From Gammaproteobacteria bacterium (GTDB lineage: Bacteria; Pseudomonadota; Gammaproteobacteria; Xanthomonadales; Rhodanobacteraceae), in the NCBI GenBank assembly GCA_004295005.1, contig SHNG01000180.1, positions 1 to 61,722 on the forward strand: a DNA stretch of 61,722 nucleotides, written 5' to 3'. The notes below the pieces were generated by a model. The model saw nothing but the letters and a program-made list of their open reading frames with translations. It was not told where the DNA came from and searched no databases. This document shows, piece by piece, positions 1 through 61,722 of the stretch. A program made the translations under genes and the position numbers. Positions within the stretch are counted from its first letter, which is position 1, and each line of letters starts with the position of its first letter.

Positions 1-174
1 ACCGAAGGCGTGGCCCTCGGCCCGATCCTGATGGGTGTGTCCAAACCCGCGCACATCCTCACCCCCGCTGCCACCGTGCGCCGCGTGGTCAACATGACCG
101 CCATCGCTGCCGTGGAAGCGCAGATTCGTGCTGCGCAGACAGGCACCGCGGGCGGTGCCGAAGGAAGCGGCTGA
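1..174 (+). CDS. maeB: C-terminal end of NADP-malic enzyme / phosphate acetyltransferase (partial)
   Basis: Only the last 57 residues are in the window; the gene enters from the left edge in frame 1 and stops with TGA at 172-174. The visible piece contains GPILMGVSKPAHILTP followed by RRVVNMTAIAAVEAQ. This matches the C-terminal phosphotransacetylase-like domain of MaeB-type malic enzymes, which decarboxylate malate to pyruvate with NADP; in that family the PTA-like domain is thought to be regulatory. A free-standing phosphotransacetylase (Pta) ends in a similar way and cannot be excluded from this fragment alone. Confidence 0.75.
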   Translation, partial: TEGVALGPILMGVSKPAHILTPAATVRRVVNMTAIAAVEAQIRAAQTGTAGGAEGSG

Positions 175-232
175 CATCGAACATTGCCGCACCGGATGGT
201 TAATGCCGCCCGGAAATGACGAGGAGAGACAC

Positions 233-1306
233 GTGAACCAACTCCTGAAAGCCGTCTTCGTGTCTTGCGCCGTGCTCACGCTGATGGCCCCGGCGCACGC
301 GCAGTCGACGGGTGCAGCCGAATTCAAGACTTCACTGATGCCAGCGCCAGGCAACTGGTACTCTCCTACGAGCAATTTTGGCGGAATCACGTTCGACCTG
401 AGTTCCAGTCTCGACAATCCGATCGGGTTCGGCGCATGGGAGTATCAGGAGAACGGCGTATCGCAAACGGTGTTCTTCCAGGGCGACATCCAGTTTGCGA
501 GCGACGCCGAATATCGCGGCACGGGCATCTACGCGACGCTCGAATCGCCGACCTTCACATTCAGCGGTCGCGGCGACTACAGCAATCCACAGTTTCTGGG
601 TGGTGGCACCGCAGTAATGACCGGGCGCCGCATCGGCATTGAGTTTCACTCTTCGCGGGAAGCAAACTTCATCGACAATCCGCGACAGGCGGATGAGCGA
701 CAGCTTCCGATCATCGCCACCCTGCGCGGTTTGCCGCTGGTCGCCCCAGAGGATTATTCAGGCGAGTGGATGGCTGCGGCCCGATACGTGATCGGCGACG
801 CGTTCCACCGGGTCGGCGAACTCAAGCTGACCTTGACATCCCATGATCTCGGTACAGTCCAGGTCATTGGCGAACCTGCAAGCGGACCCGCGCTGCCGCT
901 GCCGGGAACGCAATCCCGAGTCTATTCCGTGGCGTGCAGCGAACTGAAGGGATTCAACGACCCGCTCAGACTCGACGGATGCGAACTGTTCCGCGCAGCG
1001 GCCTCGGAGTGCAATCCCTTTGCCGACTTCGGTGAGCTGGGGTGTCTGCCGGGTGGGTTGGACAATCCACGTACCCTGGTATGGGTCAACCCGGATGAGA
1101 CTGGATCGATGGCCAACGTCACCGACATGTCGGATGGCGTCACCACGTTCTACTGGCTCTCTTCCAGCTTTCCGCGGACTTTCGCCTCTCGCGACCGCAT
1201 CGTCATTCGCACGTTTGGACCAAACCAATTTGCGGAGGGTGACTATCTCAGGGAGATCATCCTGTTCCGACTACCCTCCAACTTCTATCCCGATGCTGCG
1301 CCCTGA
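233..1306 (+). CDS. secreted protein of unknown function
   Basis: 357 residues starting at a GTG preceded by GAGGAGAG about 5 bases upstream; upstream in-frame starts lack such a site. The N-terminus MNQLLKAVFVSCAVLTLMAP followed by AHAQS is a clear signal peptide with an AHA-Q type cleavage site, so the protein should be exported. I recognise no catalytic motif or family in the mature part. It has few cysteines and ends in FRLPSNFYPDAAP, without the IFxxGFE ending of several other secreted proteins here. The gene stands alone, 58 bp after the malic enzyme fragment. Confidence 0.65.
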   Translation: MNQLLKAVFVSCAVLTLMAPAHAQSTGAAEFKTSLMPAPGNWYSPTSNFGGITFDLSSSLDNPIGFGAWEYQENGVSQTVFFQGDIQFASDAEYRGTGIYATLESPTFTFSGRGDYSNPQFLGGGTAVMTGRRIGIEFHSSREANFIDNPRQADERQLPIIATLRGLPLVAPEDYSGEWMAAARYVIGDAFHRVGELKLTLTSHDLGTVQVIGEPASGPALPLPGTQSRVYSVACSELKGFNDPLRLDGCELFRAAASECNPFADFGELGCLPGGLDNPRTLVWVNPDETGSMANVTDMSDGVTTFYWLSSSFPRTFASRDRIVIRTFGPNQFAEGDYLREIILFRLPSNFYPDAAP

Positions 1307-1736
1307 ATGCGGTGACCCACCGCGTCGCAACATGGACCGGTTGACTGCGTACCGATGAAACGCTGCTGCACCCGCAGGACGTGCTCCGCAGCGAAGGCAA
1401 TGAAGTGGAACAAGATCTGCACCGTCCACGTGGTTGTGCGCGAGTCTTACTGCCGAAATCGTGATGTTGATGCGCAAAACATGCGCATGGGAAATCCAAG
1501 GAACTTCCAGGAAAACGCTCCTTGCGTCTCCTGCACTCCTGCCATCCGTAGTGGTCGTGCCAACAGGGATATGCAGATGCACGCCCTGTTTGAATCGAAG
1601 TACCGGATAGCCAATTTGCGGAGTGGTACCGGGCGTATGTCCAAGTCGTTCGTGAATAATGCGGGCCAACCCACTGGAGCCCACCATGTGGCCAAGGTGT
1701 TCCCACGAACCATGGGCCTTGCCTGGAGTGATGCAG
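1307..1736. other. gene-free stretch of about 430 bp
   Basis: I see no convincing gene here. The open frames that cross it lack ribosome-binding sites and recognisable content. The only structure noticed is a short inverted repeat, ATGCGC-AAAAC-ATGCGCAT, near 1474. The segment probably holds the terminator of the upstream gene and the promoter of the delta-60 repeat gene, but no clear elements stand out. Confidence 0.4.
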
Positions 1737-3065
1737 ATGCTTCGATTCTCATTGCTTGCATTCGTGTTTGCCGGCCTTTACGCGTTGCCCGCCGCTGCGC
1801 TCGAGGGCGATCTCGATCCGGCTTTCGGTGAAGGCGGACAGGTAGCAATCATTCGCGAAGCTGCCGAAACAGGTAACGGCACGCGACCAACCGGTGACCT
1901 GGCAATTCTTGCAGATGGCCGCTTCCTGTGGGCAGTACCGCTCGATGATGGCAGCGTCTGGGTCGGACGCATGAAACGTGATGGCACACCGGATGCGTTC
2001 GGTAGCTTGGGCAATGGACGAGTCACCATTCCTGCTTGCGGTCCTTCGCGAAACGCACGCCTGATCGCAAACGGCGATGGAGGTGCGATTGCATGGGCGT
2101 CCAACTGCCTTGTGCATGTGATGGCCGATGGCAGCATCGATCCGGCGTTTGCCGGCGGTGCCTTGCCACCAGCAGGATTCTCGGCGAGTGGATTTGCCCG
2201 TGATTCTTCCGGTCGCCTCGTACTGGCTGGCAAAGCCGGCCAGGAAATCGATTTGTATCGATTCACCTCTCAAGGACTACCGGATTTCGATTTTGGAGTG
2301 GCCGGTCACGTTTCAGTCGTCGTGCCGACCACCGATGGCACCCAGGACCTTCATGCGCTTGCCTTGCGTGCAGACGGCCGCATCCTCGTTGGCGGTTCGC
2401 GTGGCAATACCATGGGCCCCAGTCTTTTCGTCGCCCAGTATTCCGTTGCCGGCGTGCTTGATTCGACCTGGAGTGACGATGGCATTGTCGATATCGAGCC
2501 ACCAGCGAACCATGTGAGCCTTGTCGCAACCGCGCTGGCTCTCGATGCTGACGGTTCACTGGTGGTTTCCGGAGTTTCCAGTGATGGCGGGGAATCCTGT
2601 TGCCGCATGCTCGCGCGATTTGATGACAGCGGGCAGCTCGTGCCGGGCTTTGGCATGCGCATCTACTCACTGGATGGCTTGCCTGGACTGTTTCCATTCT
2701 TCGAACAGCGTGATGGTATCGCCCTGCTGTCCGATCAACGCATCATGCTTGGTGCAATCACGTTTTCGCACAGCGCACCTTTCACGCACCGCACGCAATT
2801 CAGCCTCATACGTACACACGCCGACGGCTCGCTCGATCTTGGCTTTGGCCACTCCGGATGGAACAGTTACACCATCGATGACCCGGAAGACATTGGCCAG
2901 TACGGTGACTACAACCAGATGCACGCAATCGGCTATGACTCCGCAGACGACAGCATGGTTGTGCTCGGCCGTACCTTCTTTGAGGATAAATCGAACGGCA
3001 ACGCCTACGTGAGCATGGTTCGAGCGCTTTTCGGCCGCATTTTTTCGAATGGCTTCGACATGTGA
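1737..3065 (+). CDS. secreted delta-60 repeat (beta-propeller-like) protein
   Basis: 442 residues. ATG 1737 is chosen because a GGAG lies 8 bases upstream and the product then begins with the signal peptide MLRFSLLAFVFAGLYALPAA ending at AALEG. The mature part carries about seven copies of the delta-60 repeat signature, a short D-G-x-L-D-x-x-F-G block: GDLDPAFGEGG, DGTPDAFG, DGSIDPAFAGG, QGLPDFDFG, AGVLDSTWSDDG, SGQLVPGFG and DGSLDLGFG. They are spaced roughly 55-60 residues apart, as in that family of secreted proteins of unknown ligand. The protein ends in GRIFSNGFDM, a variant of the IFxxGFE C-terminal motif. It is monocistronic, 248 bp ahead of aceE. Confidence 0.8.
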   Translation: MLRFSLLAFVFAGLYALPAAALEGDLDPAFGEGGQVAIIREAAETGNGTRPTGDLAILADGRFLWAVPLDDGSVWVGRMKRDGTPDAFGSLGNGRVTIPACGPSRNARLIANGDGGAIAWASNCLVHVMADGSIDPAFAGGALPPAGFSASGFARDSSGRLVLAGKAGQEIDLYRFTSQGLPDFDFGVAGHVSVVVPTTDGTQDLHALALRADGRILVGGSRGNTMGPSLFVAQYSVAGVLDSTWSDDGIVDIEPPANHVSLVATALALDADGSLVVSGVSSDGGESCCRMLARFDDSGQLVPGFGMRIYSLDGLPGLFPFFEQRDGIALLSDQRIMLGAITFSHSAPFTHRTQFSLIRTHADGSLDLGFGHSGWNSYTIDDPEDIGQYGDYNQMHAIGYDSADDSMVVLGRTFFEDKSNGNAYVSMVRALFGRIFSNGFDM

Positions 3066-3313
3066 CCTGGCTCGGCCGTAGAGGCGATTGGCGCCAACCA
3101 GGCCCTATTGGCCAGAGTCCACAGACTGGGGCAAATGCCTGTTCACCCAAGGTGAATTCGCATCTCGTGGCTTGGGCACAGCCCTGTAGTGCGTCCGCCG
3201 TGTGGCATCGCGTTCGCAGCATGCGAAGATTCCAGTGCGCGGGTAAACTACAAAGCTTGCGTGGCTGACCGGCCATGCCTGCATCTGGCCTGCGCGCACG
3301 GAGTACTCCAGGA

Positions 3314-6034
3314 ATGAACCCGCTCAACGACATCCTCGACCAGGATCTGGACCCCACCGAAACCCGTGAGTGGACCGAATCGCTGCAATCGATCATCCAG
3401 CACGATGGCACCGACCGCGCGCATTACCTGCTGGAGCGGATGGTGGATGAAACCCGTCGCGCCGGTGGCCACCTGCCGTTCCGGCCGACCACCGAATACG
3501 TCAACACCATTCCGGCGCACCAGGAAGCCAAGTCACCAGGTGATGCGGCGATGGAATGGCGCATCCGCTCGCTGATCCGCTGGAACGCGATGGCCATGGT
3601 CATCCGCGCCAACCGCAAGCCGGGCGATCTCGGCGGCCACATTGCCAGCTTCGCCTCCAGCGCCACCTTGTATGACGTCGGCTTCAATCATTTCTGGCGT
3701 GCGCCGAGCGAGGCTCATCCGGGCGACCTGATATTCCACCAGGGCCATTCCAGCCCCGGCATCTATGCGCGCTCCTTCCTGGAAGGCCGCATCAGCGAAG
3801 AACAGCTCGACAACTTCCGCATGGAAGTGGCCGGCAAGGGCAAGGGCCTTTCCTCGTACCCGCACCCGTGGCTGATGCCCGATTTCTGGCAGGTGCCTAC
3901 GGTATCGATGGGACTTGGCCCCTTGCAGGCCATCTACCAGGCCCAGTTCATGAAATACCTGGAGCATCGCGGCCTGATCGCACCCAGCGACCGCAAGGTG
4001 TGGTGCTTCATCGGCGATGGCGAATCGGACGAACCGGAAACCCTGGGCGCGATTTCCCTGGCCGGGCGCGAAGGCCTCGACAACCTGATCTTCGTCGTCA
4101 ATTGCAACCTGCAGCGCCTCGATGGCCCGGTGCGTGGCAACGGCAAGATCATCCAGGAGCTGGAGGGCGTGTTCCGTGGTGCCGGCTGGAATGCGATCAA
4201 GCTGTGCTGGGGCAGTTATTGGGATCCACTCCTGGCACGCGACAGCAAGGGCATGCTGCGCAAGCTGATGATGGAAACCGTGGACGGCGAATACCAGAAC
4301 TGCAAGGCCTTCGGCGGCGCCTACACGCGCGAGCATTTCTTCGGCAAGTATCCGGAAACCGCGCAACTGGTCGCCAACCTGTCCGATGACGACATCTGGC
4401 GCCTCAATCGCGGTGGCCACGATCCGCACAAGGTCTATGCCGCTTACCACGCGGCGGTGAATACGCAAGGCATGCCGACCGTGATCCTGGCCAAGACCGT
4501 CAAGGGTTACGGCATGGGCCATGCCGGCGAGTCGCAGAACATCACCCACCAGCAGAAGAAGATGGATGACGAGGCGATCCGCGCGTTCCGCGACCGTTTC
4601 AACATCCCGGTTTCCGATGCGGATTTGCCGAACGTGCCCTACTACCACCCCGGCGCGGATTCGCCGGAAGTGAAATACATGCTGGAACGACGCGCGGCCC
4701 TTGGCGGTGCATTGCCACAGCGCCGGCGCAAGTCGGAATCGCTGCCCGCACCGGAGCTTTCCGCACTGGAGCAGTTGACCAAGGGCACTGGCGAGCGCGA
4801 GATCTCCACCACCATGGCCTTCGTGCGCGGCATGAACCTGTTGCTGCGTGACAAGGCGATTGGTCCGCGCGTGGTGCCCATCGTTGCCGACGAGGCGCGC
4901 ACCTTCGGCATGGAAGGCATGTTCCGCCAGATCGGCATCTATGCGCCCTTCGGCCAGAAGTACAAGCCGATGGATGCCGACCAGCTCATGTACTACCGCG
5001 AGGATCAATCCGGCCAGGTGCTGCAGCAAGGCATCAGCGAACCGGGCGCGTTTTCCTCGTGGATGGCGGCAGCCACCAGCTATTCGGTCAGCAATGTGCC
5101 GATGCTGCCGTTCTACATCTATTACTCGATGTTCGGTTTCCAGCGTATCGGCGATCTCGCCTGGGCCGCCGGCGACATGCGTGCGCGCGGCTTCCTGCTC
5201 GGCGGCACCTCCGGTCGCACCACGCTCAACGGTGAGGGCCTGCAACACGAAGACGGTCACTCGCACCTGCTGGCCGGCGCCATCCCCAACTGCATCAGCT
5301 ATGACCCGACCTTCTCCTTCGAGGTCGCCGTGATCCTGCAGGATGGCGTGCGCCGCATGCTCAGCGAACAGGAGGATGTCTACTACTACATCACCCTGAT
5401 GAACGAGAACTACGCGCACCCGGACATGCCGGCAGGTGCCGAGAAGGGCATCATCAAGGGCATGTATCTCTTGCGGGATTCGGGATTGGGGAGTGGGGAT
5501 TCGGGGAAGGCCAAAGGCAAGAGCAAGGCACCGACCGTGCAACTGCTGGGCTCCGGCACCATCCTGCGCGAGGTGATTGCTGCCGCCGACCTGCTGGAAG
5601 CCGAGTTTGGCGTTGCCAGCAGCATCTGGTCGTGTCCCGGCTTCAATGAATTGCGTCGTGACGGATTCGATGCGGAGCGCTGGAACCGCCTGCATCCGAT
5701 GGCAAGGAAGCCGCGCCAGAGCTGGGTTGCCGAGTGCCTGGAAAACCATCCCGGCCCGGTGGTGGCGGCTACCGACTATGTGCGCGCCTATGCCGACCAG
5801 ATCCGCGCATTCATTCCGAATGGACGTCCGTTCATTGCGCTGGGCACCGATGGTTACGGCCGCAGCGATTCGCGTGCGCAGTTGCGCGGATTCTTCGAGG
5901 TTGATCGTTACTGGATCGCGCATGCCGCGATTGCCGCACTCGCCGCCGAGGGCAAGATGAATCCGGAAGACGTCGCCCGCGCGATCAAGCAATGGAAGCT
6001 CGATCCGGAGAAGCCAAACCCGCTGACCGTCTGA
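3314..6034 (+). CDS. aceE: pyruvate dehydrogenase E1 component, homodimeric type
   Basis: 906 residues, close to the usual ~890 for the single-chain E1. It decarboxylates pyruvate with thiamine diphosphate and acetylates the lipoyl groups of E2. The thiamine-binding motif GDGESDEPE...NCN lies around residues 233-262, and GAFSSWMAAATSYS and DGHSHLLAGAIPNC are typical of the family. ATG 3314 gives the expected start MNPLNDILDQDLDPTETREW. The E2 and E3 genes are not in the window. Near residues 721-732 the chain carries RDSGLGSGDSGK, encoded by a GGGATTC-type heptamer array and followed by a Lys/Gly/Ser-rich stretch before TVQLLGSGTI. This looks like an in-frame repeat invasion of a surface loop. 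Confidence 0.97.
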   Translation: MNPLNDILDQDLDPTETREWTESLQSIIQHDGTDRAHYLLERMVDETRRAGGHLPFRPTTEYVNTIPAHQEAKSPGDAAMEWRIRSLIRWNAMAMVIRANRKPGDLGGHIASFASSATLYDVGFNHFWRAPSEAHPGDLIFHQGHSSPGIYARSFLEGRISEEQLDNFRMEVAGKGKGLSSYPHPWLMPDFWQVPTVSMGLGPLQAIYQAQFMKYLEHRGLIAPSDRKVWCFIGDGESDEPETLGAISLAGREGLDNLIFVVNCNLQRLDGPVRGNGKIIQELEGVFRGAGWNAIKLCWGSYWDPLLARDSKGMLRKLMMETVDGEYQNCKAFGGAYTREHFFGKYPETAQLVANLSDDDIWRLNRGGHDPHKVYAAYHAAVNTQGMPTVILAKTVKGYGMGHAGESQNITHQQKKMDDEAIRAFRDRFNIPVSDADLPNVPYYHPGADSPEVKYMLERRAALGGALPQRRRKSESLPAPELSALEQLTKGTGEREISTTMAFVRGMNLLLRDKAIGPRVVPIVADEARTFGMEGMFRQIGIYAPFGQKYKPMDADQLMYYREDQSGQVLQQGISEPGAFSSWMAAATSYSVSNVPMLPFYIYYSMFGFQRIGDLAWAAGDMRARGFLLGGTSGRTTLNGEGLQHEDGHSHLLAGAIPNCISYDPTFSFEVAVILQDGVRRMLSEQEDVYYYITLMNENYAHPDMPAGAEKGIIKGMYLLRDSGLGSGDSGKAKGKSKAPTVQLLGSGTILREVIAAADLLEAEFGVASSIWSCPGFNELRRDGFDAERWNRLHPMARKPRQSWVAECLENHPGPVVAATDYVRAYADQIRAFIPNGRPFIALGTDGYGRSDSRAQLRGFFEVDRYWIAHAAIAALAAEGKMNPEDVARAIKQWKLDPEKPNPLTV
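5474..5509 (+). repeat. GGGATTC-type heptamer array inside aceE
   Basis: Five G-tracts (GGG at 5475, 5482, 5488, 5495 and 5503) spaced 6-8 bases apart form units GGGATTC, GGGATTG, GGGAGTG and GGGATTCG. This is the repeat also found after dusB, the esterase gene, trxA, rho and lpxL, but here it is inside a coding sequence and read in frame. The G-rich strand is the coding strand. Confidence 0.85.
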
Positions 6035-6075
6035 TCCGGTGACCTTGCCAAGGGCAAGGAAGATTCCACTATTGC

Positions 6076-6162
6076 GCTTCCCCTGCCTGCGGGGGAAGCT
6101 GCCCGCAGGGCCGATGGGGGCATTCACGATGAGGGCAAGCCAAAGCCCCTCATCCACCCTCG
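6076..6162. repeat. palindromic REP-like element between aceE and the methyltransferase gene
   Basis: A hairpin GCTTCCCC-TGCCTGC-GGGGGAAGC at 6076-6099 is followed by GCCCGCAGGGCCGATGGGGG and a mirrored CCCCTCATCCACCCTC. The composition resembles the CTCTCCCGC...GTGAGGGTG elements at 9994-10320. The rest of 6035-6308 shows no gene. A weak imperfect stem (CCTTGCC-AA-GGGCAAGG) just after the aceE stop might act in termination. Confidence 0.55.
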
Positions 6163-6308
6163 GCACATGCGAACGCCGTGCAGGAGAAGGAAAAAACAAC
6201 CGTCCTTGGCATGCAAGGATCCGGAGCGGCGCTTTAGCCTGCGCAGCGAGGAATCATCCCGCCCACAGCGGCGGATTGCGGCCCACGTGCATCGGCTAAA
6301 CTCTTCCG

Positions 6309-7049
6309 ATGGAATTCCAGCCCGTCCAGATCGCCCGCCACTACCTGCCACATCGGACCCACTACTATTACGCGCGCAGCAAATTTGCCACCGATCCGCT
6401 GTATCGAGTGGTTGCCGAGGCACTGACCGATACCCATCGTCCGCTGCTGGATGTCGGTTGCGGCATTGGCCTGCTGGCCCATGTGCTGCGAGGCAATGGT
6501 TTCAGCGCAGCCTATTCGGGGGTCGATATCGACAGCGGCAAGATCCGCTCCGCCACGGCCGCTGCAAGCCGGGCCGGACTCAAGTCAACGCAATTCAGCG
6601 AAGTGGACTTGAGCCGCGAATTTCCGCAGCACAGGGGCAGTGTTGCCTTGCTTGATATCGTGCAGTTTCTCGAACCTTCCGCCCAGGACGCGCTGCTTGA
6701 ATCGGCGCTTGCCTGTCTGGATCCGGGTGCCGTCCTGATCATGCGCTCGGGTCTTGCCCGTCCCGGATGGCGGCTGCGTTTCACGCGCTTCGTGGACTGG
6801 TTGGCGCGCATGGCACGTTGGATGAATGTCGGCCCAAAGGCGTATCCCGTGCGTGAGGAACTGGAACAGCGATTTGCCCGCCATGGCGTGCAGGCCCGCT
6901 TCGAATCGCTGAGCGGTCGCCTGCCCTTCGAGAACTGGCTGATCATCGCCCGCCGCAGCGAGCAAGCGCCAAATGATCGACAGGATCATGCCGCGGCTCC
7001 CCCTGCCAGCAACCGGCCGACCATCGCTGTGCAAGGATTGCCAACATGA
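6309..7049 (+). CDS. class I SAM-dependent methyltransferase
   Basis: 246 residues with a Rossmann-type SAM-binding core: motif I LLDVGCGIGLLAHVL around residues 46-60, an acidic residue in GVDID after strand 2, and a VALLDIVQFLEP motif IV region. The substrate cannot be deduced. There is no strong ribosome-binding site before the ATG. The stop overlaps the start of the following kinase gene by four bases (ATGA), so the two are probably co-translated. The last ~30 residues, rich in Ala, Pro and Asn, look disordered. Confidence 0.8.
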   Translation: MEFQPVQIARHYLPHRTHYYYARSKFATDPLYRVVAEALTDTHRPLLDVGCGIGLLAHVLRGNGFSAAYSGVDIDSGKIRSATAAASRAGLKSTQFSEVDLSREFPQHRGSVALLDIVQFLEPSAQDALLESALACLDPGAVLIMRSGLARPGWRLRFTRFVDWLARMARWMNVGPKAYPVREELEQRFARHGVQARFESLSGRLPFENWLIIARRSEQAPNDRQDHAAAPPASNRPTIAVQGLPT

Positions 7050-8050
7050 ATTCTTCCCGGGATCGAAGCGGGCACGCACACCTCGCCATCGTGCTCGGCA
7101 GTTATGTGCAGGACCATGTGTGGTCCAGCGACCGTTTTCCACAGCCTGGCGAAACACGCCGCGCACTTGGTTTCAGCACCGGTCCTGGCGGCAAGGGCTT
7201 CAACCAGGCCGTTGCCTGTTTCCGCCAGTGCGGCGATGTGCTTTATCTGGGGGCCATTGGCAACGATGGCCTGGGTCGCACGGCGCGCGAATATGCGGCA
7301 ATGGAAGGCTTGGATTGCGTATGGCAGGTTCTGGAGGATGTGGCCACGGCTTCGGCAGGCATCATCGTCAATGCCGAGGGCGCCAACCAGATCATGGTCA
7401 ACCTGGCCGCCAATGAGCAGATGAGCACGGCGTTCATTGCAGAACACGAAAGCGCCTTCGCTGCGGCGCGCGTGCTGCTTGTGCAACTGGAAAACAACCT
7501 GGATGCCGTGCGGGCCGCCCTGGCATCGGGCAATCGACATGGCCTGTTGTGCGTACTCAACCCGGCGCCGATGCATGCAGGACTCGATTCGGGACTGCTT
7601 GCCCTGTGCAACGTGATCACGCCCAACGAAACCGAATTCTCCATGTTGCTGGCAAGCATTCTGGGCGAACACATGGCCGTGGATTGCATTGCCGACTGCG
7701 CCGATGAAACCCTGCACGCCCTTTGCCGCAGGTTGGGCGTGCCCACGGTGGTGATCACACTCGGTGCACACGGTTGTTTTGTTTCGCACGATTCCGCCAC
7801 GCGTCGGGGTGACGGATGCGACTTCTATCGCGTGCAGGCGGAGCGGGTCACGAGCGTGGACACCACGGGTGCCGGCGATGCCTTCAACGGCGCGCTGGTG
7901 GCCCGCCTCGCACAATCACCGGAACAGGCTTTCCAGCAGGCTGTACGTCACGCCAATCGCGTTGCGGCACTGAGTACCGAACGCGTGGGTGCCGCGCTGG
8001 CGGTGCCGACCCTGGCCGAAGTAAAGGCCCGCTTTGCGGATGTCTGTTGA
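7046..8050 (+). CDS. PfkB-family sugar kinase, ribokinase-like
   Basis: 334 residues with the full PfkB layout: an N-terminal GGKGFNQA motif near residues 49-56 (substrate-binding GG switch), NPAPMHAG and TPNETEF in the middle, and the C-terminal signature DTTGAGDAFNGAL with the catalytic Asp. These features point to ribokinase (ATP-dependent phosphorylation of ribose at O5) or a close relative. No ribose transporter or regulator is nearby to confirm the substrate. It starts inside the stop of the methyltransferase gene (ATGA overlap), with AAGGA seven bases upstream. Confidence 0.8.
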   Translation: MNSSRDRSGHAHLAIVLGSYVQDHVWSSDRFPQPGETRRALGFSTGPGGKGFNQAVACFRQCGDVLYLGAIGNDGLGRTAREYAAMEGLDCVWQVLEDVATASAGIIVNAEGANQIMVNLAANEQMSTAFIAEHESAFAAARVLLVQLENNLDAVRAALASGNRHGLLCVLNPAPMHAGLDSGLLALCNVITPNETEFSMLLASILGEHMAVDCIADCADETLHALCRRLGVPTVVITLGAHGCFVSHDSATRRGDGCDFYRVQAERVTSVDTTGAGDAFNGALVARLAQSPEQAFQQAVRHANRVAALSTERVGAALAVPTLAEVKARFADVC

Positions 8051-8111
8051 TTCGATTTGCGGACCGGACGGCTGCGCTCCAAAGCGCTGCGGCTCATCGG
8101 CTGCGAGGCGT

Positions 8112-8762
8112 TCAATTCCCGCGTTGGCGGCGAATTTGCCGCAAGTTCAGCAGCGCTCGACGACGCGCCGCGCGTCGCCACAACCAGAAACCGCCCAGGG
8201 CCAGAATGGCCAGGGCCACCAGGATGGCCACAAGCTTGCCGCGATCAAGCCAGGTCAACAGCCAGTCCCGATGCAGTGCGCCGTAGTGACCGAGGTAGAC
8301 CCAGAAAGGCACGCTGATCAGCGCGGCAAATCCATCCAGCAGGAAGAATCGCCAGAATGAAACGCGGCGGGTCATGCCGGCGGTCAGATAAATGGGCGAA
8401 CGCAATCCCGGCAGGAAGCGGGCAACGAACATCAGGCGGTTGCCATAGCGCTGGAACTTGGCCTGGACCTGTGCATATCGCCTCGGAGTCAGCAGATAGG
8501 CGACCCAGCGCAGACGCAAGGCGCGTTCGCCGAAAATCCGCCCCACCATGAACATGAGGGAATCGCCAGCCAGCACACCGGTGATACCGACCGCGCACAT
8601 CACGTGCACGTTGGCGTAGCCGAGCCCTGCAATCACGCCACCGGCGACCAGGCTGATGTCCTCGGGAATCGGCACGCCAAAGCCGCAGATCAGCAGGATG
8701 GTGAAGACGGCAAGGTAGCCGTTCTCCGTGAATACTCCGATGAGGAAATCAAGCAGGCCCAT
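8112..8762 (-). CDS. DedA-family inner-membrane protein
   Basis: 216 residues, several hydrophobic segments and the DedA (SNARE-associated) signatures: GFGVPIPEDISLVAGG near the N-terminus, then GDSLMFMVGRIFG and FVARFLPGLRSPIYLTAG. The E/F-x-R-x3-P-G-x-R type loop is essential in E. coli family members, which act in membrane homeostasis and undecaprenyl-phosphate or lipid flipping. The start is set by GAGGAGGG seven bases before ATG (position 8762 on the complement). It converges on the kinase gene and diverges from dusB. Confidence 0.88.
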   Translation of the reverse strand: MGLLDFLIGVFTENGYLAVFTILLICGFGVPIPEDISLVAGGVIAGLGYANVHVMCAVGITGVLAGDSLMFMVGRIFGERALRLRWVAYLLTPRRYAQVQAKFQRYGNRLMFVARFLPGLRSPIYLTAGMTRRVSFWRFFLLDGFAALISVPFWVYLGHYGALHRDWLLTWLDRGKLVAILVALAILALGGFWLWRRAARRRALLNLRQIRRQRGN

Positions 8763-8928
8763 CAGCCCTCCTCTTGCGGGAGCCGTTGGACAGACACACG
8801 GAAGCTGGGGCGAATATCGGAAATCAAGAAATCTGGGCTTGTGGCTGAGTACTGCGGATTCTAACCCGCGCGCCTTGCCGCGGATGACCCACCAGCCGGG
8901 TTCGGGCAGGCCGGCTACAATGCGCGCC

Positions 8929-9915
8929 ATGTTGATCGGCAAACACCGCATTGATCCACCCGTGATTCTCGCCCCCATGGCCGGAGTCACCGACAAGCCC
9001 TTCCGCCAACTGTGCAAGAAGCTGGGAGCGGGCCTTGCCGTCTCCGAAATGACCACGGCCGACCCGCGCCTGTGGCACACACGCAAGTCGCTGCGCCGAG
9101 GCGACCACGCCGGTGAGCCGGATCCGGTCAGCGTGCAGATCGCAGGCTACGACCCGGTCATGCTCGCCGAGGCAGCACGCTACAACGTCGATAACGGCGC
9201 ACAGATCATCGACATCAACATGGGTTGCCCGGCCAAGAAGGTCTGCAACGTCTACTCCGGCTCCGCACTCCTGCAGAACGAGGAACTGGTGGCACGCATC
9301 TGCGCAGCGGTGGTGCGCGCAGTCGAGGTGCCCGTCACTCTCAAGATCCGCACCGGCTGGAACCGCGACAACCGCAACGGCGTGCGCATTGCACGCATTG
9401 CCGAGGACGCCGGCATTGCCGCACTGGCCGTGCACGGACGCACCCGCGCCGATCTCTATCAGGGTGAGGCGGAATACGAAACCATTGCCGCCATCCGTCA
9501 GGCGATCCGCATTCCCCTGATGGCCAACGGCGACATCGACAGCCCGCAGAAGGCGCGCGAAGTGCTGGACATTACAGGCGCCGATGCGGTGATGATCGGT
9601 CGCGCCGCGCAGGGCCGTCCCTGGATCTTCCGCGAGATCGCACATTATCTTGCAACCGGCGAGCGACTCGCCGAGCCCTCACCCGGCGAGGTGCGCGACA
9701 TCCTGCTCGGTCACCTTGAAGACCTCTACGCGTTCTACGGTGAGCTGCCCGGCGTACGCATCGCCCGCAAGCACCTGGGCTGGTATGCGAAGGATCGCCC
9801 GGAAAATGCCGCTTTCCGTCACGTGGTCAATGCCACCGAGTGTGCTCAGACGCAACTGCGCATGACCCGCGATTATTTCGATGGTCTTGAACAAGCTCAG
9901 CCATTGGCGGCGTGA
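8929..9915 (+). CDS. dusB: tRNA-dihydrouridine synthase B
   Basis: 328 residues. This FMN enzyme reduces uridine to dihydrouridine in the D-loop of tRNA. APMAGVTDKPFRQLC starts the barrel; DINMGCPAKKVCN holds the active-site Cys region; the chain continues with TLKIRTGW, AVHGRTR, MANGDI and GADAVMIGRAAQGRPWIF, all characteristic of DusB. ATG 8929 gives MLIGKHRIDPP, which aligns with the E. coli start; an ATG nine bases earlier is possible. In enterobacteria dusB is followed by fis, but here it is followed by a repeat-filled convergent junction and no fis. Confidence 0.95.
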   Translation: MLIGKHRIDPPVILAPMAGVTDKPFRQLCKKLGAGLAVSEMTTADPRLWHTRKSLRRGDHAGEPDPVSVQIAGYDPVMLAEAARYNVDNGAQIIDINMGCPAKKVCNVYSGSALLQNEELVARICAAVVRAVEVPVTLKIRTGWNRDNRNGVRIARIAEDAGIAALAVHGRTRADLYQGEAEYETIAAIRQAIRIPLMANGDIDSPQKAREVLDITGADAVMIGRAAQGRPWIFREIAHYLATGERLAEPSPGEVRDILLGHLEDLYAFYGELPGVRIARKHLGWYAKDRPENAAFRHVVNATECAQTQLRMTRDYFDGLEQAQPLAA

Positions 9916-9932
9916 GCGTTGCGCGGGGTTTT

Positions 9933-9974
9933 GGACGCGGGATTCGGGACGCGGGATTCGGGACGCGGGACCCG
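9933..9974 (+). repeat. GGGATTC/GGGACGC heptamer array after dusB
   Basis: Alternating GGGATTC and GGGACGC units start about 20 bp after the dusB stop. Four or more GGG tracts separated by four bases make this a textbook G-quadruplex pattern on the strand that carries dusB mRNA. Confidence 0.85.
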
Positions 9975-9993
9975 GAGCGCGAAATTTTTTTCA

Positions 9994-10118
9994 CCTCTCC
10001 CGCTGGCGGGAGAGGTCGCGCCCAAGGCGCGGGTGAGGGTGGAACCTGGGCTTGCTCGAAGCTTTGCCCTTGCGTGATGCACCACCCTCACCCTGCCCTC
10101 TCCCGCCAGCGGGAGAGG
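9994..10118. repeat. REP-like inverted-repeat unit A
   Basis: The unit is bounded by CCTCTCCCGCTGGCGGGAGAGG at the left and CCTCTCCCGCCAGCGGGAGAGG at the right, each itself a palindrome, with GCGGGTGAGGGTGG and its complement CCACCCTCACCC inside. It is almost identical to unit B at 10194-10320, placed 200 bp further on. This is typical of paired REP/BIME elements. Confidence 0.85.
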
Positions 10119-10193
10119 GAGAGTTCATGGTCGCGGTAAAAAAAGGCGGAAATCGGGAAGGGGGAATCGGGAATCGAGAATAGGTGCTTTTCA

Positions 10194-10320
10194 CCTCTCC
10201 CGCTGGCGGGAGAGGTCGCGCCCAAGGCGCGGGTGAGGGTGGAACCTGGGCTTGCTCGAAGCTTTGCACTTGCGTGATGCACCACCCTCACCCCGGCCCT
10301 CTCCCGCCAGCGGGAGAGGG
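10194..10320. repeat. REP-like inverted-repeat unit B
   Basis: A near-identical copy of unit A at a 200-bp offset. The two differ by single bases, for example GCTTTGCCCTTGCG against GCTTTGCACTTGCG. The spacer before it holds short G-rich heptamer remnants (GGGAAGGGGGAATCGGGAATC). Confidence 0.85.
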
Positions 10321-10330
10321 TGAAAAGAAG

Positions 10331-10534
10331 ATCCCTATTCCCTATTCCCTATCCCCTATCCCCTATTCCCGAATCCCCCGTCCCCCGTCCCGCGCCCCGC
10401 GTCCCGCGTCCCGAATCCCGCGTCCCGAATCCCGCGTCCCGAATTCCGAATCCCGAATCCCGAATCCCGAATCCCGAATCCCGCGTCCCGCGCCCCGCGC
10501 CCCGCGCCCCGCGTCCCGCGTCCCGCGCCCCGCT
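10331..10534 (-). repeat. long heptamer array ending at the esterase stop codon
   Basis: About 29 heptamer-like units, read on the complement as GGGATTC, GGGACGC, GGGGCGC and GGGATAG variants. The array ends within five bases of the stop codon of the esterase gene, which is on the minus strand. The G-rich strand is therefore the sense strand of that gene, mirroring the array after dusB. Frames open across it encode only Pro/Arg/Ser repeats and are not genes. Confidence 0.9.
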
Positions 10535-10537
10535 ACA

Positions 10538-11467
10538 TCAAGGCAACGCCTGAAACGGACACAGGCGATGCCACATGAGATCCAGGTGCGCTGCCGTGTA
10601 GTTGTGCCCACCGACAAACGGACTGAACCAGAAATCATCTCCCAGCACCCAGCCATTGGCGATGAATGCATCGCGGTCCTGCTGGGCGTACGAGACCAGC
10701 GGGTCGCTGTTGCCGATGTGGATATCCAGCGGAATATGGCGCGAGGCGGTACCGAGCAACGCGCTGCACGCACTCGGGCTGGAACAGGCCAAGCCCTGCA
10801 AAATCCCTGCACTGACGGCATAGGCAGCGAAGTCGTCAATGGAAATCGGAGCACCGAAATCGTTGTACATGATGTCGTGCAGCACATGGCCACCGGCGGA
10901 ATATCCCCAACCGACGCGACGCGAGCGATCGATGTTGTAGGCCGCTTCCGCGTCGGCCATGGCGGCCGAAAACAGGTTGTAGTCACTGGGATTGGGTGGC
11001 GGAACGATCCAGCTTCCCGTGCTTTCGGTACCTATCGGCGCGATCACGATGAACCCTTCGGCATCGGCAATGCCGGCCCAGGTATTGCGCGCGCGCAGCG
11101 CTTCGCTGTTGGCCAGCGCCGGGCTGCCGGCCTGGCCATGCAACGCCAATACCAGCGGCATCGGTCGCGAAGGCGAGTAAGAGGGCGGCACATGGAGATA
11201 GACGGTGTGTGATCCGTAGCCTGGCACGTTCACCGTGCGCGAGATGTCGCCGATGGCACCACCCGATCCATTGGAGGGCAGGCTCACCCGCGCCGTGGCG
11301 GGCTGGAATCCGTCAATGAAGATGGCATCGGGAACCTCGCACACCCAAGCGGGGAGTTGGCCGGTCGTGGTCGCCTTTGCCGTGCCATGGCACATGACAA
11401 GCAACACCAGCGCGACAACGAGTTGCAGAACCGGAGACTGCATTCTGGCACCTGCGCTGAAGTTCAT
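10538..11467 (-). CDS. secreted alpha/beta-hydrolase, PHB-depolymerase/feruloyl-esterase type
   Basis: About 309 residues. The start is uncertain between three close ATGs (11476, 11467, 11443); 11467 gives a signal peptide with a basic residue ahead of the hydrophobic core LQLVVALVLLVMCHGTAKA. The fold signs are LALHGQAGSP (oxyanion region), the nucleophile elbow GWGYSAGGH (G-x-S-x-G), an Asp in HIGNSDPLVSY and a His in GGHNYTAAH, as in LpqC/poly(3-hydroxybutyrate)-depolymerase-like esterases. The substrate is unknown. Just after the signal peptide it carries CEVPDAIFIDGFQ, an unusual N-terminal placement of the IFxxGF motif that ends other secreted proteins here. Confidence 0.78.
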   Translation of the reverse strand: MNFSAGARMQSPVLQLVVALVLLVMCHGTAKATTTGQLPAWVCEVPDAIFIDGFQPATARVSLPSNGSGGAIGDISRTVNVPGYGSHTVYLHVPPSYSPSRPMPLVLALHGQAGSPALANSEALRARNTWAGIADAEGFIVIAPIGTESTGSWIVPPPNPSDYNLFSAAMADAEAAYNIDRSRRVGWGYSAGGHVLHDIMYNDFGAPISIDDFAAYAVSAGILQGLACSSPSACSALLGTASRHIPLDIHIGNSDPLVSYAQQDRDAFIANGWVLGDDFWFSPFVGGHNYTAAHLDLMWHRLCPFQALP

Positions 11468-11613
11468 GCCCTGCATCCTGATCGGGAGGAAACCGGCTGC
11501 GCCGGGAGTCACCGTCGCAAGCCTTACCACGATACGCCACCTGCGACGCTCAGCGAGGATCAGGTTCACGGCCGGGACGAGACTTCGATCACGATCTTGG
11601 CCTCGGAAAAAGC

Positions 11614-11965
11614 GTCGGCTTGAAACCCGACCAGCGACAGCGCCGAGACGGCGCACGCAGGACTATTTGCACAATCGCGATTCGGACCGGTGTAGGTCGG
11701 GCTTCAGCCCGACACGCCGCCTCCCGCTCCTGTAGGTCGGACTTCAGTCCGACACGCCGCCTGCACCTTGCCAGAAACGTCGGGTTGAAACTCGACCAAC
11801 GACAACGCCGAGACGGCGCACGCATGCCTATTTACACAATCACGATTCGGACCGGTGTAGGTCGGACTTCAGCCCGACACGCCGCCTCCCGCTCCTGTAT
11901 GTCGGGCTTCAGCCCGACACGCAAACCCCATCGAGCCAAATGGGTCGGGTTGAAACCCGACCTAC
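11614..11965. repeat. REP array with a 165-bp period
   Basis: Palindromes of the GTCGGGCTTCAGCCCGAC type recur (near 11693, 11734, 11858, 11899 and 11943). They sit in two direct copies of a ~165-bp unit starting at 11614 and 11779, each opening with GTCGG-TTGAAACYCGACC and containing GCCGAGACGGCGCACGCA. A third unit starts at 11943 and is cut short. The array lies between the promoter side of the esterase gene and the 3' end of trpS. The palindrome next to trpS, followed by T-rich sequence on the minus strand, could also end its transcript. Confidence 0.9.
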
Positions 11966-12015
11966 AAGAATTACGACAGTGAATTGCGAAAAAGCACGGG
12001 GTTGAAGCGCGTGGC

Positions 12016-13395
12016 TCAACTGCCCGAGGACTTCGCCGCACGCTTCTCTGCTTCGATGGCGGCAAGCATGGCCAATGCCGGGCGGATGTCCTCTGTTGCA
12101 CCCTGCACGGTCACCTGGCCCTGAAGGGTCCAGTCGGTGGCGCTGCCCGTATCCGGGCGGCTGGCCAAATCCATCAGCGCGGCAATGGCCTTGCCCGAAT
12201 CCTCGGGTTGCTCGTATCCGCTGCTTTGCAGCAGCACGGCGCCATCTGCGGATTCCAGCTTGAAATAGAAACGTGAATCCTTCTCGCGATAGCGCTTCCA
12301 CTGGGGAGCGGCAGCGACAGTCTTTGATTTCGGCGCGTTTCCTTTTGCCGCGATGACACGCGATGAAAGACCCACCGACTCCCGCAAGGCAGCCAGAAAC
12401 GGCGCGCTGCGCTCGCGTGCCTTGCGCGCACCGGCCTCAAGGCGATCCTCGATCTCGTCCGGCCGTGCCATCAGTGCGTCGTAACGCTCACGCGGTTCGG
12501 CCAGCTCCGCATCGATGCGCTCGAACAGGCGTTGCTTGGCTTCACCCCAGCCGATGCCATTGGCAAAGGCTTCGCGCATGGCGGCGGATTCATCAGCGTT
12601 CGCAAACGCCTGGTAGATGGCAAAGAGGTTGGAGCCTTCGGTGTCCTTGGGCTCACCCGGCGCACGCGAATCGGTAACGATGCCGAGCAGCGCCTTCTTC
12701 AGTTGCGGTGCCGGCAGCCACAAGGGAATGGTGTTGTCGTAGCTCTTGGACATCTTGCGTCCATCCAGCCCCGGCAAGGTCGCCACGTTCTCCTCGATCA
12801 CCACCTCGGGCAATACGAACGGATCACTGGCGCTTTTCGTCACGCGACGAAAGGCATCGCCATACAGATGATTGAAGCGCTGGCCGATGTCGCGCGCCAT
12901 CTCGATGTGCTGGATCTGATCCCTGCCCACCGGCACGCGGTGTGCGTTGAACACCAGGATGTCGGCGGCCATCAGCACCGGATACATGAAAAGGCCAGCC
13001 GTGATCCCGGCATCGGCATCCTCGTTCTCGGCGACATTGCGATCGACGGCCGCCTTGTAGGCATGCGCGCGGTTGAGCAGGCCCTTGGCGGTGACACAGG
13101 TCAACAGCCAGGTCAGCTCGGGAATCTCGGGAATGTCCGACTGCCGATAGAAGAACGCACGCTCGGTATCCAGACCCAGGGCCAGCCAGGTTGCCGCGAT
13201 TTCCAGGCGCGAACGGGCCACCCGCGCCGGGTCTTCGCATTTGACCAGGGCGTGATAGTCGGCCAGGAAATAGAACGACTCCACGTCATCGCGCCGACTT
13301 TCGGCGATTGCCGGCCGGATGGCTCCGACATAGTTGCCCAGATGCGGAGTGCCGCTGGTGGTGATGCCGGTCAGGGTGCGGATTTTGGCGGCCAT
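12016..13395 (-). CDS. trpS: tryptophanyl-tRNA synthetase
   Basis: 459 residues. It charges tRNA-Trp. The class I signatures are present: TSGTPHLGNYVGA at the N-terminus (HIGH equivalent) and GRKMSKSYDN around residue 215. The E. coli enzyme has 334 residues; the extra ~115 C-terminal residues begin after about residue 345, with WKRYREKDSRFYFKLESA and LLQSSGYEQPEDSGKAI. This resembles the small YegP/DUF1508-like fold and is typical of the longer TrpS of Xanthomonadales. It diverges from the secreted-protein gene at 13531. Confidence 0.95.
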   Translation of the reverse strand: MAAKIRTLTGITTSGTPHLGNYVGAIRPAIAESRRDDVESFYFLADYHALVKCEDPARVARSRLEIAATWLALGLDTERAFFYRQSDIPEIPELTWLLTCVTAKGLLNRAHAYKAAVDRNVAENEDADAGITAGLFMYPVLMAADILVFNAHRVPVGRDQIQHIEMARDIGQRFNHLYGDAFRRVTKSASDPFVLPEVVIEENVATLPGLDGRKMSKSYDNTIPLWLPAPQLKKALLGIVTDSRAPGEPKDTEGSNLFAIYQAFANADESAAMREAFANGIGWGEAKQRLFERIDAELAEPRERYDALMARPDEIEDRLEAGARKARERSAPFLAALRESVGLSSRVIAAKGNAPKSKTVAAAPQWKRYREKDSRFYFKLESADGAVLLQSSGYEQPEDSGKAIAALMDLASRPDTGSATDWTLQGQVTVQGATEDIRPALAMLAAIEAEKRAAKSSGS

Positions 13396-13530
13396 GGAAA
13401 AGTTGGAGCGACGAAAACGCCTAGTCTAACGAATCCGGCCCTGCCAGCCGCAGCTCGCCATGCGGCGACCAAACCCCGAACCGGTATCGGCTGCGTTGAA
13501 TCCACTGCGCAACCAAACCGGAGGTGTTCA

Positions 13531-14391
13531 ATGCGTGCCCTGCTTTGCTCTGCCCTGCTGGCTCTTGCCCTTTCCCTCCCGGCTCACGCCGGAAATTTGC
13601 TGGATATGGCCGTGGTCGACCGCGATACCGGCGAAACCCTCACCTCTTACATGCAGGACGGCAGGCTGTATGTCGCCGGAGCACCCGGCCACCGCTATGC
13701 CGTGCGCCTGACCAACCGCACCGGCGCACGGGTGCTGGCCGTGCTGTCCGTGGATGGTGTCAACGCGGTCAGCGGTGAAACCGCAGGCACCCAGCAAAGC
13801 GGTTATGTGCTGGATGCCTGGGAGTCGACCGAGATCAACGGCTGGCGCAAGAATCTGGATGAAGTCGCCCAGTTCAATTTCACTTCGCTGCCGAACAGCT
13901 ACGCGGCACGCACCGGACGTCCGGACAATGTCGGCGTGATCGGCGTCGCCGTATTCACCGAGCGCACCTGGCGTCGTCCGCAACCGCCGCAGGTCATCAA
14001 CCCTGCGCCACGCCCGTGGGCCAAGCAGGAGCAAGGCGCAGCGGACAGCATGGCACGCGAAGCCGCACCCGCAGCACCCGCCGAATCACCAGCGCTAGCG
14101 TCCGCGCCTCCACCCGCGCCCTCTGCCGACGCCCTGGAAAGCGAGTCAAGCCGCAGCAAGTCGATGGCACAGCGTCTGGGCACGGGTCACGGCGATCGCG
14201 AGTGGTCGCAAGTCGGCACCACGCAGTTCCAGCGCGCCAGTTCCCGCCCGGCCGAGTCGCTGGCGATCTGGTACGACAGCTATCGCAATCTGGTGGCGCG
14301 CGGCATCATCGTGCGTACACCGATTGCTCGCTACCAGCCCGATCCATTTCCGAACAGATTTGTGTCTGACCCACCGCCGCGCTATCGCTGA
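13531..14391 (+). CDS. secreted protein of unknown function with Ala/Pro-rich linker
   Basis: 286 residues. GGAGG eight bases before ATG 13531 fixes the start, giving the signal peptide MRALLCSALLALALSLPAHA. The first mature half (to about residue 165) has VVDRDTGETLTSYMQDGRLYVAG and VLSVDGVNAVSGETA, which suggest a beta-rich domain. A disordered Ala/Pro/Glu/Ser-rich linker follows (about 170-215), then a short C-terminal region with SLAIWYDSYRNLVARGI. I know no function. It is monocistronic, with a good intrinsic terminator right after the stop. Confidence 0.75.
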   Translation: MRALLCSALLALALSLPAHAGNLLDMAVVDRDTGETLTSYMQDGRLYVAGAPGHRYAVRLTNRTGARVLAVLSVDGVNAVSGETAGTQQSGYVLDAWESTEINGWRKNLDEVAQFNFTSLPNSYAARTGRPDNVGVIGVAVFTERTWRRPQPPQVINPAPRPWAKQEQGAADSMAREAAPAAPAESPALASAPPPAPSADALESESSRSKSMAQRLGTGHGDREWSQVGTTQFQRASSRPAESLAIWYDSYRNLVARGIIVRTPIARYQPDPFPNRFVSDPPPRYR

Positions 14392-14414
14392 TCGGGTTTG
14401 ACCCTTGCGCAATC

Positions 14415-14444
14415 CAGGGCCTTGATCCGTCAAGGCCCTTTTTC
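14415..14444 (+). terminator. intrinsic terminator after the secreted protein gene
   Basis: A ten-base-pair stem AGGGCCTTGA-TCCG-TCAAGGCCCT is followed directly by TTTTTCTT, starting about 24 bp after the stop codon at 14391. Confidence 0.9.
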
Positions 14445-14601
14445 TTGTTGCAGCCTGCCAAAGGCACGGACCGGCTGCGAACGGCCAGCCTATCCCCCTG
14501 CAGACCCATGCGCCAACTGCTCGACCATGCGACCATCGGCGGCTTGCGTTTCCAACCCACGCGAAGCGCGATCGTTACGGGGAACTCCAGAGGATAGTTG
14601 C

Positions 14602-16584
14602 ATGAACGATTTCCAGTCGCGTATCTGCGCGCGTCTTGGCGCGACATTCGCAGTATTGATTTGCGGGCTGGTGCCCGTCATCGCCATTGCCGCCCAGTCC
14701 GGCTATTGGCAAGACGCGCCAGGCCGTGCCTTGACCGGCGTCAGCCAGATTCCCGATCACTATCGCTCTTTGGATCTTGATCTCACTGCCCTGCGCAATG
14801 ACCTGCAAGGCGGCATCGGCAAGAGCCTGTCGCTGCCCATGCCGAACGGCGGGTTTGCCGAGTTCGTGTTGTCGGATTCGGGCGTGATGCCTGCGGAACT
14901 GGCTGCCCGCTACCCGCAGATCCGCAGTTACGTGGCCAGCGATGCCATCGGTCGCCACGCCCGCATCGACATCTCGCCGCTGGGCCTCAATGCCATGGTG
15001 TTCGAAGATTCGAGCACTTGGCTGGTGCGTCCGGTCCATTTTGGTGAAGGCCGCGAGTATGTGAGCTTCAGCCGCGAAGACGTGGCCTCGCACGCGCCCG
15101 CGCTGGTTTGTGGGACCTCGACCAGCCTGGACCCGGTCATTCCCAGGCCCCATGCACCGGCAACCACCACCGGCACCATCAAGCGCAACTACCGGGCCGC
15201 GTTTGCCGCCAACCACAACTACGTGGCGGCGATTTCCGGAGCCAATCCTCCCACGGTGGCGCTTGGCCTCGCGGCGGTGGTCGCTGCGGTGAACCGGGTC
15301 AACGAGGTCTACGAGAACGATCTTTCGATCCACATGAGCCTGGTGCCGAACAATGACCTCATCATCTATCCGGACGCGCTGACCGATCCCTATTCCAACG
15401 GTGGTGGCGCACTCAACCAGAACACGCCCAATCTCAATGCGGTGATCGGCAGCGCCAACTACGACATCGGCCATGTGTTCACCACCGGCAGCGGCGGCGT
15501 GGCTGGCCTGGGCGTTGTGTGCGGCAGCGGCAAGGGACGTGGCACGACCGGTTTGAGCAATCCGGCCGAGCTGGTCAGTGACACCTTCTACATCGATTTC
15601 GTCGCCCACGAAGTGGGCCACCAATTTGGTGGCAACCACACCTTCAACAACAGTTGCGGCGGCAATCGTGAGCCGTCGGCCGCGTATGAGCCGGGCAGCG
15701 GCTCGACCATCATGGGCTATGCCGGAGTGTGTTCGCCGAACCTGCAACCGCATTCGGATCCCTATTTCCACGCCAAGAGCCTGGATGAAATCGACCAGTT
15801 CACCGACGGATCCGGTGGTTCCTGCGCAGCCACGGAGACCAACAATGACGCCCCGCTAGTGGCCCCGCTCACGGGCGGCTTCACGATTCCGGCTTCGACG
15901 CCTTTCGTCCTGAGTGGCCTTGCTTCAAGTACCGCCGTGGGCGCGCAGCTGCGCTACGGCTGGGAGCAGTACAACCTGGGCGCACAGACGGTCAACATCA
16001 ACGTCGATCCGGGCAACGGCCCGATCATCCGTTCGTTCAACCCGACTTCCACCGGCATCCGCACCGTGCCCAATCTCAACAATCTGCTGAACGGTGGCAG
16101 CACCATTGGCGAGATCCTGCCGACCACCACGCGCGCGCTCAATTTCCGTCTGACCGTTTTCGACAACGTCGTCGGTGGCGGCACATCCGCAAGCCAGGAC
16201 ATTGCCTTGCAGGTGAGTTCGGCTGCCGGTCCCTTCGCGGTGACTGCACCCGCGACGGGTGCCACCTGGGATGCCTCGATCAATGCAACCCAAACCGTGA
16301 ATTGGAACGTTGCCGGCACCGATCTCGCGCCCGTCTCCTGTCCCAATGTCGATATCGACATCTACACCGGCGGTGGATTCGGCAGCAGCACCGCCGTGCT
16401 GGCCGTGGGTGTCCCCAACAACGGCAGCGCCGTGGTCAACGTGCCCAACATGCAATCGACGACCGCGCGCGTGCGCGTGCGCTGCTCGAACAATATCTTT
16501 TTTGCACTCAATCCGGGCAATTTCACCATCGTCGGACCCGATTTGATATTTGCCGACGGTTTCGAGACACCCGACCCGCCCTGA
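14602..16584 (+). CDS. secreted zinc metallopeptidase, reprolysin (M12B)-like
   Basis: 660 residues. AGAGGA upstream of ATG 14602 sets the start, and a signal peptide ends near IAIAAQS. The order is: prodomain-like region to about residue 190; catalytic domain with the zinc site HEVGHQFGGNH (HExxHxxGxxH, about residues 335-345) and a Met-turn in STIMGYAG; then a beta-sandwich tail with VTAPATGATWDASINATQTV and WNVAGTD. It ends in PDLIFADGFETPDPP, the C-terminal motif shared with other secreted proteins here. The next gene encodes a second, shorter enzyme of the same class, so the two are probably old tandem paralogues. Secretion through the type II system is an inference. Confidence 0.88.
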   Translation: MNDFQSRICARLGATFAVLICGLVPVIAIAAQSGYWQDAPGRALTGVSQIPDHYRSLDLDLTALRNDLQGGIGKSLSLPMPNGGFAEFVLSDSGVMPAELAARYPQIRSYVASDAIGRHARIDISPLGLNAMVFEDSSTWLVRPVHFGEGREYVSFSREDVASHAPALVCGTSTSLDPVIPRPHAPATTTGTIKRNYRAAFAANHNYVAAISGANPPTVALGLAAVVAAVNRVNEVYENDLSIHMSLVPNNDLIIYPDALTDPYSNGGGALNQNTPNLNAVIGSANYDIGHVFTTGSGGVAGLGVVCGSGKGRGTTGLSNPAELVSDTFYIDFVAHEVGHQFGGNHTFNNSCGGNREPSAAYEPGSGSTIMGYAGVCSPNLQPHSDPYFHAKSLDEIDQFTDGSGGSCAATETNNDAPLVAPLTGGFTIPASTPFVLSGLASSTAVGAQLRYGWEQYNLGAQTVNINVDPGNGPIIRSFNPTSTGIRTVPNLNNLLNGGSTIGEILPTTTRALNFRLTVFDNVVGGGTSASQDIALQVSSAAGPFAVTAPATGATWDASINATQTVNWNVAGTDLAPVSCPNVDIDIYTGGGFGSSTAVLAVGVPNNGSAVVNVPNMQSTTARVRVRCSNNIFFALNPGNFTIVGPDLIFADGFETPDPP

Positions 16585-16592
16585 TCCGCATC

Positions 16593-16619
16593 GACCGCGC
16601 ATGGCCGACATGCGCGGTC
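16593..16619 (+). terminator. perfect hairpin between the two metallopeptidase genes
   Basis: GACCGCGCATG-GCCGA-CATGCGCGGTC forms a perfect 11-bp stem starting 9 bp after the first metallopeptidase stop. There is no T-run, so it may be a Rho-type or processing hairpin rather than an intrinsic terminator. Confidence 0.5.
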
Positions 16620-16766
16620 GCGGGCCTTGCGCCTGCGAGCGTCTGGTCGTTGCGCCTGGGCGGTGCGCAGGCGCACACTTGTTCTGCCGTTTCGTGCGCT
16701 GGGCCGCTGATGCCCTAGAGCAATCACGGGATCATGTGCGCGAAACCTTGAACGAGGACGCCGCTC

Positions 16767-18101
16767 ATGCGCGCACTGATCACGCTGTTTCTTCTGATAT
16801 GCGCAGCCCACGCCTTCGCGGAGCCGGGTTCGGTAGCGCTTGAGCGCGCCACCTTGGCCCGCATGGCTGCCTTGCCGATTGGCGAGGACATGGCTGTGGC
16901 TGCGTTTCCGGCGGGTCCGGGCGTGCTCACCAGGATCCGCTTCAAGCGCATCGAGGTCTACGCACCAGGCGCGCGCATTTTCGTCATCGACGACGCAGGC
17001 CAGCAAGAAGTGCCGCGCAGCACGGACACTCAACTGCTTGGCTATAGCGATGATGGCCTGGTCCGCGTGGCACTGACGCTCGATCCCACGTTCACCTCGG
17101 CTCCACAGGGTGCCGGCTCGGGCACCAGCGGATCCTTCGTCGTGCATGCGCAAAGGCAGGGCAATCTCTGGCGATTCAGCGCGCTCAATCCGCGCGACAT
17201 ATTGCCCGATGGGGTCACCCCCAGGTTCGTGGCCAACGATGATTCCCTGGACAACCCCGAGGCCCAGCCGATGCCGCTGGCCCACCTCGCCGGCGCCACG
17301 GCTCCGACGGGCGCATTGCGCTTTGCGACCGTCGCGGTGGACACCGACACCAATTTCATGAGCGAGCGCTTCGCCGGCAATACCAGCCAGGCCACCACCT
17401 GGATCGCCAGCCTGTTCACCCAGATGAACATCGGCTACGAACGCGACGTCAACGTCCAGCTGCAGCAGGGCACCACCTTCCTGCGCACCGCTTCGGATCC
17501 CTACAACAACACCACGTTTCCAGCAGACCAGACCACCCTGGTCGAATTCGGCAACTACTGGCAAGCCAACTACACGGGCGGCGCGGGCAACGTGAGCCGC
17601 GATTTCGCGATGCTGCTGTCCGGCAATTCCACCAGTGGAAATTCAGCCGCCGGCATAGCCTGGGTCAATGCCTACTGCCTGACATCAGGCAGCTTCGGCA
17701 GCTACAGCATCAACCAGATATTCACCAACTCGGGCATCGGCGTTGCCCTCAGCGCTTCGCTGGTTGCGCATGAGCTTGGCCACAATTTTGGCGCTGCGCA
17801 CACGCATTGCTCGGACGCCACCACCGGCAATTATCCGGTCGCCACCAACACCATCGACCAGTGCTCGAATCTCGGCAACGGCTGCTACGCGGGGGCCACA
17901 AGTTGCCCGGTTTCCGGGCCGGGCGCTCCGCAGGGAACCCTGATGAGCTATTGCAACCTCTACAACAACGGTGCCTGTGGCCAGAATGTCCTGGAATTCC
18001 ATCCGACCCACATCAACCTGCTCAACACCCGAATTGCCGCCAACACGCCCGGTTGCCTCAGCTTGAACAGCGACTTGATCTTTGCACACGGATTCGAATA
18101 A
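16767..18101 (+). CDS. second secreted reprolysin-like zinc metallopeptidase
   Basis: 444 residues with the signal peptide MRALITLFLLICAAHAFA. The catalytic domain shows the zinc-binding HELGHNFGAAHTH near residue 333 and a likely Met-turn GTLMSYCN downstream, with several Cys residues around it. It lacks the beta-sandwich tail of its neighbour and stops shortly after the catalytic domain, ending with SDLIFAHGFE, the shared C-terminal motif. GAGGA sits upstream of the ATG. The gene converges on the diguanylate cyclase across a palindromic element. Confidence 0.87.
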   Translation: MRALITLFLLICAAHAFAEPGSVALERATLARMAALPIGEDMAVAAFPAGPGVLTRIRFKRIEVYAPGARIFVIDDAGQQEVPRSTDTQLLGYSDDGLVRVALTLDPTFTSAPQGAGSGTSGSFVVHAQRQGNLWRFSALNPRDILPDGVTPRFVANDDSLDNPEAQPMPLAHLAGATAPTGALRFATVAVDTDTNFMSERFAGNTSQATTWIASLFTQMNIGYERDVNVQLQQGTTFLRTASDPYNNTTFPADQTTLVEFGNYWQANYTGGAGNVSRDFAMLLSGNSTSGNSAAGIAWVNAYCLTSGSFGSYSINQIFTNSGIGVALSASLVAHELGHNFGAAHTHCSDATTGNYPVATNTIDQCSNLGNGCYAGATSCPVSGPGAPQGTLMSYCNLYNNGACGQNVLEFHPTHINLLNTRIAANTPGCLSLNSDLIFAHGFE

Positions 18102-18122
18102 ATGTCGCGCCGATTCAGGGCC

Positions 18123-18286
18123 AGGAGCCTGCGCGGCAGAATGAATTCAAAGCGGAAGGGCGCGTACGCGATTCAGTGGATCAATCGGAGGATGCGCATA
18201 GCGGGCACTATGCAAGCCTGACGATTGATCCAATCAATCGATGGCAGCGGCGTTGCAGCCGGATGGCTTCTGCCGCGCAGGCTCCT
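18123..18286. mobile_element. miniature inverted-repeat element with perfect 19-bp ends
   Basis: The ends AGGAGCCTGCGCGGCAGAA (18123-18141) and TTCTGCCGCGCAGGCTCCT (18268-18286) are exact inverted repeats. Inside, CGATTCAGTGGATCAATCG (from 18169) is nearly complementary to CGATTGATCCAATCAATCG (from 18222), around the small palindrome GCATAGCGGGCACTATGC. The whole could fold into one long cruciform. It fills the convergent junction, and its right end supplies part of the stop codon of the diguanylate cyclase. No clear target duplication was found, so mobility is inferred from the structure. Confidence 0.75.
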
Positions 18287-19847
18287 AGGACTGTTCGGCG
18301 GCACGCTTGATGTCGATGACATCCGCACCCGGCCCAGGGTGCAACGGCAAGACCGGCTGATGGATTTCGACCTGGCGTGGCGATCCTGGTGAATCCAGAC
18401 GGATGCTGATGCGCTCGATGAGGCGCCGCTCGATCATCTGGTGATCGGCGCGCTGGATGGTGTGTTCCATATCCTCGTTGTCCTTGCGCAAGGCAAAACC
18501 GAAGGAGAACGGCGTTGTTTCCTGGGTGGCCTGTGCCGCCTGCAGGCGTGAGACGTAGGCGTCCAGCGCTTGCCGGTCATGCTCAGGCATGAGAATGGCG
18601 AATTCATCACCGCCCAAACGCACGATCACATCGTGCTCGTGCACGATGCGCTCAAGAAAGCGTGCGAGCCGGAGTATCGCCTGGTCTCCTGCCGTGTGTC
18701 CGTAGGTGTCGTTGGTGCGCTTGAGCGAATCGACATCGACAACCACGCAGGCCCAGCGCGCGGAACTTCCGGCCTCGGCCTGCACGTACTCGAGCTGGCG
18801 CCGGTTGTAGCAACCCGTCAGCGTATCCCGGCGCGTGGTTTCGTTCAGGCGCCGCTCGTTGTGTCTGCGCTCGCTGACGTCGATTGCCGAGCAGATCACC
18901 TGTGCATTGCCGTCGGCGCCAGAGCTCAGGCGATGGCGAAACTCCCACAGTCTTTCGCTCCCGGCCGAATCAACGACATTCACGAGCCCCGAACTGCTTC
19001 CATTGCGATTGACTTCCAGCAGGTAACGATGGAAGGCGTCACGTTGGCGGGTAACGACGAATTCACCCAGGTTGCGCCCGATCAGCTCGGATTCCGGGTA
19101 ACCCAGGGCGCAGGCGAACGCGGCATTGACCTTGCCCAGGCGCCCATCCAGGTCATGCTCGAAAACCATGCCCAGGCTGAGCTGGACCAGTTGTGCATAA
19201 CGTCGTTCGCTCAGTTCCAGTGCGCTGGCCAGCGCGCGTTCGCCAGTCAGGTCGCGGATCGCGACAAACTGAACGGCCCGACCGCCGTGCTCGAAGGGTC
19301 GTATCGCCAGCTCAACCGAGAACGTGCTGCCATCTGCCCGCTTGTGCGTTGCCAGGCCCCCATCGGAACCGGGGTTGGCGCCACCTCCCGTACCCGCTTC
19401 GAGGGCAGTCAACGGGCTGCCGCGCAAGGCATCGATTGAACATCCATAGAGCCTTAGCGCCGCAGGATTCGCGTCGAGGATGATGCCGTTGACGGCATCG
19501 ACCAGCACGGCAGCGACCGGCAAGGAGGCAAACAGGGTTTCATCACCCATCCGGGTAGGGCTGATGCCCGGATCGATGGCTTGGGACAAACCCGAGACGG
19601 CAATGCGCGGACCCATGTGGCTGCGCCGCCAAAGGATCCAGCTGACCGCGCACGTCACCAGCAGCAGGGATGCAAGCAGGTGCAGGGGAATCCAATGCGC
19701 GGCAAATCCCGCGATGGCCAGAGCCATCACCGCCAGCGCGAATACAACACGGATACCGGTGCGAACGGGGCGGCGTTCAGCCACCAGACCGGTTACCAGT
19801 GACGCGTCACCCGCGTGCATGCTGCGATTCCTTTGGAACTCGGACAT
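18285..19847 (-). CDS. membrane-anchored PAS-GGDEF diguanylate cyclase
   Basis: 520 residues from an ATG with AGGAGG upstream. Two hydrophobic segments near residues 30-75 (VVFALAVMALAIAGFAA and LHLLASLLLVTCAVSWILW) anchor it. Two PAS domains follow (about 95-215 and 220-340), with LVDAVNGIILDANPAA and FEHDLDGRLGKVNAAFA. A GGDEF domain has DTLTGCYNRR, VDVDSLKRTNDTYGH and the intact active-site RLGGDEFAIL near residue 411. It should make cyclic di-GMP. The inhibitory RxxD site five residues upstream reads HEHD, so product inhibition through that site is unlikely. The last codons border the palindromic element at 18123-18286. Confidence 0.9.
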   Translation of the reverse strand: MSEFQRNRSMHAGDASLVTGLVAERRPVRTGIRVVFALAVMALAIAGFAAHWIPLHLLASLLLVTCAVSWILWRRSHMGPRIAVSGLSQAIDPGISPTRMGDETLFASLPVAAVLVDAVNGIILDANPAALRLYGCSIDALRGSPLTALEAGTGGGANPGSDGGLATHKRADGSTFSVELAIRPFEHGGRAVQFVAIRDLTGERALASALELSERRYAQLVQLSLGMVFEHDLDGRLGKVNAAFACALGYPESELIGRNLGEFVVTRQRDAFHRYLLEVNRNGSSSGLVNVVDSAGSERLWEFRHRLSSGADGNAQVICSAIDVSERRHNERRLNETTRRDTLTGCYNRRQLEYVQAEAGSSARWACVVVDVDSLKRTNDTYGHTAGDQAILRLARFLERIVHEHDVIVRLGGDEFAILMPEHDRQALDAYVSRLQAAQATQETTPFSFGFALRKDNEDMEHTIQRADHQMIERRLIERISIRLDSPGSPRQVEIHQPVLPLHPGPGADVIDIKRAAEQS

Positions 19848-20147
19848 CCGGCTGCGAGCCTCCTGTTGCTTGTTCCGGACAAGAGGTGCCTGCCAGCGCA
19901 AGCCCCACGATTGGCACGCCGCTGCAATCAATCCGGCAATGCGGCAGGCACCAACCAGTCAGGCCGGGACTCACGGTCAAAGCGTCCGCTCAGGACAAGC
20001 TTGCAGAACTCAAGCAATCGGCGTGCCATGCTGCGGCCGAGGTTCAAGGCTTGTTTCTGCTTGATCCGACCCGGAAACCTGGGCTTGCGCGGTCGGCAAG
20101 TTGGCGCGAATTGTCAAAATTGATCACGCGCCGCCGCGAGGTCTGCA

Positions 20148-21068
20148 TCAATCGCGCATCAAGGTGCTCTTGCCGAACAGGCTTTCAACGAGATCCACCG
20201 CCAGCACGGCAGTCCGGTTGTGGTCGTCGAATGCCGGATTCAGTTCCATGATGTCCAGCGAGCCGAGATTGCCGCGATCGGCAATCATCTCCATGCACAA
20301 CTGCGCTTCACGGTAGTTCGGTCCGCCGGGAATGGTGGTACCGACCCCGGGCGCGATGTCCGGATCGAGGAAATCCACATCGAAACTGACGTGCACGTGG
20401 GTGTCGTCGTCGATGTCCGCAAGCGCCTCCTCCATGACCCGTTTCATGCCGATCTCGTCGATGTAGCGCATGTCGTAAATGTCTAGTCCGGCATCCCTGA
20501 CCAGGCGCTTCTCGCCCAGATCGACCGAGCGTATGCCCACCTGGCGGATTCGATCCGGACTCATCGCCGGCGCGCTTCCACCCAGGCCGGTCAATTCGTG
20601 GGGGCCCAGTCCACACAGGCAGGCCATGGGCATGCCGTGGATGTTGCCGGAGGGCGTTACCGCGCTGGTGTTGAAATCCGCGTGCGCATCAAGCCACAAG
20701 ACCAGCAGCTTGCGATTGCGCTCGCGACAATGCCGCGCCACCGCCGTGATGGATCCGATCGCCAGGCAGTGATCGCCACCGAGCAGGATCGGCAGGCGAT
20801 CCTTGCCCAACTCGGACGCAACGGCATCCATCACCAGGCGGTTCCAAGCCACCACCTCGGCAAGGTGTCGATAGCCATCCACCGGCGAAGTCCAGGGATT
20901 CATCGGCCCATTCAGGTTGCCGAGATCCATCACGTCGAATCCGCGTCCCTGCAACGCTTCACCAATGCCGGCAACTCGCAAGGCCTCGGGACCCATGGAT
21001 GCGCCGCGATGGCCAGCACCAATGTCGGTGGGCGCACCGATCAGGGAAATGCGGTTGAGCGTGGGCAT
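20148..21068 (-). CDS. rocF: arginase
   Basis: 306 residues, the usual length. It hydrolyses arginine to ornithine and urea with a dinuclear manganese centre. The metal ligands are in GGDHCLAIGS, WLDAHADFNT and SFDVDFLDPDIAPGVGT, and the C-terminal DIMELNPAFDDHNRTA is typical. The start MPTLNRISLIGAPTDIGAG aligns with the family; no strong ribosome-binding site is visible and an ATG 33 bases upstream remains possible. Agmatinase-type relatives have the same fold, but the N-terminus and overall motifs fit arginase better. It stands alone between signalling genes. Confidence 0.9.
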   Translation of the reverse strand: MPTLNRISLIGAPTDIGAGHRGASMGPEALRVAGIGEALQGRGFDVMDLGNLNGPMNPWTSPVDGYRHLAEVVAWNRLVMDAVASELGKDRLPILLGGDHCLAIGSITAVARHCRERNRKLLVLWLDAHADFNTSAVTPSGNIHGMPMACLCGLGPHELTGLGGSAPAMSPDRIRQVGIRSVDLGEKRLVRDAGLDIYDMRYIDEIGMKRVMEEALADIDDDTHVHVSFDVDFLDPDIAPGVGTTIPGGPNYREAQLCMEMIADRGNLGSLDIMELNPAFDDHNRTAVLAVDLVESLFGKSTLMRD

Positions 21069-21156
21069 GGGATGAGGCTTCGCGTGGAAAGCGCAAAGCA
21101 TAGCGTCGCGACTTCGGCATGGCCACCCGATGCGGAATGGCCGGATCGAAAAATTC

Positions 21157-21504
21157 CTATCGATCCGTTTCCAGCGCCAATGCCTGGATCAACTGTTCCA
21201 TTTGCGGTTTCAGTTCGTGCACGAGCGCCGCAACATCGGCAGGTTCAAGTTGCCCGCCGCGCACGCGGTGCCGATCAAGGATGTCATGCACGCGCAGGGC
21301 CGCGTCGCCCAAGTGTTCAAAGCCGTAGCTGCTGGCCGAGCCGGCCAGCCGATGCACCAGGGGAAACAACTCCTTCAACCCCGCGGGATTTTTCAGGTCG
21401 CTGCACATCAGCTCCCAGGCGTGTTCCAGCACCACGCGCTTCTCCGGCATGGTGTTGCGATATCGCTCCTGCAGGACTGAAAACTGGATATTGATTGCTT
21501 CCAT
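21157..21504 (-). CDS. HPt domain phosphotransfer protein
   Basis: 115 residues forming a single histidine phosphotransfer domain. The phospho-accepting His is in LFPLVHRLAGSASSYGF (H-x-L-x-G-S/A pattern), followed by the helix LGDAALRVHDIL. It would relay phosphate between a hybrid kinase and a response regulator, neither of which is next to it. GGGAGA lies upstream of the ATG on the complement. The N-terminus MEAINIQFSVLQERYRN is helical and may serve in dimerisation. Confidence 0.82.
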   Translation of the reverse strand: MEAINIQFSVLQERYRNTMPEKRVVLEHAWELMCSDLKNPAGLKELFPLVHRLAGSASSYGFEHLGDAALRVHDILDRHRVRGGQLEPADVAALVHELKPQMEQLIQALALETDR

Positions 21505-21531
21505 CCGGGATCTCCCGTCTACGTATCCACG

Positions 21532-21673
21532 GCAGGCTGCTGAAAAACATTGGCGATGCAGCCAATGCAAGTCAAAAGCAGGCAAGGAAGCGCAATTTGC
21601 GTGATGCAAATGGGCGTTCAGGCTCTGCTTCCGACCCAACAACGGCAACGCAGGAAGTTTTTCAACCGTCTGC
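21532..21673. mobile_element. miniature element with GCAGnCnGnTGAAAAAC ends
   Basis: Left end GCAGGCTGCTGAAAAAC (21532-21548) and right end GTTTTTCAACCGTCTGC (21657-21673) are imperfect inverted repeats (14 of 17 matching). The ~140-bp core contains no frame worth calling. The element lies in the divergent space before the DUF937 gene, where no other feature was seen. It resembles non-autonomous IS remnants; I cannot name the parent. Confidence 0.6.
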
Positions 21674-21816
21674 TTGACGCCTGTTGAGGCTACTCCCCAG
21701 CTCGCCCATTTGGCCTGCCCGTCACGATGTTTGACCGAATCCACATGCGGAACATGGAGCCGGGGGCGCACAAGGTGATAGCGTGGCAATCCCCCCTCCA
21801 ACGGTAGAGATCCATC

Positions 21817-22491
21817 ATGACTGACCTGACCTCCAGCGTACTGGCGCAACTGGATTCTTCCCACATCGATGCCATCGCAAGGCAACTGGGCGTGAGTCCG
21901 GACCAGGCGGGCCAGGCCGTACAACAAGCCCTGCCGCTGCTGCTGGGCGGTCTCGCACGCAACTCGGCTTCGCCCCAGGGAGCCGGAGCACTGCATGCCG
22001 CCCTGGAGCGCGACCACAGTGGCGTGGATATCGGCGGTTTGCTCGGTTCCGTTCTGGGCGGCGGTTCTGGTGGCGGAAATACCGGCGGTGATCTGGGCGG
22101 ACTGATCGGTTCCGTACTGGGCGGGGGTGGTTCCAGCAGCAACGCAGGCGTTGGCGGTGCCATCCTTGGCCACATTTTTGGCGCTCGTCGTGATCGCGCG
22201 GCGCAGGGACTCGGCCAGAGCAGCGGCCTCGGCGGAGCCGGCGCGGCGCAATTGCTGGCCATGCTGGCGCCGCTGGTGATGTCGGTGCTCGGCAACATGT
22301 CACGCGAGAAGGGCCTCGATGCGCGCAGCCTGGGCAGTGTGCTCGGCCAGGAAAACCAGCGCATCCAGCAGGGCGGAGTCGGTGGCCTGCTCAGTGGCGT
22401 GCTCGACAGCGACGGCGATGGTGATCTAGACCTCGGTGACTTGCTGAAGGCCGGTTCCGGCCTGCTCGGCGCCTTCGGCAAGCACCCCTGA
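21817..22491 (+). CDS. DUF937 (YidB-like) protein with a calcium-binding-type loop
   Basis: 224 residues. The N-terminal helices SQLDSSHIDAIARQLGVS-like and QAVQQALPLLLGGLARNSAS match the DUF937 family, whose function is not established. The middle is Gly-rich with two copies of GSVLGGG (residues ~80-115). Near the C-terminus DSDGDGDLDLGDLL has the D-x-D-x-D-G-x-x-D spacing of dockerin/EF-hand calcium loops. No signal peptide is seen, so it is probably cytoplasmic. It converges on gspE. Confidence 0.82.
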   Translation: MTDLTSSVLAQLDSSHIDAIARQLGVSPDQAGQAVQQALPLLLGGLARNSASPQGAGALHAALERDHSGVDIGGLLGSVLGGGSGGGNTGGDLGGLIGSVLGGGGSSSNAGVGGAILGHIFGARRDRAAQGLGQSSGLGGAGAAQLLAMLAPLVMSVLGNMSREKGLDARSLGSVLGQENQRIQQGGVGGLLSGVLDSDGDGDLDLGDLLKAGSGLLGAFGKHP

Positions 22492-22570
22492 GTCACGTCG
22501 AACCTGGTTGCTGACCGGGCTTCCGGTTGATTGGCCTGTCAGTCGGCGGCTTTTTGCGTGTCTCTGATGA

Positions 22571-22612
22571 GCGAAGGCGCTGGATCCCGGATATCGCTTC
22601 GCGATTCCGGGA
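22571..22612. repeat. dispersed palindrome (CCCGGATATCGCTTCGCGATTCCGGG type)
   Basis: GGATCCCGGATATCGCTTCG followed by CGATTCCGGGATGAC forms an imperfect palindrome. It matches, in reverse complement, the sequence just inside the left end of the element at 43113. It is probably a remnant of that repeat family, lying between the convergent DUF937 gene and gspE. Confidence 0.6.
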
Positions 22613-22664
22613 TGACAAGCCATGGCGATGCTCGTCAAGAATTGCGCAACGGAGCGTGTTCGGA

Positions 22665-24209
22665 TCAAGCCTCGCGCGTCACCCTGAGCACTTCTTCCGT
22701 CGTGGTGATGCCGGCTACGCATTTCTGCCAGCCATCTTCAAGAATGCTGGGCGCACAACGGCGTGCGTGGCGTTCAAGCTCGGCTTCGGCAGCGCCTTCA
22801 TGGATGAGACGACGCATCTGCTCATCAACCGGCACCAACTCATAGATTCCGGTGCGCCCCTTGTAGCCGGCATGCCGACTGCCCAGATCGGATCGCGGAC
22901 GATACAGGGTGACCTTGGCATCGGCTGGCTGATTGAAGGCCGCCAATTCCGCCGCGCTTGCCGGGTAGGCCTCGCGCAAGTCCGCATCGAGCGCACGCAC
23001 CAGGCGTTGGGCAAGCACGCCAACCAGGCTGGATGAGAGCAGGAACGGCTCCACCCCCATGTCACGCAGACGGGCCACCGCGCCGACCGCAGAATTGGTA
23101 TGCAGGGTGGACAGCACCAGATGACCGGTGAGCGAAGCCTGCACCGCAGTCTCCGCGGTATCCAGGTCACGGATTTCGCCGACCATCACCACATCCGGAT
23201 CCTGGCGCAGGATGGCACGCAGGCCACGCGCAAAGGTCATGTCCACGCGCGTGTTGACCTGGGTCTGGCCGATGCCGTCGATGTAGTACTCGATGGGATC
23301 CTCGACGGTCATGATGTTGCGCGAGGCATCGTTGAGCTTGAGCAGGGCCGCATACAGCGTGGTGGTCTTGCCGGACCCGGTCGGGCCGGTCACCAGCAGG
23401 ATGCCGTGCGGACGCTGGATCATCGCTTCGAGGCGCTTGCGCGAGTCGGAATCCATGCCCAACTGCACGAGGTCGAGCCGCCCGGCCTGCTTGTCCAGCA
23501 AGCGCAGCACCACGCGCTCGCCATGACCGGCCGGAATGGTCGACACGCGCACGTCGACCGGACGCCCGGCAATGCGCAAGCCGATGCGGCCGTCCTGCGG
23601 CAGGCGCTTCTCGGCAATATCGAGCTTGGCCATCACCTTGATGCGGCTGACCACGGCATTGGCGATGGCCTTCTGTGGTGCCAGCACTTCACGCAATACA
23701 CCGTCGATGCGAAAGCGCACAACCAGTCGACTCTCGAAGGGTTCAACATGGATATCGGAGGCACCTTCCTTGACCGCTTCGGTAAGCAGTGCATTGATCA
23801 GGCGGATGATTGGCGCATCGTCATCGCTTTCCAGCAGGTCTTCGGGTTCCGGCAAGTCGTCCGCCAGCGCCTTGAGATCGAGGTGTTCATCCAGGTCCGA
23901 AACCATCGAGCGCGCGTCATCGCCCTGTTCGTAAAGCTCGCGCAACAGGCGCTCGAACGCAGGCGGCTCGTAGGCCGTCAGCTTGAGTTCAACGCCGAGG
24001 TGTCGCCTGAGTTCCGCCAACACTTCCGGACGCACACCCTGGCGGCAGGCAATGTCTGCGGAGTCTGCGTGCCAGGCGGTCAGCGCGGCACCATGGCGCC
24101 TGGCGAAGCCGAAGCCCGGCCGGGCCGGTCGCTCCTGCGCATCCTGCACGCGCGGCACTCGAGGGTCCGTGTTCACCTGCCTGGCCCCGGCACCGGCGGA
24201 TTTGTTCAT
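22665..24209 (-). CDS. gspE: type II secretion ATPase GspE
   Basis: 514 residues. This hexameric ATPase powers the type II secretion pseudopilus on the cytoplasmic face. Walker A GPTGSGKTTTLYAAL, the Asp-box region MTVEDPIEYYIDG, Walker B RAILRQDPDVVMVGEIRDLDTA and the His box TGHLVLSTLHTNSAVGAV are all present. The usual four-cysteine zinc module before GYKGRTGIYEL is replaced by YRPRSDLGSRHA, with no Cys. It overlaps gspD by four bases (ATGA), so expression is coupled. A PilB-type ATPase is less likely because of the adjacent gspC and gspD. The downstream gspF-gspN genes are not here. Confidence 0.93.
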   Translation of the reverse strand: MNKSAGAGARQVNTDPRVPRVQDAQERPARPGFGFARRHGAALTAWHADSADIACRQGVRPEVLAELRRHLGVELKLTAYEPPAFERLLRELYEQGDDARSMVSDLDEHLDLKALADDLPEPEDLLESDDDAPIIRLINALLTEAVKEGASDIHVEPFESRLVVRFRIDGVLREVLAPQKAIANAVVSRIKVMAKLDIAEKRLPQDGRIGLRIAGRPVDVRVSTIPAGHGERVVLRLLDKQAGRLDLVQLGMDSDSRKRLEAMIQRPHGILLVTGPTGSGKTTTLYAALLKLNDASRNIMTVEDPIEYYIDGIGQTQVNTRVDMTFARGLRAILRQDPDVVMVGEIRDLDTAETAVQASLTGHLVLSTLHTNSAVGAVARLRDMGVEPFLLSSSLVGVLAQRLVRALDADLREAYPASAAELAAFNQPADAKVTLYRPRSDLGSRHAGYKGRTGIYELVPVDEQMRRLIHEGAAEAELERHARRCAPSILEDGWQKCVAGITTTEEVLRVTREA

Positions 24210-26251
24210 TGCCGATCCTGCTTTGGTGCATCCGCGGCAGGGCCCGGATCGCTCAGGAAGTCGTGCACTTCCGGCAGCAGCGGGCGCTTGCCGCGCGGCG
24301 TCAGTGGCGCCGAATCCTCACGCAGGCGCAACTGCTCGGTGCGCATGTAGTTGTACTTCTCGCTGGAAACCGCCGCTTCGGTGGCCGCGTCGCGCAGGAT
24401 CTTCGGCCGCATGAAGATCATCAGCTCGCGCTGCTCGTTCTTGTTGGAACGGTAACGGAACAGGTTGCCGATGACCGGGATGCTGCCAAGACCCGGCACC
24501 TTGCTGTTGTTGTCACTGACATTGGTATCGCTCAACCCGCCCAGCACCAGCAGCGAGTTGTCGGACACCAGCACATTGGTGGACAGCTCGCGCTTGTTGG
24601 TGACCAGATCCACGGCGCCAGTCACCGGTGGCGCAAGCGAGGAAACTTCCTGATGGATTTCCATGCGCACCGCATCGCCTTCGTTGATATGCGGAGTCAC
24701 CTTCAATACCAAACCCACATCCTTGCGCTCGATGGTCTGGAACGGGTTGGTCACCTGCCCGTTCTGGCCACTGCTCGCGGTGTTGGTGTAGGAGCCGGTC
24801 AGGAACGGCACTTCCTTGGCGATCTTGATTTCGGCTTCCTGGTTGTCGAGGGTGAGGATGGAAGGCGTGGACAGAATGTTGGTGGTGCCATCACCGCGCA
24901 ATGCACGCGCGAGCGCTCCCAGATTCAGGATCGGCACATCGGTGCCCGGGATGTTGATGGTGCCGTCGATGTAGCCCAGCGAAAGGCCACCGAGTCCGGA
25001 CAGCCCGAGCGGATTGGTGGCGAGCGAGGTCAGCGCGGAATTGCCGTTGGGCCCCGGGAAATTGGTGCCGCCGATGATGCCCTGGCCGAGGCTGCCATCC
25101 GCGCGCTGCGGGGCGGTGAACCACTGCACGCCGATCTCGCTCGCGGTTGAATCACCGACTTCGGCGATGATGGCCTCGATCAGCACCTGGGCACGACGTA
25201 CATCGAGCTGGCGCACCACTGCGGCCAATGAGCGGAACACGGCCGGCGGCGCGCTGATGATCAATGCATTGGTCGCCTCATGCGCCTGGATGGTGGCGAT
25301 CGACGCCCCACCCGGTGCGCCGGATGCGCCGTCCTTCGGCGGCGAGGGCGGTGCATCGCCGGTCAGGGTCGCGGCCACGCCTTGCAGGATCGGCACCAGA
25401 TCCTTGGCGCTGGCATTGCGCAGGTACACAACCTGGGTATCGCCACCGTTCTGCAATGGCGTGTCCAGGTGTGCAATCAGGGCGCGCAGCTTGAGGCGCG
25501 CATTCTTGGCTCCGGCCAGCAATACCGAGTTGGTGCGGGTATCGGCAAACACGCGAGGCGCCTGCGCATTGACCTGGGCCGCCTTGTCGTCGGCCAGTGC
25601 AGTCAGGGTGCGCGCCAGCTCGGCCGCATTGGCATGTGCCAGCGGAATCACTTCCACCTCGGCATCGGAAACGGTGTCGATGCGCTGGATGATGCTGACC
25701 AGGCGCGCGACATTGCCGGCACGATCGGAGATCACCAGCGAGTTTGACGAAGCATGCGCAACCAGTTGTCCGCCCTGCGGCATCAGCGGACGCAGGATCT
25801 GGATGAGGTCGTTGGCTGCGACATGCTTGACCGGCACGATCTGGGTGATCAGCTCGTCGGTCGAATGCACGCGGTCGCCGTTCAGGGATGCCGAACCATC
25901 CTGCTGGGCCATGGCCTCGGCCACGATCTTGATCATGCTGCCCTGGGTAATGGCGGCATAACCGTGCACGCGCAGCACCGACAGGAACACATCGTAGATT
26001 TCATCCGGCTTCATCGGCTTGGCCGAAATCACCGTGACCTTGCCCTGCACGTTCGGCCCGAGGATGAAATTCTTGCCGGTGATTTCCGATACCGTGGCGA
26101 TCAGCGCCTGGATATCGGCATCCTTCAGGTTCAAGGTGTGGCGGCCATCGGCGGCAACTGACGATGGTGCGCTGGAGACTTGCGCAAATGCGGTCGACGC
26201 CAACAGGCAGGCGCACAGGACGAGGAAATGCAACGGGGAAGCAGGCTTCAT
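24206..26251 (-). CDS. gspD: type II secretion outer-membrane secretin GspD
   Basis: 681 residues with the signal peptide MKPASPLHFLVLCACLLAS ending at AFAQ. N0 and N1-N3 domains follow (LNLKDADIQALIATVSEITG and three repeats such as VIPLAHANAAELARTLTAL), then the secretin pore with VPFLTGSYTN, DVGLVLKVTPHI and KVPGLGSIPVIGNLFR. A short disordered S-domain-like tail ends the chain. The multimer forms the outer-membrane channel for folded exoproteins. The gene lies between gspC and gspE on one strand, probably one operon, with 156 bp separating it from gspC. Confidence 0.95.
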   Translation of the reverse strand: MKPASPLHFLVLCACLLASTAFAQVSSAPSSVAADGRHTLNLKDADIQALIATVSEITGKNFILGPNVQGKVTVISAKPMKPDEIYDVFLSVLRVHGYAAITQGSMIKIVAEAMAQQDGSASLNGDRVHSTDELITQIVPVKHVAANDLIQILRPLMPQGGQLVAHASSNSLVISDRAGNVARLVSIIQRIDTVSDAEVEVIPLAHANAAELARTLTALADDKAAQVNAQAPRVFADTRTNSVLLAGAKNARLKLRALIAHLDTPLQNGGDTQVVYLRNASAKDLVPILQGVAATLTGDAPPSPPKDGASGAPGGASIATIQAHEATNALIISAPPAVFRSLAAVVRQLDVRRAQVLIEAIIAEVGDSTASEIGVQWFTAPQRADGSLGQGIIGGTNFPGPNGNSALTSLATNPLGLSGLGGLSLGYIDGTINIPGTDVPILNLGALARALRGDGTTNILSTPSILTLDNQEAEIKIAKEVPFLTGSYTNTASSGQNGQVTNPFQTIERKDVGLVLKVTPHINEGDAVRMEIHQEVSSLAPPVTGAVDLVTNKRELSTNVLVSDNSLLVLGGLSDTNVSDNNSKVPGLGSIPVIGNLFRYRSNKNEQRELMIFMRPKILRDAATEAAVSSEKYNYMRTEQLRLREDSAPLTPRGKRPLLPEVHDFLSDPGPAADAPKQDRQ

Positions 26252-26407
26252 CGATTCGGACTCTTGGCTCAGGTTGCCACCGCTACGGTTCCATGCGCAT
26301 CGCCAGCCACGCAGCGACGCGTACGGACCCAGGGAACCCCACGCGAACGGGGCGGCCAAGCGTAGCAAAGCGCGCCGATTGCTGCTCTGGAATACGCCCG
26401 GAAGGCC

Positions 26408-27328
26408 TTACTGCAGGCGCACGGTGATTTCAGCGGGCGTACCGTCGCGGGTCACGGTGACGCGCACGTCCTGGGCATTCTTCAGGCTTTGCAGGATCTG
26501 CTGGCCGCGCTCCATGGAATCCACCGGCACGCCATTGACTGCGGTGACGATGTCGCTGGGGCGCAAGCCGAGCTTGCCGAGCAAGGCGGCATCACCATTG
26601 GCCGAAGAAACGCGCACGCCGGAAATACGCCCGTCATTGAACACCGGATCGATGCGCACATTGCGGGCGACATCCGCGGGACTGCCGCCAATGGCTTCCA
26701 TGGTCTTCTGCCAGTCGAGCGCCCCTTGCGCCATGCGCGGAGGCTCGAAAGTCGTCAGGGCGCCCGGCTTTGCATCCATCGCCGTGTTGCGGGGTGCAAA
26801 ACCACCGCGCTGCGCGGCGGGAGTTGGTTTTGCGGCATCGGCCTCGCGCGGCAGGCGCAATTCCTCGCGCACGCCACCGTGCAGCAACACCACGCGATCG
26901 GCCAGAACCTCATCAAGCGTTGCACCGGCAGTGACTTCCTCGCCCACCTGCCACACGCGCTCTTCGCCCTGCGCATTGGCGATCACGGCCATGCCGCGTT
27001 TCGGATCCGCATCGGCCAGGGTTCCGCGCAGGGTCAGATCCAGGGTGGTTGCCGCCGCACTCTGGCTGCTGCGCGCCTGCACGTTGGCTGCACCGAACAG
27101 GTGCCACTTGGCTATCGACAACGGCGGTGAATTGCCGGAGGCGCTCACGGCGGCACGCGCCGGGACGTTGTCCATTTGCTCACCCGCCGGCACCAGCAGC
27201 CAGAACATGCGCGCGATCAGCCACAACAGGCCCAGCAGCAAGAGCGCGCAGACCAGGCGCGCGCCCAGCAATGACCAGCGCTCGGTTCCGACACGCGACC
27301 AGTCGGGGTTTTGCAGGCGACTCAACAT
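26408..27328 (-). CDS. gspC: type II secretion inner-membrane protein GspC with PDZ domain
   Basis: 306 residues. One N-terminal membrane segment (LVCALLLLGLLWLIARMFWLLV) is followed by the homology region (KWHLFGAANVQ...LTLRGTLADADPKRGMAVIA), a linker, and a C-terminal PDZ domain (LGLRPSDIVTAVNGVPVDSMERGQQIL within it). GspC couples the inner-membrane platform to the secretin and takes part in substrate recognition. Start MLSRLQNPDW is chosen; an ATG 42 bases upstream exists. It is first in the gspC-D-E unit and 53 bp downstream of rhlB on the same strand. Confidence 0.88.
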   Translation of the reverse strand: MLSRLQNPDWSRVGTERWSLLGARLVCALLLLGLLWLIARMFWLLVPAGEQMDNVPARAAVSASGNSPPLSIAKWHLFGAANVQARSSQSAAATTLDLTLRGTLADADPKRGMAVIANAQGEERVWQVGEEVTAGATLDEVLADRVVLLHGGVREELRLPREADAAKPTPAAQRGGFAPRNTAMDAKPGALTTFEPPRMAQGALDWQKTMEAIGGSPADVARNVRIDPVFNDGRISGVRVSSANGDAALLGKLGLRPSDIVTAVNGVPVDSMERGQQILQSLKNAQDVRVTVTRDGTPAEITVRLQ

Positions 27329-27381
27329 TCTCGGGTTATTCCGGCCTGAAGCCAGCCCAGACTGTAGCAAATGCGCCGCTC

Positions 27382-29076
27382 TCAGCGGCGGGTGAAGAAT
27401 CGCGCAATGCGCCGCAGGAAGCCCGGCTTCGGCGGCGCATGTTCAGCCGCAACATTGCTTGCCGGGTTCACGGTCGGAACGGTGCTTGCGTGTTCGCGAC
27501 GTGGCTTGCGTTCGCGCTTGGGTGCTTCGTGGGTGACGGCCGCGCTGCCGCTTGCATTGGTCATGACTTCGGATTGCTCGCGACGGGAGCGCCCGCGACC
27601 ACCGCGGCGGCGGCGCTTTCTTGCAGGGTCGCCTGCATTCGTCGGACCCTGGGCGTGCGCGTTCGCGGGTGTCGTGGCCGACATCGGACGCGCGGGTGTT
27701 GATCGGCTTTCGGCCTGCCTGCCTTCAGCATGGCGAGCCGACTTGCTTCGTCCATGAGGTTTGTCACCAGAGCGCGATCCTGGCCGCGATTTTGGTTTGC
27801 CCTTGGCGGGCGGCGCACCGGCCGTGTTGCGCGCATCATCAGCGGCTTCCGCCTCGGCATCGAAGACCAACGGCTCACCGCTGCGCACGCGCGCCGGCGG
27901 CACGACCAGCAGGTCGGCTGTGACGGAGGCGGTTGGAATCTTCTGCTCGATGTAGGCCTCGATGTCCGGCAAGCCCATCGCGTAACGGTCGCAGGCAAAA
28001 CTGATGGCATCGCCCTCGGCACCCAGGCGCGCGGTACGGCCAATGCGGTGCACGTAGTCCTCGGCATCCTGCGGCAAGTCGAAGTTGAACACATGCGAGA
28101 CCGCCGGAATGTGCAGGCCGCGCGCGGCCACGTCGGTGGCCACCAGCAATTCGATGTCGCCTTTCTGGAAGCGTGCCAGCAGACGTTCACGCTTCGCCTG
28201 CGGCACGTCGCCCGACAACGTGGCGACACGATAGCCCTGGCGTTCCAGCGAACGCGTCACCCGCTCGGCCATGGCCTTGGTGTTGATGAAGACAATGCTG
28301 CGGTGGTTGTCGAGCTTTCCCAGGAGATTAAGCAGGAGCGGAATCTTTTCCTCGTTGGCCGGGAAATACACCAACTGGCGCACGCGCGAGGCGGTGACCG
28401 AATCGGCCTCGACGGTGAGCTTTTCCGGTTCGTTCATGTGCTCATAGGCGAGCTCAAGCACGCGATGGCTCAAGGTGGCCGAGAACAACATGCCCTGGCG
28501 CTGTTCGCGCGGCGGCATGCGCCTGAGCAGGAAGCGCACGTCGGCAATGAAGCCGAGATCGAACATGCGGTCCGCTTCGTCCAGCACCACTGCTTCAACG
28601 GTACGGAATGAGACCACGTGCTGCTTCAGGTAATCGATGATGCGACCGGGCGTGGCGATCACGATGTCCACGCCGGCCTTGAGCATTTCACGTTGCTTGT
28701 CGTAATCCACGCCGCCGTAGATCAGCGCGGACGTCAGGCCGGTGTGGCGGCCGATGTTGCGGAAGTCCTTCTCGATCTGGATGGCCAGCTCGCGCGTCGG
28801 CGCCAGGATCACCGCACGCGGATCGCCGAGCTTGCGTTCGGTCATGGCCGGCCGCGTCAGCAGGCGGTTGAGCACCGCAACCAGGAAGGCTGCGGTCTTG
28901 CCGGTTCCGGTTTGCGCCTGCCCGGCAATGTCCCGCCCTTGCAGGGCGAACGGCAAGGTCATGGCCTGGATTGGGGTGCAGCGGATGAATCCGGCTTCGT
29001 TCAGCCCGGAGAGCAGGCTCGGATGCAAATCGAAACTTTCAAATACGGTATCGGTAAGCGGCTGATGATGTGTCAT
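27382..29076 (-). CDS. rhlB: DEAD-box RNA helicase RhlB with long basic tail
   Basis: 564 residues against 421 in E. coli. The helicase core spans residues 1-400: Q motif FIRCTPIQ, motif [21 protein letters not shown] in [15 protein letters not shown], and motif [12 protein letters not shown]. The remaining ~165 residues are disordered, rich in Arg, Lys, Ala and Pro ([16 protein letters not shown]), ending in [16 protein letters not shown]. RhlB unwinds RNA and joins the degradosome in E. coli. It is divergent from trxA and rho, the classic gammaproteobacterial order, which supports RhlB over other DEAD-box proteins. Confidence 0.93.
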
Positions 29077-29304
29077 TCAAAAGGAATCTCTGGTGGCGGC
29101 AGCACGGATGAACCGCGGCCTTGTGCGGATCTGATCCGCCCCCAACTTGCGCAGGACAGCCGATTGGGCTGAATATGGAACGGCACCAAGGTCGAAACGC
29201 AGACCCTGCCATCCCTCGAAACCGGACAAGTGTAGCGGAAGCCATCTGCGCACGCCCACAATCCGCCACCATCCTTGACACTCACCAGCTTTTGGAGGTT
29301 TCAC

Positions 29305-29634
29305 GTGAGCCAGCAAATTGCCCACGTCAACGACGACCAGTTCGATGCCGAAGTCCTGCAATCATCCGAACCCGTATTGGTTGATTTCTGGGCCGAATGG
29401 TGTGGCCCCTGCAAGATGATCGCCCCCATCCTGGACGAACTTGCCTCGACCTACAGCGGCCGCCTGAAGGTCGCCAAGGTCAATATCGACCACAACCAGC
29501 ACACCCCGCGCAGCTACAACGTGCGTGGCATCCCGACCCTGATGATCTTCAAGAACGGCAAGGTCGAAGCCACCCAGATCGGCGCCGTCAGCAAGTCCCA
29601 ATTGACCCAGCTCATCGACAGCGCGATTGCCTGA
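29305..29634 (+). CDS. trxA: thioredoxin 1
   Basis: 109 residues, the standard length, with the redox-active WCGPCK near residue 33 and the cis-Pro loop RGIPTLMIFKNG. It reduces protein disulfides in the cytoplasm. The start is GTG 29305, with TTGGAGG eight bases upstream; the reading frame is open further upstream but has no signal there. The position between rhlB (divergent) and rho is conserved in the class. Confidence 0.96.
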   Translation: MSQQIAHVNDDQFDAEVLQSSEPVLVDFWAEWCGPCKMIAPILDELASTYSGRLKVAKVNIDHNQHTPRSYNVRGIPTLMIFKNGKVEATQIGAVSKSQLTQLIDSAIA

Positions 29635-29640
29635 GAAGCC

Positions 29641-29692
29641 GGGATTGGGGATTGGGGATTGGGTGAAGCCGGGATTGGAAATTCGGGAATCG
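29641..29692 (+). repeat. GGGATTG heptamer array after trxA
   Basis: Units GGGATTG are repeated three times, then GGGTGAAGCC, GGGATTG and a TTCGGGAATCG remnant. The array begins six bases after the trxA stop; the G-rich strand is the trxA sense strand. A short complementary piece (CCCGAATCCCGG) lies near 29735, before rho. Confidence 0.85.
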
Positions 29693-29878
29693 TAGAAGCA
29701 AATTCCACGCAGCGCCGATCCCAGAACTTTCAAATCCCGAATCCCGGCCCTCAAGCCTTGCCGCGCGCAAACCACGGTGTTAAGTTAGCCCGGCCAGTCT
29801 GGAGCGCGGCCGCTCCTCATCCTGCCGCATCCCCCCGCGATCTTCCTTTCCCCCAACGGCACCCAACGAGGTCCGTCC

Positions 29879-31615
29879 GTGTCCGATATCGAAACTCCCG
29901 ACGGTGGCGAAAGCGCCACGCCCGCTGCCAGCAGCGAATCCCGCCAACGCCAGCCACGCGGCCCACGCGCGCCTCGCGGCGAACGGCCCACCAACCCCGG
30001 CAATTCGTCCGAATCCTCCCAGGCCAGCAGACCGACCGAATCGTCTGCTCCGCCCGAAACGGGTGGCGGATCGGATGGCTACGCAAGCGCCGGAGATTCG
30101 GGCTCCGTCTCGCCGACTGATGGACAGCACCACGGCCAGGACCAGGGCAGCGGTGACGGCCAGGATGGCAGCCAGCAACAGCGTCATGGCAACCCGCAGC
30201 AGCGCAATCAGCAGCAAGGCCAGGGCCGCGGACGCAACCGGCGTGATCGCGACCGCAACCGCAATGGCGGTGGCAATCGCCAGCAGAACCATGCCCATCG
30301 CGGCCTGCCTCGTGATGACGAGGAATACGATCCAAGCAAGGACAACGGTCCCCTGATCGACCTCAACGAACTCAAGCGCAAGCCAGCGGGCGAACTCATC
30401 GCGCTGGCCGAATCCCTGGGCATCCAGGAAGGCGTGGCGCGTGCGCGCAAGCAGGATGTCATCTTCAACATCCTCAAGGCACATGCCCGCGCCGGCGGCG
30501 GCATCTACGGCGAAGGCGTGCTTGAAATCCTGCAGGATGGCTTCGGCTTCCTGCGCGGCCCCGACCAGTCTTATCTGGCCGGACCGGATGATGTCTACGT
30601 TTCGCCTTCGCAGACGCGACGTTTCAACTTGCGCACCGGCGACTACATTGCCGGGCGCATCCGTCCGCCCAAGGAAGGCGAACGCTACTTCGCCCTGCTC
30701 AAGGTTGACCATATCAACGGCGAGCCGCCGGAAGCCTCCAAGAACAAGGCGCTGTTCGAGAACCTGACTGCCCTGTTCCCGCGCAAGGCATTCCGCCTTG
30801 AGCGCGGCAACGGCTCCACCGAAGACATCACCGGCCGCATTCTCGATCTGGTCGCCCCAATCGGTCGTGGCCAGCGCGGCCTCATCGTCTCCCAGCCCAA
30901 GGCCGGCAAGACCATGATGCTGCAGAACGTGGCGCAGGCCATCGTGCACAACCATCCGGATGTGCATCTCATCATCCTGCTTATCGACGAGCGTCCCGAG
31001 GAAGTCACTGAAATGCAGCGCAGCGTGCGCGCCGAGGTGATCAGCTCCACGTTCGACGAGCCGGCCACGCGGCATGTGCAGGTCGCCGAGATGGTCATCG
31101 AGCGTGCCAAGCGCCTGGTCGAACACAAGAAGGATGTGGTCATCCTGCTCGACTCCATCACCCGCCTCGCCCGCGCCTACAACACGGTGATCCCGTCCTC
31201 CGGCAAGGTGCTCACCGGTGGTGTCGATGCCAATGCGCTGCAACGACCGAAGCGTTTCTTCGGCGCGGCACGCAACGTCGAGGAAGGTGGTTCGCTCACC
31301 ATTATCGCCACCGCGCTGGTCGAGACCGGCTCGAAGATGGACGAGGTGATCTACGAGGAATTCAAGGGCACCGGCAACATGGAAGTGCACCTGGACCGCC
31401 GCATCTCGGAAAAGCGCGTGTATCCCTCGATCAACATCAACCGCTCCGGCACCCGCCGCGAGGAACTGCTGATCGACCCGGACATGCTGCAGAAGATCTG
31501 GATCCTGCGCAAACTGCTGCATCCGATGGATGAACTGGCCGCCATGGAGTTCATGCTCGACAAGATGAAGAACACCAAGTCGAATGACGAGTTCTTCACC
31601 TCGATGAAAAGATGA
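29879..31615 (+). CDS. rho: transcription termination factor Rho with long N-terminal extension
   Basis: 578 residues with a GTG start. Residues ~159-578 align along the whole of E. coli Rho: [20 protein letters not shown], the RNA-binding GFGFLR and DVYVSPSQ, Walker A PKAGKTMM, Walker [17 protein letters not shown], the Q/R loops and the C-terminal [11 protein letters not shown]. The first ~158 residues are an added low-complexity segment, Ser/Pro-rich then Gln/Asn/Gly/Arg-rich ([30 protein letters not shown]). Such an insertion should be disordered and RNA-binding. Rho is an ATP-dependent hexameric translocase that ends transcription. A heptamer array follows. Confidence 0.96.
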
Positions 31616-31713
31616 ACTAGCGGGACGCGGCATTCGGAACGCGGGACGCGGCGAAGCAAGCTCTCGCAGCATGAACGCTGCGGAATACCCAATGGAAAGC
31701 AAGGCCCACCGCC

Positions 31714-31797
31714 CCCGAGTCCCGAGTCCCGAGTCCCGAGTCCCGAGTCCCGAGTCCCGAGTCCCGAGTCCCGAGTCCCGAGCCCCGAGTCCCGAGT
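31714..31797 (-). repeat. perfect heptamer array, 12 units, after lpxL
   Basis: Twelve contiguous 7-base units (CCCGAGT eleven times, CCCGAGC once) occupy 84 bp. On the complement they read GGGACTC, the sense strand of lpxL, whose stop codon begins three bases away. A degenerate array of GGGACGC type also follows rho on the plus strand at 31619-31650. Both ends of this convergent junction therefore carry G-rich sense repeats. Confidence 0.95.
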
Positions 31798-31799
31798 GC

Positions 31800-32699
31800 C
31801 TACTCCCGGCCCTTGTACAAATTCCGCTTGGGCCCCGGTGGACTGATCGAATAGCGCTTGTAGTGCCATTGATACTGTTCGGGGGCACTGCGCACGCATT
31901 GCTCCACACCGCGGTTCATTGCCATGCACGCCACCACCAGATCGGTATCCGCAATGCCCTCCGGTGCCGGTCGGATATGGATGCGGAAACCCGCCGCCTG
32001 CGGCAGGCGTTCGGCAAAGGCAAACAGCACGCTCGCGCCGGTGCGTTCGGCCAGGCGCGGCACCAGTACCATGGTCAGGGCATCGATGCCGAAGAACGGA
32101 GCAAACACGCCCTCGCCCTTGCGCGGTTGCTGATCCGGCAGGATGCCGACCACGCCCCCCGCATTGAGGCGCCGGTAGAGGCTGCGCACACCGGCACCCT
32201 CGGCACGCACCTGCTCTACCTTCGATGCGCCGCGCGCCTTGATCAGCAAGGGCTCCAGCGCAGGATTGCGAGGCGGTTTGTAGACGATGGCCAGTGGCGA
32301 GCGCTCGGCCAACCAGTAGCTCAGCAGTTCCCAGCAACCCAGGTGCGGGGCGGCAATGATCACACCCTTGCCACTGGCCAGAGCCTGCTCGAAATACCCG
32401 GCACCCTCGACATCGCGAACCATCGCAAGCGCCCTTTCGGGGTTGCCCGACCAGACCTTGGCTACTTCGAACAGCGACTTGCCCATCTCCACGAGCGCCC
32501 GCCGCGCATCGAAGCGACTCGCCAGCTCTGGTTCATGCGCCTTCAGCAGGTTCAGGTTGACCGTGGTGTTGCGGCGATCCCGCTTGCGAAAGCGCCACGC
32601 GTAGTGCCCGAACACCCCGCCCAGGGCATGCAACATGCGCAGCGGCAGGTGGCCACCGAACCAGAGCACGGCATACAGGAAGCGCATCGACAAGGACAT
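31800..32699 (-). CDS. lpxL: lipid A biosynthesis lauroyl-type acyltransferase
   Basis: 299 residues of the HtrB/LpxL/LpxM family, which moves a secondary acyl chain from acyl-ACP onto Kdo-lipid A at the inner membrane. The catalytic H-x4-E pair is seen as HLGCWE (His119, Glu124). An N-terminal hydrophobic segment (FLYAVLWFGGHLPLRML) anchors it, and VGILPDQQPRKGEGVFAPFFG is family-typical. Which acyl chain or position it serves cannot be told from sequence, so the symbol marks the family. Confidence 0.88.
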   Translation of the reverse strand: MSLSMRFLYAVLWFGGHLPLRMLHALGGVFGHYAWRFRKRDRRNTTVNLNLLKAHEPELASRFDARRALVEMGKSLFEVAKVWSGNPERALAMVRDVEGAGYFEQALASGKGVIIAAPHLGCWELLSYWLAERSPLAIVYKPPRNPALEPLLIKARGASKVEQVRAEGAGVRSLYRRLNAGGVVGILPDQQPRKGEGVFAPFFGIDALTMVLVPRLAERTGASVLFAFAERLPQAAGFRIHIRPAPEGIADTDLVVACMAMNRGVEQCVRSAPEQYQWHYKRYSISPPGPKRNLYKGRE

Positions 32700-32749
32700 C
32701 GCGTGGCGTTCAAGCGGAAAGCCGCGATTCTAGCCTGCGACTCGCGGGT

Positions 32750-35458
32750 TCAGTGCGCGCCCTCGACACGCGCGAGGGCGGCATCGATCTCGATCACCTC
32801 GGGCGTGAGCTTCACCAGCGGTTCGGCGAGATAGGCGCGCCCACGCTTGAGCAAAGGCAGGGCGGCGCCGGTATCACCCATGGCCAGCGCGAGATAGCCC
32901 TGCTCAATGTCAGCCTTGGCCCGTTGCTCAACCGAGGTGTCGGCACTGGCACGGATTTCCTCAAGCTGCTTTTGCGCAATCTCGAACTTGCCCTGGTGGC
33001 GGGCGAGTCCTGCGCGCAGCAGCAGCAAACGCCCTCGCAAGACCGCATTTCCGCCGATCAACGGATCGTTCTGCATGGTTTCCAACAAGGATTGTGCTTG
33101 TTCGATCTTTCCGACGCGCAATCTCATCGACGCTTCGACCAATTTCACCTTGGCGCAAAACGGTGGCGCACCGTTTTCACCACAAGCGGCTGATCGTGCC
33201 GCCTTCAAGGATGCCTCGACCGTCTCGGCGCGTCGTTGCACGTCGATGTTGAGTGCCTCGACCCGCTCTGCAATCGACGCCACGGGATGCACATCACTGC
33301 TCGGTTTGGCCTCCAACAGCTGACGGATTTCTGCACTGGCCTCGTCCAGGCGCCCCATCCAATCCAGCACTTCCACGCGCCGATAGCGCCAATAGCGCGT
33401 TTGCGCGTGCTCGCGACCGAAATTCGCGGAGAGGCTTTCGATGACCCGCGCCATGACAGGCTCCGCCTCCGCATAGCGTCGCAGTCCGGCCAGACCGCGC
33501 GCCCGCACACCAAGCAGGCTTTGCAGGAGCGCGCTGTTCTCGGGTTTTTGCAAAAGGTCACTGGCCAACGCAAGGTCGGTAGCGGAAACCGCCTCCTCGT
33601 TGCGCTCCATGGTCGCCAGCAAGTCGGCCTTTCCCAGGACGGCCTGCAGATACGCCTGGTCTTGCGAGCTGCCGAGTGATCGATAGATATCAACGCTCTC
33701 GGAAACCGTAGCCAATGCGCGTTCATGCTCGCCTTGTTCGAACTCCAGGCTGGATTTCAAATCAAGCGACCTCGCCAGTTCGGGAAGCGACTGTGTCCCC
33801 AGGGCGCGAAGCTCGCCAATCGCGTCATCCAGTTTCTTGAGTTCTGATGGATCCTTGTTTTCCAGATAGTCGATATAGGCAAGGCGCGACTCAATCGAAG
33901 CCCTCATCAGCACCGAAGGTCTTGGACTGCGTGCGTTGTACTCAAGTGCCTTGGCAAAGACCGCTCGTGTAGCAGCGTTGTCGATCAAGGCAACGTAGAC
34001 ATTGCCAATCTGATTGAGCAGTGCCGCCGCGATTTCGGGTTCTCCGGAGAGTTCAGTATCGATCCGCTCGCGTGCCGCCTTGAGCAAGTCCGCTGCGTTG
34101 GTTTCCAGTCCCTTGCCCTGGTAGGGATCGGCTGACATGAATATCGAGCTGACGAATTCCCGCGTCACCTCGGACTGATGCAATGCCGCTTGGGCGCGCT
34201 GGGCTTCCAGACTCTTGGCACGCGCCTGCCAGAGCGCGGCAGCGGCAAGGCCGACAATGGACAGGAATCCCGCCCCGGCCAAGGTTGCCGCCAGACGATG
34301 GCGCCGCAGGAAGCGTCGCATTACATACGACATGGCAGGCCGGACAATGGTCAACGGCCGATGATCGAGCCAACGCGAAAGATCCTCGCGCAACAATGCA
34401 ACCGATGCGTAGCGCTTTGCCGGATCCGGATTCAGCGCATGCGCAATGATGCGCCCCAGGTCGCCATGCAACAGGGTTTGAACAGATTTCGAGTTGCCCG
34501 CGACAACGCCCGATGCGGATGCCTCGGTGCTGGCTGGCTGCAACGTGGCCAGCCGCGACAGCTCCCTGCCGGTCCATTCTTCACTTTGCGTTCCGCGCTC
34601 GAGTATTCGCAAGCGTCGCTGGGTGATCAGCTCAAACAGGATCAATCCCAGTGCATGCACATCCGTCGCAGTGGTCACGCGTTCGCCGCGAAGCTGCTCG
34701 GGAGCGGCATATTCGGGCGTGAAGATGCGTGTGGCAGGCGCGGATTCATCGGTGGATTCCAGGGCCAGGGCAATACCAAAGTCCAGCAACTTTGCCGTGC
34801 CCTGCCGATTCACCAGAATGTTGGAAGGCTTGAGGTCGCGGTGCACCACCAGTTGCGCATGCGCATGGGCGACCGCCGCGCACACCTGGTCGAACAGTCC
34901 CAGGCGTTCGCGAATCCCGAAATGCTGATTCCGGCAATGGTCGAGCAGGGAATCGCCATCGACGTATTCCATGGCAATCCAGGCATGCCCTTGCTCCACG
35001 CCCGCGTCGACGAAGGCGGTGATGTTCGGATGTGCAAGCGCAGAGAGGATGCGTCGCTCACGCGCAGCCAGCCGGGTCATGTTGGTGTTTGCAGTATCAA
35101 GCAGCTTGAGGGCAACGCGCTGGGTGAAATCCGCATGCTCGCGCTCAGCGAGATAGACCATGCCCATGCCGCCGGTCCCGATCCGTTCGCGAAGGCGAAA
35201 CGGTCCCAAGCGCTCCGGCACCGCAACATCATGTGCTGGTTGCGCATCCAGCATCGGCTGGGTGTGCAGGTCCGGCGATTTCTCGGAGTCGGCCAGCAAG
35301 CGCCGCATGCTGGCGGCCTCTCCTGCATTGCGATTCGCCATATCAAGCAGGCGGCTTTCGCGTTGCTCGGGCGTCAATGCCAGCAGGTCATCAAGCATCG
35401 CACGCAACTGGATCCAGCGTTCTGCCGAAAACAGCGGTGCGCCTGAAACCTCATTCAC
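32750..35458 (-). CDS. transmembrane Ser/Thr protein kinase with tetratricopeptide-type C-terminal region
   Basis: 902 residues. GTG at 35458 has AGGAGG six bases upstream. The kinase domain (about 88-370) has the glycine loop GTGGMGMVY (94-102), Lys118, the catalytic HRDLKPSN (His206-Arg207-Asp208), DFG 226-228 and the APE motif, so it should be active. One membrane segment lies at 389-410. The remaining ~490 residues are helical TPR-like repeats with few clear consensus units (for example AVLGKADLLATMERNEEAV, and ALAMGDTGAALPLLKRGRA). This layout, with a short N-terminal helical segment, is common in bacterial Hanks-type kinases found near ECF sigma factors, but none is adjacent here. Its target is unknown. 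Confidence 0.87.
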   Translation of the reverse strand: MNEVSGAPLFSAERWIQLRAMLDDLLALTPEQRESRLLDMANRNAGEAASMRRLLADSEKSPDLHTQPMLDAQPAHDVAVPERLGPFRLRERIGTGGMGMVYLAEREHADFTQRVALKLLDTANTNMTRLAARERRILSALAHPNITAFVDAGVEQGHAWIAMEYVDGDSLLDHCRNQHFGIRERLGLFDQVCAAVAHAHAQLVVHRDLKPSNILVNRQGTAKLLDFGIALALESTDESAPATRIFTPEYAAPEQLRGERVTTATDVHALGLILFELITQRRLRILERGTQSEEWTGRELSRLATLQPASTEASASGVVAGNSKSVQTLLHGDLGRIIAHALNPDPAKRYASVALLREDLSRWLDHRPLTIVRPAMSYVMRRFLRRHRLAATLAGAGFLSIVGLAAAALWQARAKSLEAQRAQAALHQSEVTREFVSSIFMSADPYQGKGLETNAADLLKAARERIDTELSGEPEIAAALLNQIGNVYVALIDNAATRAVFAKALEYNARSPRPSVLMRASIESRLAYIDYLENKDPSELKKLDDAIGELRALGTQSLPELARSLDLKSSLEFEQGEHERALATVSESVDIYRSLGSSQDQAYLQAVLGKADLLATMERNEEAVSATDLALASDLLQKPENSALLQSLLGVRARGLAGLRRYAEAEPVMARVIESLSANFGREHAQTRYWRYRRVEVLDWMGRLDEASAEIRQLLEAKPSSDVHPVASIAERVEALNIDVQRRAETVEASLKAARSAACGENGAPPFCAKVKLVEASMRLRVGKIEQAQSLLETMQNDPLIGGNAVLRGRLLLLRAGLARHQGKFEIAQKQLEEIRASADTSVEQRAKADIEQGYLALAMGDTGAALPLLKRGRAYLAEPLVKLTPEVIEIDAALARVEGAH

Positions 35459-35580
35459 GCGACACCTCCTGGGACAAAGGACAAGCAGGTTCACGACCAC
35501 TCCAATGATGACTCAATTCATGCCAGGCCATTGGTCGAATTCCGGTTCGCGCCCTTGGTGGATTGCATGCACAAGCTTAA

Positions 35581-35690
35581 GGAAACCCTGAACAAGTACG
35601 GAACTCAATCGTCGCGAGCAAGCTTGCTCCCGCCATTGCTTGATTTTGTGGGAGCGAGCTTGCTTGCGACAATACTTGTTCAGGCCTTCC
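35581..35690. mobile_element. MITE copy 1, REP-like core
   Basis: A 110-bp element with ends GGAAACCCTGAACAAGTA and TACTTGTTCAGGCCTTCC (nearly perfect inverted repeats), flanked on both sides by TTAA (35577-35580 and 35691-35694). The core is the palindrome pair GTCGCGAGCAAGCTTGCTCC / GGAGCGAGCTTGCTTGCGAC. Copy 4 at 58312 has the same core in the opposite direction. The remaining sequence between the kinase and the next gene shows nothing else. Confidence 0.88.
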
Positions 35691-35809
35691 TTAAGGCAAC
35701 GCTTTTCGCCGCATACTGAGCAGGCTCCTCCCTGCGAATGACGGGCATTCATCCACCCTTTGCAAAACCGGGCTTGGCCGGCTGCGTAGCGGACATGGCT
35801 TGCACCCTT

Positions 35810-37327
35810 TCAATCGAAATCGTCTTCAAACAACACGTCGAACGCGGGTGAGAACTCACTGCTCTGACCGTTTGCATCGGTAGCCGTCGACACGCAGGGA
35901 ATGGCTTTCGCACCAGGTGGCACGCTCAAGGTGATGGTGCGGGCTTGCTGCGCGTCGGCAACCGCGTAGCTGTCCTGCGCCAACCAGAGGCCACTGCCAC
36001 CCATGGCATTGGCGTAGAAATCAATACGCAGCGGGTAACTCGCGCTGGTAATTGCCGTGTCCACCCGATAGGTAACCGTGAGCTGATCGCCGACCTGGCT
36101 GGCTGCAAGGATCTCCGGCCAGTTCTGCTGGCCGTTGGCGCCGATATCTGCATCACCGACGTCGTTTGCGGTCGGGCCAATATCGCCGATATCCAGATTC
36201 GCCCGACCCACGGCTCGATTGTGGTGAATCCAGTTGCCACGCGAGTCGAAGCCTTCGCTGGACTTGTTCGATGCGGCAATGATTCCGACGCCACGGTTCC
36301 AGGCGATCAGATTGGCCTCGCCCGCGCCGAATCCTCCGATGACTGCAACGGAAGGTTGGTTTTGGTTGCTGGACAGACGAATGCCTCCACCAAATTGGGC
36401 ATTGGCCGGATCGGGATATCCATTGGGCAGGGCCACCAGGCCGCTCCAGTCGGTGCCGATGTAGTTGCCTTGAATCTGCAAACCCACGTATTGAGCGGCG
36501 CCGGACAGGTTGCTGAGCACGATGGCAAAGCTGCCGTTGCCCGAGATCACGTTGCGCGCCGTTGCATCGTCACCCCCTATGCCGACGTTGGCGATATCGC
36601 TGCTGATGGCTATGGCACCGCTGTTGCTGCCCAGTCCATTCGGCAACGCGAAACTGCCCGTGGCGTCGGTTCCGATCAGGTTGCCACGCACCTGGCTTGG
36701 ACTTTGGATGTTGATCGCAGAATTGCTGCATCCCGAGATCAGGTTGCGTTGCGAGGCAAGATCGCCACCGATGAAGGCCGGCGTCGCGTTGGTGATGATG
36801 CCGGTTGTCGTGGCGGGGCCTGGCGCAACTGCACTTCCATCCGCGTTGGTGCAGAAGTAGTTGCCGAAGGCGCGCACTTGTGAAGAACCCGCAACCGGGG
36901 CTCCGACAAGGTTGGCGATGAATCCATGCATCACCAGTCCGCGCACGGTCAGGATCACGTCATTCGCCCTGTCCGTATAGAACCCGTAGAAACCACCCGT
37001 GCCGGTCAGCTCGATCTGCAACACCGCGTTCAAACCACCCTGGAAGGTCGCATTCGTGTTCGGCACTGCCCCGCTCTGCGTGAATCCGTCGATGGTCAGG
37101 CTGCTGGTGATTCCCGGCAACTGGCTGGCCAGGGCAATCGTGTGCGGGCCGACGCCGGGAATCGCAAAATGGATCTCGTTCGAACCGGCGGCGGCATTGG
37201 CATCGAGTATCGCTTGACGCAGCGATCCGGCACCCGCATCGCTGGTGTTGCCGACCACAAAGGTGGCCGCCAGCGCAGGAGGCGAAACCAGCGCGCCGAC
37301 CACGCACGCCATTGTCACAATACGCAT
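35810..37327 (-). CDS. secreted right-handed beta-helix-type protein
   Basis: 505 residues with a signal peptide ending near SPPALAATF. The mature start [20 protein letters not shown] is a CSLREA-like opening found in large surface beta-helix proteins. Many short Gly/Asn-rich turns follow ([30 protein letters not shown]), typical of pectate-lyase-like solenoids. It ends in [10 protein letters not shown], a weak variant of the IFxxGFE C-terminal motif. AGGAG precedes the ATG, and the gene begins three bases after the stop of its larger upstream paralogue, so both form one operon. The ligand is unknown. Confidence 0.82.
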
Positions 37328-37330
37328 GGG

Positions 37331-39814
37331 TCACTCCTGCGGACAACGGTCGCCGACGGTATCGTCGAAGGTGTGCGAAAAGATCACATCGCACAGATAG
37401 GCCACCGGCGCGGACAGCTCCGAGGTGTTGCCGTCGGCGTCGGCGGCGGTCACCGTCACCACGCGTCCGGCGAGGCTTGTGATCGGTGCCACCGGGAAGG
37501 AAGCCTTGAAGCTGGTGTTTCCGTTCTGGCCGGAAGGTGCATTGCTGATGCTGACGCCGTAGAAGCTGCGATGGAAAAACTCGCCTTCACCACGTGGAAA
37601 ACCGGCATCGGGCGCAGCGGAAGAGAACACGTCGATCGAGTAGTTGCCATTGGTAGTGGCAAGCGTTCCTTCCACCCAGCCCTTGCGCGTACCGCCGTAG
37701 GCGCGGGTGATCACCGGATAATTGAGTCCACGATTGGCCATGTCCTGGTTGGACGCGTCCGCATCATTGTCGGCACCGTTGTAGGAATTGAAGAACGTGC
37801 CTTGTGCGCCGTTTGCATAGATATCATTGCCGACCAGCCAGTTGCGCAGGCTGGTGCCACCGGTCGACGAACCGATACTGATGCCCGCGCTGGTGTTGTT
37901 CTTGATGGTGTTGTCGTAGATCACGTTGTCGTGCGGACCGAAGGACAGGTATATGCCCATGCGGCCATTGGCCCCCGGGCCACCAAAGCAGAGCACGCCA
38001 GCGCAGATCGTGTCGCGGATACCGATGCGGTTGCCCTGGACCACGTTGTTGTTCGCGCCCGCGACATCCATCAGGATTCCATCCAGGCCGCTGTAGATGA
38101 TGGTGTTGTCGCGCACCTCGTTTCCGCTCGTCTGCAGAGTGATGCCGTTGAAATTGCCGTAGGCGTCGAGTTCAAGACCGGTGCTGCCAAACAGGTTGTT
38201 GACGATCTCGTTGTCATAGGGCGAGAAGAAGCTGAAGGGGGTGACGAGCACGCCCTTGTCCGTGGCATCGGCGATGACATTGCGTTGCGCAGGCAAGTCC
38301 CCACCCACGGTGCTGCTGGAAAACCCGGTGAGCAGGATATTGGTGTCGCTGGGCTGCAGCACCAGCGAACCCGCATTGCTTGAGAGGACTGCACCGAACT
38401 GGTTGCCCCAGACCAGGTTGCCGTCGCCGCCGGAGATGTTGAGTGCAACTCCGGTGCCTGCGGAGAACCCGGAAAATGCCAGGCCCTGCAGCCAGAATTG
38501 TCCGTCACCGCTGAATTTGAGCCCGGTGGAAAGGACAGCGCCACCGGCAAGCACGATGCAATGGACACCGTTATAACCCTTGCTCATGGTGTTGGGTGCA
38601 CTGCCTGGCTGGGTCCAGCCGTTGATGCGCACGCCGTTGTTGATCGTCGGCAGGTTCGAGGCAAGCGCAATGACGCGTGGACAGGCTCCGGGAATGTTGA
38701 AATCGATGAAGGAGAAATCCGCATTCGTGTTGGCGTCGATGATGGCCTGGCGCAGCGAACCGGCACCGCTGTCATTGGCGTTGGTCACCACCAGGGTGCT
38801 CGGAATGGTGTCATCGACGCTGGATTCGTAGGCACCCATGTCCACCGTTGAGCCGACCACGCGCGCATCGCCGTCCAGGTCCACGGACGTGGAAGAACTG
38901 CTCACGACACCGGTGTTGACGGCTGGCGAGGTGGTCTGGATGCGGTAGTTGCCCGCGCCGGCATTGACGAATAGCGGGTCGCTGCCAACCAGGTTGCCCC
39001 CGGAATCTCCAATTTGGGTCAACTCGGCGCTCTGATAGAGATTGGCGCGAAAACGGGCTTCGCCAAGGTCGGTATCGCCGCAGTCTTCGTAAACCCTGAA
39101 ATCCTGGCCGTTGTTGTTCCAGGCAATATTGTCGAGCAGCCAGACGCTGCTGCTGGAACAGACGTAGACGCCGTTTGCTCCCTGGTTGTCGGCAATGGTG
39201 TTGCCGGTGAAGCGGATGCTGGTCATGCCACCCATGTAGACCGCACTCACGGAGGCAAAACCGGGGAATCCATGCACCCGGTTGTTGAGGAAGTTGATGG
39301 ACATGTCGGAGACCGAATTGAAATCCGGGTCAAATCCGGTCACATTCCAGGAACTCACGCCGACAAAGGCGTTGTTGCGCAGGCTCGCGGTAACGCCATC
39401 GGCGGCTGAATTTACCTGCACTTGTTTGGAGTTGCCGACGTTCTGGAAGCGGATGCCCTCAATGAGCAGATCATTGAGCGGTTCGATCCTGACGATGTCG
39501 GCAGCGTCGGCATCAAAAACCGTGTTGTCGGGCTTGATCACGCGCACCGAGCAATCGGCGTTGTAGCCGCCGAGCAGTTCCAGGGCATGGAAGAAAGCCT
39601 GGTTGGGCTCGGTCAGGCGGGTACCGCCAATGTGGTAGGTGCCCTGCTTGAGCTTGACCGTTGTGGTGAACAACTGCGAAGACGCGCCCGCGGCATCATC
39701 CAGGGCCGTGGTCAACTCGGCCACTGTTCCCACACAGTATTCAATGGCGCTTGCGTTTCGCCAGGGTGCGCCCAGCAGCAGGACGACGAACAGCAGCATG
39801 TTCAAGCTACGCAT
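37331..39814 (-). CDS. large secreted beta-helix-type protein
   Basis: 827 residues from an ATG preceded by GGAGG. A signal peptide (MRSLNMLLFVVLLLGAPWRN) ends before AIEYCVG. The first ~330 residues form one repeat-rich domain (YNADCSVRVIKPDN, ASLRNNAFVGVSSWNV). The second begins with [20 protein letters not shown], the same opening as the mature start of the next protein, and continues with parallel beta-helix turns (EVRDNTIIYSGLDGILMDVAG). It ends in CDVIFSHTFDDTVGDRCPQE, a divergent C-terminal motif. It is the first gene of a two-gene unit of paralogues; the function is unknown. Confidence 0.82.
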   Translation of the reverse strand: MRSLNMLLFVVLLLGAPWRNASAIEYCVGTVAELTTALDDAAGASSQLFTTTVKLKQGTYHIGGTRLTEPNQAFFHALELLGGYNADCSVRVIKPDNTVFDADAADIVRIEPLNDLLIEGIRFQNVGNSKQVQVNSAADGVTASLRNNAFVGVSSWNVTGFDPDFNSVSDMSINFLNNRVHGFPGFASVSAVYMGGMTSIRFTGNTIADNQGANGVYVCSSSSVWLLDNIAWNNNGQDFRVYEDCGDTDLGEARFRANLYQSAELTQIGDSGGNLVGSDPLFVNAGAGNYRIQTTSPAVNTGVVSSSSTSVDLDGDARVVGSTVDMGAYESSVDDTIPSTLVVTNANDSGAGSLRQAIIDANTNADFSFIDFNIPGACPRVIALASNLPTINNGVRINGWTQPGSAPNTMSKGYNGVHCIVLAGGAVLSTGLKFSGDGQFWLQGLAFSGFSAGTGVALNISGGDGNLVWGNQFGAVLSSNAGSLVLQPSDTNILLTGFSSSTVGGDLPAQRNVIADATDKGVLVTPFSFFSPYDNEIVNNLFGSTGLELDAYGNFNGITLQTSGNEVRDNTIIYSGLDGILMDVAGANNNVVQGNRIGIRDTICAGVLCFGGPGANGRMGIYLSFGPHDNVIYDNTIKNNTSAGISIGSSTGGTSLRNWLVGNDIYANGAQGTFFNSYNGADNDADASNQDMANRGLNYPVITRAYGGTRKGWVEGTLATTNGNYSIDVFSSAAPDAGFPRGEGEFFHRSFYGVSISNAPSGQNGNTSFKASFPVAPITSLAGRVVTVTAADADGNTSELSAPVAYLCDVIFSHTFDDTVGDRCPQE

Positions 39815-39960
39815 GGTGGTGCCTCCGATGGTGCGGATGCCGCCCACGGCACCCCTCGCATCAGGAAACGGGGTTTGGCCGGATTCGGGACACCCTTCAT
39901 GCGATTGACCACCCTGACCCGGCGGGGCGAGGATTGCCGCTCCCTCTTGCGGAGCCAACG

Positions 39961-40407
39961 ATGATTGCCCTGATCCAGCGAGTCAGTGAAGCCAGGGTCG
40001 AGGTCGATGGCGAGGTTGTGGGGCGCATCGGCCCCGGCATGCTTGCCTTCGTGGCCGTGGAACGCGGGGATGGCGAAGCCCAGGCCCGGCGCATGCTCGA
40101 ACGCATCCTAGGTTACCGGGTTTTCGCCGACGATCAGGGCCGCATGAACCGCTGCCTGCGCGATGTCGGTGGTGGCCTCTTGCTGGTCTCGCAGTTCACC
40201 CTGGCTGCCGATACCACAAGCGGCATGCGTGCTGGGTTCACGGGCGCCGCCAGCCCCGAAGATGGGGAACGCGAGTTCTCCCGCCTGATCGAAATGGCCC
40301 GTGCCGCGTATTCACCCGTGGAAACCGGGCGCTTCCGTACCCATATGCAGGTGCACCTGGTCAACGACGGCCCGGTGACCTTTCATTTGCGGGTGGCCCC
40401 GGCTTGA
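39961..40407 (+). CDS. dtd: D-aminoacyl-tRNA deacylase
   Basis: 148 residues, the normal length. It removes D-amino acids, and glycine, wrongly attached to tRNA. MIALIQRVSEARVEVDG is the standard start, and the active-site motifs LLLVSQFTLAAD and the C-terminal G-cis-Pro loop NDGPVTFHL are present. GGAG precedes the ATG. It lies 120 bp upstream of rpoD in the same direction and may contribute read-through to it. Confidence 0.95.
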   Translation: MIALIQRVSEARVEVDGEVVGRIGPGMLAFVAVERGDGEAQARRMLERILGYRVFADDQGRMNRCLRDVGGGLLLVSQFTLAADTTSGMRAGFTGAASPEDGEREFSRLIEMARAAYSPVETGRFRTHMQVHLVNDGPVTFHLRVAPA

Positions 40408-40462
40408 ACCGGTTTCCGTTGAATACCCACGGAACCCCAGGAAACCTTGCCACATCAGTTAC

Positions 40463-40492
40463 TTGGGTCACCCTTGACGGGCCTCCTATACT
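40463..40492 (+). promoter_or_regulatory. possible sigma70 promoter of rpoD
   Basis: TATACT at 40487-40492 is a good -10 box. TTGGGT at 40463-40468, 18 bases upstream, is a partial -35. Transcription would begin near 40500, about 30 bases before the rpoD ATG. This is a weak call; the nearer TTGACG (40474) is too close to serve this -10. Confidence 0.35.
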
Positions 40493-40527
40493 TTCGAGTT
40501 CTTTATTCAAGGCACAGCAGAATTTTC

Positions 40528-42399
40528 ATGGCGACCGAGCAAATCCAGGAGCAGAAGACCACCGACATCAAGATGCTCATCACCAAGGGCAAGGAACAGG
40601 GTTACCTGACCTATGCCGAGGTGAATGACCACCTGCCGGATGACATCGTCGATCCCGAGCAGATCGAAGACATCATCGGCATGATCAACGACATGGGTAT
40701 CGAGGTGCACGAAGTTGCACCGGACACCGAAACCCTGCGCGCCCAGTCGGCCGGCTCCGCCGACGACGAGACCGCCACCGAAGAAGCGGTCGCCGTGCTT
40801 TCCGCCGTGGACGCCGAGGTCGGCCGTACCACCGATCCGGTGCGCATGTACATGCGCGAGATGGGCACCGTCGAATTGCTCACCCGCGAAGGCGAGATCG
40901 CCATCGCCAAGCGCATCGAGGAAGGCTTGAACCAGGTGCAGGCCGCGCTGGCCAGTTTTCCGTGGTCGATTCAGCTCCTGATCGAGGAATACGACCAGGT
41001 CACCGAAGGCAAGAAGCGCATGTCCGAAGTGATTGCCGGCTTCGCGGACATCGAGAGCGCCAATGACGACGATATTGCCGCAGCAGCAGCCAAAGACAAC
41101 GTGGACGACGATGGTGATGGCGACGAGGACGAGGGCGAGGAAGGCGAAGGTGGCGATGGTGAAGAATCCGCGGCAGTCGACACCGGCCCCGATCCGGTCG
41201 AGGTTGCGCGTCGCATCGACCTGCTGCGCACCGGCTATGCCAAGTTCCAGAAGGCTTCCGAGAAGAACGGCCTGGGCGACAAGAAGGTCATCAAGCTGCG
41301 CGACCAGATCGCCGAGGAGTTCCTCAAGCTCAAGCTGCCGGCCATCCTGATCGACGCACTGGTACGCAAGCTGCGCGACGTGGTGAGCAACATACGTCAC
41401 CACGAACGCCTGATCATGGACGTCTGCATCAAGCAGGCGAAAATGCCGCGCAAGGATTTCCTCAAGGTATTCCCGTCCAACGAGACCAATCTCGAATGGG
41501 CGGATGAACTCATGCGCAAGCGCCAGAAATGGTCGCCTGCGGTGCGCACGCACAAGGACGCACTGATCGGCGAGCAGCACAAGCTGGTCTCGATCGAGCG
41601 CACCCTGTATCTGAGCGTTGCCGACATCAAGGAAATCAACCGCGCCATGTCGATCGGCGAGGCCAAGGCACGCCGCGCCAAGAAGGAAATGGTCGAGGCC
41701 AACCTGCGCCTGGTGATCTCCATCGCCAAGAAGTACACCAACCGCGGCTTGCAGTTCCTTGATCTGATCCAGGAAGGCAACATCGGCCTGATGAAGGCGG
41801 TCGACAAGTTCGAATACCGCCGCGGCTACAAGTTCAGCACCTATGCCACCTGGTGGATTCGCCAGGCCATCACCCGCTCGATTGCCGACCAGGCACGCAC
41901 CATCCGCATTCCGGTGCACATGATCGAAACCATCAACAAGCTCAATCGCATCAGCCGCCAGATGCTTCAGGAAATGGGCCGTGAGCCGACTCCGGAAGAA
42001 CTGGCGGTGAAGATGGAGATGCCCGAGGACAAGATTCGCAAGGTGCTCAAGATCGCCAAGGAACCGATCTCGATGGAAACACCGATCGGCGACGACGAGG
42101 ATTCACACCTCGGCGATTTCATCGAGGATTTGTCGATCGTTTCTCCGATCGAATCCTCGACCAACATAGGCCTGATGGAAACCGTGCACGATGTCCTGGC
42201 CGGCTTGACCCCACGCGAGGCCAAGGTGCTGCGCATGCGTTTCGGCATCGACATGAACACCGACCACACCCTTGAGGAAGTCGGCAAGCAGTTCGATGTC
42301 ACCCGCGAACGCATTCGCCAGATCGAAGCCAAGGCCCTGCGCAAGCTGCGTCACCCGAGCCGCTCGGAACAGTTGCGCAGTTTCCTCGACCTCGAGTAA
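40528..42399 (+). CDS. rpoD: primary sigma factor RpoD (sigma-70)
   Basis: 623 residues. [20 protein letters not shown] opens region 1.1. [22 protein letters not shown] is region 1.2, followed by a long acidic non-conserved insert ([20 protein letters not shown], residues ~192-211). Region 2 has the invariant [15 protein letters not shown], then [12 protein letters not shown], and the region 4 helix-turn-helix ends in [20 protein letters not shown]. It directs RNA polymerase to housekeeping promoters. The 3' side carries a hairpin CCAAACCCTT...AAGGGCTTGG (42411-42440), whose right arm adjoins a miniature transposable element. Confidence 0.97.
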
Positions 42400-42439
42400 A
42401 GCGCACCTGCCAAACCCTTTCCTTCTGGCAAGGGCTTGG

Positions 42440-42599
42440 GGAAACTCTGATCAACCACAACTTTCGTCACCCCGGCATACGCCGGGGTCCATTTTGCCTT
42501 TGATTCCATTGGAACAAGATCAAGATGGGTTCCGGCTTGACCAGCCATTCGGCTGTTGTAAAGCACCTCGCCGGAATGACGAGCAAAATCAGAGTTTCC
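42440..42599. mobile_element. MITE copy 2
   Basis: A 160-bp element bounded by GGAAACTCTGAT and ATCAGAGTTTCC, perfect inverted repeats, with TTGG directly repeated on both sides (42436-42439 and 42600-42603). The inside has CACCCCGGCATACGCCGGGG and GGCTTGACCAGCCATTCGG. The same inner sequence occurs in reverse orientation at 59288-59448. Confidence 0.92.
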
Positions 42600-42755
42600 T
42601 TGGGGGCGACGTTGCATAAGTGACTTCCGTTCGTGGTGAGCCCTTCGACTGTGCTAAGGACAAGCTTGTCGAACCATGGACGGAATCAAGTCTCAACACA
42701 CTCATTTTGCGATCCACTCAGGATAAGCGGCCCTTGGTCTGCATTGCCATGAAGT

Positions 42756-42828
42756 GTCGGGTTGAAACCCGACTTGCGTGATGGCGGCGATGTCGGCGAG
42801 ATGTTTGCAGGTCGGGCTTCAGCCCGCC
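42756..42828. repeat. REP pair of the GTCGGGYTnAARCCCGAC type
   Basis: GTCGGGTTGAAACCCGAC at 42756-42773 and GGTCGGGCTTCAGCCCGCC at 42810-42828 are the palindrome class also seen in the array at 11614-11965. Together with the MITE at 42440, this accounts for most of the 42400-42911 interval, in which no gene was found. Confidence 0.8.
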
Positions 42829-42911
42829 TTGGAATTTCGGAAGCGAATTCAGATGAGCCGGGCAGTGATCGTCGCGCTGCGCGCGACATACGCTATAAAA
42901 TATAGAGCTGG

Positions 42912-42985
<74 letters not shown>

Positions 42986-43038
42986 GATTTTCCGCGGCTG
43001 CGCAGATTGATACGTCTACGAAAGCGCAGGGCTCTTTG

Positions 43039-43617
43039 CTACTCGAGTATGGATCGAACCGCCTCCAAAGCCTCCTGCACAATCTGGGCAGGCGCTTTTT
43101 CCATGCGCTTGAGGAAACTCTGATTTTGCTCGTCATCCCGGAATCGCGAAGCGATATCCGGACCTGCGAAGGCATGGATGCCGAAGCGGAACGCCGCAGG
43201 CGGCCCGAAGGGCGAACGCCGGGAGGCGTGAGTCATCCAGTGCCTTTGCATTCCAACGAGTTGCGAAAAGGTCACTGGGTTGACTCGCCGCTCCTGCGGC
43301 TCGCCCATTGGGTCATCGGCTATGCCGATGTTCGCTCCGGCTTCAAAGGCCATGGATGGCCTGCATGCAGGAAATGCAGGAGCACCTTCCTGCCTGCCTG
43401 GGCAGTCCGCCTTCGCGGGAACGACGAAGATTGGGAATAATCAGAGTTTCCTTAAACGTCCGTGCCCGCGCATCAACCGTGCGGGTCTGATCGCAGAGAA
43501 TGATACCTTGGGTTTTTGTACCCGCTCCCAACAGCATCACGCTGAACCCGGTTTCGCCCGAAGCGATACCGCCTTGCGTGATCGGCGCCAACAGGAGCAG
43601 CCCGGATGCGTTGTGAG
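43039..43617 (-). pseudogene. ChpB/MazF-family toxin remnant split by a MITE
   Basis: On the minus strand, 43617 to 43452 reads NASGLLLLAPITQGG, then TGFSVMLLGAG, and DQTRTVDARARTF-K, the core of ChpB/PemK-type mRNA interferases. The element at 43113-43451 interrupts it. Beyond the element the same strand resumes with KRMEKAPAQIVQEALEAVRS and ILE before a TAG at 43039-43041, a normal C-terminus of that family. Removing the element and one 4-bp duplicate joins ACG-TTC-AAG-CGC in frame (Thr-Phe-Lys-Arg). The first ~40 residues of the toxin are not recognisable upstream, and no antitoxin gene was found, so the locus is broken at both ends. Confidence 0.8.
43113..43451. mobile_element. MITE copy 3, long form, inserted in the toxin gene
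   Basis: A 339-bp element bounded by GGAAACTCTGAT and ATCAGAGTTTCC, with flanks TTGA (43109-43112) and TTAA (43452-43455), a 4-bp duplication differing at one base. Inside are CATCCCGGAATCGCGAAGCG and, around 43185-43430, a segment rich in GCGGCCCGAAGGGCGAACGC and CAGTCCGCCTTCGCGGGA. Related sequence occurs at 58065-58290. No transposase frame is present. Confidence 0.9.
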
Positions 43618-43716
43618 CATGTCCTTGTCCATCGCACACTGGTCAGATGCAATGCCGCTGCAATTCCTTGTCGCCTGGGACAGAGCGCAGCAGTTCGCAG
43701 GCAAGACGGAAATTGT

Positions 43717-43899
43717 TCAGAACACGGTCAACAGGGCGATGGAGAGTGCGGCGTAGATACCGACCACGATCCAGAAGTAGACCGGCGATTCGTCGCGGTT
43801 GATCGTGCGTCCCCGCACGCCGGATTTGGCGAAAACCTTGCCTTCAACGGCGGCATATACCGTGTAGATCACCAGCAGCGCGCCCAGCGCCTTGAACAT
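43717..43899 (-). CDS. small membrane protein of unknown function
   Basis: 60 residues with two membrane segments: FKALGALLVIYTVYAAV at the N-terminus and PVYFWIVVGIYAALSIALL at the C-terminus, joined by a basic loop (KSGVRGRTINRDE). AAAAGGAC lies upstream of the ATG at a good distance. Small two-helix proteins like this occur in related genomes, but I know of no function. The sequence from 43900 to the ilv leader shows no further gene. Confidence 0.68.
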   Translation of the reverse strand: MFKALGALLVIYTVYAAVEGKVFAKSGVRGRTINRDESPVYFWIVVGIYAALSIALLTVF

Positions 43900-44132
43900 G
43901 GTTTGTCCTTTTCAGTTTGGGTCGCAGGCTCCTGGCCGATCGCATGGTGGCAAGTTCCATTTCAATTTCCCGGCTTGCGGCAGAAGGTGGGAAACCGCAT
44001 GAAAGCGAGCTTTGCAGGGTACTCCATCCCTTGCTTTCCCATGCAGATTCCTCGCCAATTGCGCGCTCGGCCAGCAAGGTCGCCATACGCAGACGAATTG
44101 GTTGTGCGATTCGCCTTATGCAAAAAAAGCGG

Positions 44133-44161
44133 TTGACAGATTCGCAAAAGCCGTGTTTCCA
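44133..44161 (+). promoter_or_regulatory. possible promoter of the ilv-leu operon
   Basis: A perfect -35 TTGACA (44133-44138) is followed 17 bases later by TTTCCA (44156-44161), a weak -10. Transcription would start near 44168, almost at the first ATG of the leader peptide. Either that ATG is used without a leader or the internal ATG at 44223 is the true start. Confidence 0.45.
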
Positions 44162-44168
44162 TGCCGCC

Positions 44169-44315
44169 ATGACGCAGCGCACCAACAACCCGCAAACTTT
44201 TGAACATGTGGCGATTGCCAGCATGTCTGCGGCTGTGCTGCCAACTTCCAGCCTTGCTCTCGTAATTATTATCGTACTTACCGTCCTTACAGGCGCGGGG
44301 TTCGGGCACGTGTAG
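44169..44315 (+). CDS. branched-chain amino-acid leader peptide
   Basis: Up to 48 residues from ATG 44169, or 30 from ATG 44223. The end reads LALVIIIVLTVLTGAGFGHV: within ten codons there are Val-Ile-Ile-Ile-Val-Leu-Thr-Val-Leu, exactly the residues made by the operon downstream. Shortage of charged tRNA-Ile/Val/Leu would stall a ribosome here. The stop TAG (44313-44315) lies just before the RNA hairpin region. This is the layout of the E. coli ilvL leader, though the peptide sequence differs. Confidence 0.85.
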   Translation: MTQRTNNPQTFEHVAIASMSAAVLPTSSLALVIIIVLTVLTGAGFGHV

Positions 44316-44383
44316 CCAAACACTAAACCCAGGTAACAAGAACCTGAACCCCGCGTCCCAAAAGGCGCGGGGTTTTTGTTTTT
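44294..44383 (+). terminator. transcription attenuator of the ilv-leu operon
   Basis: Terminator: stem AACCCCGCG (44347-44355) with CGCGGGGTT (44366-44374), loop of ten bases, followed by a T-rich run ending near 44383. Antiterminator: CGCGGGGTTCGGG (44294-44306), inside the last codons of the leader peptide, can pair over 13 bases with CCTGAACCCCGCG (44343-44355), the same arm the terminator needs. A ribosome stalled at the Val/Ile/Leu codons would leave the antiterminator free and let transcription enter ilvD; one that reaches the stop would cover 44294-44306 and allow the terminator. Confidence 0.9.
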
Positions 44384-44422
44384 GCGGCCCGGGTTTCCTG
44401 CAATTTCCAAGGAACTCGCTTC

Positions 44423-46306
44423 GTGAAAAGCAATGCCATCAAATCCGGACCCGCCCGTGCACCTGCCCGCGCCATGCTGCGCGCGACAGGTCTGGATGAT
44501 GCCGCGATCGCCAAACCGTTCGTCGGCGTGATCCACACCTGGACCGATGTCTCGCCGTGCAACCTGAACCTGCGCGAATTGGCCCGGCATGTACGCGAAG
44601 GCGTGCAGTCCGCTGGCGGCACCGCGGTCGAGTTCAACACGATCGCGGTGACCGATGGCATCGCCATGGGTTCCGCAGGCATGCGCGCGTCACTGGCTTC
44701 ACGCGAAACCATCGCCGATTCAATCGAACTGGCCGCACTTGGCCACTGCCTTGATGCGCTGGTGCTGCTGGTCGGTTGCGACAAGACCATCCCGGCTGCG
44801 GTGATGGCGGCGGCGCGCCTGGACCTGCCGACGGTGATCCTCTACGGCGGCACCATCATGCCCGGGCATTGCCCCATCAAGGAATCGGGAGCCAAAGGCG
44901 ACCCACGCGCGTCCCTCGCCCGCACAGCGGGAGAGGGGGTCGAGGCCGCCTCCAGCGGGCGAAGGGTCGGCGGAGCCGATGGTGGGGTGAGGGTAAAAGC
45001 CTTGAGCGGAAGCACAGCCATACCCATCACCGTGCAGGACGTATTCGAAGCGGTCGGCGCACACGCGGCGGGCAGCATCGACGATGCGCAACTGCACGCC
45101 ATCGAATCGCGTGCCTGCCCCGGTGCGGGTGCCTGCGGTGGTCAGTTCACCGCCAACACCATGGCCATGGTGTTGACCTTCCTCGGCCTGTCGCCGCTGG
45201 GATTCAACGATGTTCCGGCCGTGCATGCCGACAAGCCAGCCGCCGCGCGTGCTTGCGGCGAACGGGTAATGCAGCTCTTGCGCGATGACGGGCCGACACC
45301 CCGCGACCTCCTCTCCCCCGCGGCGCTGCGCAACGCCGCGCGCGCGGTGTCGGCCACGGCGGGTTCCACCAATGCGGCGCTGCACCTGCTCGCGATTGCC
45401 CATGAAGCCGGAGTCACCTTCGACCTCGAGGATTTCCACAACGCGGCAAGCACGCCGGTGATTGCCGACTTGAAACCCGGCGGCCGCTACACCGCCGCCG
45501 AGATGTTCGCCGCCGGTGGCGTGGCCCTGGTTGCACGCGAGTTGCGCGCGGCCGGTCTGATCGATGACGTCGCCAGCGTGGATGGACCGTCGTTCTTTGC
45601 CGTACTCGACGCCCTGCCCACGGCCAATGCGCAAGACGTGGTGCATCCGGTGGCCAATCCGCTCAAGCCGTGTGGCGGCTATTCCATCCTTTACGGCGAC
45701 CTCGCTCCGCAAGGTTGCATCGTCAAACTCGCCGGCCACGGCCGCGACCGTTTCGAAGGGCCGGCGCGCGTGTTTGATTCGGAAGAAGACACCTTCGCCG
45801 CCGTGCAGGATCGCAAGATCCAGGCGGGCGATGTGGTGGTGATCCGCTTCGAAGGCCCTGCCGGTGGACCGGGCATGCGCGAAATGCTGGCGGTGACTGC
45901 GGCACTGGTCGGCCAGGGTCTCGGCAATGAAGTCGCCCTGATCACCGATGGCCGCTTCAGTGGCGCCACCCACGGCTTCATGGTGGGTCACGTCGCGCCG
46001 GAAGCAGCACGCGGCGGACCCATTGCCCGCCTGCGTGATGGCGACCGCGTATGCATCGATGTCGCTGCCCGTCGCATCGACGTCGCTGCCGATCTCGCCC
46101 AACGCGAACCGGCGCGCATCGCGCCACGCGTCACCACCGGCGTTCTCGCCAAGTACGCGCGCGATGTTTCTTCGGCATCCAAGGGTGCGGTCACTTCACC
46201 GGGCTTGCTCGAAATAGCCGCCACGCGCTCACCGACGGCTTCCGTAGGAGCGCTTTCAGGCGCGACCGAAGCTCGAATACCAGCGCCAAGCCCTGTTCGC
46301 GCCTGA
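44423..46306 (+). CDS. ilvD: dihydroxy-acid dehydratase with repeat-derived insertions
   Basis: 627 residues from a GTG with AAGGA upstream; the short form of the family usually has about 560-570. It removes water from 2,3-dihydroxy-3-methylvalerate/isovalerate using an iron-sulfur cluster (Cys in VGCDKTIPA and [16 protein letters not shown]). Between GTIMPGHC and [16 protein letters not shown], where relatives have a few residues, it carries about 45 residues, partly encoded by a REP-like element (44908-44996). After the normal ending [17 protein letters not shown] it continues with ~27 residues ending in SPVRA; those from about [11 protein letters not shown] onward, and the stop codon itself, come from a REP palindrome. 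It is the first gene of the operon after the attenuator. Confidence 0.93.
44908..44996. repeat. REP-like element inside ilvD
   Basis: GCGTCCCTCGCCCGCACAGC followed by GGGAGAGGG, a GC-rich middle and GGTGGGGTGAGGGT. This is the same composition as the CTCTCCCGC...GCGGGAGAGG...GTGAGGGTGG units at 9994-10320. It lies inside the ilvD reading frame and encodes roughly residues 162-191 (SLARTAGEG...GGVRV) without a frameshift or stop. Confidence 0.75.
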
Positions 46307-46318
46307 AGGCGCTCCTAC
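46243..46318. repeat. inverted REP pair across the 3' end of ilvD
   Basis: GTAGGAGCGCTTTCAGGCGC (46243-46262) and GCGCCTGAAGGCGCTCCTAC (46299-46318) are near-perfect inverted repeats of the GTAGGAGCGGCTTCAGCCGC class. The ilvD stop codon TGA (46304-46306) is inside the right arm. Further decayed copies (CTACAAGCGCTCCTGCAAAC) lead up to ilvC. Confidence 0.9.
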
Positions 46319-46385
46319 AAACCCTTCTACAAGCGCTCCTGCAAACGATCCCACAAGAACCCTCTTCTCCCAAGGAACCCCGATC

Positions 46386-47393
46386 ATGACCTCGCATCAA
46401 TCCCCCCGCATCACCATCGTCGGCTACGGCAGCCAGGGTCGCGCGCACGCGCTCAACCTGCGCGACTCCGGCTTTGAGGTGACCATTGGCTTGCGTCCCG
46501 GCGGGCCGACCGAGATCAAGGCGATCGCCGATGGCTTCACCGTCAAATCGCCTGCAGCTGCCGTGCGCGCAGCGGATGTGGTGGCCGTACTCACGCCCGA
46601 CATGGTGCAACCGCAGCTCTACCGCGACGTGCTCGAACCGAACATGGCAAAGGGCGCCTGCCTGCTGTTCGCACACGGCTTCAATGTGCACTACGCACAG
46701 GTTCATCCGCGCGCCGACCTCGACGTGGTGCTGGTCGCGCCAAAAGGACCGGGCGCACTCGTGCGTCGTGAATACGAGATCGGTCGCGGCGTGCCGAGTG
46801 TGTATGCCGTGCACCAGGACGTGAGCGGTCGCGCCGAACAACTGGCATTGCAGTATTGCGCGGGCATCGGCGGTGCGCGCCAGAACGCGATCCGCACCAG
46901 CTTCAAGGAGGAAACCGAAACCGATCTGTTCGGCGAACAGGCCGTGCTGTGCGGTGGCGCGACCAAACTCGTGCAGGCCGGTTGGGAAACCCTGGTCGCG
47001 GCCGGTTACCAGCCGGAAGTGGCGTACTACGAATGCCTGCACGAACTGAAGCTGATCGTCGACCTGTTCTACGAGGGCGGCATCACGCGCATGCACGAAT
47101 TCATCAGCGAGACCGCGCAGTACGGTGCCCTGACCCGCGGCAGCTACGTCGTGGACGAGAACACCCGCGCACAGATGCAGAAGATCCTGGCGGAAATCCA
47201 GGACGGCAGCTTTGCCCGCCAATGGATCGCCGAGTACCAGGGCGGCAACGCGAACTACAAGGCACTCAAGCAGGCTGATCTTGATCATCCGATCGAGGCG
47301 GTCGGCAGGCGCCTGCGTGCCAACATGAAGTGGCTGTCGGCAAGCGCACAGGCAAGCAAGCCCGCCAGCCAAACCGAGCAGGCCATGGCATGA
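46386..47393 (+). CDS. ilvC: ketol-acid reductoisomerase, class I
   Basis: 335 residues. It isomerises and reduces acetolactate or acetohydroxybutyrate to the dihydroxy acids. [19 protein letters not shown] is the nucleotide-binding start, and the knotted C-terminal domain has [26 protein letters not shown] and [12 protein letters not shown] with the metal-binding Glu/Asp residues. The loop that reads the cofactor phosphate is [12 protein letters not shown], lacking the usual Ser pair of class I enzymes. AAGGA lies eleven bases upstream. It overlaps ilvG by four bases (ATGA). Confidence 0.96.
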
Positions 47394-49081
47394 ACGCGGC
47401 GCAGTGGCTGGTTCGCGCACTGGAAGCCGAGGGCGTCGACACGCTGTTCGGCTATCCCGGCGGCGCCATCATGCCGTTCTACGACGCGCTGTACGGCAGC
47501 GCGCTGAAGCACATCCTGGTGCGCCACGAGCAAGGCGCCGCCTTTGCCGCCAATGGCTACGCTCGTGCCACCGGCAGGGTGGGTGTCTGCGTGGCGACTT
47601 CCGGCCCGGGTGCCACCAACCTCGTCACCGGCATCGCCGATGCCATGTTCGATTCGGTTCCACTGGTGGCGATTACCGGTCAGGTACCGACGACCCTGAT
47701 GGGTACGGATGCCTTCCAGGAAGTGGACGTGTTCGGCTTGACCCTGCCCCTGGTCAAGCACAGTTTCCTTGTGCGCAGCGTCGATGAATTGCCACAGGCA
47801 GTTGGCGAGGCGTTTCGTCTGGCGCGCTCGGGTCGCCCGGGACCGGTGTTGATCGACCTGCCGAAGAACGTGCAAACCGCCGATGCCACGCATCTTGCCG
47901 CACACGTTGCGGCCGCCACCGATGCGGTGCCGCAGCCACAAGCACAGGCATTGCGCGCAGCACTCGAACTGCTCTCCAAGGCGCGCCGCCCCTTGGCCTA
48001 CGCCGGCGGTGGCGTTGCCCTGGGTGATGCAGTCGCCGAGTTCCGCACCTTTGTCGAGGCCACCGAGATCCCTGCCGTGCTGACCCTGCGTGGCATCGGC
48101 GCGCTGCCAGCCACGCACCCGCTCAACCTCGGCATGCTCGGCATGCACGGCACCCAGGCAGCGAACCTGGCCGTGCAGGAATGCGATGTGCTGGTGGTGA
48201 TCGGTGCGCGTTTTGATGACCGCGCCACCGGCAAACTGTCCGAGTTTGCCCCGCACGCCAAGGTCATTCATCTGGATTTCGATGCGGCCGAAATCGGCAA
48301 GCTGCGCGTCACCGAGGTGGGCGTGCGCGGTGATTTGCGCGGCAGTCTGGATGTGCTCGCCACGGTGAGGCCCGACTGCGCAAACTGGCGCGAACGCTGC
48401 CAGGGCAACAAGCAGCGTCTGGCCTTTCGCTACGACGCGCCGGGCTCGAGCGTGTATGCACCGGCCTTGTTGAAGCGCCTCTCGCAACGCGCGCCAGCGG
48501 CCATCGTCAGTTGCGATGTCGGCCAGCACCAGATGTGGGTGGCCCAGCACTGGCAGTTCAACGATCCACGCAAGCACCTGACCAGTGGATCGCTGGGCGC
48601 GATGGGTTTCGGCCTGCCGGCCGCGATGGGCGCGCAACTGGCAATGCCCGCTGCGCAGGTCATCTGCGTGAGTGGCGATGGTTCGTTCATGATGAATGTG
48701 CAGGAGCTGGCCACCCTAGTCCGTTACCGCCTGCCGGTGAAGATCGTGCTGCTCGACAACCAGCGCCTGGGCATGGTGCGCCAATGGCAGGAACTGTTCT
48801 TTGCCGGGCGCTATTCGGAAACCGACTTGTCCGACAACCCGGACTTTGCCGCCCTCGCCCGCGCCTTCGGTGTTGAAGCGATGTTCGTGGACTGCGCCGC
48901 CGACGTGAACGACGCGCTGGATCGCCTGCTCGCCTGCGACGGCCCGGCCTTGCTGCACGTGGCCATCGATGCCATGGCCAATGTCTGGCCACTGGTGCCG
49001 CCCAATCGCAACAACGCGCAGATGCTGCTGGATCCACAAACCCTGGAAATGGAGGACGCCGATGCCGCGCTACCAACTTGA
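47390..49081 (+). CDS. ilvG: acetolactate synthase, large subunit (IlvG-like)
   Basis: 563 residues. It condenses pyruvate with pyruvate or 2-ketobutyrate using thiamine diphosphate. The start [20 protein letters not shown] and the blocks [46 protein letters not shown] and the thiamine motif GDGSFMMN...[11 protein letters not shown] are closest to isoenzyme II (IlvG) of E. coli by eye. The partner gene is an ilvM-type small subunit, which supports this. It begins within the ilvC stop, and its own 3' end overlaps ilvM by 20 bases. Confidence 0.93.
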
Positions 49082-49301
49082 TCTCACCCTGCGCCGTGCA
49101 GAAGGCGCCCTGACGCGCGTGATCGGCACCGCCGAGCGCCGGGGCTTTCGTCCCCTGAGCGTCGATGGCGAAGCGCGTGAAGATGGCGACCGCTGGCACC
49201 TGCGGCTGTCGGTCGAGGGTGAACGCCCTGCCGAGTTCCTCACCACGCAACTGGAGAAACTCTACGACTGCCTGGCCGTGGAGGCGACGCCATGTCCGTG
49301 A
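49062..49301 (+). CDS. ilvM: acetolactate synthase, small subunit (IlvM-like)
   Basis: 79 residues, one ACT domain: [20 protein letters not shown], then [13 protein letters not shown] and a C-terminal [16 protein letters not shown]. Short subunits of this type go with IlvG; the longer IlvN/IlvH have more ACT material. GGAGG lies six bases upstream inside ilvG. The 3' end overlaps ilvE by ten bases. Confidence 0.88.
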
Positions 49302-50293
49302 CCGAACCCGGAATGGACCGCGATGCATTGCACGGCGGGAATCATCATCGTGAGGGTGGGCCGGATTCTCCGCCCGTGCAATCGACTGCATCGGTTGCCT
49401 GCCCCGGCTTGCACAAGGACGACTCCACGCAGTCGCGGCCGAAACTCTGGTTTGATGGCGCATTGGTGGATGCCGAATCAGCGCAAGTGCCACTGACCAC
49501 ACACGCCCTGCATTACGGCAGCGGCGTGTTCGAGGGCATCCGCAGCTACGCAACCGCGAAGGGTGGCGCGGCCGTGTTTCGCCTGCCGGAACATTTGCGC
49601 CGCATGCAGAAGGGATGCGCGCTGCTGGATATTCCGTTCGACAGCACGCAGGCGTTCGACGCCATCCTGCAAACCCTGCGCGCCAACGGCCATCGCGATG
49701 CCTACATCCGGCCACTGGCCTGGTGCGGAACCGGATCGATCGGCCTCGATGTTTCCGCGCTCAGCAAACATCTGATGGTGACCACCCTGGCCAGCAAGGT
49801 GCACCTTGCCGTCGAGCGCGTGCGTCTGACGCGATCCCCGTGGAAGCGCAATCCGGCCGGTTCCCTGCCGCCGCTGAAACTCTGTGGTGCCTACGTCAAC
49901 TCCATCCTGGCCAAACGCGAAGCCAAGCAGCGCGGTTTCGACGAATCGCTGTTCGTCGATGACGATGGGCTGGTGGTCGAGTGCACCGGCGCCAATGTGT
50001 TCATGGTGCGCGCAGGTCGCGTGAGTGCGGTCGAACATGCCGACGCGCTTGCCGGCATCACCCGCGACAGCGTCATCGCGCTGACCGGTGCCGACACGCG
50101 CAAGCTTGCCTACGAGGAATTGCGCGATGCCGATGAAGTGTTCGTGTGCGGAACCGCTGCCGAAGTGTTGCCTATCGGTGAACTGGACGGGCGTCGCTAC
50201 GGGGAATCCCTGACTCGCGAAATTGCCGCCCAATATCAACGCGCGGTGCGTGGCGAGGATGCCTCGCGACTCGGCTGGCTCAGCCATGTCTGA
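49292..50293 (+). CDS. ilvE: branched-chain amino-acid aminotransferase with N-terminal extension
   Basis: 333 residues. PLP fold type IV: KLWFDGALVDAESAQVPLTTHALHYG region, GSGVFEGIRSY, the catalytic Lys in KLCGAYVNSILAKREAKQ, and VECTGANVFMV plus GITRDSVIAL. It transfers amino groups to the three branched keto acids. The family start (KLWFDG) is reached only after ~49 unusual residues ([16 protein letters not shown]...). These are encoded across an inverted repeat (49322-49392); they may be translated repeat sequence, since no later in-frame ATG has a ribosome-binding site. Confidence 0.92.
   Translation: MSVTEPGMDRDALHGGNHHREGGPDSPPVQSTASVACPGLHKDDSTQSRPKLWFDGALVDAESAQVPLTTHALHYGSGVFEGIRSYATAKGGAAVFRLPEHLRRMQKGCALLDIPFDSTQAFDAILQTLRANGHRDAYIRPLAWCGTGSIGLDVSALSKHLMVTTLASKVHLAVERVRLTRSPWKRNPAGSLPPLKLCGAYVNSILAKREAKQRGFDESLFVDDDGLVVECTGANVFMVRAGRVSAVEHADALAGITRDSVIALTGADTRKLAYEELRDADEVFVCGTAAEVLPIGELDGRRYGESLTREIAAQYQRAVRGEDASRLGWLSHV
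49322..49392. repeat. inverted repeat in the N-terminal coding region of ilvE
   Basis: GATGCATTGCACGGCGGGAATC (shown in two parts: GATGCATTGCACGG, CGGGAATC) pairs with GATTCTCCGCCCGTGCAA and GACTGCATC, with CATCGTGAGGGTGGGCC between. The central GTGAGGGTGGG recalls the REP-like units elsewhere in the window. Confidence 0.55.
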
Positions 50294-51364
50294 ACCTGAC
50301 GTAGCCGTCACCGCAAGCGATGTGCTGGCCGCGCAGGCGCGCCTGCGTCCGCACCTTGCCGCAACACCCGTGCATCACGCCGAGCGCTTCGGCTGCTGGT
50401 TGAAACTGGAGAACCTGCAGCGCACCGGCTCCTACAAGGTGCGCGGCGCGCTGAATGCGCTGCTTGCCGCGCGCGAGCGTGGCGATACCCGCCCGGTGAT
50501 TGCCGCCTCTGCCGGCAACCATGCGCAGGGCCTGGCCTGGGCTGGTTATCGTCTGCGCATGCCGGTGATCACGGTGATGCCGCGCAACGCGCCGCAAACC
50601 AAGATTGCCGGCGTTGCACATTGGGGCGCCACCGTGCGCCTGCATGGCGAAACCTTCGACGAAGCGCGCGCCCTGGCCAGTGATCTCGCCCAGCAACACG
50701 ACTACCGACTGCTCTCGGCGTTCGATGATGCGGATGTCATTGCCGGACAAGGCACGGTCGGCCTCGAACTGGGCGCGCTGGCGCCGGATGTGGTGATCGT
50801 GCCGATTGGCGGCGGCGGGCTCGCTTCCGGAGTCGCCCTGGCCTTGCACTCGCAAGGCGTGCGCATCGTCGGCGCACAAGTCGATGGCGTCGATGCCATG
50901 GCGCAGGTGCTGGCGGGCAAGCAACCCTTGGCGGAACCGCGTGCCACCCTGGCCGACGGCGTGCGCGTGAAGGTTCCCGGTGAAATCACCCGCTGCGTGT
51001 TGCGTGCATTGCTCGACGACGTGGTGGTGGTGCGTGAAGCGGAGTTGCGCGAAACCCTGGTGCGCCTCGCCCTTGAGGAGCATGTCATTGCCGAGGGCGC
51101 CGGGGCACTCGCCCTCGCCGCCGGTCGTCGCGTGGTCGGCAAGCGCAAGTGTGCCGTGGTCTCCGGCGGCAACATCGATGCCGGCGTGCTCGCACGACTC
51201 CTCAGTGAAGTTCGCACGCGCGCTCCGCGCAGGCCGCGGCGTCGGGTGCGTTCCAGCGCGGAGGATGCCATTGGAAAAATGCTCAACCTGCCACAACCGG
51301 CAACCACGCCGACGCCCGCCAACCCGTCTCCTGAACCTGTCCGCTCCCGAAGCGAAGCCTGTGC

Positions 51365-51368
<4 letters not shown>
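50286..51368 (+). CDS. ilvA: threonine dehydratase, short form without regulatory domain
   Basis: 360 residues. The PLP site is intact: [20 protein letters not shown] with the Schiff-base Lys, [14 protein letters not shown], and the phosphate loop [10 protein letters not shown]. It converts threonine to 2-ketobutyrate, the first step to isoleucine. The E. coli biosynthetic IlvA has 514 residues with a C-terminal ACT-like regulatory part; this one ends after the catalytic domain plus ~50 basic and Pro-rich residues ([15 protein letters not shown]), like TdcB. The start overlaps ilvE by eight bases and the stop overlaps leuA by four. Confidence 0.92.
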
Positions 51369-52936
<1,568 letters not shown>

Positions 52937-52943
52937 GAAACGC

Positions 52944-54371
52944 ATGAACTCCGCAAGCAACACTCCAAAGACCCTGTTCGACAAGTTGTGGGACGCGCAT
53001 ACCGTTGTCGCCGAAACCGATGACGCTCCGGCCCTGCTCTACATCGACCTGCACCTGATCCACGAAGTCACCTCGCCACAGGCCTTCAGCGAACTCGAGC
53101 AGCGCGGCCTGCGCGTACGTCGCCCGCATCGCACCTGCGCCACCCTCGACCACTCGACGCCAACCATCCCGCGCACGCACGGCGAGGCACCGCGCTTCAA
53201 CGATGCACAGGCTCTGGCGCAGGTTGAAACCTTGCGTCGGAACTGCCGGCAGCATGGCATCGAGCTGTTCGATTTCGATGATCCAAATCGCGGCATCGTG
53301 CATGTGGTGGCTCCGGAACTCGGCCTGACCCAGCCGGGCATGACCATCGTCTGCGGCGACAGCCACACCGCAACGCATGGTGCTTTCGGCGCGCTCGCCT
53401 TCGGCATCGGCAGCAGCGAGGTGGCGCATGTACTGGCCACGCAATGCCTGTTGCAACGCAAGCCGAAAACCCTGGCCATCACCGTGAATGGATGCCTGCG
53501 CGACGGCGTGACGGCCAAGGACCTGATCCTGCACATCATTGGCGTGATCGGCGTCAATGGCGGCACCGGGCATGTCATCGAATATCGCGGCGAGACCATC
53601 CGTGCGCTGTCGATGGAAGAGCGCATGACGGTGTGCAACATGTCGATCGAGGCCGGTGCACGCGCCGGCCTGATCGCAGCGGACCAGGTCACCTTCGACT
53701 ATCTCGCCGGAACGCCACGTGCTGCGCGGGGTGAAGCGTTTGCCGCCGCCGTTGCCCATTGGCGCGAATGGCGCAGTGACGAAGGCGCGCGCTTTGATCG
53801 CGAGGTCGAGATTGACGCGGGAGCCGTGCAACCGACAATCAGTTGGGGCACGCATCCGGGACAGGTTGCCGCCGTCGATGCGCGACTGCCGGCAATGCCT
53901 CATGCGGACGAGAGCAAGGCGCTGGCCTACATGGGTTTTGCCGCAGGCGCGCCGCTGCTCGGTCATCCGGTAGATGTTGTATTCATCGGCAGTTGCACCA
54001 ACGCGCGCCTGTCCGACCTGCGTGAGGTTGCCCGCATGCTGCAACACCGCCGCATCCATCCGCGCGTGCGCATGCTGGTGGTTCCCGGTTCGGAGAACGT
54101 GCGCCGCGAAGCCGAAGCCGAAGGCATCGATGTCATCGTGCGTGCGGCCGGCGCGGAATGGCGCGAACCGGGATGCTCGATGTGCATCGCCATGAATGGC
54201 GACCTCGTCGCACCCGGGCAATTGGCCGTATCCACCTCCAACCGCAACTTCGAAGGCCGCCAGGGTCCAGGCGCACGCACGGTGCTGGCTTCGCCGGCGA
54301 CCGCAGCGGCCTGCGCGATCGCTGGAGTCATCGCCGATCCGCGCATGCTCATTCGCACGGAGGCCGCCTGA
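52944..54371 (+). CDS. leuC: 3-isopropylmalate dehydratase, large subunit
   Basis: 475 residues. Aconitase-type enzyme that isomerises 2- to 3-isopropylmalate. The three [4Fe-4S] cysteines are in [14 protein letters not shown] and [32 protein letters not shown] and [19 protein letters not shown] are family motifs. It begins seven bases after leuA, and its stop shares one base with the leuD start (TGATG). Confidence 0.97.
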
Positions 54372-54952
54372 TGGAAGCCTTCAGCAAACTGACGTCTCGC
54401 ACGGTGGTACTGCGCGAACGCAACATCGATACCGATCAGATCATTCCCGCGCGCTTTCTCACCACCACCGAACGCAAGGGACTTGGTCGCTACGCCTTCA
54501 ACGACTGGCGCAGGCATGCCGATGGTTCACTCAAACCCGGATTTCCATTCAACCAGGCGCAGAACGAGGCAGCGCAGATCCTGGTTGCCGGTCGCAATTT
54601 CGGTTGCGGCTCATCGCGCGAACACGCGCCCTGGGCCTTGATGGATCTTGGCCTGCGCGCGGTGATCAGCGCGGAGATTGCCGACATCTTCCGCAGCAAC
54701 GCATTGAAGAACGGCCTGTTGCCGATCGTGCTCGACGAGTCCGTGGTCGATGCCTTGATCGCGCAACCCGGCATCGAGATTCACATCGACGTCGCGCGTC
54801 GCGAGTTGAGCCTGCCCGATGGCAGTCGCCATGTGTTTCCACTCGATGCCTTTGCGCGCACCTGCCTGCTCGAAGGCCTCGACCAGCTCGGTTACCTGTT
54901 GCGTCACGCACCCGCCATCACTCGTTACGAGGAATTGCATCATGCATGCTGA
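54371..54952 (+). CDS. leuD: 3-isopropylmalate dehydratase, small subunit
   Basis: 193 residues. [20 protein letters not shown], then [29 protein letters not shown] and [20 protein letters not shown] are the standard LeuD swivelling-domain blocks. It forms the active heterodimer with LeuC. It overlaps leuC by one base and leuB by eleven. Confidence 0.97.
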
Positions 54953-56030
54953 AATCGTTGTTTTGCCGGGAGACGGCATTGGCCCGGAAGTCACTGCCGC
55001 CGCAGTGGAGGTATTGCGCGCCGTGGCCAAGGGGTTCGGTCATTGTTTCGGTTTCCACGAACACCGGATCGGCGGCGCCGCCATCGATGCCATCGGCAGC
55101 CCCCTGCCGGAAGAGACACTCTTGGCCTGCCGCACTGCCGATGCCGTGCTGCTCGGTGCCGTCGGCGGTCCGCGTTGGTCGGATCCGGGTGCCAGCGTGC
55201 GCCCGGAACAAGGCCTGCTCGCCTTGCGTCAGGCTCTGGGCCTGTATGCCAACCTGCGCCCGGTCGCGCCGCATCCCGCCGCACTCGGCGCCGCACCAAT
55301 CAAGCCGCATCTGCTGGCCGGGGTGGACCTTTTGGTGGTACGCGAGCTGACCGGCGGCATCTACTTCGGCGACAAGCAACGCACGCCGAATGACGCCAGC
55401 GACCTGTGCCGCTACAGCGTGGGCGAAGTTGAACGCATCGTGCGCCGCGCCTGCCAGCTCGCGCGTGTGCGACGTGGCAAGCTCACCTCGGTGGACAAGG
55501 CGAACGTGCTGGAAACCTCGCGGCTGTGGCGCGAAGTAGCCACCCGCGTTGCACGCGACGAATTTCCGGACGTGCAGATCGAGCACCAACTTGTGGACGC
55601 CATGGCCATGCACCTGCTGGCGCGCCCGCGCGAGTACGACGTGATCGTCACCGAAAACATGTTCGGCGACATTCTTACCGACGAAGCCTCGATGCTGGCC
55701 GGATCGCTGGGTTTGCTGCCTTCGGCCTCACTCGGCGATGGCCGCCGTGGACTCTACGAACCCATCCACGGCTCGGCACCGGACATTGCCGGACGTGGCA
55801 TTGCCAATCCCTATGCCAGCATTCTCAGTGCCGCACTGCTGCTGCGCCACTCGCTGGATCTGCGTGACGAGGCGGAATGCGTCGAACGCGCGGTGGCCGA
55901 AGCCCTGCATGCCGGGGCCTTGACCGCTGACCTCGCCACCACCACCCCGCCGCTGTCCACCCGCGCCGCCACCCGCGCGGTACTTGCGCAACTGTGTGAA
56001 GAGCGTCAACCGATCGTGATGCGGGATTGA
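54942..56030 (+). CDS. leuB: 3-isopropylmalate dehydrogenase
   Basis: 362 residues. NAD-dependent oxidation and decarboxylation of 3-isopropylmalate. [20 protein letters not shown] at the start, [48 protein letters not shown] and [20 protein letters not shown] are diagnostic of LeuB rather than isocitrate or tartrate relatives. GAGGAATTGCATC precedes the ATG. It is the last gene of the operon and converges on the next gene 18 bp away; no intrinsic terminator is seen. Confidence 0.97.
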
Positions 56031-56048
56031 TTGCCGGCTCGCAGCCAA

Positions 56049-56510
56049 TCACAACCAGCGCCGCACGCGCGACGCGTAGGCGCTGAAGGCCTCACCGAAC
56101 AGACCTCGCATGGCGCGCTCCTCCGGGCGAATCTGGAAGCGGTCAATGAATGCCATGAACAGGACCACGCCGAGCAGCGACGCAGGCGTGGAAAGGAATA
56201 CCGCCCAGCCGATCAGCACCAGCGCCATGCCGAGATACATCGGATTGCGCGTGAAGCGGTAGACCCCGTCGGTGACCAGTTCACTGGCGGTCTCCGGCTT
56301 CAGCGGATTGACCGTGGTACGCGACCGCCGGAACGCAACAACTCCGGCAATGGCAATCGCAAACCCGAGCACGCCAAACATCACCGCGAGGATCAGTCGC
56401 AAGCTGCCCGGCAAGGCGATGATCGGCGTGAACCGTGCCAGCAACCACATGAGGAAGCCGCAAACGAGTCCTGCCAGCGGAGGAGGAATCCGGTTTTCAA
56501 GGACTTTCAT
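56049..56510 (-). CDS. membrane methyltransferase, isoprenylcysteine-carboxyl-methyltransferase-like
   Basis: 153 residues with four hydrophobic segments. The C-terminal signature VTDGVYRFTRNPMYLGMALVL (in two pieces: VTDGVYRFTRNP and MYLGMALVL) plus EERAMRGLFGEAFSAYASRV marks the ICMT/PEMT-like family of membrane methyltransferases. Bacterial members have varied or unknown substrates. AGGAG lies upstream of the start at 56510; a longer reading upstream lacks one. Confidence 0.82.
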   Translation of the reverse strand: MKVLENRIPPPLAGLVCGFLMWLLARFTPIIALPGSLRLILAVMFGVLGFAIAIAGVVAFRRSRTTVNPLKPETASELVTDGVYRFTRNPMYLGMALVLIGWAVFLSTPASLLGVVLFMAFIDRFQIRPEERAMRGLFGEAFSAYASRVRRWL

Positions 56511-56679
56511 GCAGACTCCTGGCGGAAACCCATGCCGATCCAGCGTACCCAACCGCCGAGACCGTGCTACGGGCAGCCGGGAGCGGTCGCACGATTTGCG
56601 GCGGCCGGCGTTGAAGCCGGCCGCCGTATTTTCTCAAATCCTGCCTTCGCGCGGGCGGGACCCTCCACCGTGATTGCGG

Positions 56680-57303
56680 CTACTCAAAGCCATTTGCGAA
56701 GATCAGGTCCGGAATGTAGGCAACGCGCACCCCGCAAAATTGCAGGTTGATATCGTTCTGGGTGCCGAGGTTGGCGACAATGTTCACCGGTTCGACCAGG
56801 CCGTTGACGAAGTAGTTCATCTCGGGCCCCAGGTCGCTGACGTAGCCACCCGCGTTGGTCGAGCTCACCAAATTGATTTCCGAATAATTACCGGCGGCAT
56901 CGTAGGTCGTGAAGAGGACCGTTATCTGCGAGCTCGCGGAATTGTCGTAGGAGTACAACCGCACATACTTGACGAGGGAACCCTTCGGCAACAAAAACTT
57001 GTGCACAAAACGACGCTCCGTTCCTCCGGTCAGGTGTATGCAGCCCGCGCCCGAGTAGGCGAACGCGGCACCCGTCTGGAAGGGATGGAACACCGATCCC
57101 GCCAACCACAGGTACTCATATCCGGCTGCACCCGACACCTGCCCGGGTTCATCGTTTGACGCTGGCACCATTGTGTCTGCCGCGGCATCGTCCGGCGCCG
57201 CCTGTGCGATTCCACACACCAGGCTCGCACCGGCAACCACAGCAGCAATGCGCAATGAAAGGCCAAGAGTCGACCCATTCTTTGTCTGGATTTTCGGTTT
57301 CAT
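56680..57303 (-). CDS. secreted protein of unknown function, paralogue A
   Basis: 207 residues with a signal peptide ending near CGIAQAAPDD. The mature part shares a pattern with its neighbour: Y-L-W/F-V/L-x-G-S-x-F-x-P, Y-x-G-A-G-C-I, LPKGSLVKYVRLYSYDNSA, FTTYDAAGNYSEI and a late FCGVRVAY, with two conserved cysteines. It ends in PDLIFANGFE, the full C-terminal motif. AGGGA precedes the ATG; it starts nine bases after the upstream paralogue, so they are co-transcribed. No function is known to me. Confidence 0.78.
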   Translation of the reverse strand: MKPKIQTKNGSTLGLSLRIAAVVAGASLVCGIAQAAPDDAAADTMVPASNDEPGQVSGAAGYEYLWLAGSVFHPFQTGAAFAYSGAGCIHLTGGTERRFVHKFLLPKGSLVKYVRLYSYDNSASSQITVLFTTYDAAGNYSEINLVSSTNAGGYVSDLGPEMNYFVNGLVEPVNIVANLGTQNDINLQFCGVRVAYIPDLIFANGFE

Positions 57304-57312
57304 GGCTGTCCC

Positions 57313-57879
57313 TCACGGTGCATCGTAGAAGACACGCATGCCGCAGAATCTCAGGCCAGTGGCCATGCTTGAAATCAATGAAATGGATTGCGAGATATTG
57401 TCTACGATCACGGGGGCGCCAAATCCAAAGTACTCGCTCGAGTATCCAGTCTCAATTGTTGAGCCTGCGGACAGCAGCGAGCTGAAATTGCCACCACCAT
57501 CAAAAGAGTTCACGAAGACACTGACACTACCTGGCGTGGCCATGTCGTAGTAATAGAGCCGAACCCCCTGAATGGCGGCACCTTGAGGCAGTTGCAGATC
57601 GGTTGTGACGAAGCCATCGAAACTGATGCACCCAGCCCCGGGGTAGGTGATCGTTTGCGTGGAGGTGCGTGGGGTGAACGCCGAGCCGGTAACAAACAGG
57701 TAGTCATTCGCGGCACCCATCGGGCTCATCGGCCCGGCTTCATCCGCGCCCGGAGCATGAAAGAAAATATTGTTGCCCGCTGCTTCGGCGCCGTTGATCG
57801 ACGCTTCGGACGCCGCCAAGGGCAAACTGGCACCTGCAAGCAGGATGGCAACAACGAGTTTGTACGGTGCTGTGATCAT
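57313..57879 (-). CDS. secreted protein of unknown function, paralogue B
   Basis: 188 residues from an ATG with GGGAGGAA upstream, signal peptide ending near LPLAASEA. Matches paralogue A over the mature region: YLFVTGSAFTPR, YPGAGCISFDG, LPQGAAIQGVRLYYYD, NSFDGGGNFSSL and LRFCGMRVFYD. It ends immediately after that block (FYDAP), lacking the IFxxGFE tail that its partner has. First gene of the two-gene unit. Confidence 0.76.
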   Translation of the reverse strand: MITAPYKLVVAILLAGASLPLAASEASINGAEAAGNNIFFHAPGADEAGPMSPMGAANDYLFVTGSAFTPRTSTQTITYPGAGCISFDGFVTTDLQLPQGAAIQGVRLYYYDMATPGSVSVFVNSFDGGGNFSSLLSAGSTIETGYSSEYFGFGAPVIVDNISQSISLISSMATGLRFCGMRVFYDAP

Positions 57880-58064
57880 GGTTCCTCCCGGTTTGCTTGG
57901 GTCTTCAAACTGCAAGTGCGGTCGACGACCGCGCCGGCATGTTGGATTCGCCACAACGGACAAACCGCGAACCGGGGCAAGCCCGAAGTGCGAACCCGTT
58001 CTCGGATCATACGTCCAATCTTTCGTGCTTTTTGCAGCCTTCACAATGCCCTAGCCTGAGCGGA

Positions 58065-58290
58065 CGGCGGGCCGCGGGGCGGAGGCCGAATCCGGCTGGC
58101 GGCCCGATGAACGAGCCCCGGATGGGTGTGAGAGATCCCGTGTCTTTGCGGTTCGATGAAACACGGCAAACCCACCGCGTCAATTCGCCGCACCTGAGCC
58201 TCACCCGTTGGTCATCGGCCACATGGATGTCGGCTTCGGCATCCTGCCTGCGCAGTCCGCTTTCGCGGAATGGATGAAGATCGAAAATGA
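58065..58290. repeat. long dispersed repeat related to the core of the 43113 element
   Basis: By eye the stretch shares word order with 43185-43430: GGCGGCCCGA, a GGGTGTGAG/GGCGTGAG block, GTGTCTTTGCGGTTC / GTGCCTTTGCATTCC, CCCGTTGGTCATCGGC / CCCATTGGGTCATCGGC, and CAGTCCGCTTTCGCGGA / CAGTCCGCCTTCGCGGGA. It codes for nothing recognisable. With the MITE at 58312 it fills most of the 57880-58580 interval; 58426-58580 shows no gene. Confidence 0.65.
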
Positions 58291-58311
58291 ACCGAGGCTC
58301 CCTGGCCCCAG

Positions 58312-58421
58312 GGAAGGAATGAACAAGTATTGTCGCGAGCAAGCTCGCTGCCACAAAATCAGGCAATGGTGGGAGCGAGCTTGCTCGCGACGATTGAGTT
58401 CCGTACTTGTTCAGAGTTTCC
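58312..58421. mobile_element. MITE copy 4, REP-like core
   Basis: A 110-bp element, ends GGAAGGAATGAACAAGTA and TACTTGTTCAGAGTTTCC, flanked by CCAG on each side (58308-58311 and 58422-58425). The core TGTCGCGAGCAAGCTCGCTG / GGGAGCGAGCTTGCTCGCGA is that of copy 1 at 35581, in the opposite orientation. Confidence 0.9.
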
Positions 58422-58580
58422 CCAGATCTGAATAAGTCCAGCGCATTCACCGCAAGGTTCGCGCGCAGCGAGCGGGTGGAGGTGCTGCGCCCATCCACCC
58501 TGCTGCTGCGTTGCTGATCACACCAATTGAACCCTCATTGCGGTTCCATGACCCAGCACGACTGACACAACATCACTGGT

Positions 58581-59252
58581 TCAGGATCCGTGCTCGTAAC
58601 GAATCAACTCGGCCAGCTCAGCCTGGGCGCGACGCAGACTGCCACCGGTCAGACCGTCGTCCAGCTTCTTGCCCAGTGCAGCCCGCGCAGGGTGCCGCGA
58701 CCAGCGATGGAACCATGTGGTGGCGGCAAGTCCAATCGCACCGACGCCCAAGCCGCCCCAGACCATGCCCGGTGCGCGCGCAAGCAGGTCACCGCCACCC
58801 AGACCGGCCAGCACCATCAGGATCACCACCCACAGGAACCACCAGGGCAATCCGGCCACCATGCCGCTGCGGATGTAGTACGTTCGCACGCGCAGCAACT
58901 GTTTCTGGATTTCCAGCACCGGCGCGGCATAGTCGACTTTCGACATCTGCCCGAGTACCACCCCGGCGGCCATGATTGTGAATACCGAGTAGGCGTGCAG
59001 CACGATGCCGGCCACGATCACCGAGCCTTGAGTCGGGTTCGAGGACCACAATGCCACCGCCAGCAGCAGGAACGGAATGGCAAACAGGATCTGCACAATC
59101 TGCCCCCAGAACAACGGCCGCAGGCGATTGCGCGCCTTGTCCAGTTTGCGATCACGCAGCAGGTGCAATTGCAGCGCGTTGTCGCGTTGCAGGCGTGCGT
59201 CCAGGGTTTTCCAGGCGGATTTGAAGTCGTCGAGTTCCATGAGGGTTTCCAT
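58581..59252 (-). CDS. membrane protein, probable partner of the ECF sigma factor
   Basis: 223 residues. A cytoplasmic N-terminal helix (ELDDFKSAWKTLDARLQRDN) is followed by four hydrophobic segments (IVQILFAIPFLLLAVALW, VIVAGIVLHAYSVFTIMA, WWFLWVVILMVLAG, GGLGVGAIGLAATTW). It resembles the uncharacterised membrane proteins that follow ECF sigma genes in Xanthomonadales. It lies downstream of the sigma gene on the same strand, separated by a miniature element. An anti-sigma role is an inference from position. Confidence 0.7.
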   Translation of the reverse strand: METLMELDDFKSAWKTLDARLQRDNALQLHLLRDRKLDKARNRLRPLFWGQIVQILFAIPFLLLAVALWSSNPTQGSVIVAGIVLHAYSVFTIMAAGVVLGQMSKVDYAAPVLEIQKQLLRVRTYYIRSGMVAGLPWWFLWVVILMVLAGLGGGDLLARAPGMVWGGLGVGAIGLAATTWFHRWSRHPARAALGKKLDDGLTGGSLRRAQAELAELIRYEHGS

Positions 59253-59287
59253 TGTGGGTTTCCGTGTGGTGGTTGAGGGCTGGGTTT

Positions 59288-59448
59288 AGGGCACCGCTGA
59301 TCAAGTCGTCTTCCCGGCGAGGCGCTTTACAACAGCCGAATGGCTGGTCAAGCCGGGATCCATCTTGATTCCAATGACGTGTTCAAAAGGCCCAATGGAT
59401 TCCGGCTTACGCCGGAATGACGCCACGAGCAGCTCAATCAGCGTTGCC
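59288..59448. mobile_element. MITE copy 5, diverged ends
   Basis: Ends GGGCACCGCTGATCAA (59288-59303) and TCAATCAGCGTTGCC (59434-59448) are imperfect inverted repeats. The inside matches copy 2 (42440) in reverse complement, for example GGCGAGGCGCTTTACAACAG and CGAATGGCTGGTCAAGCC. It ends directly at the stop codon of the sigma factor gene. A possible 4-bp duplication (TTAG/TCAG) is imperfect. Confidence 0.75.
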
Positions 59449-59940
59449 TCAGATCTCCTCGCGGATGCGTTGCTTGAGACGGCCGATTCGTGTCGAGACA
59501 TTGGTTTCACTGATACCGAGAATCTCGCCAATCTCACGCTGGTTGCGCTCATCCAGATAAAGCAGCAACAAGGCTCGATCCAGCGCAGGTTGGCGGCGGA
59601 TGAACCGCTCCAACAGGCGCAGCTGCTGATCGACCTCGTGGTCGGCGGCGTTGGCATCGGCCACGTCATGCAGTGCTTCATCCAGCGGCAGCGATGCACG
59701 TTCACGGGTTTCAGAAGCCCGCAGCGAGCTGATCGCGACATTCAAGGCGATGCGATACATCCAGGTGGTGAAGGAACGGGCCGGGTCATAGCTCGGCCAC
59801 GCCTTCCACAACTGCACGGCGATATCCTGGGCCAGATCCGCGCGATCTTCCGCATTCCGGCAATAGCTGTTGGCCACCTTGAACACGATCCCGCGATGGC
59901 GTTCAAGCAACTCGCCGAACACCTGCCGTGTGTTATCCAT
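59449..59940 (-). CDS. ECF-type RNA polymerase sigma factor
   Basis: 163 residues. Region 2 has ERHRGIVFKVANSYCRNAED, DLAQDIAVQLWKAWPSYDP and FTTWMYRIALNVAISSLR; region 4 has LLLYLDERNQREIGEILGISE with a helix-turn-helix ending VSTRIGRLKQRI. Start MDNTRQ is preferred; an ATG 21 bases upstream has no ribosome site. It should direct polymerase to a specific stress regulon, with the downstream membrane protein as a likely modulator. Confidence 0.88.
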   Translation of the reverse strand: MDNTRQVFGELLERHRGIVFKVANSYCRNAEDRADLAQDIAVQLWKAWPSYDPARSFTTWMYRIALNVAISSLRASETRERASLPLDEALHDVADANAADHEVDQQLRLLERFIRRQPALDRALLLLYLDERNQREIGEILGISETNVSTRIGRLKQRIREEI

Positions 59941-60092
59941 ACTGCCGATGACCCCTTCCATCACGCCCTGCCGAGTATGGGCGATTGTGCCCGTTGCCAA
60001 CATGATTCGCGGCAGGACGCAAATCCTCACACGAAAGACAAAAGGCGCTGTCGCTATCATGGGACGCCCTGCATCGCCGTTCCCTGCAATCC

Positions 60093-60998
60093 GTGACCCG
60101 CACCCCCGCTAGCCCATCCCGCCGCAATGCGCTGGTCGCACTGATCCTGCTCACCCTGATCTGGAGCTACAACTGGATCGTGATGAAGCAGGCGCTTCGC
60201 TACTGCGGCCCGTTCGAGTTCACCGCCCTGCGCTCGGTGTTCGGCACCGTGGTGGTGTTTGCCTTGCTCATGCTGCGGCGTGCGTCGCCGGCTCCGCCAC
60301 CACTGTTGCCAACCATCCTGATCGGCCTGGTTCAAGCGATGGGATTTCCGCTGCTGGTGCAGTGGGCGCTGGTCGAGGGCGGGGCGGGCAAAACGGCACT
60401 GCTCGCCTACACCATGCCGTTCTGGTTGGTGATCGTCAGTTGGCTGCTGTGGTCGGAGCGCCCGTCCCTGCGCCTGTGGCTTGGACTCGGCATCGCTGGC
60501 GCCGGTCTGCTGCTGGTGCTGGAACCCTGGCACGGTTTCGCCAACACAGAAAGCCCGCTGATCGCCATCGCAGCCGGTTTGCTCTGGGCTCTGGGCGTTG
60601 CCTTGTCCAAGCGCCTGTTCATGCGCGGCGTCGGTGCACTGTCACTCACCGCCTGGTCGATGCTGTTTGGCAGCATCGGTTTGGTGGTGGTTGCGCTGGC
60701 AGTTGACGAGCGCACCACCGAATGGTCGGGTTATCTGATCGGTGCACTCGTATACAACGCGGTGCTCGCATCGGGCCTGGCCTGGCTGCTGTGGAGCTTC
60801 GTGGTGGAGCGCCTGCCGGCAACCGTGGCCGGCCTGTCCAGCCTGGTCATTCCGATTGCCGGCATCGGCCTTGCCTGGATGTTGCTCGGCGAGCAGCCGT
60901 CTGCGCTGGAAAGCGTGGGCATTGGCCTGATTGCCGGCGCGCTGGCGCTGGTTGCCTTGCGGCAATCGGCAGGCAGGCGCGATCCCACCCAATCCTGA
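60093..60998 (+). CDS. EamA/DMT-family transporter
   Basis: 301 residues with about ten membrane segments in two EamA repeats (LVALILLTLIWSYNWIVMKQ and PLIAIAAGLLWALGVALSKR). Such proteins export amino acids, metabolites or drugs; the substrate is unknown. GTG start with no clear ribosome site. It diverges from the ECF sigma gene and converges on the small gene at 61012. Confidence 0.85.
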   Translation: MTRTPASPSRRNALVALILLTLIWSYNWIVMKQALRYCGPFEFTALRSVFGTVVVFALLMLRRASPAPPPLLPTILIGLVQAMGFPLLVQWALVEGGAGKTALLAYTMPFWLVIVSWLLWSERPSLRLWLGLGIAGAGLLLVLEPWHGFANTESPLIAIAAGLLWALGVALSKRLFMRGVGALSLTAWSMLFGSIGLVVVALAVDERTTEWSGYLIGALVYNAVLASGLAWLLWSFVVERLPATVAGLSSLVIPIAGIGLAWMLLGEQPSALESVGIGLIAGALALVALRQSAGRRDPTQS

Positions 60999-61011
60999 CC
61001 TTGCATGGTTG

Positions 61012-61392
61012 TCAGCGGATGACGGAAGGACGCGCGTTTTCCCGCACGATGACGACGCCGTTGACCGTAATCGTCAGCAGGCGGCCTTTGACCCCTTCCC
61101 CGCCGCTGGCTTCGTCGTAGGCAAAGCGTACGGTTTCTTCCACGCTGGCCAGGGCATCCGGATCGCTGGCGTGGGCCGGGCCAAACTGGATTTTGGCAAT
61201 GTGATTGAGCGCATCGTGCACGTAGCGGCTGCGCTGGTTGCGCGCATCAGTGCGTACCGCGAGATTGCCGGCGGGGTCGTCCGGCCGATCCAGAGTCTCT
61301 CGCTGTTGGGATGAAGTGCTTGGCCCCGAGATCTCGGATATGCTCGATACCGCAATCAGCAGCGCGAACGCGCTGGCTGCGTGGAGAACCAC
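61012..61392 (-). CDS. secreted small protein of unknown function
   Basis: 126 residues from a GTG at 61392, with a short hydrophobic leader (LHAASAFALLIAVSSISE). GC-rich third codon positions throughout support it as a real gene. The C-terminal GRLLTITVNGVVIVRENARP looks like a beta hairpin. Its start lies only four bases from the start of the divergent antitoxin gene, so the two would share the same upstream bases. The start is uncertain because no good ribosome site was found. Confidence 0.5.
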   Translation of the reverse strand: MVLHAASAFALLIAVSSISEISGPSTSSQQRETLDRPDDPAGNLAVRTDARNQRSRYVHDALNHIAKIQFGPAHASDPDALASVEETVRFAYDEASGGEGVKGRLLTITVNGVVIVRENARPSVIR

Positions 61393-61395
61393 ACC

Positions 61396-61641
61396 ATGAC
61401 CACCGTGCAGATCACTTTGCCCGACCAACTCGCCCAGGAAGCCGCACAGGCCGGCCTGCTTGCGCCCCCGCGGGTGGAACGCTGGCTGCGCGAACAACTC
61501 AAAGCCGAGCGTGTCGGCGAGTTGTTCGCCGCCATCGAGCGCATGAATGCCACGCCCACACCGTCGGCCATGTCGCCGGATGAAATCGCCCAAGAGATGA
61601 CCGCGATGCGCGCCGAGCGGCGCGCTAAAGCTGCGCGCTGA
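61396..61641 (+). CDS. antitoxin-like protein upstream of a PIN toxin
   Basis: 81 residues; GGAG nine bases before ATG 61396. The start TTVQITLPDQLAQEAAQAGLL is a short strand-helix-like DNA-binding segment, followed by PPRVERWLREQLKAERV and a long charged helix ending in AERRAKAAR. This layout is typical of antitoxins paired with PIN-domain toxins of the COG1569 type. Its stop shares one base with the ATG of the PIN gene (TGATG). Confidence 0.78.
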   Translation: MTTVQITLPDQLAQEAAQAGLLAPPRVERWLREQLKAERVGELFAAIERMNATPTPSAMSPDEIAQEMTAMRAERRAKAAR

Positions 61642-61722
61642 TGCGCTGGGTACTCGACACCAACATCGTCGCTTCGGCGATGCTGTGAGGCGGCAAGCCG
61701 CTGCACCTGCTGCACGCCGGCC
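61641..61722 (+). pseudogene. PIN-domain toxin fragment with an early stop codon
   Basis: ATG 61641 begins MRWVLDTNIVASAML, the conserved first strand of PIN ribonucleases with the catalytic Asp, then TGA (61686-61688), then GGKPLHLLHAG in the same frame. In relatives this block reads LWGGKP, so the TGA stands where a TGG (Trp) codon is expected. A single G-to-A change would explain it. The gene runs off the window, so the rest cannot be judged. Confidence 0.75.

What the first reader, a model, noticed from the sequence alone, without database searches (positions are those of the whole stretch)
43039..43640. A toxin gene caught in the act of being split by a MITE
A ChpB/MazF-like toxin core (LLLLAPITQGG, DQTRTVDARARTF) is interrupted by the 339-bp element; past it the toxin resumes as KRMEKAPAQIVQEALEAV. 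Taking out the element plus one TTAA/TCAA copy restores Phe-Lys-Arg in frame. This both proves insertion and gives the family a natural empty-site reference. The toxin's N-terminal part is also missing, so decay had begun or followed.
Basis: seen in the sequence. Interest (0 to 1): 0.75.

Follow-up and report, generated by a model that had tools for sequence, protein, structure and literature searches.

The report
Jumping element inside dead antitoxin-less toxin
A small non-coding jumping element sits inside the broken remains of a bacterial toxin-antitoxin gene, a sister species still has the gene whole without the element, and this is a well-documented but ordinary case of gene decay.

Summary
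On the minus strand, 43457-43614 encodes about residues 38-91 of a ChpB/MazF-type toxin and 43039-43110 its last 23 residues plus stop. Between them lies a 339-bp element (43113-43451) with perfect 13-bp inverted ends and an imperfect 4-bp duplication (TTGA/TTAA). A same-genus genome, G003, has a full-length toxin-antitoxin pair beside the same rpoD gene without the element; both flanks of the window element end on the same four bases there. That is a natural empty site, shown without joining the halves. Of 26 TIR-bounded intervals read in this genome, 14 have perfect duplications, 11 of them YTAR; G003 holds a 1191-bp IS5-family element sharing one end. It is an IS5-type MITE. The missing toxin start and antitoxin are best explained by a deletion. 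"Caught in the act" overstates it: the gene is a relic. Unexpectedly, the element's arms carry inverted copies of a structured 75-bp cassette also found outside such elements in relatives and resembling, below the Rfam cut-off, RtT RNA repeats. New member of a known kind.

The parts
43039..43110 (-). Fragment B: last 23 codons and stop of a ChpB/MazF-type toxin
   Evidence: alignment to C-termini of relatives (0 of 500 shuffles as good in each of 6); DNA match to G003
43109..43112 (.). Target-site duplication copy, TTGA
   Evidence: maps to L064:10973-10970
43113..43451 (.). 339-bp IS5-type MITE with perfect 13-bp terminal inverted repeats
   Evidence: family in own genome and G003
43162..43236 (+). 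Left-arm structured cassette inside the MITE
   Evidence: 61.6 bits with a model built from 16 copies of other genomes that have no TIR within 400 bases
43278..43407 (-). Right-arm cassette, opposite orientation, enlarged by about 49 bp
   Evidence: 47.9 bits; the 49 bp are absent from the 290-bp forms
43452..43455 (.). Target-site duplication copy, TTAA
   Evidence: maps to the same four bases of G003 as 43109-43112
43457..43614 (-). Fragment A: middle of the ChpB/MazF-type toxin
43615..43659 (.). Deletion junction: no match to G003 locus L064; toxin start and antitoxin absent
   Evidence: antitoxin not found in own genome
42440..42599 (.). Neighbouring 160-bp MITE with the same ends (one mismatch in one end) and a perfect TTGG duplication
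   Evidence: 160-bp relatives in G003 and a Dokdonella MAG
42912..42985 (+). tRNA gene, anticodon CAT, just past the toxin's 3' end

Best explanation
A ChpS-ChpB-like type II toxin-antitoxin pair once stood between rpoD and ilvD, next to a tRNA gene. A 339-bp non-autonomous IS5-family element, moved in trans by an IS5-family transposase acting on shared ends, inserted after about residue 92 of the toxin and duplicated 4 bp (shown by empty site, duplication and TIRs; the transposase donor is inferred). Separately, a deletion removed the toxin's first third and the whole antitoxin (inferred from comparison with G003; order of the two events unknown). The locus no longer encodes a working toxin (inferred).
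For: Fragments A and B match adjacent parts of the same gene. In G003 a full-length pair (antitoxin over the PF04014 cut-off; toxin 91.7 bits for PF02452, and 118.6 bits for NF007320, whose cut-off is 129) lies beside rpoD (rpoD region 92.5% identical DNA), and window 43112 and 43455 both map to L064:10970. Element family: 61 TIR hits with at most 1 mismatch against 0 for the reversed control in the own genome, 45 against 0 in G003. Of 26 TIR-bounded intervals read, 14 have a perfect 4-bp duplication, 8 one mismatch, 2 two, 2 four; 11 of the 14 perfect ones fit YTAR. G003 has a 1191-bp element with an IS5-family transposase (NF033581, 361 bits), CTAG on both sides and a right end sharing 17 nt with the MITE end.
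Against: The duplication differs at one of four bases and G003's site reads CTGA, so the target was not YTAR if it was TTGA. No matching transposase was found in the own genome: its one PF01609 hit has no such TIR with up to 3 mismatches in the fetched stretch and no tblastn match to the donor transposase; but the draft is 87% complete. The donor's left end matches the MITE end at 9 of 13 positions (10 of 13 for the variant ending GATC).
Confidence: 0.95

Rival explanations
1. Assembly artefact: a repeat copy wrongly placed between contig pieces.
For: The genome is a 197-contig draft with many copies of the element.
Against: A chance misjoin would not place the two halves of one gene in order, same strand, with near-matching 4-bp flanks and one-codon spacing; rpoD and ilvD on the two sides both lie near this toxin in G003.
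Confidence: 0.02
2. The toxin was truncated and dead before the element landed; the insertion was neutral.
For: Toxin start and antitoxin are gone; two other same-genus genomes (G001, G009) have copies that look damaged without an element at this site; fragment A dN/dS is 0.27 against G003, while 9 computable pairs among five full-length copies give 0.03-0.13 (52-53 codons, no significance test).
Against: Nothing dates the two events; window values against the same five overlap that range (0.09-0.27), and fragment B shows no such rise; both fragments are free of stops.
Confidence: 0.45
3. The element landed first and inactivated the toxin, after which the antitoxin could be lost.
For: Fits the usual rule (recalled) that an antitoxin is dispensable once its toxin is dead; no stops in A or B.
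Against: The deletion removes toxin start and antitoxin together, so it needs no earlier inactivation.
Confidence: 0.45

Closest known systems
IS5-family-derived MITEs
   Same: Short, no transposase gene, an end shared with an IS5-family element, 4-bp YTAR-like duplications, tens of copies
   Different: Longer forms carry one or two inverted copies of a structured cassette that exists independently in relatives
ChpB/MazF (PemK) toxins with ChpS/MazE antitoxins
   Same: Fragments A and B match middle and C-terminus; G003, G006 and G001 have an antitoxin-like gene close to their toxin match
   Different: Start and antitoxin missing; coding sequence interrupted
MITE insertional inactivation of genes, as in the review PMC10969869 (passages only: Anabaena mcy cluster; Chunjie-1 in a Geobacter phosphate operon)
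   Same: Gene broken by a MITE
   Different: Target is a toxin-antitoxin gene that had also lost its partner
RtT RNA (RF00391)
   Same: Cassette copies in three relatives' loci align to the model over its full length at 27-41 bits
   Different: Below the 45-bit cut-off; the window right arm scores only 18.2 bits

Membership tests
IS5-derived MITE | terminal inverted repeats | tested here: met
   13 of 13 bp perfect
IS5-derived MITE | 4-bp target duplication, YTAR-like (YTAR rule recalled) | tested here: met
   family: 14 of 26 intervals perfect, 11 of those 14 YTAR; this copy has one mismatch
IS5-derived MITE | multiple copies, no transposase gene | tested here: met
   339 bp; longest ORF overlapping it is 161 aa
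IS5-derived MITE | autonomous IS5 element with matching ends | tested here: met
   G003 L079:1316-2506: right end 17 nt shared, left end 9 of 13; not found in own genome
IS5-derived MITE | mobilised in trans by that transposase | not testable with these tools
   needs a transposition assay
ChpB/MazF toxin | profile match | tested here: met
   fragment A 23.5 bits against Pfam cut-off 23.1; NCBIfam ChpB 53.3 against 129, below its cut-off as a fragment
ChpB/MazF toxin | complete reading frame with cognate antitoxin | tested here: not met
   remnant only, so filed as a pseudogene
RtT RNA | Rfam gathering score | tested here: not met
   18.2 bits for the window right arm; 1 of 10 genus genomes has any copy over the cut-off

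The most novel reading that the evidence does not exclude
This IS5-type MITE family has captured an independent, structured RNA-like repeat, related to the RtT repeats found between tRNA-Tyr and tRNA-Gly genes, and carries it in inverted pairs in its two arms, so that the MITE spreads a tRNA-operon repeat around the genome.
Probability: 0.4. Interest if true: 0.5.

Novelty: new member of a known kind. Interest (0 to 1): 0.3.

Why it matters
It gives a clean, orthologue-backed empty site for this MITE family, fixing its ends, duplication and likely IS5 donor, and shows one route by which toxin-antitoxin pairs die. The paired cassettes link a MITE to a structured repeat otherwise found outside such elements, near a tRNA or tmRNA gene in 7 of the 13 loci checked, which makes the origin of MITE modules testable.

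Tried and rejected
Considered and rejected: chance similarity of fragment B (0 of 500 shuffles in each of 6 relatives); assembly misjoin; a plain hairpin repeat without transposon ends (rejected by the duplications). Literature searches with no paper holding all terms; some searches listed general papers, of which I saw listings only, apart from passages of PMC10969869. Four of ten relatives (L034, L037, L038, L039) were read on the wrong strand; three of those genomes were read again correctly; G008 (L039) was not, so it is left out of the nine. Of the 26 intervals, C33:23137-23465 overlaps another and C2:29055-29454 is a tandem composite; both are kept in the counts. One search printed 28 distinct cassette segments, with a shorter trim, aligned 26.

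Full report
Observation. On the minus strand the window holds two pieces of one toxin gene. Fragment A (61 codons given, 43457-43639) matches ChpB profile NF007320 at positions 38-91 of 116 (E 2.5e-14) and PF02452 (E 6.7e-5). Fragment B (43042-43110, then a stop) is 23 residues and hits no profile alone, but aligns to the end of the relatives' proteins; in the 6 relatives that read on the right strand, 0 of 500 shuffles scored as well.

Between them. 43113-43451 is 339 bp with perfect 13-bp inverted ends and flanks TTGA and TTAA. From the end of A to the start of B there are 346 nt; 339 plus 4 leaves exactly one codon. Fragment A matches in 11 of 60 genomes, the own one included. In nine of the ten relatives (G001, G003, G006, G009, G025, G032, G049, G055, G058) one residue lies between the A-like and B-like parts; the tenth, G008, was not read on the right strand. 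This arithmetic replaces a joined reading, which I did not make.

Empty site. G003, same genus, keeps rpoD (region 92.5% DNA identity) and, next to it, an 83-aa antitoxin (PF04014 27.8 bits against 24.7; below the NCBIfam cut-offs for MazE and ChpS) and a 115-aa toxin (PF02452 91.7 bits against 23.1; NF007320 118.6 against 129). Window 43038-43112 maps to L064:11044-10970 and 43455-43614 to 10970-10811, so both duplication copies fall on L064:10973-10970, which reads CTGA.

The rest of the gene. In the window, homology to G003 stops at 43614 and resumes at 43660 with L064:1994. L064:1995-10810, 8,816 bp with the toxin start and antitoxin, matches the whole window only through dispersed repeats (MITEs at L064:2610-2893, the 48-bp tRNA 3' half) and one weak 79-bp stretch at window 34769-34846. 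Because the break lies inside the toxin gene I read this as a deletion in the window lineage. The antitoxin was not found in the own genome (0 matches at E 0.001; 3 of 10 genus genomes match, the query's own G003 included), and fragment A is the only toxin match there. The draft is 87% complete.

The element family. The own genome has 61 TIR hits with at most one mismatch and the reversed control none; G003 has 45 and none. BLAST with the element finds pieces in 8 of 10 genus genomes (75 in G000, 72 in G003, 30 in G007, whose list is cut); outside G000 and G003 the listed pieces fall mostly in the cassette regions. Among fetched stretches, 26 TIR-bounded intervals of 131-400 bp were read; 14 have perfect duplications, 8 one mismatch, 2 two, 2 four; two of the 26 are an overlap and a tandem composite. 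Eleven of the 14 perfect duplications fit YTAR, the target I recall for the IS5 subgroup. The donor candidate in G003 (L079:1316-2506, 1191 bp) carries a 329-aa transposase (NF033581 361 bits; PF01609), CTAG on both sides, a right end sharing 17 nt with the MITE end, and a left end matching 9 of 13 (10 of 13 for the GATC variant). The own genome's only PF01609 hit does not match that transposase. A 29-base element pattern occurs in a Dokdonella MAG and two Rhodanobacter genomes (7 stretches; records very near the window may be left out of that collection); 4 of 4 Dokdonella stretches and 0 of 3 Rhodanobacter stretches are TIR-bounded.

Anatomy. The basic form is about 143 bp; 215-, 218-, 290- and 339-bp forms add a cassette in the left arm, the right arm or both. 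The two cassettes are inverted relative to each other. A covariance model built from 16 copies in other genomes, none with a TIR (up to 3 mismatches) within 400 bases on either side, finds both arms of the window element (61.6 bits plus strand, 47.9 bits minus strand), a third copy at 58179-58257 (46.8 bits) and one weak match (12.4 bits), and 23 matches in the 36 own-genome loci given. The cassette matches in 9 of 10 genus genomes and 18 of 59 family genomes, 14 of 26 genera, the own genome included in each, so it exists apart from this MITE. Aligned cassettes keep 330 of 338 cells paired with 3 of 13 pairs changed on both sides; the reverse strand gives almost the same (304 of 312, 3 of 12), so the sense strand is unsettled; the structure was derived from the same alignment and no shuffle control was run.

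RtT link. Cassette copies in three loci (L100, L101, L105) match Rfam RtT below its cut-off (40.6, 34.1, 27.2 bits against 45). Against it: plainly unrelated families score alike on the same loci (for example mir-2068 35.2 and CC3664 39.3 bits), and the window's own right arm scores 18.2 bits. For it: RtT hits occur in 8 of 10 genus genomes at E 0.01, one over the cut-off, and of 14 control genomes only in E. coli. Of the 8 RtT loci fetched, 5 lie between tRNA-Tyr and tRNA-Gly (L125, L127, L128, L131, L132), one has no tRNA (L129), and two are the same places as L100 (no tRNA) and L101 (tmRNA). The cassette model, not trained on the tRNA-Tyr loci, matches at the RtT position in 5 of 5 of them, weakly (13-26 bits, E 3e-7 to 7e-3). 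Of the 13 loci that supplied the cassette model, 7 have a tRNA or tmRNA gene in the fetched stretch. The link is a lead. The folded element is far more stable than 100 shuffles (z -9.9 and -9.2, 0 as good), as expected of paired inverted modules.

Age and order. The closest full-length paralogue is 96.8% identical, one duplication base differs, and fragment A shows dN/dS 0.27 against G003, compared with 0.03-0.13 in 9 computable pairs among five full-length copies (few codons, no test). Window values against those five (0.09-0.27) overlap that range and fragment B shows no rise. Copies that look damaged also occur in G001 and G009. Nothing here orders the insertion and the deletion.

Verdict. 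It is an ordinary MITE insertion in a decaying toxin-antitoxin locus, with an interesting modular element.

Noticed in passing
L064:11244-11489 (G003), orthologous to window 42948/42949: In G003 the CAT-anticodon tRNA gene is split right after the anticodon by a 246-bp insert that matches the group I intron model (RF00028, 57.2 bits against 50); the window's copy has no intron.
   Followed up: partly
L064:10171-10218 (G003): A second copy of the tRNA 3' half lies on the far side of the toxin-antitoxin pair, as if the pair had been part of an element integrated at the tRNA; an exact 29-base search found one copy in the window.
   Followed up: partly
window about 44880-45015: ilvD appears to carry an in-frame insert that by eye looks repeat-like; G003 has a different stretch at the same place. 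Not tested against other IlvD proteins.
   Followed up: partly
window 58179-58257: Another copy of the structured cassette (46.8 bits), beside a further repeat at 58306-58425 that also occurs in G003.
   Followed up: partly
L125, L127, L128, L131, L132: RtT-like repeats, below the Rfam cut-off in four of these five, sit between tRNA-Tyr and tRNA-Gly in this genus; RtT is known after tRNA-Tyr in E. coli (recalled).
   Followed up: partly
L068 (G001), L069 (G009): The same toxin gene looks damaged in two other genus members, with no element at this site.
   Followed up: no
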